A stretch of 43,330 nt of DNA from an uncultured Bacteroidota bacterium (lineage in GTDB: Bacteria > Bacteroidota > Bacteroidia > Chitinophagales > Chitinophagaceae), in assembly GCA_903839875.1 (NCBI GenBank), contig CAIMDZ010000061.1, forward strand, positions 1 through 43,330. The letters run 5' to 3'. Numbering within the stretch: position 1 is the first letter of the stretch; each line of letters opens with the position of its first letter. The notes under the pieces are model-generated. The model saw only the letters and a program-made list of their open reading frames with translations, was not told the origin of the DNA and did not search any database. The position numbers were made by a program, and so were the translations under genes. Positions 1 to 43,330 of the stretch are shown here, one piece after another.

Positions 1-394
1 AATCCCTGACGTCCTCAATAGTAAACTGCCCTTGGCTTTTGCGATATTCATCATAACGTCTACGAAGTTCTAAATTATCATCGTTTTCGAATCTTGAGTT
101 TACCTCATAGTAATCACCCTCTAAATTTACAGTTTCAAATTCCTTCATCGTGAATATTTTTGTAGGGTAAACATCTTTTTCAAGCGTAGGAATTTTTTTA
201 TACCGAAAGGTGACTTCGCGAATCAAAATATAGTATAGAAAAGTATTAGCAATTCCCCATTTTAATTCATCCTCATAGGGTGTTGAAGGTAGTTCATTAA
301 TTAAATTATATTCAAAGTCAGCATTTGCCAAATATTGTGTAAGTAAGTTATAAACATTTTTTTCTGGGGCTAGAATATTGACAATCTTTTCCAT
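1..394 (-). CDS. Unidentified protein, C-terminus beyond the left edge
   Basis: An open frame starts with ATG at 394 on the minus strand and runs without a stop to base 1, giving 131 codons. The N-terminus reads MEKIVNILAPEKNVYNLL. Residues near 47-62 are aromatic and hydrophobic (WGIANTFLYYILIREV), and the rest is charged and looks soluble. There is no clear signal peptide and no motif I recognise. Codon use looks natural and no competing frame is convincing. It lies just beyond the 3' end of a small T9SS protein, transcribed the same way, in the AT-rich accessory region that holds the polymerase and integrase genes. It may be cargo of that element, but this is inference. Function unknown; I am fairly sure it is coding. 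Confidence 0.55.
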   Translation of the reverse strand, partial: MEKIVNILAPEKNVYNLLTQYLANADFEYNLINELPSTPYEDELKWGIANTFLYYILIREVTFRYKKIPTLEKDVYPTKIFTMKEFETVNLEGDYYEVNSRFENDDNLELRRRYDEYRKSQGQFTIEDVRD

Positions 395-519
395 GATGTT
401 GATATTTGAGCCTACGATTTTGATCTACTAATAAATAAATAAACTGAAAATTGACAGTCACATGTACTCTTATTGTGGATTGCGATTGATATATTCTGTT
501 TTTAGGAAATAAATTTTGA

Positions 520-1314
520 TTACTTTATTACAAGCATTTTTTTAGTCATGGTAACATTACCGTCTGCAATTAAATTGTAGTAATAAATTCCTGCTGGTAA
601 AATTGAATTGTCGATGGTGATGTAGCTAAATGTCTTATCAACCTTATAGGTTTTTACTAGTTCGCCATTGGCACTGTAAATGGATATTTCACCTTTGCTT
701 GAACCTTCTGGCAACGTATATGTGAGTTTTGTTTGGCTACTTGATGGATTGGGTGCAGGGTCTGATAAATCTCCATTATCATCGCTATGTAATGCTTTAG
801 CTAATCCTAATCCATTGCCACACAAATTGCATGGAATTGTACCTGGTAGTAAGTAGACTGATGAAAATCCAGCAGTTCCTGTTGCTATAGCTACAAAACT
901 ATCTGTTGTCATCCCCGCATTATAAATTGTAATTCCCTGAACACTATCAATTGTATTAATCACAGCCCCAGTTTCATCGATTATTACAACGCTACTACTA
1001 TAGATCACAGCCATGTCAACTTTATTATCAAGCTTAAATAGATTTTCGGATGGGTATAAGGGCACATTAAAAGGCGATCTTGTTAAACCCCCTATTGTTG
1101 GCGGTAGATTTATAGTTTTCCATAATGAATGATTTAAGTTATAAAATCGAACTTGGCTATTGGCATTATCAAATGTCATGTATTTCTTACCTGATAATTT
1201 TAAGTTCACTACTTCCATATACCAAGCACTGTTATCTCTTTGTATTAAAGTCATTTGTGCATTTGCATCAAATGTTAAAAGCAGGCTTACTGCTATGATC
1301 ATGATCTTTCTCAT
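520..1314 (-). CDS. Small secreted protein with T9SS C-terminal sorting domain
   Basis: 264 residues. The N-terminus (MRKIMIIAVSLLLTFDANAQ) is a signal peptide with a likely cut after residue 19. The last 70 or so residues form a type A T9SS sorting domain: a PNPSSSQTKLTYTLPEG start, a SIYSANGELVKTY strand, an LPAGIYYYNLIADG turn and a basic tail (KKMLVIK). The protein should cross the inner membrane by Sec and the outer membrane by T9SS, with the C-terminal domain then removed. The middle part (residues 25-185) has no catalytic motif I recognise and may be an adhesin-like or beta-rich domain. A CNLCGNG segment near residue 160 could form a disulfide. No exact TAnnTTTG box is visible upstream. 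Its function beyond secretion is unknown. Confidence 0.8.
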   Translation of the reverse strand: MRKIMIIAVSLLLTFDANAQMTLIQRDNSAWYMEVVNLKLSGKKYMTFDNANSQVRFYNLNHSLWKTINLPPTIGGLTRSPFNVPLYPSENLFKLDNKVDMAVIYSSSVVIIDETGAVINTIDSVQGITIYNAGMTTDSFVAIATGTAGFSSVYLLPGTIPCNLCGNGLGLAKALHSDDNGDLSDPAPNPSSSQTKLTYTLPEGSSKGEISIYSANGELVKTYKVDKTFSYITIDNSILPAGIYYYNLIADGNVTMTKKMLVIK

Positions 1315-1360
1315 TTTGTTTTACTTTTTAGTGTTTAAATATCTTTGATTAAAATAAAAT

Positions 1361-1494
1361 ACCCGAGCGATTGACAATTACTCGTATCTGTGGGGGTCGA
1401 ATCCCAGTATCACAAGTAAAGCAAAGGCGCTCGGGCGTACCGAGCACTCTCTAAACCTTCTTGTGATACCTTGAATTTTCGACCTTTCAGATAC
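1361..1494. repeat. Nested inverted repeat with alternative pairings (possible structured RNA)
   Basis: The arms 1384-1416 and 1460-1494 pair imperfectly. Three blocks match: GTATCTG with CAGATAC, GGTCGAA with TTCGACC, and GTATCACAAG with CTTGTGATAC. Inside lies a perfect hairpin, GCTCGG (1429-1434) with CCGAGC (1440-1445). The same left half can instead pair with CCCGAGCG at 1362-1369, since CGCTCGGG at 1428-1435 is its complement, so two mutually exclusive folds exist. The GGGGTCGAATCCC stretch resembles a tRNA T-arm, but no complete tRNA can be drawn. It could be a regulatory RNA, a protein-binding cruciform or an element end. No transcript evidence is available. Confidence 0.5.
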
Positions 1495-1759
1495 AAGTGC
1501 AGTTTTGCGAATGCAAAATCTTTATGTTAGTTGTTGTTATCTATCCAAATGCTTTTGTTTTTGTTAGTATAAAAGTAGTAAAATTTTATTTCCAGTGCTC
1601 TTGTTTTAAAACAGGCATTTTGCATAATGCCGTCCAAAAGTTATAGTAGTGGCTTATTTTAAAATCCTTCTTTGAAGAGGAAGGAAGTGTACATACCAGT
1701 ATGAATCTTTCTATTGAATTAATTTGGGTCAATGCAAGTCTTGGTAAAACCTCACGAAA

Positions 1760-1824
1760 AATATTAATGTTAATATTAATTACAATATGTTTTAAGATAG
1801 TATAATATATTACATTATAATGTA
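1760..1824. promoter_or_regulatory. Two perfect palindromes upstream of the polymerase gene
   Basis: AATATTAA and TTAATATT (1760-1777, 2-nt centre) form one perfect inverted repeat, and TACATTATAATGTA (1811-1824) is a 14-bp palindrome. Both lie in very AT-rich DNA 55-120 bp before the polymerase start codon. They may be operators, or part of a replication origin used by the encoded polymerase. Random AT-rich DNA makes short palindromes likely, so confidence is modest. Confidence 0.4.
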
Positions 1825-1877
1825 TATTCTAATAAATTAATTTGGTAATGTCAAATTTATTTCGTATAATTGTATAA

Positions 1878-3494
1878 ATGAGACTGAGCAATCAGAATAA
1901 ACTTGCAAATAATGAATATATGACAAATATAGGTAGGAATAAAGGAAAATTGAATAAGTTATTGGTGCCAAGTAGTTTAGATTTAGAAAAATTAATAAGT
2001 GAAGTGCCTGTTGAATTTGCAGGATTTAAAATAGACAAGGTTTATTATATATGTGATAGTATCTTCAAAGGAAGTCTAAAGCTGGATAAAGAAACATTTA
2101 TCCACCCATACAAAAAAGAACCATACTATGTCCCACTGCATACAGAGATAATTAAACATTATTTAGGGGCGGAATATTACAAAAAAATTGTTAACTGGAT
2201 GGTTGCCGCTGGTATCATTGAGGTTGACGGTTCTTACCAGACCGAAATAATAAGCTTAGGGTATCGGTTTACAGAAAAGTATAGGAATAATGAGATTAAA
2301 AAAGTTGATATTATTGATTTTGTAATGTTCAACAAGAAGCCTAGTAAGAAGTTGAAACAGCTTTACACCACAAAAACAAGTCGTAATGCTAATTATTTGA
2401 AAAAATGGTACGATGGCCTGGAAATAAATGTTGTGGAAGCAAGTAAAGCCATTGCTACCAATTATATGAATAAATGTTTTGATGCTTATAGAAATGGAGA
2501 GTGGCCCCAATTGGAACTGGAACACAGGAATAATCAAGTTTTGATTGAACTGTATGGTCATCCAGATGATTATCATCAACAGGATAAAAATGGCAGAAGG
2601 CTGCATACTGTTGTTACCTGCACTCCCCGCTACCTCAGAAGCATAGTAACCTATAAAGGGCAGGAACTTGCCCAGACTGATATTTCAAATAGTCAATTAT
2701 TTTTTACTTTGTTCTTATTTATGGCTGAAAATTGGAAAAAATCAAGAAAGAACCAAGGAAACCTAATTTGGGAAGGATTAGAACAAGTTAATTGTTTTCC
2801 TTATACTTTAGATAGTTTTGTTTCTTCCATTATGTCATCGGTTTCCTCCAAAAGTCAAGCTGGTAGCGACATTCAGGACGATAGATTTATGCAATTAGTT
2901 ACAAAAGGTAAGCTATACGATTATTTCATATTCATAATGAACAAAGAAATGGGTTTTTTCGAGCCAAATCTAAGCTATGGTGAAAAAAGGGATGTTATAA
3001 AAAGCCTGCTTATTGCCCAAATCAACGGTGATTCTAATGAAGCTGACGGTGTGACAGCACCTATTAATTTTAAGCTTGTTGGTACTAGAAACGTGCCTCA
3101 AAAACGAATAAAATCAAAAGAGAAGGAAAGAAAAAACCGATGGTTATACGAAGGGAAAAATAAAATGTTATGGGATGCTTTTAATCTTCATTTTCCTTCC
3201 GTTGCTGCCATTTACAGACAGATTAAGACGTATGATAACTCCGACATATCCAAGGTACTGCAAAGGATAGAAAGCACCGCGTTATTAGACTATGCCTGTG
3301 CTGCGATAAGAAAGGAATTACCCAAAGCTCCATTATTTACAATTCATGATTGCTTGACGACTACCAGAGAATATATTGATGCCGTTGATATAATTTTCAG
3401 AAAGGCAATAGCCAGCTATATCGGGTATGAGCCAAAAACAAAAATCTCATACTGGAGTGATTATCCAAAAATGGAAGCATTCCCATTTGATTAA
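1878..3494 (+). CDS. Divergent family-A-like polymerase of a mobile element (TV-Pol-like)
   Basis: 538 residues with no signal peptide. Three motifs in the right order and spacing suggest a palm-fold polymerase related to family A DNA polymerases and T7-type RNA polymerases. Motif A is TDISNSQ (residues 267-273, catalytic Asp268). Motif B is R371-x3-K375-x7-N383-G384, matching the RxxxKxxxFxxxYG finger helix with N for Y. Motif C is FTIHDCL (His490-Asp491). The approach to motif A (RRLHTVVTCTPRYLRSIVTYKGQ, split near residue 251) resembles the GRLHS...LR segment of family A enzymes. I recognise no 3'-5' exonuclease motifs in the N-terminal half. The pattern fits the transposon/viral polymerase family described in mobile elements and virophages, from memory. 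Its neighbours, an HNH endonuclease and a tyrosine integrase, suggest that it replicates the element. Catalytic activity is inferred only. Confidence 0.6.
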   Translation: MRLSNQNKLANNEYMTNIGRNKGKLNKLLVPSSLDLEKLISEVPVEFAGFKIDKVYYICDSIFKGSLKLDKETFIHPYKKEPYYVPLHTEIIKHYLGAEYYKKIVNWMVAAGIIEVDGSYQTEIISLGYRFTEKYRNNEIKKVDIIDFVMFNKKPSKKLKQLYTTKTSRNANYLKKWYDGLEINVVEASKAIATNYMNKCFDAYRNGEWPQLELEHRNNQVLIELYGHPDDYHQQDKNGRRLHTVVTCTPRYLRSIVTYKGQELAQTDISNSQLFFTLFLFMAENWKKSRKNQGNLIWEGLEQVNCFPYTLDSFVSSIMSSVSSKSQAGSDIQDDRFMQLVTKGKLYDYFIFIMNKEMGFFEPNLSYGEKRDVIKSLLIAQINGDSNEADGVTAPINFKLVGTRNVPQKRIKSKEKERKNRWLYEGKNKMLWDAFNLHFPSVAAIYRQIKTYDNSDISKVLQRIESTALLDYACAAIRKELPKAPLFTIHDCLTTTREYIDAVDIIFRKAIASYIGYEPKTKISYWSDYPKMEAFPFD

Positions 3495-3570
3495 GTTGAA
3501 AAAGTAATCGGGTGTGTAACAAAAATGCATGCCCGATTTACAGTTGAAAGTCCGTCAAATAATTTGATGG

Positions 3571-4125
3571 ATGAACTGGAAAAATGTAAAGGATTACGAG
3601 GGGATTTACGAAATATCGGACACTGGAATAATAAGAGGGGTTGATAGGTATATTGAACTACCAAATGGTAAAAAAAGATTTGCCAAGGGTCGAATCTTGC
3701 AGCAGAGTATAAGCAATAAAGGCTATGCTGAAATAAGGCTAAATAAAGGTGGTAAAGCAAGAAGCTATCTAATCCACAGGTTGACTGCACAAGCATTCAA
3801 ACCCAATCCTGATGGACTACCCCAGGTCAACCATCTATCGGGAGACAAACTGGATAATAGTGTTGAGAATCTTGAATGGACAAATGCAAGTGGTAATACA
3901 TTACATGCTTACAAAACTGGTCTTAATAGTAATTGCGGCTGTAATCACAACTTAGCAGTTCCAGTAATTGACCTTAAAACAGGAGATATATATTGTACGG
4001 TTAAAGCATTCTGTGAAACATACGGAATCAATTATAACAGCGGGAAAAACGCACTCAATGGACTTCAGGATTTTCCTAAGTCAGTTGATTTATCGGGACA
4101 TTTATTTGAAAAATATTTCTGTTGA
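3571..4125 (+). CDS. HNH homing-type endonuclease with NUMOD4 and NUMOD1 modules
   Basis: 184 residues. The N-terminus (MNWKNVKDYEGIYEISDTG) is a typical NUMOD4 module with a W-x-Y-E-x-Y-x-(I/V)-S-(D/N)-x-G pattern. An HNH core follows, with His70 in LIHRL, Asn87-His88 in VNHLSGDKLDN, Asn96 and NLEW at 100-103. The C-terminal part (about 129-164, VPVIDLKTGDIYCTVKAFC) resembles a NUMOD1 DNA-binding repeat. Such enzymes make site-specific double-strand cuts and often sit free-standing beside replication genes in phages and elements. Here it follows the polymerase by 76 bp on the same strand and ends at a strong hairpin terminator. The target could be a polymerase-like gene of a competing element; that is inference. 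Confidence 0.85.
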   Translation: MNWKNVKDYEGIYEISDTGIIRGVDRYIELPNGKKRFAKGRILQQSISNKGYAEIRLNKGGKARSYLIHRLTAQAFKPNPDGLPQVNHLSGDKLDNSVENLEWTNASGNTLHAYKTGLNSNCGCNHNLAVPVIDLKTGDIYCTVKAFCETYGINYNSGKNALNGLQDFPKSVDLSGHLFEKYFC

Positions 4126-4138
4126 GAAAACGGGGAAA

Positions 4139-4172
4139 AGCAGGGGGCTACCAAACATGATGCCCCCTTGCT
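4139..4172. terminator. Hairpin terminator between convergent HNH and integrase genes
   Basis: GGGGGC (4143-4148) pairs with GCCCCC (4162-4167), extended outward by AGCA and TGCT with one bulged base, around a 13-nt loop. T-rich sequence follows on the plus strand, and TTTTCCCCGTTTTC follows on the minus strand. It can stop transcription from both converging genes. Confidence 0.75.
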
Positions 4173-4178
4173 ATTTCT

Positions 4179-5420
4179 TCATTGTAACTCTATCATTTGC
4201 ACGTTCTCTTTATTATTGAGCCTTGCACTTAGCAGCTTCATATCCTCGTCAATTGTTCTTTCCAGCACCTTCGCATAAATCTGGGTGGTACTTAATTTGG
4301 TATGCCCTAACATCCTACTGACCGTACTTATTGGAACAGCGTTATTAAGCGTTATAGTCGTGGCGAAACTGTGGCGTGCAAGATGGGTCGTGAGGTTTTT
4401 GGATATGCCCGCCAGTTCTTGAAGCACCTTTAAATTGTCATTCATCTTCTGATTTGAGATAACAGGTAGCAACGGTACATTTACCACGGCATCAGGCAAG
4501 TATTTGTTCAGCAGTAACAAAGCAGGTTGCAACAATGGGACAGCAAAAGCAATGTTTGTCTTTTCCCGCTGCATCCTTATCCATATCGTATCATTATTGC
4601 CTCCTGTGATATGATTACAGCACAATCGTTTAATATCTCCGTAACATAAGCCAGTGAAGCATTGTATCATAAACACATCCCTGACGTTCTTTAAAACTTC
4701 CCTGTTTAACTTCAAGTCCCAAAGCTTTTTTATCTCATCCATGGTTAAGGCTACCTTATGTGGTGCAACAAATTCCAAGGTAAAGGCAGCCATCGGATTA
4801 CTTTGGATATACCCTAACTTAATAGCATAGTTCAGCAACTTCTTTACCCGTTGTATTTGCTTGTTAGCACCGTTGATATGGCAGGTTTTTTCAGTGGTCA
4901 GGTAGGTAAAGTATGCCTCGCAGAACTTATAATTGACTGCCTTTAGTGGCATGTCCTTCTTCCCGCAGTATATAGGGACAAACTCGATCAAATACTTCAA
5001 AGTGGTCTTGTAGTTTTTGTAGCTTCCCTGACTGTACTTTTTCCCAATCTGCTTTTCGAAATTATCGTTATGCTCCTGTGCTACACTAATGAAAGTGTGC
5101 GTTTCTTCTATTGGTTCCCCTTTCAGAAGTTGGCGGATATTGTCGAATGTCACTTCTGTTTTACTGATATAAAGCTGTGAAATCGTCTGGTTGATTTCAT
5201 TCCTTGCAACATCGAGCATGCTGTTAATTGTACCGGCATCTTTGGACTTTATCGCTTTCTGCTTTTTATCGTCCCAATGTTCGGAATCTACGAACTGACC
5301 CGAAGGGTATTGCAGCCTTTCATTTTGTACCGTTATGCGGATATAAACAGGAAACTTATTATCCCTGTTCGGTCTTGATTTTCTCAAGTACATATATATG
5401 TTATAGTTTGGAGTATTCAT
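4179..5420 (-). CDS. Tyrosine recombinase/integrase, IntDOT-like Bacteroidota family
   Basis: 413 residues. Domain order is an N-terminal arm-site DNA-binding domain (about 5-95), a SAM-like core-binding domain (about 105-210) and the catalytic domain (220-400). Visible active-site residues are Lys287 (REKTN), His346-x2-Arg349 (HLARH), His373 (MLGHTKLSTTQ) and the nucleophile Tyr382 (IYAKV). The position of the classical first Arg is Cys259 (FTGLCYGDIKRL). An Arg is present at 247, twelve residues earlier, as I recall for CTnDOT integrase, where Arg247 acts and Ser259 replaces the canonical Arg. The gene lies 210 bp from the 3' end of tRNA-Pro and should catalyse integration and excision of the neighbouring element. 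Helically phased repeats upstream may be arm sites. Confidence 0.9.
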   Translation of the reverse strand: MNTPNYNIYMYLRKSRPNRDNKFPVYIRITVQNERLQYPSGQFVDSEHWDDKKQKAIKSKDAGTINSMLDVARNEINQTISQLYISKTEVTFDNIRQLLKGEPIEETHTFISVAQEHNDNFEKQIGKKYSQGSYKNYKTTLKYLIEFVPIYCGKKDMPLKAVNYKFCEAYFTYLTTEKTCHINGANKQIQRVKKLLNYAIKLGYIQSNPMAAFTLEFVAPHKVALTMDEIKKLWDLKLNREVLKNVRDVFMIQCFTGLCYGDIKRLCCNHITGGNNDTIWIRMQREKTNIAFAVPLLQPALLLLNKYLPDAVVNVPLLPVISNQKMNDNLKVLQELAGISKNLTTHLARHSFATTITLNNAVPISTVSRMLGHTKLSTTQIYAKVLERTIDEDMKLLSARLNNKENVQMIELQ

Positions 5421-5458
5421 TTTTGTAAGAATTGAAGTTAAAAAAAGGTTTGAAAATT

Positions 5459-5488
5459 GGATACCTTTTGGATACCAGAGTGGATACC
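5459..5488. repeat. Three GGATACC direct repeats between integrase and tRNA-Pro
   Basis: GGATACC occurs at 5459, 5470 and 5482, spaced 11 and 12 bp apart, so the copies fall on about the same face of the helix. They lie between the integrase start (5420) and the 3' end of tRNA-Pro (5631). This is where arm-type sites for the integrase N-terminal domain, or sites for an excisionase-like factor, would be expected. No binding data are available. Confidence 0.5.
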
Positions 5489-5589
5489 AGAAAGGCTAAA
5501 AACAACCTCCTTCTAAGGTGGGATTCCTGAACTATAAAAATGATTTGGAAAATGCCTGAAACCCTTACTGGCAGGGCATTTCAGAACAT

Positions 5590-5621
5590 AAAAAAAGCAC
5601 CCTACAATTAAGTAAGATGCT
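5590..5621 (-). terminator. Terminator downstream of tRNA-Pro
   Basis: Read on the minus strand, AGCATC (5621-5616) pairs with GGTGCT (5601-5596) with one G-U pair, followed directly by seven T residues. It lies ten bases past the end of tRNA-Pro and fits an intrinsic terminator for that transcript. Confidence 0.6.
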
Positions 5622-5630
5622 TCTATAAGT

Positions 5631-5703
5631 CGGGACGACAAGATTCGAACTTGCGACCACAAGACCCCCAGCCTTGTGCGCTACCGGGCTGCGCTACGTC
5701 CCG
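5631..5703 (-). tRNA. tRNA-Pro (anticodon GGG)
   Basis: The 73-nt minus-strand sequence folds fully. The acceptor arms are CGGGACG and CGTCCCG. The D arm has GCGC stems around AGCCCGGTA. The anticodon stem CAAGG/TCTTG (one G-T pair) encloses the loop CTGGGGG, and the T arm GCAAG/CTTGT (one G-T pair) has the loop TTCGAAT. The anticodon GGG reads CCC and CCU proline codons. CCA is not encoded. The 3' end points at the tyrosine integrase gene, the usual arrangement when an element integrates into a tRNA 3' end. I found no second copy of the tRNA 3' segment in the window, so the far att site would be to the left of base 1, or the element has decayed. Confidence 0.95.
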
Positions 5704-5767
5704 AAATTTATCGGGCTGCAAAGATAGTTTAAAAAACGTTTGGTGCAAAACAAGCAAAAAAACCAAT

Positions 5768-6226
5768 TTATACCCCAAACTGCAACAAGTGATGGTTCAA
5801 ATGCTTGTAAAACATATTGTTCCATTCTGTTACCGTCAGGTTACCGAAGGAGAGGGACGCCTTGCCGTCAAATTCCTTATGGCCCAGTTGCTGAGTCTTT
5901 GTTAGGTAGCCTATAAGGCGTTCCTTTTCTTTGTTGACCTCCTTTTCAGTGGTCATCAGGAAGGCGGGAGCTGTGCGACTGTTGTGCTTGTAGGGTTTTT
6001 CGCTTACTACCGCGTTCTTGACCAACAGTTTCAACATCAGCTTCATCATCCCTTTGGGCGCCGGATGTTTGTTGTCGTAGATCATTTCATAGGTCACACA
6101 GCAATGTGCCAGCATCTGGCCAACGTTCATCTTGCCCCATTTTGGTTGTGTTGTTGGTGTCAGCGCCTTGATGCGCCCTATTATTTCGTCAGCGACTGTT
6201 TTAGAAAAAATATCAGGTAATGCCAT
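5768..6226 (-). CDS. DUF1569 protein (DinB-like fold)
   Basis: 152 residues, all soluble. The N-terminal part has the pattern PKWGKMNVGQMLAHC, and the C-terminus (NMFYKHLNHHLLQFGV) carries the His-rich ending typical of DUF1569 proteins. These belong to the DinB/YfiT-like four-helix group, in which conserved His residues can bind a metal. No specific reaction is established for DUF1569, as far as I know. It lies 88 bp downstream of folE on the same strand and could share its transcript, though no functional link is apparent. Length is normal for the family. Confidence 0.75.
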   Translation of the reverse strand: MALPDIFSKTVADEIIGRIKALTPTTQPKWGKMNVGQMLAHCCVTYEMIYDNKHPAPKGMMKLMLKLLVKNAVVSEKPYKHNSRTAPAFLMTTEKEVNKEKERLIGYLTKTQQLGHKEFDGKASLSFGNLTVTEWNNMFYKHLNHHLLQFGV

Positions 6227-6314
6227 ATCTGTTGTCTGTTATGCTGCAAAAGAACAATTTATTATAATCAAAACCACTATTAGCCGGAGAAACTTTCTAC
6301 TCTTTACTTTCTAC

Positions 6315-6911
6315 TCAGGAAAGATCTGCCGATATCAGCTTCAAAAACTCAGACCGGGTCTCGTTCTTCATAAACTGGCCGCTGAATGCCGATGTGGTGG
6401 TGACGCTGTTCTGCTTTTGCACGCCACGCATCATCATGCACAGGTGGCGGGCTTCAATAACTACACCTACACCCAATGGCTTCAGGGTTTCCTGTATCAC
6501 ATCCAGTATCTGGTGGGTCATGCGCTCCTGTACCTGCAAACGGCGGGAGAAACACTCTACCACATGCGCTATCTTGCTAAGGCCGGTGATAACGCCATTT
6601 GGTATATAGGCTATATGCGCCTTTCCGAAGAATGGCAGCATGTGATGCTCGCACAACGAGTACAGTTCTATGTCCTTTACCAGCACCATCTCGCTATACG
6701 ACTCATGGAATTTCGCCGAATTAAGGATAGCAGCTGCATCCATTGAATATCCCTGGGTGATGAACTGCATGGCCTTTGCTACCCGCTCAGGGGTTTTAAG
6801 TAATCCTTCACGGTTGGGATCTTCGCCCACGTTCTCCAGTATAGCCTGGTAGTGTGCCTTCAGCGTGTTCGTCGTTGCTTCGTCGTATGTTTCAATTTTG
6901 TGGTAAGCCAA
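6315..6911 (-). CDS. folE: GTP cyclohydrolase I
   Basis: 198 residues, a normal length. It converts GTP to 7,8-dihydroneopterin triphosphate, the first step of tetrahydrofolate and of other pterin or deazapurine pathways. Signature segments are clear: [20 protein letters not shown] (residues 85-104, zinc ligands Cys87 and His90), [20 protein letters not shown] (111-130), and [12 protein letters not shown] (154-165, zinc ligand Cys158). The C-terminus [10 protein letters not shown] is typical. The upstream neighbour on the same strand is a PTPS/QueD enzyme that uses the product of this reaction. The 160-bp gap between them is filled by a low-complexity repeat. I see no TAnnTTTG box directly before folE, so it may be read from the queD promoter. 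Confidence 0.95.
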
Positions 6912-6924
6912 TGTGATTCTATTA

Positions 6925-6996
6925 AGTTGATTAGTTGATTAGTTGAATTGTTGATAGGTTGAATTGTTGATAGGTTGACTGGTTGATAGGTTGGAG
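6925..6996. repeat. Tandem GTTGATAGGTTGA-type low-complexity repeat
   Basis: The region between folE and queD is built of variations on GTTGATTA, GTTGAATT and GTTGATAGG. Related sequence appears at 33519-33545 and, inverted, at 40811-40888, so this is one dispersed intergenic repeat type with at least three copies in the window. Beyond it (7030-7070) is a short run of CATTTCCATATTTCC-type repeats. Confidence 0.65.
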
Positions 6997-7071
6997 GGTT
7001 AAAAAGCGTGTTTCAGATAAATTTAAGTCAGTCCATTCATTTCCATATTTCCATATTTCCACATTTCTACA

Positions 7072-7482
7072 TTAACCGTAGTACTCCACATATATCTTTG
7101 GTGTTTCTATTAGTTTAATGCAATGTAACTGTACATTTCCCTTCTCAATATGCGGCTTTAATTCATCCCATATTCCTATTGCAAAATTCTCAGCGCTGGT
7201 AAATTTCCCCTGCATGAAGTCAACATCAAGGTTCAGGTTACGGTGGTCTGCCTTTTCTACTATCACATCTTTTATCAGGTCACCCAGGGTCCTGGCATTA
7301 TACAGGAAACCTGTCTCCGCATCAGGTTCACCTTTAATGGTTACATGCAGCTCATAATTATGCCCATGCCAGTTTTCGTTGGCGCACTTGCCAAAAACCT
7401 CTTTGTTCTTTTCATCGCTCCAGGCCTTGTTCTGTAATTTATGCGCTGCATTAAATTGCTCCACCCGAGTCAGATAAACCAT
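7072..7482 (-). CDS. queD: 6-pyruvoyl/6-carboxy-tetrahydropterin synthase family protein
   Basis: 136 residues. It acts on 7,8-dihydroneopterin triphosphate, the FolE product, giving 6-carboxytetrahydropterin (queuosine and other 7-deazapurines) or 6-pyruvoyltetrahydropterin. Zinc ligands are His14 (FNAAHKL) and His39/His41 (NWHGHNY). The catalytic Cys33 and the Asp79-His80 pair (KADHRNLN) are present, and Glu126 lies in LIETPKIYVEYYG. The CANENWHGH spacing (C-x5-HGH) is closer to PTPS enzymes than to the shorter spacing I recall for E. coli QueD, so the exact product is uncertain. A well-matched promoter (TTTG, 20-nt spacer, TAATTTTG) precedes it, and mqnB is divergent. The gene is probably the head of a queD-folE transcript. 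Confidence 0.88.
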   Translation of the reverse strand: MVYLTRVEQFNAAHKLQNKAWSDEKNKEVFGKCANENWHGHNYELHVTIKGEPDAETGFLYNARTLGDLIKDVIVEKADHRNLNLDVDFMQGKFTSAENFAIGIWDELKPHIEKGNVQLHCIKLIETPKIYVEYYG

Positions 7483-7498
7483 TTTCTATATTTAACTG

Positions 7499-7530
7499 CA
7501 AAATTAGTGTTACTGAACGGTTTTGACAAA
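7499..7530 (-). promoter_or_regulatory. Bacteroidota-type promoter of queD
   Basis: On the minus strand TTTG (7530-7527) is followed after 20 nt by TAATTTTG (7506-7499), an exact TAnnTTTG -7 element with correct spacing. The start codon is 17 nt further on. Confidence 0.75.
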
Positions 7531-7595
7531 CCTTTGCCATTAGCATGAAATGATGGAAGGATAAATAAAAAGAATAAACCTGATTATCTTGCAGC

Positions 7596-8234
7596 ATGGA
7601 TTTGCTGATAATAGCCGCGACAGAAGGGGAAATTAAACACATCCCTGCTTCTCCATTCAGGAGGGCTTTTAACCCGCATATACTTATCACAGGCGTTGGC
7701 ATGGTGGCAGCAACTTATGCGTTAACTAAGCATCTCCAGTCGAATGAGTACGACCTGGTGCTACAGATAGGTGTTGCCGGCAGCTATGACAGGAGCCTAC
7801 AGTTAGGTGATCTTGTTTTCGTTACCAGCGACCAGTATGCCGACTTCGGTGCAGAAGACCATGAGCAATACCTCGACATTTTTGAAATGGGTTTGCTTGA
7901 CAAAAACAGCGACCCGTTTACTGATGGTAGGTTGTTCACAATATTGTTACCGGTGCACAACCATATAAAACTACCGCAGGTTTGCGGACTAACCGTAAAT
8001 ACCGTAAGCGGAAAGGAATCGACCATAGAGCGCAGAACCGAAAAATTTGGCTGTGCCATAGAGAGCATGGAGGGTGCAGCATTTCACGAAGTTTGTCTGC
8101 GAGAGAATGTGCCCTTTGCACAGGTGCGGGCGATATCTAACTATGTTACTCCCCGTGATAAGAGCCAGTGGCGCATGAAGGAGGCCATTGATAACCTGAA
8201 CCAGTGGCTGGTGGGGTTTATTGACGGCAAATAA
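7596..8234 (+). CDS. mqnB: Futalosine hydrolase
   Basis: 212 residues, a member of the nucleoside phosphorylase/MTA-SAH nucleosidase fold. It splits futalosine into dehypoxanthine futalosine and hypoxanthine in the futalosine route to menaquinone. Features seen: an N-terminal beta-alpha start (MDLLIIAATEGEI), a glycine-rich VGMVAATYAL, a GVAGSYDRSLQLGDLVFV segment with the LGD motif of the fold, and ESMEGAAFHEVC (Glu in the ribose-binding SMEG motif). ISNYV near the end is also family-typical. It is followed by mqnD of the same pathway, which supports the assignment. A TATCTTGC sequence lies directly before the ATG and may be a degenerate -7 box. Confidence 0.92.
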   Translation: MDLLIIAATEGEIKHIPASPFRRAFNPHILITGVGMVAATYALTKHLQSNEYDLVLQIGVAGSYDRSLQLGDLVFVTSDQYADFGAEDHEQYLDIFEMGLLDKNSDPFTDGRLFTILLPVHNHIKLPQVCGLTVNTVSGKESTIERRTEKFGCAIESMEGAAFHEVCLRENVPFAQVRAISNYVTPRDKSQWRMKEAIDNLNQWLVGFIDGK

Positions 8235-8247
8235 GCCTGTAACAACT

Positions 8248-8255
8248 TATCTTTG
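8248..8255 (+). promoter_or_regulatory. -7 element of the mqnD promoter
   Basis: TATCTTTG matches TAnnTTTG exactly. It lies between mqnB and mqnD and places the mRNA start near 8262. The extended ORF start at 8253 would overlap the promoter, so the start at 8304 is preferred. The leader contains a 13-bp direct repeat (CACATTTTCAAAT). Confidence 0.6.
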
Positions 8256-8303
8256 CATCAACACAGGATTTTCACATTTTCAAATCTGCACATTTTCAAA
8301 TTA

Positions 8304-9134
8304 ATGAAACTCACCCTCGGATTTAGTCCCTGCCCCAACGATACCTTTATTTTCGACGCCATGGTAAATGGCAAAATAGATACAATGGGGCTTACGTTCC
8401 ACTATGTGATGGAGGATGTAGGCACGCTGAATGCATGGGCAGAGCAGGGCAAGCTGGATATTACCAAACTCAGCTATAGTACTTTTCTGCATACCGTTAA
8501 CCGGTACTCGTTGCTGCATAGCGGCAGCGCGCTTGGCGAGGGCGTGGGGCCATTACTCGTATGCAAAAAACCGCTGGATCTGGCAAATATTGAATCGTTC
8601 AAAATAGCGATACCTGGGTTTAATACTACTGCCAACCTGCTTTTATCGCTCGCTTATCCGCGCGCGAAGAATAAGACCGAACTGGTGTTTAATGAAATTG
8701 AAGCCGCTGTAATGGACGGAACTTTTGACGCAGGGCTGATTATTCACGAAGGCAGGTTTACTTATCAAAAGAAGGGACTCACCAAACTCATAGACCTCGG
8801 CGACTGGTGGGAACAAACTACGCACACAGCCATACCCCTTGGTGGCATTGTTATCCGGCGCAGCATTGGCAAAGAAATATGCGCCAAGGTAGACAGCATC
8901 ATAAAAGCAAGCATTGCTTATTCCTGGAAGCATTACCCTGAGCTGGCTCCTTTTGTAAAAGAGAACGCGCAGGAAATGGAGGAGGATGTAATGCGCCGGC
9001 ACATCAACCTGTATGTAAACGACTATTCCAACGATCTCGGCGAAAAGGGCCGCAATGCCATTGCTACCCTTTTTGAGAAGGCGAAGGCAGGTGGGTTATT
9101 GAAGGAAGAGATGGTGGGGAGTATTTTTTATTGA
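8304..9134 (+). CDS. mqnD: 1,4-dihydroxy-6-naphthoate synthase
   Basis: 276 residues. A frame opens at 8253, but the family N-terminus MKLTLGFSPCPNDTFIFDA begins at 8304 and a -7 box lies at 8248-8255, so 8304 is the likely start. MqnD has the two-lobed periplasmic-binding-protein fold and converts cyclic dehypoxanthine futalosine to 1,4-dihydroxy-6-naphthoate in menaquinone synthesis. Typical segments are the SPCPNDTF start, DITKLSYSTF near residue 65, LGEGVGPLLV near residue 84 and GLIIHEGRFTY near 150. The partner MqnB is directly upstream. Other genes of the pathway (mqnA, mqnC) are not in the window. Confidence 0.93.
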   Translation: MKLTLGFSPCPNDTFIFDAMVNGKIDTMGLTFHYVMEDVGTLNAWAEQGKLDITKLSYSTFLHTVNRYSLLHSGSALGEGVGPLLVCKKPLDLANIESFKIAIPGFNTTANLLLSLAYPRAKNKTELVFNEIEAAVMDGTFDAGLIIHEGRFTYQKKGLTKLIDLGDWWEQTTHTAIPLGGIVIRRSIGKEICAKVDSIIKASIAYSWKHYPELAPFVKENAQEMEEDVMRRHINLYVNDYSNDLGEKGRNAIATLFEKAKAGGLLKEEMVGSIFY

Positions 9135-9138
9135 GTGT

Positions 9139-9435
9139 TTATGATGCCTGTGCAAAGTGTTGAATAGCTTTCCGGTTAACTTTCTTTTCTGCATGCCATA
9201 ATTCATAATTCTTCTGAAGGTTTATCCAGAATTGCGCTGTATTACCAAATGCTTCTGATAATTTTACTGCCAGCTCAGGACTGATACCCGCGCGTTCATT
9301 CACTACTGCAGAAAGATTTCCCCTGGCTATTTTTAAGCCTTTAGCTACTTCTGTAATAGTAAGGTTACGTTCTTTAATAAACACCTCTCTAAGTATTTCC
9401 CCCGGATGAACGGGAGGTAAGCCTCTTTTAAGCAT
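9139..9435 (-). CDS. higA: HigA-type antitoxin, XRE family
   Basis: 98 residues. The N-terminus LPPVHPGEILREVFIKE is the hallmark of HigA/VapI antitoxins. A Cro/CI helix-turn-helix follows (ITEVAKGLKIARGNLSAVVNERAGISPELAVKLSEAFG, residues 31-68, split here at RGN). The tail NTAQFWINLQKNYELWHAEKK is also family-typical. It neutralises the adjacent HigB toxin and should repress the operon through the operator upstream. Gene order, toxin first and antitoxin second with a 15-bp gap, is normal for higBA and the reverse of most type II systems. Confidence 0.92.
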   Translation of the reverse strand: MLKRGLPPVHPGEILREVFIKERNLTITEVAKGLKIARGNLSAVVNERAGISPELAVKLSEAFGNTAQFWINLQKNYELWHAEKKVNRKAIQHFAQAS

Positions 9436-9450
9436 AATTATTTTCTTTTT

Positions 9451-9729
9451 CTAATGATAATCTAAGTAGTCAACATCGTAGATGTCACCACCATGGAATC
9501 GAAAAATGATCCGGTAATTTCCTGTCACAGACACAGCCCAAAATCCTGAAAACTTACCCTTTAATTCATGAATACCTAACCCCATTCCTTTAATATCAAC
9601 CTCTGAACTCACTGCATCCAATATGTCAAGTATTCGCCTTAATTTATTCAATTGCAGTGAAGGCAACTTTGATCCTTTGCCTTCTTCATAATACATTCGT
9701 AATCCTTTATGGACAATACTAATGATCAT
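9451..9729 (-). CDS. higB: HigB-type toxin, RelE/ParE superfamily
   Basis: 92 residues from the Met at 9729, or 94 from 9735. I prefer 9729 because HigB proteins usually begin M-I-x-S-x-x-H-K-G-L, seen here as MIISIVHKGLRMYYEEG, and because the -7 element lies over the alternative start. The core KLRRILDILDAVSSEVDI and the C-terminal GFWAVSVTGNYRIIFRF strands with YDVDYLDYH are standard for ribosome-dependent mRNA interferases that cut mRNA during translation. It pairs with the downstream HigA. The predicted transcript start is almost at the ATG, so the mRNA may be leaderless. Confidence 0.9.
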   Translation of the reverse strand: MIISIVHKGLRMYYEEGKGSKLPSLQLNKLRRILDILDAVSSEVDIKGMGLGIHELKGKFSGFWAVSVTGNYRIIFRFHGGDIYDVDYLDYH

Positions 9730-9732
9730 ACA

Positions 9733-9764
9733 CAAATGTAATGCGTAATGTTACACGATACAAA
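9733..9764 (-). promoter_or_regulatory. higBA promoter with overlapping operator
   Basis: On the minus strand TTTG (9764-9761), a 20-nt spacer and TACATTTG (9740-9733) match the Bacteroidota consensus. Between and overlapping them is an inverted repeat with TGTAA (9737-9741) and TTACA (9751-9755) arms, and a direct repeat of GTAATG. The position fits an operator bound by HigA for autoregulation. Confidence 0.7.
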
Positions 9765-9811
9765 TTTTTTATCCATATATTTAATAGAATAACATGGATA
9801 TTAATCCACCT

Positions 9812-9846
9812 CACCTCTCCTTCGGAGAGGCCGGGAGAGGCTACCT
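9812..9846 (-). repeat. Short GC-rich hairpin repeat (CCTCTCC family)
   Basis: CTCTCC-TTC-GGAGAG forms a perfect 6-bp hairpin, followed by GGCCGGGAGAGG. It resembles the sequence at 27827-27876 between pstB and phoU. It directly follows the stop codon of the orphan sorting-domain copy and could act as its terminator or simply be a dispersed repeat. Confidence 0.5.
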
Positions 9847-10023
9847 CATCACAACAATCTTCTTACACACCACACCAGTTCCATCCACATGTATCCTGCA
9901 CAGGTACATGCCGGGCGGGAGGGAGGCGGTGGAGATGGTGGTGGTAGTGCCGGTGAGGGGATGTGTGAGCATGAGCCGGCCCGTGAGATCGTAGATGATG
10001 ATGATGGAACAGAGTTCGTCAAC
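9841..10023 (-). pseudogene. Orphan T9SS sorting-domain fragment, paralogous to the downstream T9SS gene
   Basis: The minus strand encodes DELCSIIIIYDLTGRLMLTH, then PLTG and a Thr/Ser linker, then LPPGMYLCRI, DGTGVV and a KKIVVMR ending before TAG at 9841-9843. This is almost the same as the end of the T9SS protein at 10671-12425 (IIIHDLTGRLMLTQ, LPPGMYLCRI, DGTGVVSRKLVVMK). About 165 nt align without gaps. The frame has a stop at 10069-10071, has no start codon, and touches the ParE-type toxin gene, so nothing remains of an upstream protein. It is a remnant of a second T9SS gene or a stray cassette, not a functional product. Confidence 0.8.
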
Positions 10024-10061
10024 GATATTTTTATTTTGGGAACCTACAGCAAACAGAAAAG

Positions 10062-10361
10062 TTACATGCTATATTTTTCCCCGGGATTACGACTGTGATG
10101 GTAAACGGTACTAACTTCAATTAATTCCTCCCCTATGTCAATTTTGTATACGATGCTGAAAGGATATTTCTTAAGACCTAGCTCATAATAATCCCGGCAT
10201 TCATTTCTCCAGCGGTGCGGATGTTCACAGATCAATTCCAGTGCGTGATCTACTGCGTCAACAAATCCTTCTGCCGCCGACAGGTTCCGTTCGGCATACC
10301 AGGTAACAGAAGACTCATATTCTTCCTGTGCTCTTGCAAGAAGTATATAACTGTACGCCAT
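10062..10361 (-). CDS. ParE/RelE-family toxin
   Basis: 99 residues. The pattern YILLARAQEEYESSVTWYAERN, then AAEGFVDAVDHALELICEHPHRW, and the basic strand YYELGLKKYPFSIVYKID is the ParE/RelE-like fold (ParE-like proteins inhibit gyrase, RelE-like ones cut mRNA). The ending VSTVYHHSRNPGEKY includes the H-x-x-R-x-P motif common in plasmid stabilisation toxins of this group. Its start overlaps the stop of the upstream antitoxin by one base (TAATG), indicating translational coupling. Whether it acts on gyrase or mRNA cannot be told from sequence. Confidence 0.88.
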   Translation of the reverse strand: MAYSYILLARAQEEYESSVTWYAERNLSAAEGFVDAVDHALELICEHPHRWRNECRDYYELGLKKYPFSIVYKIDIGEELIEVSTVYHHSRNPGEKYSM

Positions 10362-10606
10362 TATTTGCGGGCAGACTTTAGTATTTTTTGTACACGCTTT
10401 TTGCTTTCCTGTGCGGTTACTGCCTTTTCACTTCCATCTTTGAAGGCTGCATGGCGGCGGTCGAGTTCTGCTATAAGTTCATTTGTATAAACAACGCCTG
10501 ACCCCTCTATTGCTTTTTCTGCAATCCCGTACATAGCCATAACATCTTTATCGTTAGCTATCTCCAGATAATTATGCAGTTTTTTCCTTATCGCTGTGGT
10601 ATTCAT
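10361..10606 (-). CDS. Antitoxin of the ParE-type pair (addiction module component)
   Basis: 81 residues. The N-terminal half (TTAIRKKLHNYLEIANDKDVMAMY) is helical, and the C-terminal half is charged and probably disordered until bound (EKAVTAQESKKRVQKILKSARK). This matches short antitoxins that precede ParE-like toxins in Bacteroidota. No ribbon-helix-helix or HTH motif is obvious, so autoregulation may rely on the complex. An exact TAnnTTTG box (10623-10630 on the minus strand) lies just upstream. Confidence 0.8.
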   Translation of the reverse strand: MNTTAIRKKLHNYLEIANDKDVMAMYGIAEKAIEGSGVVYTNELIAELDRRHAAFKDGSEKAVTAQESKKRVQKILKSARK

Positions 10607-10622
10607 TATGCTTTGGTTTATG

Positions 10623-10630
10623 CAAAAATA
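10623..10630 (-). promoter_or_regulatory. -7 element of the second toxin-antitoxin operon
   Basis: TATTTTTG on the minus strand matches TAnnTTTG, 16 nt before the antitoxin ATG. No good TTTG -33 element is visible. Confidence 0.5.
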
Positions 10631-10670
10631 ATCCTTTTACTGTTCAGAAAAAAAGTGAGTGCATGTTTTT

Positions 10671-12425
10671 CTATTTCATTACCACCAGCTTCCTGCTCAC
10701 CACACCCGTGCCATCCACATCTATCCTGCACAGGTACATGCCGGGCGGGAGGGTGGTGGTGGAGATAGTGGTGGTAGCGCCGGTGAGTGGCTGCGTGAGC
10801 ATGAGCCGGCCAGTGAGATCGTGGATGATGATGGTGGCGGCGGGGTATGGGGTTGTGGAGGCAGTGATGGTGACGGAGGAGTTTGTGGGGTTGGGGAAGA
10901 GGTAGACTTGGGAAGAAATTGAGACTAGCGAAGGTGTTTCCAATTCACATGTCAAATTAGGACGATACTTCGCGATAAAAAAACTTTCCAAAAAATTTGA
11001 TGGTAGATGGAGCGAATCATTGCCAACTATAAATGGGTCTACTCCATAAAAATCTCCGGTCAAGTAAATGTTTCCTAATCTGTCTGCCGCCATCCCCGAA
11101 TTATCATCACCTCCCGAAGGCAATGTTTTGTAATCCAGGAGCACGCCACTTGCACTATACTCTGCAATATAAAGCGGGTCAATACTCCCAGCAGGTGAAG
11201 ATAATGATGTAGCACTATCCAAAAATATCCTAAAACCTGAAATTGTATCCATACTACCCGAAACCCAAACATTATTGCAAGGGTCAACTGTTATACCCCA
11301 TATTCGCGTATTCCAGGTTGACGTAAAAGCCTTTACCAAGTCAACGTTTCCGTTAACATCATATCGAATAAGAAAAGAATTCTTATTATAGAATGTATTC
11401 GTACCAACAGTCATTATCGTATCTTCTATGCCGCCACCGATATATACCCCATTCGTCTTATCAACCGCAATAGCATTTACTCTAGCATTACCTGCGGCAC
11501 TCTTCGCCCATAAAGGATTTCCGGAGCTGTCGAGCTTTGCCCAGTAAATATTCAAATGGTTATAAGCAGCGGGATGCGAGGCGAAATAGTTAAGCGTCGT
11601 AGTCCCAAATACGATACTGCTCGAAGAAAATTGCCCCGTTAAATAAATCTTATTATCCGCATCAACTATTAATCCATGGACTTCGTCATTACCTGTAGAA
11701 CCAAAGTTCTTCGCCCACATCAAATTGCCAGAAGAATTGTATTTAACAACAAAAAAATCATCTGTGCCAATTGGACCTGTATTTGTAAGGATGTATGTGC
11801 CAAATTGAATGGAATGATCACGATAGCTTGCAGCAATATAAACATTATCGTAAGAATCAACAGCAATCCCTCCATGAGAAAAAGTATATGAACCTTGCCA
11901 TAATCCTCCACCACTTACCGCCCATAAAGCATTACCGTTTGCATCTAATTTTATTACAAAACAAAAATTGAAAACAGTAGAAAACGGGCGTCTTATTACA
12001 GTGTTCCCAAATTTAAAACTGTCACTGGATGAATATCCGAAAAGATAAATGTTTCCTTCTAAATCTGTAGTCATATCTGTTGGGTAACTAACGTCTACCG
12101 TTGACGTATTTATATTGCTACTTGCTCGTGCCCAAAGAACATTACCTGATGTATCATATTTCACAATTACAATCTGGTTTTCCCCTAACGCCGAGGAGCA
12201 ATATATTTTATTCGTACCTAAACAGATACTATCAGCGGAGCTAAAGAAGGCGGCGTAAACATTGTCAGAATGGTCTGTTTTTACCAACCATCCTTCACTT
12301 AACGAGTTAGTCGGTCCACCGCCACAATTGGCTCCTTTTGCCCATTTCCAGTTTTGCCCTAAACTATTCACATAGGAAAAAATGCTTAACAATAAAACAA
12401 AAAACAAAAGGGCTTTTTTCATCAT
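10671..12425 (-). CDS. Secreted beta-propeller (SBBP-type repeat) protein with T9SS sorting domain
   Basis: 584 residues. The N-terminus MMKKALLFFVLLLSIFSYV with NSLGQ is a signal peptide. Residues 25-490 contain about six to seven repeats of the form (V/I)KYDxxGNxxWA...G, followed by D..NVY(I/L)xG.F, the pattern of SBBP beta-propeller repeats. The end (from about 500) is a type A T9SS C-terminal domain: PNPTNSSVTITAS, IIIHDLTGRLMLTQP, LPPGMYLCRIDVDG, SRKLVVMK. It is therefore exported and probably anchored or released at the cell surface. The role is unknown; such propellers are structural or ligand-binding. A close copy of the last 55 codons lies 830 bp further on at 9841-10023. Confidence 0.85.
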   Translation of the reverse strand: MMKKALLFFVLLLSIFSYVNSLGQNWKWAKGANCGGGPTNSLSEGWLVKTDHSDNVYAAFFSSADSICLGTNKIYCSSALGENQIVIVKYDTSGNVLWARASSNINTSTVDVSYPTDMTTDLEGNIYLFGYSSSDSFKFGNTVIRRPFSTVFNFCFVIKLDANGNALWAVSGGGLWQGSYTFSHGGIAVDSYDNVYIAASYRDHSIQFGTYILTNTGPIGTDDFFVVKYNSSGNLMWAKNFGSTGNDEVHGLIVDADNKIYLTGQFSSSSIVFGTTTLNYFASHPAAYNHLNIYWAKLDSSGNPLWAKSAAGNARVNAIAVDKTNGVYIGGGIEDTIMTVGTNTFYNKNSFLIRYDVNGNVDLVKAFTSTWNTRIWGITVDPCNNVWVSGSMDTISGFRIFLDSATSLSSPAGSIDPLYIAEYSASGVLLDYKTLPSGGDDNSGMAADRLGNIYLTGDFYGVDPFIVGNDSLHLPSNFLESFFIAKYRPNLTCELETPSLVSISSQVYLFPNPTNSSVTITASTTPYPAATIIIHDLTGRLMLTQPLTGATTTISTTTLPPGMYLCRIDVDGTGVVSRKLVVMK

Positions 12426-12443
12426 TCAGGTTTTAGGCATAAA

Positions 12444-12451
12444 CAAATATA
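12444..12451 (-). promoter_or_regulatory. -7 element of the T9SS beta-propeller gene
   Basis: TATATTTG on the minus strand matches TAnnTTTG, 18 nt before the start codon. The first GGTTCAG-type repeat lies directly upstream in place of a clear -33 element. Confidence 0.5.
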
Positions 12452-12460
12452 ACGATAATA

Positions 12461-12503
12461 TCTGAACCGCTGATTAAACTGATTAATGGATTTCGCTGAA
12501 TGT
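12461..12503 (+). repeat. Copy 1 of the CTGAACCGCTGATTAAACTGAT repeat family
   Basis: The sequence TCTGAACCGCTGATTAAACT, followed by GATTAATGGATTTCGCTGA, is repeated in the same orientation at 13127-13169 and in weaker form at 13193-13236, and inverted at 13373-13412. Copies 1 and 2 flank a small ORF and the GxxExxY pseudogene as direct repeats. Confidence 0.8.
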
Positions 12504-12526
12504 GTGTTTGTCTACTGATTGTGCCG

Positions 12527-12694
12527 TTAAAGCTCCTTTAGAACTTCATCAAGCGTTTTTAGTTTGATCTTTCCTTTTTTGTGCAGCGCAACTTGTTTAA
12601 CCGATTTGTCGAGATCGGACAGAATTTGTCTTTCTTTAGCTGTTAGTTTTTTGTTGCTGTATTCCTTTTTCATGCCCGCTTCAGTGTTAATCAT
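12527..12694 (-). CDS. Small ORF, 55 aa, antitoxin-like
   Basis: A 55-codon frame on the minus strand begins with ATG at 12694, with a second Met at 12673. It reads KKLTAKERQILSDLDKSVKQ, then VALHKKGKIKLKTLDEVLKEL. It is basic and predicted helical. The final LKTLDEVLKEL, with the acidic and leucine-rich ending, resembles short antitoxins that accompany RelE/ParE toxins in Bacteroidota, but no toxin gene is adjacent. It is too regular to be noise, yet I cannot name a family. It sits inside the segment bounded by the direct repeats at 12461 and 13127, with the GxxExxY pseudogene. Confidence 0.5.
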   Translation of the reverse strand: MINTEAGMKKEYSNKKLTAKERQILSDLDKSVKQVALHKKGKIKLKTLDEVLKEL

Positions 12695-12715
12695 TAAATC
12701 AGATGAATGAATAGC

Positions 12716-13112
12716 TCAGACAATTTTCTTGAATTTCGAGTTTATCAGCCGCTTGAATTGCAGGCTTTTGGAACCAAAATTAATAAGCATGCCGATTTCA
12801 AGGTTGTAAGCCTCAAGGTAGTTAATCGCTTGTGTTAAATTGGTATCGTCCATTTGGGATATTGCTTTTTTCAACCGATACAACTTCATGAACCAGAAAG
12901 TCAACGCGCCTTGTACCCATTAATTCTTCCTTATAGAATATGTGCATGTCCAACTTCCGCTGGTAAGAAACGCCCTGTAATCCCATTTCTTTTGCCAACG
13001 CTCTTTGGTAAATTACCTCCTGAAAGCCATTGCCCAGAATTTTATGAACTTCTATTGCACAACCGATAATTTTAGATGTGATATCGGAGTATTTGTATTG
13101 CTCTTTTACCAT
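12716..13112 (-). pseudogene. GxxExxY family protein, frameshifted
   Basis: The first frame (13112 to about 12870) encodes the family signature GNGFQEVIYQRAL (G-x-x-E-x-x-Y) and GTRRVDFLVHEVVSVE. The second frame (to 12716) continues with KAISQMDDTNLTQAINYLEA and LEIGMLINFGSKSLQFKRL, the normal C-terminus. Together they make about 130 residues, the usual length. The break falls in a run of six A (T6 at 12866-12871), where two bases seem to be missing relative to the expected VEIKAIS. GxxExxY proteins have an unclear role and are often proposed to be nuclease-like. The lesion could be genuine decay, phase variation in the homopolymer or a sequencing error. Confidence 0.8.
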
Positions 13113-13126
13113 AGCTGTATAATTTG

Positions 13127-13169
13127 TCTGAACCGTTGATTAAACTGATTTTTCTGATTTCGTTGATTG
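13127..13169 (+). repeat. Copy 2 of the CTGAACCG repeat family (direct)
   Basis: TCTGAACCGTTGATTAAACT, then GATTTTTCTGATTTCGTTGATTG. It is nearly the same as copy 1 at 12461 and in the same orientation, placed just upstream of the GxxExxY start. Confidence 0.8.
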
Positions 13170-13192
13170 ATTTTCGTTAATTTTTTATTTTG

Positions 13193-13236
13193 TCTGAACA
13201 GCAGGTTGAGCTGATTTTTTTGATTTCGTTGATTGG
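13193..13236 (+). repeat. Copy 3 of the CTGAACCG repeat family (direct, degenerate)
   Basis: TCTGAACAGCAGGTTGAGCT, then GATTTTTTTGATTTCGTTGATTGG. It shares the GATTTnnnTGATTTCGTTGATTG half with copy 2 and is weaker in the first half. Confidence 0.7.
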
Positions 13237-13372
13237 GTCGTTCTGAAAAAAGTCGACTTTTTATGGCTAATCTCAGCTCGTGTTTACAAATATAGATTAA
13301 CTCTGCTTTACATTAATGGCAGGGCGTAAAGCGGACAAGGGCTACGTTGCGCCCCTCAAGAATTAATACACT

Positions 13373-13412
13373 CTGCGAAATCAGAAAAATCAGTTTAATC
13401 AGCGGTTCAGAA
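13373..13412 (-). repeat. Copy 4 of the CTGAACCG repeat family (inverted)
   Basis: The reverse complement reads TCTGAACCGCTGATTAAACT, then GATTTTTCTGATTTCGCAG. It matches copies 1 and 2 and directly abuts the end of ispG. Confidence 0.8.
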
Positions 13413-13413
13413 A

Positions 13414-15435
13414 CTAATTCTCCACCCATGCCCCATGCTCCTTCAATAACCCAATAAGCTCATCCACAGCAATCTCGCTGGGTACGTTTTTCTTCATTAC
13501 GTCCTTGCCTTTGTAAAGGGTTATTTTGCCGGGGCCGCTGCCCACGTAGCCGAAGTCGGCGTCGGCCATTTCGCCGGGGCCGTTTACAATGCAGCCCATG
13601 ATGGCTATTTTCACGCCTTTGAGGTGGTGGGTGGCGGCGCGTATTCTGGCGGTGGTCTCCTGCAGGTCGAAGAGGGTGCGGCCACAACTGGGGCAACTGA
13701 TGTATTCCGTTTTGCTGATGCGGGTGCGGGTGGCCTGCAGTATGTAGAAGGCGGTATTGTTGAGGAACTGTTCGTTGCTTTTTACTTCCAGGTAGGTGCG
13801 GCCGCTTACCTTGTTGTTCACTATTTCGCGTTCATCATTCAGCAGCCATATGCCATCACCAAAACCATCCAGCAGTAGTCCGCCGGCCTCTGTCGCGAAA
13901 TTGATGAGCTGGCTGTCTATGGTGTTTTCTGTGCTTTCCACGAGTATGATCACAGGACACTTTACATGGTAGTCCATGAGCGCAATGAGGAAGCGGCGGA
14001 TAGATGCCATTGCATGAGCGTTGCGTGAGTGTGCTACCAATACGGCATTGGGGTAGAACTTCAGTTTATCCACAACTCCGTCAGGTACATTGTTGGTGTC
14101 AACCAGTACAAAGTGTACCTGTTCTAAAGCCAGTGTACAATCGGGATAATCTTGTTGTTGTATGAGGGGAAAATACTTTGTTTTATCAGGGGCTTGCTGC
14201 CAGGCTGAATAATCACAGATCACCTGAAGTGTACCAGGCAGGGCAAAATCAAGCAGCTCTTCGGCAGTATAAATATAATCGGCTGCCGAGTCGCTGATGT
14301 TCCATTTGTCTGAAGCTTCATTGTAGGTGTAGCCAATTGGCTGTAGCGTTTGCGAAGTGAAATTATTTTTCTTACTCAGGTCAGCGACCACAACCGGCAC
14401 TGCATGTGCGCCTATGTTGCGGACCGGGTGAGACTCGCGGCGATTGTAGGAGAAGGGAGAGTAGGGGAGTTTGGGGAATTGGGTCCCGATAGCTATCGGG
14501 AGGGATTGTTGTTCGTTAATAAATTCTGCTATTGGCTCATGTCCTGCACGATAAGTGTAACGTTTCACTATGTCCTTACACACGGGTATCTCAAATTCCG
14601 GGTCCTCTGTGAGCGAGACACGTATTGTATCACCAATGCCATCCTCCAGCAGTGCACCAATGCCTATGGCGCTTTTTATGCGGCCATCTTCGCCGTCTCC
14701 GGCTTCGGTCACACCGAGGTGCAAGGGGTAGCATTCGCCAAACTCTTCATCCATTTTTTGCACCAGCAGGCGGTATGCCTGCACCATCACCAGCGGGTTG
14801 CTCGACTTCATGCTCAATATCACCTGGTGGTAACTTTCATCGCGGGCTATGCGCAGAAACTCCATGGCGCTTTCTACCATACCCATAGGCGTATCGCCAT
14901 AGCGACTCATGATACGGTCGCTGAGCGAGCCATGGTTGGTGCCTATGCGCATGGCTGTGCCGTATTCCTTACATATTTTTAACAGTGGCGTAAAACGCTC
15001 CCTGATGCGTTCCACTTCAGCAGCATACCCGGCATCAGTGTATTCTATCAGGTCGAACTTTTTTTTGTCCACATAATTGCCGGGGTTTACCCTTACTTTC
15101 TCTACTATTCTTGCGGCAATCTCAGCGGCATTGGGGGTAAAGTGAATATCGGCCACCAGCGGGGTATCGTATCCGCGGGCGCGTAGTTCTTTCTTAATAT
15201 TCAACAGGTTTTCTGCTTCGTTTTTGCTGGGGGCGGTAATGCGCACCAGTTCGGCGCCAGCTTCAATACAACGGATGCTTTGCGCCACTGTGGCTGCTGT
15301 ATCCATGGTATCGGTGGTGGTCATAGTCTGTATACGAATGGGGTGACCATTGCCCAGTAACAGGTTGCCGGTCTTTACCTCGCGGGTTTGCAGGCGTTTA
15401 TATTCGGTAAGGGAAGCGCAATAATGCTGAAGCAT
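13414..15435 (-). CDS. ispG: (E)-4-hydroxy-3-methylbut-2-enyl-diphosphate synthase, long form
   Basis: 673 residues. It converts methylerythritol cyclodiphosphate to HMBPP, the next-to-last step of the MEP isoprenoid pathway. The N-terminal TIM barrel starts with the typical GNLLLGNGHPIRIQTMTTTD. The C-terminal iron-sulfur domain has CPSCGRTLFDLQETT and MGCIVNGPGEMADADFGYVG, with three cluster Cys residues plus Glu. The length and large middle domain are those of the plant and Bacteroidota type rather than the roughly 370-residue proteobacterial form. The loop INEQQSLPIAIGTQFPKL near residue 310 is encoded by an 18-bp perfect palindrome that also occurs in an intergenic region (21380). A -7 box at 15440-15447 lies so close to the ATG that the leader would be very short or absent. 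Confidence 0.95.
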   Translation of the reverse strand: MLQHYCASLTEYKRLQTREVKTGNLLLGNGHPIRIQTMTTTDTMDTAATVAQSIRCIEAGAELVRITAPSKNEAENLLNIKKELRARGYDTPLVADIHFTPNAAEIAARIVEKVRVNPGNYVDKKKFDLIEYTDAGYAAEVERIRERFTPLLKICKEYGTAMRIGTNHGSLSDRIMSRYGDTPMGMVESAMEFLRIARDESYHQVILSMKSSNPLVMVQAYRLLVQKMDEEFGECYPLHLGVTEAGDGEDGRIKSAIGIGALLEDGIGDTIRVSLTEDPEFEIPVCKDIVKRYTYRAGHEPIAEFINEQQSLPIAIGTQFPKLPYSPFSYNRRESHPVRNIGAHAVPVVVADLSKKNNFTSQTLQPIGYTYNEASDKWNISDSAADYIYTAEELLDFALPGTLQVICDYSAWQQAPDKTKYFPLIQQQDYPDCTLALEQVHFVLVDTNNVPDGVVDKLKFYPNAVLVAHSRNAHAMASIRRFLIALMDYHVKCPVIILVESTENTIDSQLINFATEAGGLLLDGFGDGIWLLNDEREIVNNKVSGRTYLEVKSNEQFLNNTAFYILQATRTRISKTEYISCPSCGRTLFDLQETTARIRAATHHLKGVKIAIMGCIVNGPGEMADADFGYVGSGPGKITLYKGKDVMKKNVPSEIAVDELIGLLKEHGAWVEN
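14484..14501. repeat. 18-bp palindrome TCCCGATAGCTATCGGGA inside ispG
   Basis: A perfect palindrome, identical with three extra flanking bases (leading G, trailing GG) to the one at 21380-21397. Here it is translated as part of IspG (SLPIAIG). It behaves like a dispersed palindromic element that has entered a coding region in frame. Confidence 0.85.
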
Positions 15436-15439
15436 GACA

Positions 15440-15447
15440 CAAAGTTA
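15440..15447 (-). promoter_or_regulatory. -7 element of ispG
   Basis: TAACTTTG on the minus strand matches TAnnTTTG. Transcription would start within a few bases of the ATG at 15435. Confidence 0.5.
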
Positions 15448-15645
15448 GCTGAATGAAAGATAGATTAATATGCTATGCAGGATTTGATGAATTTTTAACG
15501 GTTAAGCATTTTTGTAAAGAGGCATAGTCTATGTTTCATAAAATTTGGAAATATCACCGGTAAAGGGTTAATATATGCAACAATTCTCTTGCTCTTAAAT
15601 GAATAACAATAACAAAAAGGTAAATTTCCCTTAGGCAATCTACCG

Positions 15646-15653
15646 TAATTTTG
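15646..15653 (+). promoter_or_regulatory. -7 element of the alpha/beta hydrolase gene
   Basis: TAATTTTG matches TAnnTTTG, 51 nt before the start codon at 15705. No exact TTTG is found at -33. Confidence 0.5.
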
Positions 15654-15704
15654 CTTTTTTTAACCAAACAATAGTATTTTAGCGGAATTACTATACAAAA
15701 TTGG

Positions 15705-16472
15705 ATGGACTACGAAATAAAACATTCAGGCAAATTTAAATACGTAGAGGAAGGAAACGGAGAACCATTGGTATTACTACATGGGCTTTTCGGTGCATTA
15801 AGTAATTTCAAAGATCTTGTTGATTGTTTTAAGTATACACATAGGGTTATCATTCCATTGTTACCGCTTTATGACCTGTCGCTTTTGGAAACCAGTGTTT
15901 CAGGATTGTCTAAATATGTTACCAAATTCATTGACCAGCAGAAACTGACCCAATTCCATATGCTTGGCAATTCTTTGGGCGGCCATATAGGGTTGGTTTA
16001 TACCCTTAAGCATATGGAAAAAGTGCGCAGCATAACGCTTACCGGTAGTTCAGGACTTTTTGAAAATGGCATGGGCGAAACATACCCCAAGAGGGGTGAT
16101 TATAATTATGTGCAGAAGAAAACAGAGCTGACTTTTTATGACCCCAAAGTAGCTACAAAGGAACTGGTAGACGAGGTATTCAACATTATTAATAACAGAC
16201 TTAAAGCGCTAAAGATAATAGCCCTTGCCCGTTCTGCCATCAAGCATAACCTGGGAGATGAGCTACAGGAGATTAAAATACCTGTTTGCCTGATCTGGGG
16301 GAAAAATGACACCATCACACCGCCAATGGTAGCAGAGGAGTTTCATAAATTATTGCCAACTTCCGAGCTGCACTGGATAGACAAATGCGGCCATGCGCCT
16401 ATGATGGAGGTTCCCGGCGAATTTAATGCCATATTATCCGCCTTTCTTGCAAAACATAAGGTTCCAAAGTAA
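15705..16472 (+). CDS. Alpha/beta hydrolase
   Basis: 255 residues without a signal peptide, so cytoplasmic. The fold is clear: the oxyanion-hole segment LVLLHGLFGALSNF (residues 22-35), the nucleophile elbow GNSLGG (Ser near 89), the acid in LIWGKNDTITPP, and the catalytic His in DKCGHAPMMEVP near the C-terminus. This is the catalytic set of esterases, MenH-like lyases and haloalkane-type hydrolases. The substrate cannot be deduced. It is followed 89 bp later, same strand, by a CBS-domain protein, so the two may be co-transcribed. Confidence 0.88.
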   Translation: MDYEIKHSGKFKYVEEGNGEPLVLLHGLFGALSNFKDLVDCFKYTHRVIIPLLPLYDLSLLETSVSGLSKYVTKFIDQQKLTQFHMLGNSLGGHIGLVYTLKHMEKVRSITLTGSSGLFENGMGETYPKRGDYNYVQKKTELTFYDPKVATKELVDEVFNIINNRLKALKIIALARSAIKHNLGDELQEIKIPVCLIWGKNDTITPPMVAEEFHKLLPTSELHWIDKCGHAPMMEVPGEFNAILSAFLAKHKVPK

Positions 16473-16561
16473 TGTAAAATGATTGCCATTTTTTAATAAT
16501 TAACATACTAATCCTTTTTTGGTATGCATTTTGCAACAGTTACTATATAGAAGAACCGAAA

Positions 16562-17218
16562 ATGAACATAGACCGATTAATATCACCCGTCCCTACATTG
16601 TTACCGGAAGATTCAGGCAGTAAGGCTTTGGATATAATGGAAGAAAACAATTTAACCGAATTGCCGATAGTATCTGAAGATAATTATATTGCACTTGTTC
16701 ATGAAAGTGAATTACTTGACTGGAAAAATCCGGGTACCCCACTCAACACTTCTGAATTTCTGCATTACAAACCTGCCATTTTTGCATCCAGCCACCCTTT
16801 TGAGGCCTTGCGGCTGGCACACCAGCAGAATTTGTCTGTGTTGCCGGTAATAGATAATACACAAAAGTATATAGGCTGCGTTACCAAGGAAGGACTGCTG
16901 AAATACATTACCGAAAACAGCGGTATAGATACACCCGGCGGTATAATAGTACTTGAAATTCTACCGAGGAATTATTCGCTGTATGAAATAGCACGGATTT
17001 GCGAAAACGAAGATGTGGTCATCCAGAATCTGGGGGTGCATACCAATGAACATGGAATGCTGGAGGTGACCATGAAGCTAAACCGTTCTTCGCTTGATGC
17101 AATAGTGTCTTCCTTTGAACGCCATAACTATCATGTGAAAGAGGTATTTGGAGATAATGTCAGCCAGGACGATATCGCAGGCAAGTATAATTTGCTGATG
17201 AATTATATTAACATGTAA
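16562..17218 (+). CDS. CBS-domain pair protein with C-terminal ACT-like region
   Basis: 218 residues. Two CBS motifs are visible: residues 8-65 (LLPEDSGSKALDIMEENNLTELPIV, split at IME) and 70-125 (HPFEALRLAHQQNLSVLPVID). CBS pairs usually bind adenine nucleotides as energy sensors. Residues 130-205 (IIVLEILPRNYSLYEIARIC, then a beta strand and a helix) look like an ACT-like regulatory domain. There is no enzyme or channel domain, so it probably signals by binding another protein. It follows the alpha/beta hydrolase; no partner can be named. Confidence 0.82.
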   Translation: MNIDRLISPVPTLLPEDSGSKALDIMEENNLTELPIVSEDNYIALVHESELLDWKNPGTPLNTSEFLHYKPAIFASSHPFEALRLAHQQNLSVLPVIDNTQKYIGCVTKEGLLKYITENSGIDTPGGIIVLEILPRNYSLYEIARICENEDVVIQNLGVHTNEHGMLEVTMKLNRSSLDAIVSSFERHNYHVKEVFGDNVSQDDIAGKYNLLMNYINM

Positions 17219-17594
17219 AAACCTCTGAACTTCACACGGGATGGATTAGTGCAGAAAAATGTTTCATCCGCCTTGGCTGACAATTATTACCTTTATAGTG
17301 ATCAGATTATAGAGTTTTAAGCTCGCATCCCCCATATGTTAAATGCACTAACCTATCCTGCTTGCAGTATAAACAAGCCCGTAGGGCTTTCCCGTGAATA
17401 GCCGTGGGTACAACCCACGGAAAAACAACAACATGAGTCAACCCTGAAAGGGTTTCCCTTGGTATAGGGTTTGTAGAGAAAGTTTAACCCAATGACATTG
17501 CACTTAATGTGAACCACGCATTTAGCCTCGTCCCATGCGGGCAGCAATTCAACGCTTTTTAGCTGAATTGCTTTTTCTTCGGAAGATTCTCTAT
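17219..17594. other. Intergenic region with three small hairpins
   Basis: There is no convincing protein frame between the CBS gene and the convergent helicase gene. The main content is the triple-hairpin repeat at 17375-17454. The rest is unremarkable. Confidence 0.6.
17375..17454. repeat. Triple hairpin repeat, each with a 3-nt loop
   Basis: AAGCCC-gta-GGGCTT (17375-17389), CCGTGGGT-aca-ACCCACGG (17402-17420) and AACCCT-gaa-AGGGTT (17440-17454) are all perfect and all have three-base loops. The motifs match a dispersed intergenic element type seen in Bacteroidota. It could fold as an RNA or act as a bidirectional terminator between the convergent genes. Confidence 0.75.
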
Positions 17595-20500
17595 TTACAA
17601 ATCATCCATCTCCACCACCCTGTCTTTCTCCGGGCGTATCAGCTCATATCGTTTTGCGAAGTTGCACCAGTGGCAGTTCTCATCGCCGCAACCGCGGTCG
17701 AATTCGTGGTTCATTATTTTGGTGTAAGTGTCTTTCAGTTGTTTCAGCACTATCTGTTCATCCTGGGTAAAGACGGGTACCACTATCTGCCGGTACTGGC
17801 CGTTCTTTCCTTTTTGTATGAAGTCGAACATGCCGGTGGTGACTTTGTAATTTCTTTCCTGCAGGTTTTCGAGCAGCAGTTTGTAGAATACCATCTGCCG
17901 CCAGTAGTCGCCGCCGTTGGGGTCTTTTTCGTTGGGCGGGGCGGTCATGGGTGTGGCCGATTTGTCAGGGTCTCCGGTTTTATAATCCACTACTTTGCAG
18001 GTATCGCCATATAGTTCTATCTTATCTATTTTGCCGGTCACAGGCACGCCATCCAGCAGGTAGCGCGGTACCTTGAATTCTATCTCCACATCTTTATGAA
18101 AAGTATTGATGTAGTGGTCGTAATATTCTGTAAGCAGTGTCTGTCCTTGTTCCTGCCTGCGCTCGTATTGTATGGGTGTAAAGCAGGAGGATTCGGAATA
18201 GAGGGCAGACCTGAAAATATTGATGACCTGTTCTTTATCGGGGAAGACACCTTTTTTGAATTTCATTTCCACGAACATGCGCTCAAGGGCAGTGTGTACT
18301 GCACTACCAAATGCAAGCGCATCATTCTTCTGGTAAGGCACGCGCAATATATTTTCATAATAAAAGGCCAGCGGGCAATCCAGGAATTTCGACAATGAGG
18401 TGGCGCTCATGGTGAATTGCTGCAGCTCGCGTTCTATCCATTGGGCGTTGGCCATTTTTATGCGCACTTCTGTAACGGGCTGTATCGCAAGCTCTATCAT
18501 TTTAGCCAGTTCGGCTGATGGTACTGATTGAACGATACGCTCAGATGGTTCTGATATTTCATCTATAAAGGCTGATGTGGCGAGGGCTTTGCCGGCATTA
18601 TCGTTGATGGAATAGGAAATGTGTAAATGCTTTTTGGCGCGGGTAATCGCTACATAAAACAGGCGACGGGCCACTTCTGTTTTGTTGGTATTCTGTGTAT
18701 CATCATCGGTGGCGGTGATGGTATCGGGCAGGCGGTACTCGTTGCCACCGCCTCTTTTTTCTTCCCAGAAATTCTTGGTACAGCCTATAAGATAAACATA
18801 CTCAAATTCGTTGCCCTTACTGCTGTGGGCGGTATAGAAGTGTACGCCGTCTTCATTCTGTATCACGCGCTGCATGGGCAGTTCTATCTTTTCATCGTTC
18901 ATCCGCTTGATCATATCCAGCAGGCCGGCGGGTTTCAGTTTGGGCGAGCGCAGGTAGGTGTCTTTTACGAACTCGAAGAAAGTATAGAGCACCTGTAAAT
19001 TCCAAACATGATCCGGAATGCGGACGAGGTGGGCTACTATGCCGCTTTCATGAATTATTTTTTCAAGCAGCAGTGGCAGTGGCAGTGAAAGCTGTTGCTG
19101 CTCCCAGTTATCGAGGCTGTGACCTAATCTTACCAGTGCTTTTGCTGAATTGAGTCCGAGGGACTCGAGTAACAGGACATTAGACAATAGCAATCGCCAC
19201 CGTATAGGCCCCTTATCCTTCTTAGCATGTTGCAGGTAAAGCGCGAGCTGTGCAATATCGGTTGATGAAATACCGAAGTAGGGCGCATGCATCAGCTCGA
19301 ACAAAGCCTCTTCGCCCTCAAAGGTTTTCTTCCGTTCCTCATCCAGGTAGGTGAGTATGTTCAGTATCTGCTCTGTCAGCGGCTCATTCAGTATGTTCAC
19401 CGGTTTCTTTGCATTGTAGGGAATCCCTTTGCGCTCCATGAGGGCCATCATGTTTTGTGCCTGCCGGTGCTGGGCGTAGATAACGGCAACTTCGCTGAGG
19501 GCTGTTCCTTTCTGCTTTAGCTGTTCTATCTGCAAAACAATATCCGCTTCCTCCTGCAGGATGTTGGGGTACACTTTTACGATGGGCTGTACGTGTTCCG
19601 TTTCTATGGCAAACCTGTCTGCTGCGGCTATAATATTTTTATCCAGCTCCAGTTCGCCTAGCTGATTGACGAGGCGCAACTGGTTGTATTGTATGGATGC
19701 CATTGCCTTGTCGAGTATCAGTTGCGATGACCGGTAGTTGTGCGGCAGCACTATTAGCTTAATGGTCTCTTTATAACGGTAATAAAAATCAGCGATGTTG
19801 CGTATCCTCGCCCCCTGGAATTCATACACACCCTGGTCGTCATCGCCCACCACAAAAATGTTCGGCTCATCCCAGTACGATGCAAGGAAGGTGAGTAATT
19901 CATTTTGCGCGCCATTGGTATCCTGGAACTCATCCACGAGTATGAACTGGAACCGCTCCTGGTAGCTGAGCAGCATGGACGGGTTTTCTTTGAACGCCTT
20001 CAGCACCCAGATGATCATATCATTGAAGTCATACCTGCCCGCCTCTTTCATCATGTCCTCATACTTGTCAAACAGTTGTGCGGCGGCACGGGTGATCTCC
20101 ATTTTTCTTACCTCTTCGTCAACCTTGTCTTTCTTTACATCACCTTTGTTGTATTCTTTGTATTTGCGCTGGTATATGTATTCGCTGCGGTTGGGCAGAT
20201 CCAGTATGTAAGCTTCCACGGCTTCCGATATCTTTTCAGGGCTCAGGTATTCGCGCTTCATGATATCGAAGAGGCGGCTTAGTTTGCCGGTGTCTATGTA
20301 TATGTTGCCGCTTAGCTTGCGCAACAGGTGGCCCGGAGGCAGGCCCTCCAGCAATTTGTACAGCAACTCGGTACGCTCCAGGTCTGTGATGGGCTGCAGC
20401 GTGCGCATGCTGAAGTAGTCGCTGTTGTTCTGTATCACATTGTTGCAAAACGCGTGAAAGGTGTAGATATTTACCTTGTGAGCTGCCGGACCAATGATCT

Positions 20501-20744
20501 GCACCAGCCGCCGCCGCATCGAGTTGGTCGCCTCATCCGTATAGGTCAGGCACAGTATCTCGTGCGGCTGCACCTGCGCCTCGCTGCGCAGCAGGTTGGC
20601 AATTCGCATGGATAGCACCTCGGTCTTTCCCGTCCCCGGCCCCGCGATCACCATCACCGGCCCATAGATATAGTTAACGGCCTCGAGCTGGCGGTCGTTG
20701 AGTTTTTTGTAGCGGTCCTGGAAGAGGGATTCGTTGGGTTGCAT
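17595..20744 (-). CDS. UvrD/Rep-type ATP-dependent helicase fused to a PD-(D/E)XK nuclease
   Basis: 1049 residues. A superfamily 1A helicase occupies residues 1-720: Q motif (LNDRQLEAV), Walker A (AGPGTGKT, 34-41), Walker B (FILVDEFQDTN), motif III (GDDDQGVYEFQGAR), and late motifs including HFYTAHSSKGNEFEYV and RRLFYVAITRAKKHL. The C-terminal third is a RecB/AddB-like nuclease: GSAVHTALERMF, the acidic GKIDKIELYG and VVDYKTGD (D...D-x-K). Four cysteines, one in FLDCPLAFYYEN and three in CGDENCHWC (C-x4-C-x2-C), may hold an iron-sulfur cluster as in AddB-type nucleases. It probably processes DNA ends or lesions. An exact -7 box lies at 20752-20759. Confidence 0.92.
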   Translation of the reverse strand: MQPNESLFQDRYKKLNDRQLEAVNYIYGPVMVIAGPGTGKTEVLSMRIANLLRSEAQVQPHEILCLTYTDEATNSMRRRLVQIIGPAAHKVNIYTFHAFCNNVIQNNSDYFSMRTLQPITDLERTELLYKLLEGLPPGHLLRKLSGNIYIDTGKLSRLFDIMKREYLSPEKISEAVEAYILDLPNRSEYIYQRKYKEYNKGDVKKDKVDEEVRKMEITRAAAQLFDKYEDMMKEAGRYDFNDMIIWVLKAFKENPSMLLSYQERFQFILVDEFQDTNGAQNELLTFLASYWDEPNIFVVGDDDQGVYEFQGARIRNIADFYYRYKETIKLIVLPHNYRSSQLILDKAMASIQYNQLRLVNQLGELELDKNIIAAADRFAIETEHVQPIVKVYPNILQEEADIVLQIEQLKQKGTALSEVAVIYAQHRQAQNMMALMERKGIPYNAKKPVNILNEPLTEQILNILTYLDEERKKTFEGEEALFELMHAPYFGISSTDIAQLALYLQHAKKDKGPIRWRLLLSNVLLLESLGLNSAKALVRLGHSLDNWEQQQLSLPLPLLLEKIIHESGIVAHLVRIPDHVWNLQVLYTFFEFVKDTYLRSPKLKPAGLLDMIKRMNDEKIELPMQRVIQNEDGVHFYTAHSSKGNEFEYVYLIGCTKNFWEEKRGGGNEYRLPDTITATDDDTQNTNKTEVARRLFYVAITRAKKHLHISYSINDNAGKALATSAFIDEISEPSERIVQSVPSAELAKMIELAIQPVTEVRIKMANAQWIERELQQFTMSATSLSKFLDCPLAFYYENILRVPYQKNDALAFGSAVHTALERMFVEMKFKKGVFPDKEQVINIFRSALYSESSCFTPIQYERRQEQGQTLLTEYYDHYINTFHKDVEIEFKVPRYLLDGVPVTGKIDKIELYGDTCKVVDYKTGDPDKSATPMTAPPNEKDPNGGDYWRQMVFYKLLLENLQERNYKVTTGMFDFIQKGKNGQYRQIVVPVFTQDEQIVLKQLKDTYTKIMNHEFDRGCGDENCHWCNFAKRYELIRPEKDRVVEMDDL

Positions 20745-20751
20745 TGAGTAT

Positions 20752-20759
20752 CAAAGTTA
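20752..20759 (-). promoter_or_regulatory. -7 element of the helicase-nuclease gene
   Basis: TAACTTTG on the minus strand matches TAnnTTTG, 7 nt from the ATG. The leader would be very short. Confidence 0.45.
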
Positions 20760-20958
20760 ACTAAAAACCCCAAACCCCTGAAGGGGCTTCACAGGAGAAT
20801 ATATTTTCGACTTCTTCATCTAGGTCGGCTTTCATTATGTTGTGACGGTTTGCGCGCTTATTGGATTTATGGTCCTGGCTGTTTTGCTTCTATTGAGCGA
20901 CAAAGTCGGTAGCACCATTCGGGGTTTGGATTGCTATTTTGCAAAACAAAATGCTGCA

Positions 20959-21020
20959 GTGCATGAATCGCATCACTCGCGTTTCATGCACCGTCGTTGT
21001 TAGTGTACTCACCAACAACC
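20959..21020. repeat. Two adjacent stem-loops
   Basis: GTGCATGAA (20959-20967) and TTCATGCAC (20983-20991) are perfect 9-bp arms. Directly after it comes GTTGTTAGTG-TACT-CACCAACAAC with one mismatch. The second hairpin recurs at 42016-42040 as a perfect version (GTTGTTGGTG-TCAT-CACCAACAAC). Confidence 0.75.
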
Positions 21021-21142
21021 GCTCGCAGGGCACTCACCCATACTCAACACCACCGGTCTCAGCGTTTTTCACGCCGGAAAGAATCGCGCATCCTATAATC
21101 TGCTAATCCTGTAAATCTTAATTCATACAATCCTCCCGCAGG

Positions 21143-21262
21143 GCAACTCGCAAATACGCAACACACTCCCCTCCTGTTTTTAGGAGGGGACAGGTTAGAT
21201 GAGGCGACGGCCTCAGCTAACCAGGGGTGGTTTACTCGCACCTGCGCAACACCTCCCTCTGC
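21143..21262. repeat. Composite stem-loop element, copy A
   Basis: Order: an ACTCGCAAATACGCAACAC unit; a constant hairpin CCCCTCCT-GTTTTT-AGGAGGGG; a long hairpin (GGTTAG and CTAACC outer arms, TGAGGC and GCCTCA inner arms); a constant GGGGTGGT; and a second CTCGCAC...CGCAACACC unit ending in TCCCTCT. Copy B at 42050-42172 has the same order and constant parts but a completely different long-hairpin sequence. Confidence 0.8.
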
Positions 21263-21379
21263 CATTGACAAGTTTTACAGCACATTGATCATTATTAGAT
21301 TGCGAATTGTGGTTTTGCAACATTTAAATTCGCGATACCCCTCCCGCCGTTGTTTCCCCAAAGGGGATAAATCTCATAG

Positions 21380-21397
21380 TCCCGATAGCTATCGGGA
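21380..21397. repeat. 18-bp palindrome TCCCGATAGCTATCGGGA, intergenic copy
   Basis: Identical to the copy inside ispG at 14484-14501, including the flanking G before and GG after. Confidence 0.85.
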
Positions 21398-21546
21398 GGC
21401 AACGCCCTATGAACTCTATAAATCTTAGTTCAAAATTGTGGATAATTCTGAAAAATACTTTCCGCGCCCGTATTGCATTCCACCCGTAAAACAGCAAGAT
21501 ATCCACAAAATCCGCCACCAGTGTACTTTTCGGCTGTTTCGCGTCG

Positions 21547-21554
21547 TAAATTTG
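21547..21554 (+). promoter_or_regulatory. -7 element of the terminase-small-subunit-like gene
   Basis: TAAATTTG matches TAnnTTTG, 11 nt before the ATG at 21566. It lies inside the longer reading frame that opens at 21473, which argues against that upstream start. Confidence 0.5.
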
Positions 21555-21565
21555 TTGTCCAAAAA

Positions 21566-22342
21566 ATGAACTATTTTATGAAAAACGATCAGCGCGCGAT
21601 GTCGCGAAACCTCTTTTTCGAAACCGATCTCACCCAGGGCCAGATTGCCGACCTGGTCGGCATCGCACAAAAAACCGTTTCCTTCTGGGCCAACGAAGAA
21701 AATTGGAAAAGGCTCAAACGGCTGGCAAAGGAAACGCCTGCCCTCGTCGCCGAGAACATGTTCAGCGAGGTGTGCAGGCTCAATGAAGCAATTATGTCAC
21801 GAGAGCCTGGCAAGCAGTACGCCACATTCACCGAGTCCGAAATTCGCCGCAAAACCCTCGTCTCCATCAGGTATGTGAAAGAGCACGACCTGCCCATGAC
21901 CAACGTCACGGTACTTACCAACTTCATGGGCTACCTGAGGAAACAGCCCGACCTCGACGCTGCAAAGTTGCTCACTAAATATGCCGTCGAATACCTCAAT
22001 TACGAAGGTATCGCCCCGCCGCGTCCCGACAATTTTGATAATTACACTTTCCGTGTCCCGCCCGTTGAGCCCGAACCCGCAACGCCCGGCTCTTTCGCCC
22101 CAGACTTGCGGCAACCACCAGAACCACCGAAACAATCTGCAACGAAACCTGAACCGCTTCCGTCAGATGAAAAAAAACCCGGAGCACTTGATTCATCAGC
22201 CACCTGGCCAAAGGAAAATTTCAACGCTCTCACCTTAAATGACCAAAGGGCACTCGGCCGTTGGATGGAATTTATGCAAACCTTCCGCAGGCATCTCAGC
22301 GACAGCGGCCCACAACAACCACCCGAGCCAGACTTCGGCTAA
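21566..22342 (+). CDS. HTH protein resembling phage terminase small subunits
   Basis: 258 residues from Met at 21566, or 254 from 21578. The longer frame from 21473 is disfavoured by the -7 box at 21547. Near residues 20-45 is a helix-turn-helix, FETDLTQGQIADLVGIAQKT, then VSFWANEENWKRL, as in small terminase subunits and Mu-like DUF1804 proteins that recognise phage DNA. A helical middle follows (to about 150), then a Pro/Glu-rich linker (about 155-225) and a short helical tail (LTLNDQRALGRWMEFMQTF). No large terminase, portal or capsid gene is near. The Mu-like genes at 31658-35353 are 9 kb away across the pst operon. It may be a domesticated or orphan phage gene. GC content is higher than in its surroundings. 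Confidence 0.6.
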   Translation: MNYFMKNDQRAMSRNLFFETDLTQGQIADLVGIAQKTVSFWANEENWKRLKRLAKETPALVAENMFSEVCRLNEAIMSREPGKQYATFTESEIRRKTLVSIRYVKEHDLPMTNVTVLTNFMGYLRKQPDLDAAKLLTKYAVEYLNYEGIAPPRPDNFDNYTFRVPPVEPEPATPGSFAPDLRQPPEPPKQSATKPEPLPSDEKKPGALDSSATWPKENFNALTLNDQRALGRWMEFMQTFRRHLSDSGPQQPPEPDFG

Positions 22343-22353
22343 ACCCATTAGCT

Positions 22354-22420
22354 ATTTACCATATTTTACCTTTTTTTTACCTTTTTTGGAAGTAAATTTT
22401 TACCTTTTTACATTTTAGCA
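22354..22420 (+). repeat. TTTTACC cluster
   Basis: Several TTTACC units separated by T-rich spacers follow the end of the terminase-like gene. They may be low-complexity or a binding-site array. No known consensus fits. Confidence 0.45.
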
Positions 22421-22687
22421 TAAGCCACATAATTGATTGTCAATTGATTATGTACAGAGAAGTAAATACCCCGGTATATCGCTGAATTTTTTACCTTTTC
22501 CGTTTCTCAATGCCCGGCTACCCACTGGAAATAAGGTACAGGACTACTTCGGCAAGCACAGAAGCAGCAAACAAAAAACACTGTGCCCCCCAACCTGCTG
22601 CCCAATGTTATTTATGCTTGGCAAGGCTATAGGTGTGTCTCCACAAAGGTTGTGGTGGGACACAAAATCATAATTATTACCCCCGAC

Positions 22688-22727
22688 TTAACATTAAATT
22701 AATATTGGGGTAACATGGCGGTAACAT
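22688..22727 (+). promoter_or_regulatory. PHO box: four 7-bp direct repeats with 11-bp period
   Basis: The units TTAACAT (22688), TTAATAT (22699), GTAACAT (22710) and GTAACAT (22721) begin exactly 11 bp apart, each followed by a 4-bp spacer. This is the architecture of PhoB/PhoP binding sites (7 bp plus 4 bp), and the unit resembles the TTAACA core known for Bacillus PhoP. It lies 41 bp before the porin start codon. The sequence just after it (TATTTCCTTTGC, 22733-22744) could serve as an imperfect -7 element. PhoB-type activation under phosphate starvation is the natural reading; no regulator gene is in the window. Confidence 0.8.
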
Positions 22728-22767
22728 GCGGGTATTTCCTTTGCATTCTAATTAAACACACTGAAAA

Positions 22768-24063
22768 ATGAGAAAAACAATTACCAGGATCAGTATTTAT
22801 ACTACTGTAATAATGCTACTGGCAGGGGCGGTAAAGGCCCAGAATCTGGATACCGTAGCTACAGAGTTTAAGCCTAGCGGCAAACTTTGGGGATACGCTT
22901 TTGGCGATTATGCCTGGAAAGGCAGTACGGATGAAAAAGGCCGTGGTGGGTCAAACCAATATACCAAGGTGCCACTTAACGCAAACTTATTCCAATGGCG
23001 CCGTATTTACCTGGGCTATGATTACAATCTCAGTAAGAAATTCTCTGCTGAGTTTTTACTTGCTGCAGAAGACGACTGGGCAGGTGGCGTTGTACCGGGA
23101 ACAGGTGACGTGCTTACCAACAATAAATTTTCTCCTTATGTGAAGCTGGCCAATGTGAGATGGAAAAACATCATCAAAGGGACAGACTTGGTTTTCGGGC
23201 AATCAGCTACACCAACGTTCGCCAAGAACGGTAGTGGTATGGCATCGGAAGAAGTATGGGGCTACCGCGCTATCGAAAGAACCATTACGGATATACGCCG
23301 TACCAGTTCTTATGATTTTGGAATAACAATTATGGGCAAAATAGGCAGCAAAGAAAATTTTGGTTATGTGTTGATGGCTGCCAATGGAACAGGTGCGAAA
23401 GCAGAAACTGACCAGTACAAAACTTTCTACGGAGACATTTGGGGAAAATTCCTCAATAAGAAGCTGATCGTTGACTTCTACCAGGACTATAATAAGATGA
23501 ACTGGGGTGTATTTGTGAAAACAGATCAGCAGCGCTGGGACCATGACCGCCACATGACCAAATTATTTGCAGCCTACGTAGATCCTAAGTTTACCGTTGG
23601 AGCAGAAGTGTTCTGGAACGTACTGATGGGCGATGTTGTGGATAGCGGAAAGGATGGCAAAACATACTACCGCAGCACTAGCGCAATGGGTGTATCGGTA
23701 TTCGCGAAAGGCAAGTTATATAAGGATAAGCTGAATTTCTTTGCACGCTTTGATAACTACGACCCGAGTGGTAACCTGAACAACATTGTTAGTGACCCGA
23801 ACACCAAAAACTATGCGGCTTTGACTTCACAGTATGAGCCAACTACCAAAGAAATGTTCACCACATTCGGTATTGATTATACGCCGGTTAAAAATGTGCA
23901 TATCATGCCGAATATATGGATGAATACCTATGATTGTGCTGTGAGTGCAACCGGTGCTAACAGCGCAGGCACTACTTACGCAAAAATGAACTCGAATGTA
24001 AGTCCGATAAAAGGCACTGATGCGGTTTACCGTTTGACATTGTATTATATCTACGGGAAATAA
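22768..24063 (+). CDS. Outer-membrane porin, likely for phosphate
   Basis: 431 residues. The N-terminus includes a signal peptide (ITRISIYTTVIMLLAGAVKA, cut before QNLD). The body alternates aromatic and polar residues, as in a beta barrel (KLWGYAFGDYAWKG, RRIYLGYDYNLSKKFSAEF, LIVDFYQDYNKMNWGVF, LNFFARFDNY), and ends with YRLTLYYIYGK, typical of outer-membrane strands. It resembles phosphate-selective porin O/P-like proteins. It is the first gene after the PHO box and lies 39 bp before pstS, so it should bring phosphate across the outer membrane for PstS. Phosphate specificity rests on context. Confidence 0.82.
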   Translation: MRKTITRISIYTTVIMLLAGAVKAQNLDTVATEFKPSGKLWGYAFGDYAWKGSTDEKGRGGSNQYTKVPLNANLFQWRRIYLGYDYNLSKKFSAEFLLAAEDDWAGGVVPGTGDVLTNNKFSPYVKLANVRWKNIIKGTDLVFGQSATPTFAKNGSGMASEEVWGYRAIERTITDIRRTSSYDFGITIMGKIGSKENFGYVLMAANGTGAKAETDQYKTFYGDIWGKFLNKKLIVDFYQDYNKMNWGVFVKTDQQRWDHDRHMTKLFAAYVDPKFTVGAEVFWNVLMGDVVDSGKDGKTYYRSTSAMGVSVFAKGKLYKDKLNFFARFDNYDPSGNLNNIVSDPNTKNYAALTSQYEPTTKEMFTTFGIDYTPVKNVHIMPNIWMNTYDCAVSATGANSAGTTYAKMNSNVSPIKGTDAVYRLTLYYIYGK

Positions 24064-24102
24064 ATTATGGAACGATAATTTAACCAACATAAAAATAATA
24101 AT

Positions 24103-25212
24103 ATGAAAACATTTAAAAAATTAGTACTTGCCGGCATTGCCATTGCAATATCCGGGAGTATGATGCTCACAAGCTGTAATGGCGGTGGGACGACCACTAA
24201 AACCGATTCAACGGCTAATAAAACGGGCAGTAGCGACGATAACACGCTGCTGGGAGCCGGAGCGACATTTCCCAACCCATTGTATTCAAAGATGTTTTCG
24301 GAATACAACAAGACTACTGGTTTGAAAGTAAATTATCAATCTATCGGTTCCGGTGGAGGTATCCAGCAATTGACCAGTAAGACGGTAGATTTCGGAGCTT
24401 CTGATGCGCCTATGAATGCCAAGCAGGATTCTGGTTTGTCGGCGCCGGTAGTGCACATTCCTGCAACCGCAGGAGCAGTAGTACTTAGTTATAATCTTCC
24501 TGAAGTGAAAGATACCCTGAAACTTAACCCTGAAGTTCTTGCAAAAATATTTCTGGGCGAGATCAAAAAATGGAACGACAAAAAGATAGCCGCCATAAAT
24601 CCAGGTGTTAAATTGCCTGCAACTGAAATCACTATAGCTCACCGTTCTGACGGTAGCGGAACTACCAATATTTTTACAACCTATCTTACCAAAGTAAGTA
24701 AAGATTGGGAAACAAAAGTTGGTAAAGGTTCTGCAGTTAACTGGCCTGTTGGTTTAGGTGGAAAAGGTAACGAGGGCGTTGCCGGAACTGTAAAGCAAAC
24801 TCCGGGAGCAATAGGTTATATTGAACTGGCATATGCTATTCAAAATAACATGACTTTCGCTAAATTGCAGAACAAGGCAGGTAATTTCATTACACCAAGT
24901 ATTGCTAGCGTTACCGCTGCAGCAAATATAGACATTCCTGCAGATAGTAAAGTTTCGCTTACTAATACCGATGCTCCAGATGGATATCCCATCTCCGGTT
25001 TATCATGGATACTGATCTATAAAGAGCAGAAATATGGTGACCGTACTTTAGATAAAGTGACAAAAATGCTGAAATTGATTCAGTGGATGATACATGACGG
25101 CCAGCAATATAGCGGTGCGCTGAATTATGCTCCCCTTTCTCCGGCAGCAGTTACTGTAGGTGATGCGATACTTAAGTCGGTTACCTATGATGGCAAGCCG
25201 ATATTGCAATAA
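24103..25212 (+). CDS. pstS: Phosphate ABC transporter substrate-binding lipoprotein
   Basis: 369 residues. A lipoprotein signal ends in the lipobox LTSC (Cys near 26), so the mature protein is probably anchored by lipid on the periplasmic side. PstS motifs are clear: LLGAGATFPNPLYSKMF, then YQSIGSGGGIQQL (phosphate-binding loop), VDFGASDAPM, AHRSDGSGTTNIF (second binding loop) and GAIGYIELAYA. Phosphate is held by backbone and side-chain hydrogen bonds from these loops. The 16-bp gap to pstC indicates one operon. Confidence 0.96.
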   Translation: MKTFKKLVLAGIAIAISGSMMLTSCNGGGTTTKTDSTANKTGSSDDNTLLGAGATFPNPLYSKMFSEYNKTTGLKVNYQSIGSGGGIQQLTSKTVDFGASDAPMNAKQDSGLSAPVVHIPATAGAVVLSYNLPEVKDTLKLNPEVLAKIFLGEIKKWNDKKIAAINPGVKLPATEITIAHRSDGSGTTNIFTTYLTKVSKDWETKVGKGSAVNWPVGLGGKGNEGVAGTVKQTPGAIGYIELAYAIQNNMTFAKLQNKAGNFITPSIASVTAAANIDIPADSKVSLTNTDAPDGYPISGLSWILIYKEQKYGDRTLDKVTKMLKLIQWMIHDGQQYSGALNYAPLSPAAVTVGDAILKSVTYDGKPILQ

Positions 25213-25228
25213 TAGCAATTAAGTAATA

Positions 25229-26221
25229 ATGGATACTTCGGCTGATAATCAAATAGTTACCCGTCCCGACTTCTCGTTGAGACGGGTAATTACTTCTAAT
25301 AAAATATGGGAGGCCGTGAAAGGAATTAAACGGGTCAGACGTTCACACCGGCAGATACGTGCGGAGAATGCTTTCAGGCGGTCTCTAGTAATTGTAGGAT
25401 TGTTAATGGTAGTATTGATGCTTGGCATCTTCCTGACCCTGATCGTACAATCGGTACCTGCATTAAAAGTTACAGGGTTTAGTTTTTTGTGGGGTAAAAC
25501 ATGGGATCCTGTAAGGGATGTATTTGGCGCCTACCCGTTTTTATTAGGTACACTGCTTACATCTTTTCTCGCACTGGCCATTTCTATCCCTTTTTCTTTT
25601 TCAGTGGCACTTTTCCTCGGCGAATACTATCCAACGGGTTGGATTCCTAACCTTCTTAAAAACACCGTTGAATTGATCGCAGCTGTACCTTCTGTTATTT
25701 ATGGGTTCTGGGGTCTGGCAGTAATGGTACCTATAGTAAGAAGCTTCGAAACTAAAATTGGCGTACCGCCTATCGGCGTAGGTATATTTACATCCTCCTT
25801 GATAATGGCGATTATGATTATCCCTTATGCCGCATCCCTGGGGCGGTCTATGGTACAAATGGTACCTTCGGATCTGAAGGAAGCTGCATATTCTCTTGGA
25901 GCTACCCGTTGGGAAGTGATAAGGAATGTGATACTTCCTTATACAAAATCAGGGCTTTTTGCAGGTATTCTTTTATCACTCGGCCGTGCGCTTGGTGAAA
26001 CCATGGCAGTAACCATGGTAATAGGCAATACCAGCCTGATACCAAAAAGTATCTTCGCTCCGGGAAATACCATGGCAAGCGTAATAGCCAACGAATTTAC
26101 GGAAGCTGACCACCCACAATATCTTTCAGCGCTTATTGAGCTTGGATTGGTACTTTTCCTTGTTACAGTAGTAATTAATATGATCGGTAAAAGATTAATA
26201 AAAGGGTTTGCAAATGAATAG
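25229..26221 (+). CDS. pstC: Phosphate ABC transporter permease
   Basis: 330 residues with about six membrane segments. The cytoplasmic N-terminus is rather long (about 55 residues) before the first membrane helix (SLVIVGLLMVVLMLGIFLTL). The coupling-helix EAA-like motif is EAAYSLGATRWEVIRNVILP (near residue 220), which contacts PstB. ALGETMAVTMVIGN is a PstC signature. It forms the membrane channel with PstA. The stop is 3 bp from the pstA start. Confidence 0.95.
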   Translation: MDTSADNQIVTRPDFSLRRVITSNKIWEAVKGIKRVRRSHRQIRAENAFRRSLVIVGLLMVVLMLGIFLTLIVQSVPALKVTGFSFLWGKTWDPVRDVFGAYPFLLGTLLTSFLALAISIPFSFSVALFLGEYYPTGWIPNLLKNTVELIAAVPSVIYGFWGLAVMVPIVRSFETKIGVPPIGVGIFTSSLIMAIMIIPYAASLGRSMVQMVPSDLKEAAYSLGATRWEVIRNVILPYTKSGLFAGILLSLGRALGETMAVTMVIGNTSLIPKSIFAPGNTMASVIANEFTEADHPQYLSALIELGLVLFLVTVVINMIGKRLIKGFANE

Positions 26222-26224
26222 GAT

Positions 26225-27079
26225 ATGATGGCTGCTAATGTGCAAATGAAATACAGGATCAGTAAAAGTACCGGCTTTCAGGGGCTGGTAATTGCACTTG
26301 CCTGTGCCTGTGTAGTACCGCTTGTCTTTATACTTATCTATATCCTTAAGGCCGGTATTACGAAGATCAACTGGCACTTTATCACCAACCTTCCCAAACC
26401 CGTTGGTGAAGCAGGAGGAGGTATAGCAAATGCCCTTCTGGGCAGTATGATAATAATAGCAATTGCATCTGTAATTGCTGTTCCGTTCGGCATATTGTGC
26501 GGTATTTTCCTTAGTGAGAATAAAAAAAGCAAACTTGCTTATTGGGCAAGGCTTTGTGTTGATATTTTGCAGGGTGTACCTTCTATTGTTATAGGCATAG
26601 TCGCGTACTTCTGGTTAGTAAAACCATTGGGTGGTTTTTCGGCGCTTTCAGGTAGTGCCGCCCTGGCAGTTATGATGTTGCCGATAATTATCCGGTCAAC
26701 TGAAGAAACATTATTATTACTCCCTGATACGTTGCGTGAGGCGGCTTATGCTTTGGGCATTCCATTTCACCGGGTTATACTGAAAGTTATTATTCCCTGT
26801 GGCATTAGCGGTATTCTATCGGGGGTGATGCTGGCTGTTGCAAGGATTGCCGGGGAAACAGCCCCACTTTTATTTACGGCATTTGGTAATCCTTATTTAT
26901 CAACAAATATATTAAAGCCTATGCAGAGCCTGCCCTTGCTGATATTCAACTATGCGACAAGCCCCTACAACGACTGGCATGATCTTGCATGGGGCGCCTC
27001 ATGCATACTGCTTATCTGGGTACTACTATTAAACATTTTTACAAAGCTTATTACCAGAAAATGGAAAGTACAATTGTAA
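26225..27079 (+). CDS. pstA: Phosphate ABC transporter permease
   Basis: 284 residues with about six membrane helices. Signature parts are GGIANALLGSMIIIAIASVI, then AVPFGILCGIFLSE, VPSIVIGIVAYFWLV, the EAA loop EAAYALGIPFHRVILKVIIP (near 178) and ARIAGETAPLLFTAFGN. It pairs with PstC to make the translocation path. Two Met codons in a row open the frame (26225 and 26228). The 3' end overlaps pstB by 19 bp, indicating translational coupling. Confidence 0.95.
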   Translation: MMAANVQMKYRISKSTGFQGLVIALACACVVPLVFILIYILKAGITKINWHFITNLPKPVGEAGGGIANALLGSMIIIAIASVIAVPFGILCGIFLSENKKSKLAYWARLCVDILQGVPSIVIGIVAYFWLVKPLGGFSALSGSAALAVMMLPIIIRSTEETLLLLPDTLREAAYALGIPFHRVILKVIIPCGISGILSGVMLAVARIAGETAPLLFTAFGNPYLSTNILKPMQSLPLLIFNYATSPYNDWHDLAWGASCILLIWVLLLNIFTKLITRKWKVQL

Positions 27080-27819
27080 AGGCAGTAAATTATAACTCTT
27101 ATTTCGGAGATAACCACGTTGTAAAAAATGTGAACATAGAAATTCCCAGGAATAATGTAGTTGCAGTGATGGGTCCGTCGGGTTGTGGGAAGACAACCTT
27201 CCTGAGGGGAATAAACAGGATGCATGAGCTGATAGCAGGGGCAACCTCTAACGGGCAAATATTCCTGAACGGTGAAGATGTGTATGAGATGCACCCGATA
27301 TTTGTGCGGCTGAAGATAGGTATGGTTTTCCAAAGGCCCAATCCTTTTCCGCATCTGAGTATCTATGACAATGTATTGGCAGGATACAAACTGAATGGAA
27401 TCAAACTTCCAAAGGCAGAAAAGGATAAAATTGTTGAGCATTCACTGACAAGCGTGGCGCTGTGGAACGAGGTCAAAGATTCCCTGACAAAAAAAGGGTC
27501 CTTTCTTTCGGGCGGCCAGCAGCAGAGGCTTTGTATTGCAAGGGCAGTAGCCATGGAGCCGGAAGTGCTTTTGTTTGACGAGCCTACATCGGCGCTGGAC
27601 CCAATCTCTACCTCGACTGTTGAGGAGCTGTTTCATGAACTGAAGAAAAATTATACGCTTATAATTGTGACGCACAATATGCAGCAGGCAGCGCGCGTTA
27701 GTGACAAAACAGCGTTTTTCTATATGGGCGAACTGGTGGAGTATGATGATACCAAGCAGATGTTTACTAATCCGACTGATCAGAGGACGCAGAATTATAT
27801 AACAGGGAGGTTTAGTTAA
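27061..27819 (+). CDS. pstB: Phosphate ABC transporter ATPase
   Basis: 252 residues from Met at 27061. A longer frame opens at 26989 but lies inside pstA, and PstB families begin close to this point. Walker A is GPSGCGKTT, the ABC signature is LSGGQQQRLCIARA, Walker B is VLLFDEP with TSALDP, and the switch His lies in IIVTHNM. PstB hydrolyses ATP to drive PstCA. A 94-bp gap to phoU contains a dispersed GGAGGTGTTGCG-type repeat. Confidence 0.96.
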   Translation: MESTIVKAVNYNSYFGDNHVVKNVNIEIPRNNVVAVMGPSGCGKTTFLRGINRMHELIAGATSNGQIFLNGEDVYEMHPIFVRLKIGMVFQRPNPFPHLSIYDNVLAGYKLNGIKLPKAEKDKIVEHSLTSVALWNEVKDSLTKKGSFLSGGQQQRLCIARAVAMEPEVLLFDEPTSALDPISTSTVEELFHELKKNYTLIIVTHNMQQAARVSDKTAFFYMGELVEYDDTKQMFTNPTDQRTQNYITGRFS

Positions 27820-27826
27820 CGCGGCA

Positions 27827-27876
27827 GGCCTCTCCCCAGCCCTCTCCAAAGGAGTGGGAGGTGTTGCGTATGCGGG
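27827..27876 (+). repeat. CCTCTCC...GGGAGGTGTTGCG repeat within the pst operon
   Basis: The sequence GGCCTCTCCCCAGCCCTCTC, then CAAAGGAGTGGGAGGTGTTGCG, contains a CTCTCC/GGAGTGG hairpin and matches, inverted, the CGCAACACCTCCC units at 21253 and 42155. It separates pstB and phoU and may set their relative expression by mRNA processing or partial termination. Confidence 0.65.
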
Positions 27877-27913
27877 AATGGTATAAAAATATGGAGTTAA
27901 TTTAATTTTTGTT

Positions 27914-28588
27914 ATGACACAGTTAGAAAATGAAATACAGGCGATAAAGGTAGAGGTGGTGAGTATGTGGACGCTGGTGGAGTCGCAGCTGAACAAATCA
28001 CGCATTGCACTTTTGAAATTTGATCGCGACCTGGCGCGCGAAGTCGTACTAAAGGAAAAACGCGTGAACGCTTTTGAACTTAAGCTGGACAGGGACTGCG
28101 AGGATATTTTTGCGCTCTACTGCCCTGTTGCGATTGACCTGCGGTTTTTGCTGGCCATATTGAAGATAAATACTAACCTGGAACGGGTAGGAGATATTGC
28201 GGAGGGGATAGCCAAGTATGTTTTGGAGTCAACTTCTGAATTTGATCATAGCGTGTTAGCCAAAACAGATATGGTCTGCATGTTTGATGAAGCAATTAAG
28301 ATACTCACAGATACCAGGATTGCTTTTGAAAAAGAAGATACCATACTGGCAAGAAGTATTTTCAAAAGAGATGAGGTGCTGGATAAAATAAATAATGAGG
28401 TAATAGAGAAGGTGAGTGAGTGTATAAAGGAAAATATCGAAAACATGAATGATGCCCTTTATGTGCTATCCATCATCCGAAAACTGGAGCGGGTGGGTGA
28501 CCAATCGAAGAATATTGCTGAAGAGATCATTTTTTACATAGAAGCCAAAGTGCTGAAGCACCAGGAGGAGGCATCGGGTAAAAGCTAA
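27914..28588 (+). CDS. phoU: Phosphate signalling regulator
   Basis: 224 residues, all helical. Two related three-helix halves carry the family E-x-x-x-D metal-site patterns; in the second half RKLERVGDQSKNIAEEIIFY (about 188-207) is typical, and in the first KINTNLERVGDIAEGIA. PhoU links PstSCAB to the PhoR kinase and represses the Pho response when phosphate is plentiful. It is the last gene of the operon and is followed by a clear terminator at 28662. Confidence 0.93.
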   Translation: MTQLENEIQAIKVEVVSMWTLVESQLNKSRIALLKFDRDLAREVVLKEKRVNAFELKLDRDCEDIFALYCPVAIDLRFLLAILKINTNLERVGDIAEGIAKYVLESTSEFDHSVLAKTDMVCMFDEAIKILTDTRIAFEKEDTILARSIFKRDEVLDKINNEVIEKVSECIKENIENMNDALYVLSIIRKLERVGDQSKNIAEEIIFYIEAKVLKHQEEASGKS

Positions 28589-28661
28589 ACTTCCTTCATT
28601 TTAATTTTGTTATAACTGCCGGTAAACATTGAGTGTGTTTCATACCGGTTTGTTTATAAGG

Positions 28662-28686
28662 CTCCGGTTTTACCGGAGTTTTTTTT
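28662..28686 (+). terminator. Intrinsic terminator of the pst-phoU operon
   Basis: CTCCGGT-TTT-ACCGGAG is a perfect 7-bp stem with a 3-nt loop followed by eight T residues. Confidence 0.92.
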
Positions 28687-28767
28687 ATTGATACCATCCC
28701 ACGCCTGATTCCTAAATCAAGAGGGTTTATTTACACATCTGCTTAGAAGTCTGAATCGGATAATGAT

Positions 28768-28775
28768 TAATTTTG
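28768..28775 (+). promoter_or_regulatory. -7 element of the small GNAT gene
   Basis: TAATTTTG matches TAnnTTTG and places the transcript start near 28782, 16 nt before the proposed TTG start. Confidence 0.5.
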
Positions 28776-28797
28776 GTGAGGTTTAAAACAATTTGTT

Positions 28798-29070
28798 TTG
28801 GAGATTGTAAATAATAAGAAGGAGTATCGGTTTGAGATACCATTTGAGGACGGTGAATATGCCACACTTACTTACCGTTGGCTGAAGGGCAGCATGGTAT
28901 TGATGCATACATTGGTACCTGCGGCAAATAGGAAAAAGGGGGTTGGTGCTGCACTGGTAAAGTATGTTTTGGATTATGCACGGGCGCAGCACCTGAAAAT
29001 TATTGTGTACTGCCCGTTTGTGGCGAGGTACATGAAGATGCACCTGGAGTATAATGATTTAAAAGCTTGA
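28798..29070 (+). CDS. Small GNAT-like N-acetyltransferase (YjdJ type) with TTG start
   Basis: 90 residues. No ATG is available at the 5' end; the frame starts with TTG at 28798 and the protein would read MEIVNNKKEYRFEIPFEDGE. The size, the ATLTYRWLKGSMVLMHTLVP strand pair, the AcCoA-binding KKGVGAALVKYVLDYA and the final IIVYCPFVARYMKMH fit the short one-domain GNAT group (COG2388-like). The substrate is unknown. A -7 element at 28768 supports the TTG start. It is a separate unit downstream of the pst terminator. Confidence 0.8.
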   Translation: MEIVNNKKEYRFEIPFEDGEYATLTYRWLKGSMVLMHTLVPAANRKKGVGAALVKYVLDYARAQHLKIIVYCPFVARYMKMHLEYNDLKA

Positions 29071-29176
29071 GAACGAAAGCCTGCGTTCGTCGCGGAGAAG
29101 GACCTGCTATTTAGCAGGGGTTTGATGATCTGAACTATTGTTTTTCAATCGAGCGATTTTTGGTTTTTCTTACCGA

Positions 29177-31567
29177 TCAATGATTGATCACCAGCTTCTG
29201 CGTAGCAGTATTTTGCCGCGTTTTCACAGTGATCAAATACATACCCGATGGCTGCCCCGACAGGTCAACCTCAGTGGCAGACGATGTTATCGTCGCAAAG
29301 TAAACCCGCTCACCCAGCACATTACAAACAGTCAGGTTCACCTGCCCGTGATTGTCCGGCATATTTATCGCCACACGCCCTGTTGACGGATTTGGTACAA
29401 TGCCGAATGTTGCGGATGGATGAACCTGCGGCACATAGGTGGTGCCGCTAACTTTGCGTATACGGTAGTTCATCTGGTCAGTGACATACAAATTACCTGC
29501 TGCATCGAGGCTGAGGCCCGAAGGATAATAAAGTTCGGCGTTAGGAGAAAGGCCGTTATCACCTGTAAAGCCGCCGGTGAACGGGCTAAGGATGGGATCG
29601 GCACAGTTCCAGCCTTCAAAGTATTGGGCGCCATAGCCTGTGCCGGCAACAGTATAAATGTTTCCGTTGGTTGCATTCACCACCCTTATGCGGTTGTTGA
29701 GGGCATCAGAGAAGAAAACATCACCGGCTGCATTTACTGCAATGCCTGCAGGTAGATTGAGTTCAGTGGTATCGGCGATGCAGCCATCGCTAGTGTATCC
29801 GCCATAGCCATTTCCGCCGCCATAACCGTTGCCGGCTATTAAGGTGATGTTGCCGGTGGCGTCTATTTTCTTTACCTGGTTGTTGTAGGTTTCGGTATAA
29901 TAGATATTTCCTGCCACGTCTGCCGCGAGTTGATTGGCATTGACAGGGATTGTATTGATGGTAGAGATTATTCCGGCTGTGTTAATTTTTCTGATCCCGT
30001 TATTCATTGCAATAAAGAGGTTGCATGCACCGTCGAAGGTTAGCCCGGTTGCATAGACCAATTGTGCGGCGGTAGCGGGTCCGCCATCTCCCGGAACTCC
30101 GCGCCATTCGCTGCCTGCAATGGTGGTGATTGTACCTGAGATGGCATCAATTTTCCTCACCCTTGTGCCGTTATCCGTAAAATAAACGTTGTTCAAAGCG
30201 TCCGTGCAGATGCCATTTACCATATTTATTCTTGCGGCCGTAGCGGGGCCATCATCGCCGGAAAATCCCATAATCCCATTTCCACAAATGGTAATGATGT
30301 TACCCGTTGTGGCTTCTATTTTTCTTATTTTATAGTAACCATCCGCAAAATATATGTTGCCATTGCCGTCAACACAGTTATTGCCTTGCAGGTTTGGATG
30401 GATAAACGCACTCACCGCCGGGCCACCCTCACCGCCGTAATTGTCGCCATTACCGGCAATAGTGGTGATAACTGATGAAGCTTCGTCAATTCGTCTTATC
30501 CTGTTTACCGACTGGTCATTAAGATACACGTTGCCGGATCTGTCAGTACCAATGATTGTTTGATTCAGCGCCGCACCGCTTGCAGGAATATTATCGCTGA
30601 TGGACAGGCCAAGGCCGGATATGGTATTTATGGTACCGGTTGCGGCATCGACCTTCCTTATTTTACTGATTTTGACAGGCCAGTAAAGGTAACCCTGTTC
30701 AGACAGATAAATGTTTCCTGACGCATCTAATGAAATACTTGAAATGCTACTCATTGATGCCAGTGTAGCTGCGCCGCCATCACCGCTGAAGCTATCGATT
30801 CCGTTCCCTGCAATGGTATTGATTATGCCCGTTACTGCGTCTATTTTCCTGACCCGGTAATGCCGGGAGTCAGCAATAAAAACATTTCCGCTGCCATCAA
30901 CTTTTACATCAGAAGGCTGATACAACATTGAATTTGTCGCAGGGTTACCATCTCCAAGCAAGCCGGTTGTGTCTCCCCCGGCAATGGTTGTAATAATCCC
31001 TGTCGTTGCAGTTATTTTTCTTACGCGGTCGCAATCTACGATAAAGAGGTTACCGTACTTGTCGACATCAATTGCAGAAGGACCGCAGAATGAGGCAGCT
31101 GAAGCAGGTCCGTTATCGCCACCATAGCCACTGCCTGTCGTTTGCCCGGCAATAAGGTTAATATCACCGGAATAAATGTTTCCCTTCCAGATCATTGCTG
31201 CTATGCATAAGTACAGGTTACCGGAACTATCAATACACATTGCATTTGCTCCGTATGACCATGGTCCTGAAGAGGTATCGAATATTGAACTAACGATTCC
31301 AGATACTCCGTCAATTTTCCAGATGGTATTCGTGTAATTATTGTATGGGTTGTTTTTGATGTCACTGAAATAGATATTGTTTGCACGATCTATACAAAAA
31401 GGAACAGACGAACGATTGATAATTGAGGCGGTGGCAGGTCCACCATCACCGTTGCTGGTATACTGACCCTTCCCCGCAACAGTAGTAATTATTCCCTGCG
31501 CAGATATTGCAGAACTAAAGAAAGTAATTGCAATTATAGATAAAACAAGGATAGAGCGAAAATGCAT
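29177..31567 (-). CDS. Secreted NHL-repeat protein with T9SS sorting domain
   Basis: 796 residues. The signal peptide is FRSILVLSIIAITFFSSAIS with AQ after it. Residues 25-700 hold about a dozen NHL-type repeats with the running pattern ITTIAGNG...GDGGPAT.A, then (V/I)..D..GN(V/I)Y..D....RIRKID..TG. NHL repeats form beta-propellers that often bind carbohydrate, protein or nucleic acid. From about 725 a type A T9SS domain follows (FGIVPNPSTGRVAINM, LTVCNVLGERVYF, LSGQPSGMYLITVK, TATQKLVINH). It is a cell-surface or secreted protein of unknown ligand, transcribed alone. Confidence 0.88.
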   Translation of the reverse strand: MHFRSILVLSIIAITFFSSAISAQGIITTVAGKGQYTSNGDGGPATASIINRSSVPFCIDRANNIYFSDIKNNPYNNYTNTIWKIDGVSGIVSSIFDTSSGPWSYGANAMCIDSSGNLYLCIAAMIWKGNIYSGDINLIAGQTTGSGYGGDNGPASAASFCGPSAIDVDKYGNLFIVDCDRVRKITATTGIITTIAGGDTTGLLGDGNPATNSMLYQPSDVKVDGSGNVFIADSRHYRVRKIDAVTGIINTIAGNGIDSFSGDGGAATLASMSSISSISLDASGNIYLSEQGYLYWPVKISKIRKVDAATGTINTISGLGLSISDNIPASGAALNQTIIGTDRSGNVYLNDQSVNRIRRIDEASSVITTIAGNGDNYGGEGGPAVSAFIHPNLQGNNCVDGNGNIYFADGYYKIRKIEATTGNIITICGNGIMGFSGDDGPATAARINMVNGICTDALNNVYFTDNGTRVRKIDAISGTITTIAGSEWRGVPGDGGPATAAQLVYATGLTFDGACNLFIAMNNGIRKINTAGIISTINTIPVNANQLAADVAGNIYYTETYNNQVKKIDATGNITLIAGNGYGGGNGYGGYTSDGCIADTTELNLPAGIAVNAAGDVFFSDALNNRIRVVNATNGNIYTVAGTGYGAQYFEGWNCADPILSPFTGGFTGDNGLSPNAELYYPSGLSLDAAGNLYVTDQMNYRIRKVSGTTYVPQVHPSATFGIVPNPSTGRVAINMPDNHGQVNLTVCNVLGERVYFATITSSATEVDLSGQPSGMYLITVKTRQNTATQKLVINH

Positions 31568-31657
31568 GATTTTGGTCTTTTGAATATGTAAAGATAACGA
31601 AATACTAAAGAGATTATTGTCTTTAATATTTCGTTACCAGGTAAATCCAGTTGGTAT

Positions 31658-32467
31658 CTACTCCCCCTTCTTCAGCATACTCTTCATCTCCATCACATCT
31701 GTTTCCAGGTCGGCGAGGCGATGGTACACTTCGGCGGGCTCGCTGAAGTCGCTGCTTATTTTCATGCGGCCATACCATACTTCTTTTACGTCTTCGGGAT
31801 CAATTTCAACTGTAGGGAATTCGTGCCTGTGAGCTATTGTATCTGATTTGAGGTACAATTTTCCACGCTCTGCCAGGCGGTTGATGACACGCTTTACGGC
31901 AACACCACCGGTATGTACGATCACGTAAACACGGTTGTCGCGGATCTTATCAAGGCCATCTACCCACTCGCCGATGATACGGTCGCCGTTGAGCACGTTT
32001 GGCGCCATGGATGGGCCTTCTACTTCGAACATGCGGTAAGTAGAATTGTTCAGACCCGGCAAACGGAACGTAGGAAGCGTCTCCATAAATTCGGCATCCC
32101 CATAACCAAGCAGGTAACCTGCACGCGCTTTTACCGGCACATAAATAATGTTGTCATTGCCACTATTATCCACAGCAATAACACGGGGTACTCCGCTAAA
32201 AGCGTGGTTTTTGCGGGAGTAAGCGGCCCTTAACATTAAGTCCTTGTCATTGGATTTCGATTCAGCCGTCAGGTTTTTTGACAGCAGTTCGTCCAGCGTT
32301 ACTCCAAAATAATTGGAAAATGTGAGTAAAGTTTCCAGATTTGGTTCGCTGATTGCGGCCTCATAATTGGCGATGGTTGTGCGCCCAATACTGACCTCAG
32401 AGCTAAGCGCATCCTGCGTTTTGCCCGCTTTCTTTCTAAGAAATTTTAAATTGCCTGCGAAGTTCAT
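31658..32467 (-). CDS. CI/LexA-like repressor: XRE HTH plus S24 self-cleaving peptidase
   Basis: 269 residues. An XRE helix-turn-helix lies at 5-62 (NLKFLRKKAGKTQDALSSEV, then GRTTIANYEAAISEPNLETL). The C-terminal half is an S24 domain with an Ala-Gly cleavage site in KARAGYLLG (near 115), the catalytic Ser in VEGPSMAPNVLNGD and the catalytic Lys in GGVAVKRVINRL. Such proteins repress phage or SOS operons and cut themselves on RecA-ssDNA. A coiled tail (ADLETDVMEMKSMLKKG) may help oligomerise. It is divergent from the MuB-like operon, and a palindrome overlapping that operon's -33 box is a likely operator. Probably a prophage-type switch. Confidence 0.9.
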   Translation of the reverse strand: MNFAGNLKFLRKKAGKTQDALSSEVSIGRTTIANYEAAISEPNLETLLTFSNYFGVTLDELLSKNLTAESKSNDKDLMLRAAYSRKNHAFSGVPRVIAVDNSGNDNIIYVPVKARAGYLLGYGDAEFMETLPTFRLPGLNNSTYRMFEVEGPSMAPNVLNGDRIIGEWVDGLDKIRDNRVYVIVHTGGVAVKRVINRLAERGKLYLKSDTIAHRHEFPTVEIDPEDVKEVWYGRMKISSDFSEPAEVYHRLADLETDVMEMKSMLKKGE

Positions 32468-32471
32468 GTTG

Positions 32472-32479
32472 CAAATTTA
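32472..32479 (-). promoter_or_regulatory. -7 element of the repressor gene
   Basis: TAAATTTG on the minus strand matches TAnnTTTG and ends five bases before the ATG, so the repressor mRNA would be leaderless or nearly so. No TTTG at proper -33 spacing is seen. Confidence 0.45.
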
Positions 32480-32489
32480 AGTTTATTTA

Positions 32490-32531
32490 TCCACAAAATT
32501 TGGAAATGTCAGAAATAATGGATTATCTTTG
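32490..32531 (+). promoter_or_regulatory. Promoter and probable operator of the MuB-like operon
   Basis: TTTG (32499-32502), a 21-nt spacer and TATCTTTG (32524-32531) match the Bacteroidota promoter. The 15-bp near-palindrome TCCACAAAATTTGGA (32490-32504) covers the -33 element, where a bound repressor would block the rightward promoter and sit beside its own. Confidence 0.7.
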
Positions 32532-32666
32532 CCATGTTATTTCGGATATTCCAGGAACAAAGATAATAATAAAAATGATTTATGCCAAATATTTTGTCTA
32601 TAAAAATTAAAATACAACTTCAAGCTAACCCCAAACACTATCTGTAACTTCTAAAAACAATATATC

Positions 32667-33518
32667 ATGACAAACGAACAAAAGAAACAAGTAAGGGATG
32701 CACTGGTACGCTATGTGCAAAAATTTGAAACACAAACCAGGGCTGCCGAAAGCCTGGAGGGTGTAGGCATATCCACCATATCGCAGGTAAAGCACAACAA
32801 TTGGGAACTGATCAGTGACCGGCTATGGCATAATATAGCCAGGCAGGTAGGATTTTATTGCGGTGAGTGGCAGCCTGCCGATACCAGCGCACACCTGCTG
32901 CTGCGCATACTCTTCAGCGATGCACAGCATTATGCAATGACGTATGGTATAGCCATTGGCGAAGGCTTGGGTAAAACATTTACGGCAACCAGGTATGTGC
33001 GCGAAAATGACCACACTTACTACCTGGCAGGAAATAAAGAGCATAACCGCAGGACATTTATCACCGCCTTGCTGCATGCTGCAGGGATAGCTGCAAAAGG
33101 TACCATGCCCGAAATGATACAGGCATTTACTGACCACATAGGCAACCGGGAGGAATCGCTGGTGATAGTGGATGATGCGGAAAAGCTGAAAGACAGGGTG
33201 CTGCATTTACTGGTATTTCTTGTCAACAGCCTGTCGGGTAATTCGGGGATGGTGATGCTGGGTGGTGATCAGCTGCGCACAAGGATCATTGAAGGTGTGC
33301 GCATGAAGAAAACCGGGTTTGAGGAAATATATAAAAGCATATGGCAAAGGTTCATAACACTTGGCTATCCCGGTCCGAAGGATGTGGAACTGGTATGCAG
33401 AGCAAATGGTGTATATGATGAAGCAATAATCAACCATATAAAAGAGGAAAGCAAAGGCAACCTGCATGCGGCAACATTGTTGATACAGGAGGCGAATGGG
33501 ATGAGGAGGGCAGCATGA
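32667..33518 (+). CDS. MuB-like AAA+ ATPase (transposition target regulator type)
   Basis: 283 residues. An N-terminal helix-turn-helix (about 10-55, TRAAESLEGVGISTISQVKH) is followed by an AAA+ core: Walker A GEGLGKTF (near 99), Walker B SLVIVDDAEKL (near 168), sensor-like MVMLGGDQ, and a C-terminal helical lid. Order, length and the HTH match phage Mu B, which binds DNA cooperatively and directs the MuA transposase to targets. The first P-loop glycine is Ile (IGEGLGKT against GNPGVGKT in MuB, from memory). No MuA gene lies beside it, so its partner is missing or elsewhere. First gene of an operon under a divergent repressor. Confidence 0.75.
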   Translation: MTNEQKKQVRDALVRYVQKFETQTRAAESLEGVGISTISQVKHNNWELISDRLWHNIARQVGFYCGEWQPADTSAHLLLRILFSDAQHYAMTYGIAIGEGLGKTFTATRYVRENDHTYYLAGNKEHNRRTFITALLHAAGIAAKGTMPEMIQAFTDHIGNREESLVIVDDAEKLKDRVLHLLVFLVNSLSGNSGMVMLGGDQLRTRIIEGVRMKKTGFEEIYKSIWQRFITLGYPGPKDVELVCRANGVYDEAIINHIKEESKGNLHAATLLIQEANGMRRAA

Positions 33519-33545
33519 TTGGTTGACAAGTTGATTGGTAGACAG
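33519..33545 (+). repeat. TTGGTTGACAAGTTGATTGG repeat, third copy type
   Basis: It lies directly after the stop of the MuB-like gene and belongs to the same low-complexity family as 6925-6996 and 40811-40888. It makes the next frame look open from 33519, although the real start is at 33606. Confidence 0.6.
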
Positions 33546-33605
33546 GAGACAAAGTTATACGCGAACAATTTTTACATTTTTTTAGAAAAATTAAATAGTT
33601 ATTTT

Positions 33606-34055
33606 ATGATCTACTCACCAGGATTAAGAACAAGTACGGCGCGGAGTATAGCAAGATCTGCGCAGCAAAAGATCAGGACAAAAACAGGAATGAATGTGGC
33701 TATGTTATTGTGCCCGATAGAAACTGAAATTTTCAGAACACCTGAACGGATGTTGCAGGTAATAGCGCTTAGCCTTGATATGCAACCGGAACTCTATAAA
33801 CTGAAAACACGTAAACGTGAGATTGTGGAACTTCGGTTTATAGCAGCTATGTTCATCAGGGTGCATTTCCCGGATGTGACACTAATGCAGATTGCCAATT
33901 ATTTCGGCGGGCAGGACCATTCGTCTATCATCAGCGGACTGACAAGGGCCAATGACCTGATCTATGCAGGTGACCAGCAATTTATAGATAAGTACAACAC
34001 AGCACTGGCGGCGGTAAATGTATGGCTGAATAAAGTAAGCAGCATAGCTGCGTAG
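33606..34055 (+). CDS. Stand-alone DnaA domain IV-like DNA-binding protein
   Basis: 149 residues from Met at 33606. The frame extends to 33519, but that part is repeat DNA with a TTG start. Residues 78-127 match DnaA domain IV: TRKREIVELRFIAAMFIRVH, then LMQIANYFGGQDHSSIISGL, equivalent to the DnaA signature ending GGRDHTTVxxA. The AAA+ domain of DnaA is absent. The N-terminal 70 residues have no known motif (SIARSAQQKIRTKTGMNVAM). It could bind DnaA-box-like sites to recruit or inhibit replication, as a phage or domesticated factor. HdaB of alphaproteobacteria is a comparable domain-IV-only protein. It lies 87 bp after the MuB-like gene, probably in the same operon. Confidence 0.82.
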   Translation: MIYSPGLRTSTARSIARSAQQKIRTKTGMNVAMLLCPIETEIFRTPERMLQVIALSLDMQPELYKLKTRKREIVELRFIAAMFIRVHFPDVTLMQIANYFGGQDHSSIISGLTRANDLIYAGDQQFIDKYNTALAAVNVWLNKVSSIAA

Positions 34056-34241
34056 TGGCCAAATGTATGATTCAATGCGACAAAGAAAAAGTTTCACGCA
34101 AAGGGGTATCGAAAACTCACTTTTTACCCTCTGAGAAATTTAGACAGGATAACAAACAAACATTTATTTATTAACACAAAACCCTAATGGCACGTATTTT
34201 TTGGGAAGATTATGTAATCCGTGGGTTAGAAAAAATAAAAT

Positions 34242-34751
34242 ATGAAACCAAACAAACAAAAGTTAAAAAATGGAATAACCGCCGAACAATTTGAGGCAGC
34301 CTTGACAGCCTATGCGGTAGCTGAGCAGCGCGAAGGGGAAATAAACAAGCTGGTGGAAGCGGAAGTAAACGACCTGATGGATCATCACAAGGATGAATTG
34401 CTGAACCTTGCACAGACAAAACTGATGGCCTATGAAACTGCCAGGAATTATTGCCTGGCCAATAAGGAAACGCTGTTCAGCAGGCGCAGAAGCATTGGGA
34501 CCCTGCATGGGGTGGCAGGTTTCAGGCTGGGTACGCCGAGGTTAAAGACCCTGAAGGGCCGCAACTGGAATACCGTGCTGCAGGAACTGAAAGACAAATT
34601 ACCGGCTTACATCCGATTGCATGAAGAACCGGCTAAAGATTTACTGCTGGCTGACAGGAATAAGGAGCATGTGGCACCATTATTGATGCAGATAGGTATA
34701 GAGGTAGTGCAGGACGAACTGTTTTACATAGAAGCTAAAAAAGCGGCATAA
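34242..34751 (+). CDS. Mu Gam-like DNA-end-binding protein
   Basis: 169 residues. The match to the host-nuclease-inhibitor Gam of Mu-like phages is good: a long N-terminal helix (EQFEAALTAYAVAEQREGEI), then the beta segment RRRSIGTLHGVAGFRLGTPR, followed by LKTLKGRNWNTVLQEL and a C-terminal domain. Gam is a bacterial Ku-like protein that coats double-strand DNA ends and protects them from RecBCD-type nucleases. It lies in the operon with the MuB-like and DnaA-IV-like genes. A 187-bp gap separates it from the latter and contains only a 35-codon frame of doubtful value. Confidence 0.9.
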   Translation: MKPNKQKLKNGITAEQFEAALTAYAVAEQREGEINKLVEAEVNDLMDHHKDELLNLAQTKLMAYETARNYCLANKETLFSRRRSIGTLHGVAGFRLGTPRLKTLKGRNWNTVLQELKDKLPAYIRLHEEPAKDLLLADRNKEHVAPLLMQIGIEVVQDELFYIEAKKAA

Positions 34752-34790
34752 AATAAAAATATTTAATCATTCTTTAAATTAAAACCCGTT

Positions 34791-34925
34791 ATGAAGACAA
34801 GAAGGGCATTGAAGCATGAAATGTTGCTGACATTTATGGAAAATGCAAGAACACAACAACGTAAAAAAAAGCCAGCCCCCGTGGGCCCTAAATTTCTGAG
34901 AACACTATTGTCGTTCTTTATCTGA
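34791..34925 (+). CDS. Small basic ORF, 44 aa
   Basis: The frame from ATG 34791 to TGA 34925 encodes KTRRALKHEMLLTFMENART, then a QQRKKKP stretch and a hydrophobic end (FLRTLLSFFI). It is strongly basic. It lies 39 bp after gam and its stop is directly followed by the ATG of the next tiny frame. Small basic ORFs are common in phage early regions. No family recognised. Confidence 0.45.
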   Translation: MKTRRALKHEMLLTFMENARTQQRKKKPAPVGPKFLRTLLSFFI

Positions 34926-35021
34926 ATGGATAAAGTTTTGGTTCACAATGCCATCGGAAAATTTAACAGTTATCACTCCTCGCAGGAAACAATTAACGCG
35001 TTCCATGGCATGATTATTTAA
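34926..35021 (+). CDS. Tiny ORF, 31 aa, abutting the previous one
   Basis: ATG at 34926 directly follows the TGA of the 44-codon ORF (TGAATG). It encodes MDKVLVHNAIGKFNSYHSSQ followed by 11 more residues. The back-to-back placement suggests translational coupling, but the frame is short enough to be chance. Confidence 0.25.
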   Translation: MDKVLVHNAIGKFNSYHSSQETINAFHGMII

Positions 35022-35062
35022 AACCTAAGGATAATTAATTCAAACTACTAAAATCAACTATT

Positions 35063-35353
35063 ATGATACGAACTGCATACGTGGCCGGGAAAATTACAGG
35101 GCTTCCGAAATCACATGTAACAGACAAATTCAACCTGGTGGCAAACCAACTGATAAATATGGGTTACCAGGTAATAAACCCAATAGGGATAAATGATGAG
35201 ACGCGGCCATGGGATGAGGCAGTGCGTAGCGAGATAAAGAGAATGCTGGAATGCGATGAGGTGCATATGCTGCCCGGCTGGCAGGAAAGCCGCGGCGCCC
35301 AACTGGAACGCGACATAGCCCTGAGGCTGGGTATGGAAGTGGTGTACCATTAA
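35063..35353 (+). CDS. DUF4406 protein (nucleoside deoxyribosyltransferase-like fold)
   Basis: 96 residues. The N-terminus AYVAGKITGLPKS and the C-terminal DEVHMLPGWQESRGAQLERD with ALRLGMEVVYH are the hallmark of DUF4406, a short relative of nucleoside 2-deoxyribosyltransferases. It is common in phages and prophages, often near replication or modification genes. A nucleotide-related role is likely but unproven. It is the last gene before a strong terminator, which fits a five-gene operon that begins with the MuB-like ATPase. Confidence 0.88.
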   Translation: MIRTAYVAGKITGLPKSHVTDKFNLVANQLINMGYQVINPIGINDETRPWDEAVRSEIKRMLECDEVHMLPGWQESRGAQLERDIALRLGMEVVYH

Positions 35354-35375
35354 AGAATGTGTGGATAAGATGAGA

Positions 35376-35412
35376 CGATGCGTGTGATTTTTGTCATGTG
35401 CATCGTTTTTTT
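35376..35412 (+). terminator. Intrinsic terminator ending the Mu-like operon
   Basis: CGATGC (35376-35381) pairs with GCATCG (35400-35405), continued inward by several G-T pairs, and is followed by seven T residues. Confidence 0.85.
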
Positions 35413-35601
35413 ATGAAATTATCCGTGGGGTATGGGACAATTTCGTTTAGAAAAGCGGTAATTGCTTTTGGAAGTTTGATTTAGCTTTTGCGGCACCTTA
35501 CAATAACGTAATTCCTGTTAAATTTTTTAATACAAAAAATGTACAATCGTCTTTTGTTAATAACTTTATTCTTTTGAATTTTTAATTTATTCATTTTGGC
35601 G

Positions 35602-35609
35602 TAGGTTTG
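35602..35609 (+). promoter_or_regulatory. -7 element of the VWA-domain gene
   Basis: TAGGTTTG matches TAnnTTTG, 16 nt before the ATG. The closest TTTG upstream is 25 nt away, longer than usual. Confidence 0.5.
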
Positions 35610-35625
35610 TAACCTTTGGTGATCC

Positions 35626-37626
35626 ATGCGGTTAAGGCGGTTTATATTATTTATTCTGATTGTTTTTTGTGCGTTTAATACTTCGGCCCAGGTAAAGGGG
35701 GAGTATATGCAGTCGCGCATATTGATATTACTCGATGAATCATCGAGCATGATACAGCCATGGGCAAGCGGCAAGGAAAAATATAAGGCTGCCCGCGAAC
35801 TGATCATGCGGCTGATGGACAGCGTTTATGCGGTAAACAACCAGGTGGAATTCGGGCTCAGGGTTTTCGGTCACCAGAGCACCGTGCCGGAAAATAATTG
35901 TTACGACACTAAGAACGAGGTGGCTTTCGGTATAGACAACAGGGACCAGATGTACCTGAGGCTACAGGATATTCATCCGTTGGGTGTAACGCCAATTGCC
36001 TTTGCATTAACAGAAGCAGCCAATAAGGACATACTGGATGAAGCCCGTAATGCATACAGTATCATACTGATAACGGATGGCGGTGAAAGCTGCGGGGGTG
36101 ATCTGTGCCAGGTAATGAAATCGCTGGTGAAGAGTAAGGTTTTCTTCAAGCCATATATAGTGAGCCTTGAAAATGACCCTACGTTGAAAACCACCTATTC
36201 GTGTATGGGCGATTTTCTGCAGGTAACAAATGAAACTGACATACCCAGGGCAGTAAGCACTATAGTAGAAGCATTCAGGCCACAGCTGAAAATCTTTAAA
36301 AGCGATTATAAAGAAATACAAACTACCAATGTGCCCAGTGTGCTGAAGGTGAACATACCGCCTGTGAAAGCATGGGCGCCTGCCGGTGATAATCTGCCCG
36401 AAATCGCAGCTGCGGGAATGAAACAATTCAAAATAACCATCCAGACGTCCGGTAAACTGCCGGCCATGGAATCGGGGATACATTTACCTGTACTGGCCAA
36501 CGATCCGCCGCCTGCCATACTATTGCCTAAAGTGCAGCAGGTAGATGAATTAGCAATAGCCGGGTTTAAGATTTTGAAGGTTACGCCGCCTGCACAGAAT
36601 AAAACAAAGGCCATTCAAAATTTACCACCCCTGCCAACTTTAGCATTGGACACACCGGTAATACCAAAGACAGATAAGATCGCTAAGCTAAAAGTTAACC
36701 CAATCAGGGCTTTCAATGTGATCTTTGTAATCGAAGAACATAATTATACACAGTTCAAATTGCCAGAGCTGCCTGCTTTAAAACCGGAACCCGTGACTGT
36801 GGTAAGCAAGCCGGAACCTGTGCCTATAGTAAGTAAGCCGGAACCACCTAAGAAACAGGAATTCACTGTAAAAACAGAGGACAACAGTGAGACCACTCTC
36901 GAAGTATACTTTACAAACGGATTGGGTAAGTTCTACTCAAGCTCTCCGCAGATATTGCTGGTGGATTCCAAAACAAAGAAGGTAGCCTTTAAGTTCTTCA
37001 GGTTTGTGGATGCCGACGGCAATCCTGACCCACAAAAAGGAATGGCTCCGGGGGTTTATGACCTAACCTTTGCCAGTAATACGAGTACGGTATTGAATGG
37101 TATTACAGTTGTGGCGAATAAGAAAAATAAGGTAGTGGTGACAATAAAAAACACTGCGCTTAGTTTTGGCTACAGAGATGATCCAAGCACACCCATTACC
37201 GAAAACTGGACGGCTACCGTAACGGAAAGGAATAAAATATCAGGCAGGGTGCAGGATCAGAAAATGAATGAAAAAATATTGTACGAACCGGGCAATTACC
37301 ATATAGAAATAAATACTTTCCCAAAGGATATACGCAATGTGGACCTGGATTTTTTTGAATCAGGCATCACTATACCGCATCCGGGTTTTGCAAAGTTTAT
37401 TTCTGATGGATCGGTAAGAACGGTCATACTTTACCAGCGGCTGGGAGATAAATTCATGGCTTTTTCGAACCTTGATCTGAATGAGCCAAGGAGCCGGCAT
37501 TTGCAGATACAACCGGGAAAATACCAGGTACATTACCAGAAAGGGCCGGGCCAGGCAGGCGCTGCGGAAAAAGTAGTGGAATTCAAAATAGAGCCTAAGC
37601 AGGAAACAGTAATAGAAATAAAATAG
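35626..37626 (+). CDS. Exported von Willebrand factor A domain protein
   Basis: 666 residues. The signal peptide is RFILFILIVFCAFNTSAQ (cut near residue 22). A VWA domain spans about 30-215 with the metal-ion-dependent adhesion site DESSSM (DxSxS), a Thr in GVTPIAFAL and Asp in LITDGGESCGGD. Four Cys in the domain could form disulfides. From 220 to 420 is a Pro-rich repetitive stretch with PALKPEPVTVVSKPEPVPIV, probably extended. The rest (425-666) looks like beta-sandwich domains. VWA proteins bind ligands or partners in the periplasm or at the surface. The gene is 1 bp from a GNAT gene. Confidence 0.85.
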   Translation: MRLRRFILFILIVFCAFNTSAQVKGEYMQSRILILLDESSSMIQPWASGKEKYKAARELIMRLMDSVYAVNNQVEFGLRVFGHQSTVPENNCYDTKNEVAFGIDNRDQMYLRLQDIHPLGVTPIAFALTEAANKDILDEARNAYSIILITDGGESCGGDLCQVMKSLVKSKVFFKPYIVSLENDPTLKTTYSCMGDFLQVTNETDIPRAVSTIVEAFRPQLKIFKSDYKEIQTTNVPSVLKVNIPPVKAWAPAGDNLPEIAAAGMKQFKITIQTSGKLPAMESGIHLPVLANDPPPAILLPKVQQVDELAIAGFKILKVTPPAQNKTKAIQNLPPLPTLALDTPVIPKTDKIAKLKVNPIRAFNVIFVIEEHNYTQFKLPELPALKPEPVTVVSKPEPVPIVSKPEPPKKQEFTVKTEDNSETTLEVYFTNGLGKFYSSSPQILLVDSKTKKVAFKFFRFVDADGNPDPQKGMAPGVYDLTFASNTSTVLNGITVVANKKNKVVVTIKNTALSFGYRDDPSTPITENWTATVTERNKISGRVQDQKMNEKILYEPGNYHIEINTFPKDIRNVDLDFFESGITIPHPGFAKFISDGSVRTVILYQRLGDKFMAFSNLDLNEPRSRHLQIQPGKYQVHYQKGPGQAGAAEKVVEFKIEPKQETVIEIK

Positions 37627-37627
37627 C

Positions 37628-38068
37628 ATGGCTGACGATATAACCATTTCACAGATCACCTCATCATCGGACAAATACCAGGCAGTTTGGGAATTGCGCG
37701 AAGAAATACTCCGCAAGCCACTGGGCTTGTCGTTAAAAAATGAGGACCTGGGCAGGGATCAGATTGATACGATCATGATTGCTGAATGTGCGGCTGAACT
37801 GATAGCTTGCCTGATGCTGCAGCAAAAAGGTGACAAGGTGGTTCAGCTGAGGCAAATGGCCGTTTCAAACGCGTGGCAGGGTAAGGGTATTGGCAGGCAG
37901 TTGGTACTTGCCGCCGAAAAATATTGTTCAGAACAGGGCTATAACAAGATCACATTGCACGCGCGTAAAGTAGCTGTAGGCTTTTACAGGGGATTGGGTT
38001 ATACGGTAGCCGGTGATGAATTTACCGAAGTAGGCATACCTCATTTAATGATGGAGAAGAATATCTAA
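37628..38068 (+). CDS. GNAT family N-acetyltransferase
   Basis: 146 residues. The acetyl-CoA loop MAVSNAWQGKGIGRQLV (motif Q/R-x-x-G-x-G/A) is at about 75-91, followed by AEKYCSEQGYNKITLHAR and the C-terminal FYRGLGYTVAGDEFTEVGIP strand pair. The size and this ending resemble ElaA-type or YitI-like enzymes. Substrate unknown. Its ATG is one base after the VWA stop codon, so the two are probably translated from one message. It converges with the RND transporter gene 22 bp away. Confidence 0.9.
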   Translation: MADDITISQITSSSDKYQAVWELREEILRKPLGLSLKNEDLGRDQIDTIMIAECAAELIACLMLQQKGDKVVQLRQMAVSNAWQGKGIGRQLVLAAEKYCSEQGYNKITLHARKVAVGFYRGLGYTVAGDEFTEVGIPHLMMEKNI

Positions 38069-38090
38069 GGATTTCTTTTGTCATCGTCCC

Positions 38091-40544
38091 TTAATCGGTA
38101 AGCTTAATCACATCATTATCGTCTTCACCCATCAGGAAGGCGGCTGCATTATTTTTCTTCTCGATCACCTTATCCATCCACAATAATAAAGCCGGAAGCA
38201 AGGTCAGGTTAGTTACCATTGCCAGGAACAGGGTTACGGAAGTCAGGTATCCAAGAGATTTGGTACCATCAAACTGGGAAAGTATGAATACGCTGAATCC
38301 GGCAATAAGGATCAGGGAAGTATAAATAATACTTAATCCTGTATCATGTATGGTGCGGTGTACTGTATCTGCAATGCTATCATCGTGGCGGGCCAGTTCC
38401 TGCTTAAAATTGACCAGGAATCGTATCGTAACATCAATGGTAATACCCAGCGCCACACTGAATACAAGTACGGTAGAAGGTTTGATACGTATACCTACCC
38501 ATCCCATAAGACCGGCCGTAATAAGTAGGGGCACAATATTTACTACAATGGAAATGAGCAGTATACGCCACGAACGGAACAAAACGATCATACATCCGAA
38601 TATGATGAGGAACGCTAGTATCAGACTGTCTCTGAGGCTGTTAACAATAAATTTGCTGCCTTCGAGGAAGGTGACACTTGTGCCTGTAAAAGTAATATCA
38701 ACATGTTGTTTGGCAGAATCTGTACTGCTGCCGCCATAACTTACATCAACGCCATCATTGCCGGTTAATTTCAGGCAATACTTTGCCGTATCAAAGATCC
38801 TGATTATTTGCGGCCTGATACTATCCAGCAAACCCGGCAAACGGCGTGAACCCACATCAGCCATGCTTACACTGATGCGCGCTTTTTGTTTACTTTTGTC
38901 AATAAATGAATGGAGCAATCTACTGAACATGGATGTTGAATCGCCCTTATTCGATTGCAGGTAGGGCATAATAAAGGCCCCCTGTATTTTATCACCCGGC
39001 ACTTCATAATTACTGGAGTCTCCGCCGAAATAAGCCTGGTTAGCAAACTTTATACCTTCAGTTATTGCAAGCGGCTTGCCTATCTCGGGATATTCTTTTA
39101 ATGAATCTATCAGCCTGTCCATTTTACCTAAGATATCGAGCGACAAAGCCCCGTTCCTTTTGCGGGTATCAATTATTATTTCCAGCGGCATTACACCTCT
39201 GAAATTTTTCTCAAAAAACCTCAGGTCCACCAACACCTTATCCGATTTGGGAAGGTCGTCTACAATGTGCGCGTCATTACGCAAGCGCAGTAACCCGATA
39301 ACTGAAAAGGTACAAATAACCGCAGTAGAAATATAGATCCATGACCGGTGACTGAACACCCAATCCCCGATATTCGTGAGCAGTTTGTTTATCCACGTGC
39401 TCTCCAGGTACTTGGTATGCCGCACATTGGGAGGCGGCAGAAAACTGAAAAATGCCGGGATAAAAATAAGAGATATAAAAAACAACCCGAGAATGTTTAT
39501 CCCTGCTACCAACCCGAATTCCTTAAGCAATACGCTCTTTGTAAAGAAGAATACCCCAAAACCTATTGCTGCTGTAAGATTGGTGAAGAACGTCACAATG
39601 CCCATCCTGTCCACCATCCGCAGCAGCGACTTCATTTTATTCCGGTTGCGGTAATACTCATAATGATACCTGTTGAGCAGGTATACACAATTAGGGATAC
39701 CAATTACTACTACGAGGGGTGGGATCAAAGCAGTAAGTAAAGTGATCTTATAACCAAGTAATACAATAGTGCCCATAGACCATACAACCCCTGTAGATAC
39801 TACAAGCATGGATGATAAAACTGCAGTAACCGACCGGAAGAACAGAACCAGAATAACAGCTGTGAGCAAAAAAGACACAATAAGGAACAGCTTCATTTCG
39901 CTTTGCACCTTTACTGCCATCTGCGTACGGATAAGCGGCAGACCCGAATAGTGCATATCCACATGATACTTTTTACCAAATGCATCTCCCAGTGTTACAA
40001 TGTTATCAATCACCCCGGCTCTTTTCTCGGAATTCAAAACCGTTTTCTCAATCCTGATGGCCATTGCATAGGCCCTGGTCTGAGGATTGTACAGGAAATT
40101 TTTATAAAACGGCAGGTTGTAAAATATTTCTTTTATACTATCCACATTGGCAAACGGAGGATTACCGGCAATCTGTATAACCTTCAGTTTTTGGGTGGTG
40201 GTATCTTTGACCAGGGTAATGGCCATAGGTATGCTCAAAACATTTTCCACTGATTTTACAGAATCAATATCCCTTGCGAGAACTGCATAATCATTAAAAA
40301 AAGCAGGAGAAAAAAAAGAATCGGTCTGTACGCCAATGACCATCAGGTTTCCATCTTCACCAAACTGTTTCCTGAAATTCTGGTATTCAATGTACTTTGG
40401 ATTATCGGTTGGTACGGCGCTGGTAAAGTCATAACTGATCTTCACCTGCGAGGCATAATAACCCATTATGCCGGTACTCGCTAATAAAAAAATAAGCAGG
40501 GCAATTCGGAACTTTATAATAAAAGCGGCTATATCATGCCACAT
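38091..40544 (-). CDS. RND/MMPL-family transporter
   Basis: 817 residues from Met at 40544. The frame extends to 40610, but a -33/-7 promoter (40565-40595) lies in that extension, so the internal start is preferred. The architecture is duplicated. One membrane helix (FRIALLIFLLASTGIMGYYA) precedes a large periplasmic loop (about 35-220) and five or six helices (225-410). The pattern repeats with a helix near 425, a loop to 650 and a final cluster (655-805). GITIDVTIRFLVNF and LILIAGFSVFILSQFDG are typical of MMPL and hopanoid-type exporters (proton-driven). The cargo may be a lipid or a drug. It stands as a single gene. Confidence 0.88.
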   Translation of the reverse strand: MWHDIAAFIIKFRIALLIFLLASTGIMGYYASQVKISYDFTSAVPTDNPKYIEYQNFRKQFGEDGNLMVIGVQTDSFFSPAFFNDYAVLARDIDSVKSVENVLSIPMAITLVKDTTTQKLKVIQIAGNPPFANVDSIKEIFYNLPFYKNFLYNPQTRAYAMAIRIEKTVLNSEKRAGVIDNIVTLGDAFGKKYHVDMHYSGLPLIRTQMAVKVQSEMKLFLIVSFLLTAVILVLFFRSVTAVLSSMLVVSTGVVWSMGTIVLLGYKITLLTALIPPLVVVIGIPNCVYLLNRYHYEYYRNRNKMKSLLRMVDRMGIVTFFTNLTAAIGFGVFFFTKSVLLKEFGLVAGINILGLFFISLIFIPAFFSFLPPPNVRHTKYLESTWINKLLTNIGDWVFSHRSWIYISTAVICTFSVIGLLRLRNDAHIVDDLPKSDKVLVDLRFFEKNFRGVMPLEIIIDTRKRNGALSLDILGKMDRLIDSLKEYPEIGKPLAITEGIKFANQAYFGGDSSNYEVPGDKIQGAFIMPYLQSNKGDSTSMFSRLLHSFIDKSKQKARISVSMADVGSRRLPGLLDSIRPQIIRIFDTAKYCLKLTGNDGVDVSYGGSSTDSAKQHVDITFTGTSVTFLEGSKFIVNSLRDSLILAFLIIFGCMIVLFRSWRILLISIVVNIVPLLITAGLMGWVGIRIKPSTVLVFSVALGITIDVTIRFLVNFKQELARHDDSIADTVHRTIHDTGLSIIYTSLILIAGFSVFILSQFDGTKSLGYLTSVTLFLAMVTNLTLLPALLLWMDKVIEKKNNAAAFLMGEDDNDVIKLTD

Positions 40545-40564
40545 GGGCTGTATTATTAGGGGTG

Positions 40565-40595
40565 CAAAAGTACTAAAAGCAAGGGGTAACCACAA
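40565..40595 (-). promoter_or_regulatory. Promoter of the RND/MMPL transporter gene
   Basis: On the minus strand TTG (40595-40593), a 20-nt spacer and TACTTTTG (40572-40565) match the consensus. The start at 40544 lies 20 nt downstream. Confidence 0.65.
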
Positions 40596-40810
40596 GCCAT
40601 TATACTTCACACGGTATAAATAAGTGCAAAAAAAGTATCACCCAAAGGCGCAAAGCCGCAAACACACGAGTAATATTTTTTTGGTAATAACCGCTTTACG
40701 AAGTTGCTAAGCTCGCAAAGCCTGCAATTATAAATGCACTATTTTACCGTGTTTACAGTATAAATCCATTCTTTGGTTATAACTGAAAATAAATATACTA
40801 TAATGCCCGA

Positions 40811-40888
40811 TCTATCAACTAATCAACTTGTCCTCATGAGATCAGTCGAATAACAACTAATCAACTTGTCAACCTATCAACTAATCAA
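40811..40888 (-). repeat. GTTGATTAGTTGATAGGTTGACAAG repeat block
   Basis: On the minus strand, GGTTGATTAGTTGATAGGTT is followed by GACAAGTTGATTAGTTG and a second partial copy. It is of the same type as 6925-6996 and 33519-33545, and it abuts the end of the nucleotidyltransferase gene. Next to it (40640-40720) lies a CAAAGGCGCAAAG-type low-complexity stretch. Confidence 0.65.
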
Positions 40889-40892
40889 CCCC

Positions 40893-41894
40893 CTACCCCA
40901 GGTCTATCTCAGTGTTATCCCCGATATTCAGGCTTTGGCTAAGGCCACGCACATATGCGTCATTACCAATTATGGACGAATTAAGCACAATATGCTGGAG
41001 TTCGGCATACGAACCTATTATGGTATCTTTTATTATTGATGATTCCACTTTGGTATACTCCCCGATAGTAACGTTGGGCCCTATGATACAATTCCGGATG
41101 GTGCAACCTTCTGCAATGCTTACCGGGTGAATAATAACCGTATTATTAAACGATAATGGTTGCTGCCTTTCGGGATGCTCATCCTCCATTTGTTTCAGCA
41201 ATATGGCATTGGTAGATAGCAAAGTCTCTTTTTTACCGCAATCGAACCAGTTGGTGACACGGAAAGCATGGAATTTTATGCCATCCTCTATCATATGCTG
41301 CAGGGCATTGGTCAGGTGGTATTCGCCATTCTCATCTGCCGTATTATTCAGGTGCCTTTCAAGGGCGCCAAACATAGCATTTGTTTCTTTTATGTAATAA
41401 ATGCCTACCATTGCCATGTTCGACTTTGGGATCAGGGGTTTCTCCACCATGCGCAGCACAATATCCTTATCATTGAGCTCAGCCACACCAAACCCACGCG
41501 GATCGTCCACCTTACGCACACCAATCTGGGAAACCGGGCTATTGATAATGTCTTTTACATTATAGTCGCACACGGTATCGCCCAGCACTATCATCACCTC
41601 GTCTTCATGTACAGCATCGCGGGTCAGCCAAATAGCATGGCCTGTGCCGCGACGGTCGTTCTGGTTCACAAAGGTATGCTTGAGGTTTGGATATGCCTTT
41701 TCTATGTAGCGTTGTATCTTTTCGCCGAGGTAGCCGATTACAAAAACAAATTCATCAACACCCGCATCCAGTAACTGGTCAATAATAACGCCAAGGATGG
41801 TTTTGCCTGCAATCGGTATAAGCGCTTTTGGCTGGGTATATGTAAGCGGGCGCAATTTTGTTCCCGCACCGGCAACCGGAATAATAGCTTTCAC
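40893..41894 (-). CDS. Sugar-phosphate nucleotidyltransferase with left-handed beta-helix tail
   Basis: 333 residues with a GTG start at 41894, placed directly after a well-formed promoter. The N-terminal Rossmann-like domain has the signature GAGTKLRPLTYTQPKALIPI (G-x-G-T-K/R-L-x-P-L-T...PK-L) and the metal Asp in IVLGDTVCDYN. From about 245 hexapeptide-like repeats follow (HPVSIAEGCTIRNCIIGPNV), then TIGEYTKVESSIIKDT. The enzyme should make an NDP-sugar from NTP and a sugar-1-phosphate, as RmlA, GalU or GlmU-like enzymes do. The sugar cannot be fixed from sequence. No cell-wall or capsule genes adjoin it. Confidence 0.9.
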   Translation of the reverse strand: MKAIIPVAGAGTKLRPLTYTQPKALIPIAGKTILGVIIDQLLDAGVDEFVFVIGYLGEKIQRYIEKAYPNLKHTFVNQNDRRGTGHAIWLTRDAVHEDEVMIVLGDTVCDYNVKDIINSPVSQIGVRKVDDPRGFGVAELNDKDIVLRMVEKPLIPKSNMAMVGIYYIKETNAMFGALERHLNNTADENGEYHLTNALQHMIEDGIKFHAFRVTNWFDCGKKETLLSTNAILLKQMEDEHPERQQPLSFNNTVIIHPVSIAEGCTIRNCIIGPNVTIGEYTKVESSIIKDTIIGSYAELQHIVLNSSIIGNDAYVRGLSQSLNIGDNTEIDLG

Positions 41895-41911
41895 AATTTC
41901 TAGTTGAGCGG

Positions 41912-41943
41912 CAAAAGTACAATTTAATTGCTTAATTGCTCAA
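41912..41943 (-). promoter_or_regulatory. Promoter of the nucleotidyltransferase gene
   Basis: On the minus strand TTG (41943-41941), a 21-nt spacer and TACTTTTG (41919-41912) match the consensus. They support the GTG start at 41894. Confidence 0.65.
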
Positions 41944-42489
41944 TGGGGCTAATTACTTAATTATTAGGTTGCACTATGCATTATATAATTTAATAATATT
42001 TTTTGGTCTCCCATCGTTGTTGGTGTCATCACCAACAACCACGCACGGGAAATCTCACGCCTACGTAACACATTCCCCTCCTGTTTTTAGGAGTGGGATG
42101 TTCAATTCAAAACGAAGGATTTGAATTGAACTGGGGTGGTCATCTCGCACTCACGTAACACCTCCCTCTCTTTTGGAAGTCTATCCCGATCCTTCATCCG
42201 GTAGGGCCGGTGTGAGGCTCCCATGTTATCATCCCACCGAGGCGGGTGCAACAATTCGCGATAAAACAAAAACATGGACATAAAAGACCCTCAGCTACAT
42301 GCCCTTGAAGCCTTTCTGAAACAAAAAGGAATTGAGCCGGGGGAGTATGGGTGAGTATGGGTGAGTGCTGAGTGCGTGTGCAATTTTTTCGAAAAAGTAG
42401 CCCTTCCGAATTTCAGAACCAAGCTTCTGCTTGATCCTGTGAGATCCTCTAATTTTTCCAGAAGCCTTTAATGAATACTGCTTGTTTAC
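41944..42489. other. Intergenic region with composite stem-loop element
   Basis: No recognisable gene is present. The region holds copy B of the composite repeat (42016-42172), a short GGGTGAGTATGGGTGAGT repeat (42346-42366), and a 26-codon frame at 42273 that ends early and is probably chance or a gene remnant. Confidence 0.55.
42016..42172. repeat. Composite stem-loop element, copy B
   Basis: Order: a perfect hairpin GTTGTTGGTG-TCAT-CACCAACAAC; an AATCTCACGCCTACGTAACAC unit (split near ACG); a constant hairpin CCCCTCCT-GTTTTT-AGGAGTGG; a 12-bp perfect hairpin with GTTCAATTCAAA and TTTGAATTGAAC arms; a constant GGGGTGGT; and a CTCGCAC...CGTAACACC unit ending in TCCCTCT. It is the same plan as 21143-21262, but the long hairpin has an unrelated sequence. 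Confidence 0.8.
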
Positions 42490-43138
42490 TTACATGTTTA
42501 AATTTTCCTTTTCAAGGTTCTTTGGATAAAACAGCCGCCAGTCTTTGGAATAAGCAGGTTCTTCAATTGCATAGTCTAAGTAGAAGTCAACAAATTTCTT
42601 TCTTTTTTTCAGTTTGGGAATTTGCAATGTATTATATTCTGCTTTTTCCAGATAAAAACCAATGCTTTGGTAGTATGGATATGTATAGTCAAAACGGTCT
42701 AAATAGCTAACTAAAACGTCAGCGTCAATTTTATCTTTAGCGCTAATAAATGCTTTAAGAACTTCAGTGGCACCACCGCCATAACTTGGTCTCACGGTGA
42801 TGTCAATTAGTGTGCGTTCAAGGGATGTTGTTGGTTTGTCTGATAAATTCATTACACCGGTCCTATTGGTAAACATGCCATTTAACAGGGTGATTTCTAT
42901 TCCTTTATAAGAGCATTTAGCATTTGTTTGGCGATGGTGTTTTGAGAACGCATTGTCTATATTATCTTGCTCAAGCTCGCTCGTAAGTGTTTTAGCTACT
43001 TTTTCCCTTTGTTCAGATGTTATATAAATAAACCTTGGCGGCTTTCTGATAATACCATGCAGAAAAAGAGCTGACATGTGTGATAAATATGCGTTTGGAA
43101 TTAGCGTTGCAACAACATCTGTAGCTGGTAAGTAACAA
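42490..43138 (-). pseudogene. AbiEi-like antitoxin/transcriptional regulator, 5' end removed by IS21
   Basis: About 216 residues remain. The visible start (YLPATDVVATLIPNAYLSHM, then SALFLHGI) matches the region just after the N-terminal wing of AbiEi-type proteins, with SERTLIDITVRP-like LERTLIDITVRPSYGGG in the middle and a C-terminal YPYYQSIGFYLEKAEY. AbiEi represses the type IV AbiE system and counters the nucleotidyltransferase toxin AbiEii. The frame continues into the IS end, where a TTG could act as a chance start (43155). The HTH region that should precede it is missing, and no AbiEii gene follows. Hence a broken remnant. Confidence 0.65.
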
Positions 43139-43330
43139 TGCAGAGAAAATGGCAATCAGGAATGCAGAGATTTTGGCAACAAGGAATGTATAGTTTGTAA
43201 AAGTAGTTTAGTTTGTAATGTTTTCAAATATTGTTTTACGGTTTTGTAATCTGTAGCTTTTCCCGGTTAGGTTTATGACCTCACATTGGAACAATAATCT
43301 ATCTAATAAAGCAGTTGCCAACACTTCATC
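43139..43330 (-). mobile_element. End of an IS21-family insertion sequence
   Basis: The element begins with TG at 43139 and carries two tandem 24-nt units (43139-43162 and 43163-43186) that share TGCAGAGAnnnTGGCAA-like sequence and a GGAA end. Multiple terminal repeats are characteristic of IS21-family ends. The istB 3' end follows. The rest of the element, including istA, lies beyond the right edge. Confidence 0.8.
43208..43330 (-). CDS. istB: IstB-like ATPase of IS21, C-terminus only
   Basis: 40 codons run from the right edge to the stop at 43208. The text [20 protein letters not shown], then [15 protein letters not shown], is the conserved C-terminal end of IstB helper ATPases (DRL.H....GxSYRL). 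IstB assists the IstA transposase in target capture, in a manner comparable to MuB. Partial at the 5' end because the window stops. Confidence 0.9.

Follow-up and report, generated by a model that had tools for sequence, protein, structure and literature searches.

Apparent replacement of the LexA-type gene by a Mu-like phage switch in a mostly uncultured bacterial group, the DNA-end and replication operon of the switch apparently being kept as an SOS operon

Why does a bacterial chromosome hold what looks like the early operon of a Mu-like phage, together with its repressor and without a transposase? The question is raised by a 43,330-nucleotide stretch of DNA (the window) from an uncultured member of the Chitinophagaceae (assembly GCA_903839875.1, contig CAIMDZ010000061.1), in which, at 31658-35353, a CI/S24 repressor gene (CI) faces genes for a MuB-type ATPase, a DnaA-domain-IV protein (DnaA-IV), a Gam protein, a 44-aa ORF and a DUF4406 protein, all named frames being intact (Table 1). 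A first-pass annotation had described this arrangement except for the 44-aa ORF, and the Pfam and PHROG matches agree with it. The terminator that it claimed is found as a stem-loop, which a simple terminator scan did not report, and the claimed operator is in keeping with a CI-MuB regulatory region that is recognisable in 44 compared genomes. Its statement that metabolic genes follow directly was mistaken: the next gene encodes a VWA-domain protein, and the two after it look like genes for an acetyltransferase and then an RND/MMPL-type transporter. In the window, the genes that adjoin the module are not phage-like. For DnaA-IV, a mechanical TTG start at 33519 was rejected, the start conserved among relatives being 33606.

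Table 1. Features of the module and its surroundings in the window
Feature	Position	Strand	Evidence or remark
GNAT acetyltransferase gene (C8), flanking marker of the shared site	28798..29070	+	Pfam Acetyltransf_CG
CI-type S24 repressor (HTH + peptidase S24), candidate SOS repressor	31658..32467	-	Pfam HTH_3 E 2.8e-12, Peptidase_S24 E 3.1e-7
Perfect DnaA box TTATCCACA	32487..32495	+	Overlaps operator O1a
Operator O1a (predicted)	32489..32504	+	Core TCCAC-AAAAT-TTGGA; 9/10 fixed positions of the strict pattern
Operator O1b (predicted)	32508..32522	+	GTCAG-AAATA-ATGGA; weak in the window, 8/10 positions; stronger in many relatives
TATCTTTG, which we take to be the Bacteroidota-type -7 element of the MuB operon (putative)	32524..32531	+	
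TATCTTTG, presumably the -7 element of CI (putative)	32558..32565	-	
Operator O2 (predicted)	32584..32598	+	GCCAA-ATATT-TTGTC; 9/10 fixed positions
MuB-type AAA+ ATPase	32667..33518	+	AAA_22 E 2.8e-11; PHROG 296 'DNA transposition protein' E 7.9e-30
Stand-alone DnaA domain IV protein, 149 aa	33606..34055	+	Bac_DnaA_C E 2.7e-10
Mu Gam family (Ku-like) protein, predicted to bind DNA ends	34242..34751	+	Phage_Mu_Gam E 9.4e-22
Small conserved protein of family c6, 44 aa, between Gam and DUF4406	34791..34925	+	
DUF4406 protein (nucleoside 2-deoxyribosyltransferase-like)	35063..35353	+	E 5.3e-24
Intrinsic terminator-like stem-loop, then T run	35372..35409	+	-19.2 kcal/mol, z -5.48

Comparison with MuA-bearing Mu-like elements indicates where these genes came from. 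In such elements homologues stand in the same order, with MuA between the repressor and MuB; the order of CI, MuB, DnaA-IV, c4, Gam and DUF4406 is seen, for example, in L076, L079, L085 and L086, each of which has part of the set. By this shared order the module amounts to the early operon of a Mu-like element from which the transposase is missing, and in comparison it corresponds to a Mu-like early region lacking Ner and MuA. Similarly, in Winogradskyella phage Peternella_1 and in Porphyromonas phages, which are Mu-like transposable phages of Bacteroidota, the repressor faces the early operon, and the MuB and Gam of the module are 33% identical to that of Peternella_1 and 38% identical to that of the Porphyromonas phages, respectively. 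These phages carry MuA (with structural genes in the Porphyromonas record), whereas the module, without MuA, is a fixed part of the chromosome; the MuA gene beside MuB that marks a Mu-like transposable phage is missing from it. The absence of MuA, already stated in the first-pass annotation, was borne out by a MuA profile search of the window. It extends to all 86 module loci (many contigs are counted twice, and 56 loci have at least 5 kb on both sides) and to the 41 close loci of a species-genome scan, within the sequence examined, so that close relatives gave no case of the same genes with MuA. MuA was present in nine of nine distant loci. The local MuA profile hits its 14 source loci by construction, because it was built from them, and the independent cases are these nine distant loci. 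Pfam PF09299, used as a MuA probe over the genus, was uninformative, since the 14 control genomes also gave no matches. Among the MuA-like proteins, PHROG 310 'transposase' matched all three scanned and Mu-transpos_C one of two.

The module is widespread and maintained. MuB was found in 30 of 35 genomes of the genus (23 of the 25 good ones) and a CI orthologue in all ten tested, mostly with one copy of the module per genome, and the gene order is maintained across several genera. One carrier is the isolate Flavipsychrobacter stenotrophus RB1R16, whose module lies on NZ_PPSL01000003.1 (locus L255). The module tree and the rpoB tree have 11 of 21 splits in common, as compared with a mean of 0.25 and a maximum of 3 in 1000 permutations. 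The GNAT gene C8 lies near CI in 15 genomes of the genus and in four genomes of two other genera, and there is more than one chromosomal position of the module within the genus. The dN/dS values of CI, MuB, DnaA-IV, c4 and Gam range from 0.003 to 0.2 (up to 13 close pairs), which is not neutral evolution, and in most pairs CI evolves the most slowly. The Ala-Gly, Ser and Lys residues of the repressor are present in 43 of 44 relatives (the remaining protein is ended by a contig end), the Walker A motif of MuB in all 44 and the G.DH core of DnaA-IV in 43. By these comparisons the module is not in decay, as its intact frames had already suggested; it descends with the chromosome and shows purifying selection. 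Some genomes have lost Gam, c4 or MuB or carry a damaged copy (one MuB has an in-frame stop), and therefore the roles of these three are not essential; in two genomes (G008 and G023) CI and DnaA-IV are kept, and MuB, c4 and Gam were not found. The gene c4, which encodes a conserved protein of about 105 aa, was not found in the window, though 27 of 30 loci of the genus have it. Its predicted structure, a beta-alpha-alpha arrangement occurring twice, is fairly confident (mean pLDDT 80.5); it had no PDB match at E <= 0.001, and nothing matched c4 in PHROGs, NCBIfam or PADLOC.

What the repressor controls is suggested by its predicted operators. The palindrome YCAA-N5-TTGR, with a fixed spacer, occurs in the repressor's own promoter region: 111 sites with at least nine of ten fixed positions were counted in 44 CI-MuB intergenic regions, 24 of which hold a strict match, and the three operators of the window match at 8-9 positions each. 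In a scan of SOS-gene promoters that covered the genus, the strict operator was found upstream of one Y-family polymerase gene in ten of ten genomes, of imuA in two of five (the remaining three have an S24 paralogue beside imuB), of recA in just one of ten, and of a second Y-family polymerase gene in none of eight. Genome-wide, the strict pattern is not strongly enriched: six genomes gave 53 sites, with 28 for the reversed pattern used as control, and in G020 the control had the larger number. The IMS hits counted were 24, without a further one in L185 that is a 40-residue fragment at the end of its contig. The labels 'UmuC' for the polymerase of about 480 aa and 'DinB' for the shorter one were dropped; in NCBIfam the long one (of G000, the only genome searched) was nearest to Pol IV models, below cut-offs, and is therefore called 'Y-family polymerase'.

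In addition, the LexA-type gene usual in Chitinophagaceae was found in none of the 35 genomes with the module repressor (no match above 43% identity) and in all five controls, at 71-100% identity, one control being the query's own genome. LexA-type genes have CTAA-N5-TTAG at their start (8 of 8 checked), and those checked are only 34-37% identical to the module repressor, which falls into a separate clade of the repressor tree and not among them as an orthologue. This tree, in which several phage rows are long branches, used 43 of 56 rows; the 13 dropped were eight copies of the same gene, two near copies (L287 and L289) and three weak or HTH-only rows (L077, L079 and L088). The module repressor nevertheless resembles the non-canonical LexA of Bacteroidetes, as characterised in the accessible text of PMC8565304, in its CI-like HTH and S24 peptidase domain with Ala-Gly cleavage site and Ser-Lys dyad, in the fixed 4-N5-4 palindrome of its own promoter, in sites at translesion (error-prone) polymerase genes, and in one main copy per genome. 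It differs in the motif (YCAA-N5-TTGR versus CTAA-N5-TTAG or GGA-N5-TCC in that text), in its tree clade and in standing before a Mu-like early operon; the terms 'MuB', 'Mu Gam' and 'transposition protein' do not occur in the main text of PMC8565304. Taken together, the module repressor is probably the SOS repressor.

We therefore consider it likely that the early operon of a Mu-like phage was immobilised and became part of the host DNA-damage response. DNA damage would lead to RecA filaments and these to self-cleavage of the repressor, which would derepress its own gene together with a Y-family polymerase, the MuB/DnaA-IV/c4/Gam operon and, in some species, imuA-imuB-dnaE2. With less assurance, DnaA-IV, which is without the ATPase domain, may occupy DnaA boxes and restrain new rounds of replication, Gam may cover broken DNA ends, and MuB may, with no transposase present, serve as a partner that coats DNA in an ATP-dependent manner. 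A fuller proposal, to which we give somewhat less than an even chance, is that one Mu-like prophage gave a bacterial lineage two things: its SOS master repressor, which displaced the resident LexA, and an operon induced in the SOS response, where DnaA-IV blocks DnaA boxes as a replication checkpoint and Gam and MuB protect broken DNA. A box of the form TT[AT]TNCACA lies near the position of TTATCCACA in 29 of 44 relatives; few loci have further DnaA boxes, and most of one clade is without the promoter box, so the DnaA-box idea appears weaker than at first sight.

Other explanations would account for parts of these observations. Immunity against Mu-like phages, with the repressor silencing incoming relatives and MuB without MuA perhaps disturbing transposition, is unlikely, even though a Mu-like element of the same genus (L075, in G013) has two sites of the operator's form (CTCAA-N5-TTGG) between CI and Ner and a CI 48% identical to that of the window. 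The CI-Ner interval of the six other phage loci scanned has no such pattern, and immunity leaves unexplained the polymerase operators and the missing LexA-type gene. That several module genomes also contain MuA elements (G000, G005, G013, G022 and G250) can be read either way, for immunity or, as coexistence with the module, against it. The defence locus considered in the first-pass annotation gained no support among described systems: PADLOC gave HTH-type matches for the repressor alone and none for MuB, DnaA-IV, c4, Gam or DUF4406.

It is quite improbable that the operon is a functionless remnant of a decaying prophage, hitchhiking with a repressor retained as SOS regulator; the gene losses, the in-frame stop and the slow evolution of CI fit this, but in every computed close pair dN/dS is well below 1 for MuB, DnaA-IV, c4 and Gam, and the intact Walker A motifs and the maintained gene order also speak against it. 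A mobile satellite or recent prophage fragment, moving with MuA in trans, is very unlikely: a MuA-like gene does exist in the window's genome, in a separate element on another contig (C125), and the module occupies more than one position, but its mostly single copy, a tree largely congruent with rpoB, the site common to two other genera and purifying selection argue against mobility. The first-pass idea of a domesticated module under SOS-type control is well supported, by vertical inheritance, selection, the shared site and operators in common with translesion-polymerase genes; what it had missed is the candidate role of the repressor as host SOS repressor in place of LexA.

Parts of this scheme have precedents. 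That a phage repressor could be captured to serve as SOS regulator was proposed earlier (Figure 9 legend, PMC8565304). In the accessible portion of PMC4776307, yfdQRST of an E. coli cryptic prophage are likewise prophage genes kept in the chromosome that can restrain DnaA-dependent initiation; YfdR binds the DnaA protein, whereas DnaA-IV would compete for DnaA boxes. Mu Gam, also a DNA-end-binding protein of this family, acts with host ligase in end joining (Bhattacharyya et al., 2018, as cited in the part of PMC8987985 available), as a phage protein studied in E. coli, while the Gam of the module is chromosomal and lies behind an SOS-type operator. A literature search, mostly outside subscription journals, found neither such an operon nor MuB, Gam or DnaA-IV as SOS genes.

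A co-opted small unit has already been described in Francisella, where FddR, in the accessible text of PMC13148647, is an S24 repressor taken over from a phage, accompanied by a small divergent DNA-damage unit; its palindrome is GTG-N11-CAC, its divergent gene is of unknown function, and that text mentions no Mu-like operon. Here, in several genera, the repressor still stands before the phage's own early operon and the LexA-type gene of the family is missing where it occurs, and therefore an SOS takeover by a phage switch becomes directly testable. If the proposal is true, a captured phage switch with its lytic operon still attached would represent the step proposed for the origin of LexA-like regulators. 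In this mostly uncultured bacterial group, an ancient Mu-like virus switch and a few DNA-handling genes seem to have been retained in the damage response, replacing the usual switch, which suggests that phage replication and end-protection proteins can turn into host damage-response proteins and that a replication checkpoint may possibly be made from the DNA-binding domain of DnaA alone.

Profile mapping of 62 loci (the window and loci L052-L112) separated two types of locus. In type A (n=14), a MuA-like protein of 659-735 aa is encoded upstream of MuB, and profile matches were obtained for CI at 8, DnaA-IV at 9, c4 (a conserved gene of about 105 aa) at 5, Gam at 4 and DUF4406 at 3 of the 14 loci; the gene order is that of the module, with a short Ner-like ORF usually following CI. 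Type B, to which the window's module belongs, consists of CI, MuB and DnaA-IV, usually with c4, Gam and c6 and sometimes with DUF4406, and neither Ner nor MuA was found at any type B locus of this map. A pattern-based scan with a MuB alignment, in which 84,980 species were each represented by a single genome, yielded 50 loci, of which 9 were distant and 41 of type B; MuA was present at all 9 distant loci and at none of the 41 within the sequence stretches examined. The 41 are not all independent, since many are contigs already counted among the compared genomes; their record titles name Bacteroidetes, Chitinophagaceae, Sphingobacteriales, Bacteroidia, Flavipsychrobacter or Taibaiella, and one locus belongs to an isolate, Flavipsychrobacter stenotrophus RB1R16 (Chitinophagaceae). 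Overall, none of 86 module loci (contigs partly counted twice; 56 of them flanked by 5 kb or more on each side) had a MuA match, in agreement with the first-pass annotation, which noted no MuA in the window. Given this absence, and MuA-bearing relatives in the same gene order, the module is a Mu-like early operon without a transposase.

Features of the module and its surroundings in the window
Feature	Position	Details
GNAT gene	28798-29070	neighbour of CI
NHL-repeat protein with sorting domain	29177-31567	796 aa; between GNAT gene and CI
CI-type S24 repressor and facing operon	31658-35353	repressor on minus strand
Perfect operator-like site TCCAAAATAATTGGA	32303-32317	within CI gene
MuB		283 aa; first operon gene
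DnaA-domain-IV-only protein		149 aa counted from conserved start 33606
Mu Gam		169 aa; operon
44-aa ORF		operon; conserved small family c6
DUF4406		96 aa; last operon gene
Stem-loop and T run		3' of DUF4406 operon; -19.2 kcal/mol, z -5.5

The draft genome to which the window belongs, as contig C61, is 5.29 Mb in size. The gene upstream of the module encodes an NHL-repeat protein carrying a secretion-sorting domain, and the one downstream a VWA-domain protein. A separate Mu-like element on contig C125 of this genome encodes a 696-aa MuA-like protein, and its MuB is 29% identical to the module MuB. In genome G008, a locus on contig C41 combines CI, c4 and Gam (27% identical) with no match to the MuB or MuA profiles, and may be a prophage that has suffered damage or a further Mu-like early region in reduced form.

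The module is inherited with the chromosome and is under selection. MuB occurs in 30 of the 35 genus genomes (23 of 25 with ≥90% completeness and ≤5% contamination) and 27 of the 35 have a close Gam. Among 24 genomes, the module and rpoB trees have 11 of 21 splits in common, versus a mean of 0.25 and a maximum of 3 in 1000 trials with permuted labels. The dN/dS comparison proposed in the first-pass annotation (NG86, on 13 close pairs, or on fewer for genes that some genomes lack) indicated purifying selection on CI (0.003-0.077, 12 pairs), MuB (0.040-0.146, 13 pairs), DnaA-IV (0.009-0.199, 13 pairs), c4 (0-0.134, 12 pairs) and Gam (0.021-0.160, 11 pairs), all ranges lying at or below 0.199; the tiny c6 ranged from 0 to 0.47 (10 pairs). 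Of 46 module genomes examined, some of them through short contigs, 19 have the GNAT gene at a distance of 15-2594 bp from CI; 15 of these belong to the genus and four to two other genera (three to g43, one to g34). In 10 of the 15 genus genomes, phoU and pstB follow beyond the GNAT gene. The window's gap of 2594 bp is the longest among the 19 because the NHL-repeat gene intervenes. A nine-genome clade carries the module elsewhere, eight with a different set of common neighbours and the ninth on a 4.6 kb contig.

Individual genes have been lost. No c4 was found at three of the 30 module loci of the genus, the window included, and no Gam at two, with a Gam stub at one more; an in-frame stop interrupts MuB in G017, and G008 and G023 are without MuB yet retain CI, DnaA-IV, c6 and DUF4406. 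The best-retained module genes are CI and DnaA-IV. At one locus (L080, genome G293), MuB is only 31% identical to that of other modules, the other genes being close (CI 75%, DnaA-IV 57%, c4 67%, Gam 63%); this MuB may have been exchanged.

According to PMC8565304, the SOS response of the Bacteroidetes is controlled by S24 repressors that resemble phage CI and whose motifs are CTAA-N5-TTAG or GGA-N5-TCC; the module repressor shares their domain architecture. Its cleavage residues are present in 43 of 44 module repressors, the remaining one being cut by a contig end. Homologues of the window's CI occur in 178 of 195 family genomes, most of those among the matches listed being 35-43% identical and 250-280 aa long. 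These LexA-type homologues, the usual ones of the family, resemble the published kind, since CTAA-N5-TTAG stands at the gene's own start in all eight checked. A LexA-type query had an orthologue in 5/5 controls (the genome of the query itself and four others at 71-76% identity) and nothing above 43% identity in any of 35 genomes with a module-type CI, which include G008 and G023 and four (G076, G123, G138, G165) known from the CI match alone. In a 43-row repressor tree, module CIs cluster with three phage-type CIs from their own genus (99/92), of which L076 sits within the module group on a long branch; LexA-type genes and the paralogues linked to imuB make up another clade (99/98). In BLAST comparisons the module CI shares 48% identity with phage CI L075 along almost the whole protein, 34-37% with LexA-type genes, and 31 to 47%, or a match in the C-terminal part only, with other phage CIs. 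Most simply read, these data mean that the SOS role passed to the repressor of a Mu-like phage and that the LexA-type gene was lost, before or afterwards.

All ten genus genomes tested carry a CI orthologue (the other nine 73-81% identical), and in all ten a Y-family polymerase of about 480 aa has the strict pattern KYCAA-W5-TTGRM 92-134 bp upstream of its IMS domain; a second Y-family polymerase had it in 0/8. In 2/5 (G012 and G025; ImuA match, E 9e-18 in one genome), the pattern is also present at imuA, some 800 bp upstream of imuB, with no S24 paralogue beside imuB, and in all three genomes whose imuB is without a strict operator (G006, G022, G028) an S24 paralogue adjoins. These paralogues (L156, L159 and L157, respectively) are 29-36% identical, with neither CTAA-N5-TTAG nor the strict module operator at their own gene starts. 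The window's genome has 11 strict sites versus 8 for the reversed control, so that the expected chance of a match within any one 250-bp stretch is about 1 in 2000; one lies at the polymerase, one within CI, seven within other ORFs and two are intergenic without a nearby gene start. Across six genomes, 53 sites versus 28 in the reversed control mean that the genome-wide count alone gives no strong enrichment. At recA, one of ten genomes (G020) has a strict site; it is also the only one without the element TGTGGATATC, which resembles a DnaA box on the other strand and lies upstream of recA in nine of ten (L204-L213; counted by eye).

The CI-MuB intergenic region is similar across 44 genomes, and three candidate YCAA-N5-TTGR sites (O1a, O1b, O2) flank a rightward TATCTTTG element; the window also has a leftward element of this type. 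The 44 regions contain 111 sites with at least 9/10 fixed positions and an A/T-rich centre, and 24 have a strict match; the window's O1a, O1b and O2 match 9, 8 and 9 of 10. A DnaA box (TT[AT]TNCACA) lies near O1a in 29/44 regions versus 0.4% of letter shuffles. In the window this box is a perfect TTATCCACA, present in three copies in the module region and five in the whole window (0.51 expected). The operator-like site within CI, with strict counterparts in G012 and G025, may merely reflect the encoded peptide.

Our literature search, of limited coverage, returned no paper that describes this operon or treats MuB, Gam or DnaA-IV as SOS genes. Capture of a phage repressor together with a small divergent unit is already known from FddR (PMC13148647), as is initiation restraint by cryptic-prophage genes from yfdQRST (PMC4776307). 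We propose that DNA damage would cause RecA-dependent cleavage of the repressor and thereby derepress the Y-family polymerase, in some cases imuA-imuB-dnaE2 as well, and the operon of Mu origin, whose DnaA-IV, Gam and MuB roles we infer from their families. Since the DnaA-IV protein retains the G.DH core (43/44) and has no ATPase domain, the most direct guess is that it competes with DnaA at DnaA boxes, and the box in the operon promoter would allow feedback on its own expression. Mu Gam is credited with protecting DNA ends and with the ability to take part in end joining alongside host ligase (as cited in PMC8987985), and MuB, with Walker A in 44/44, may coat DNA.
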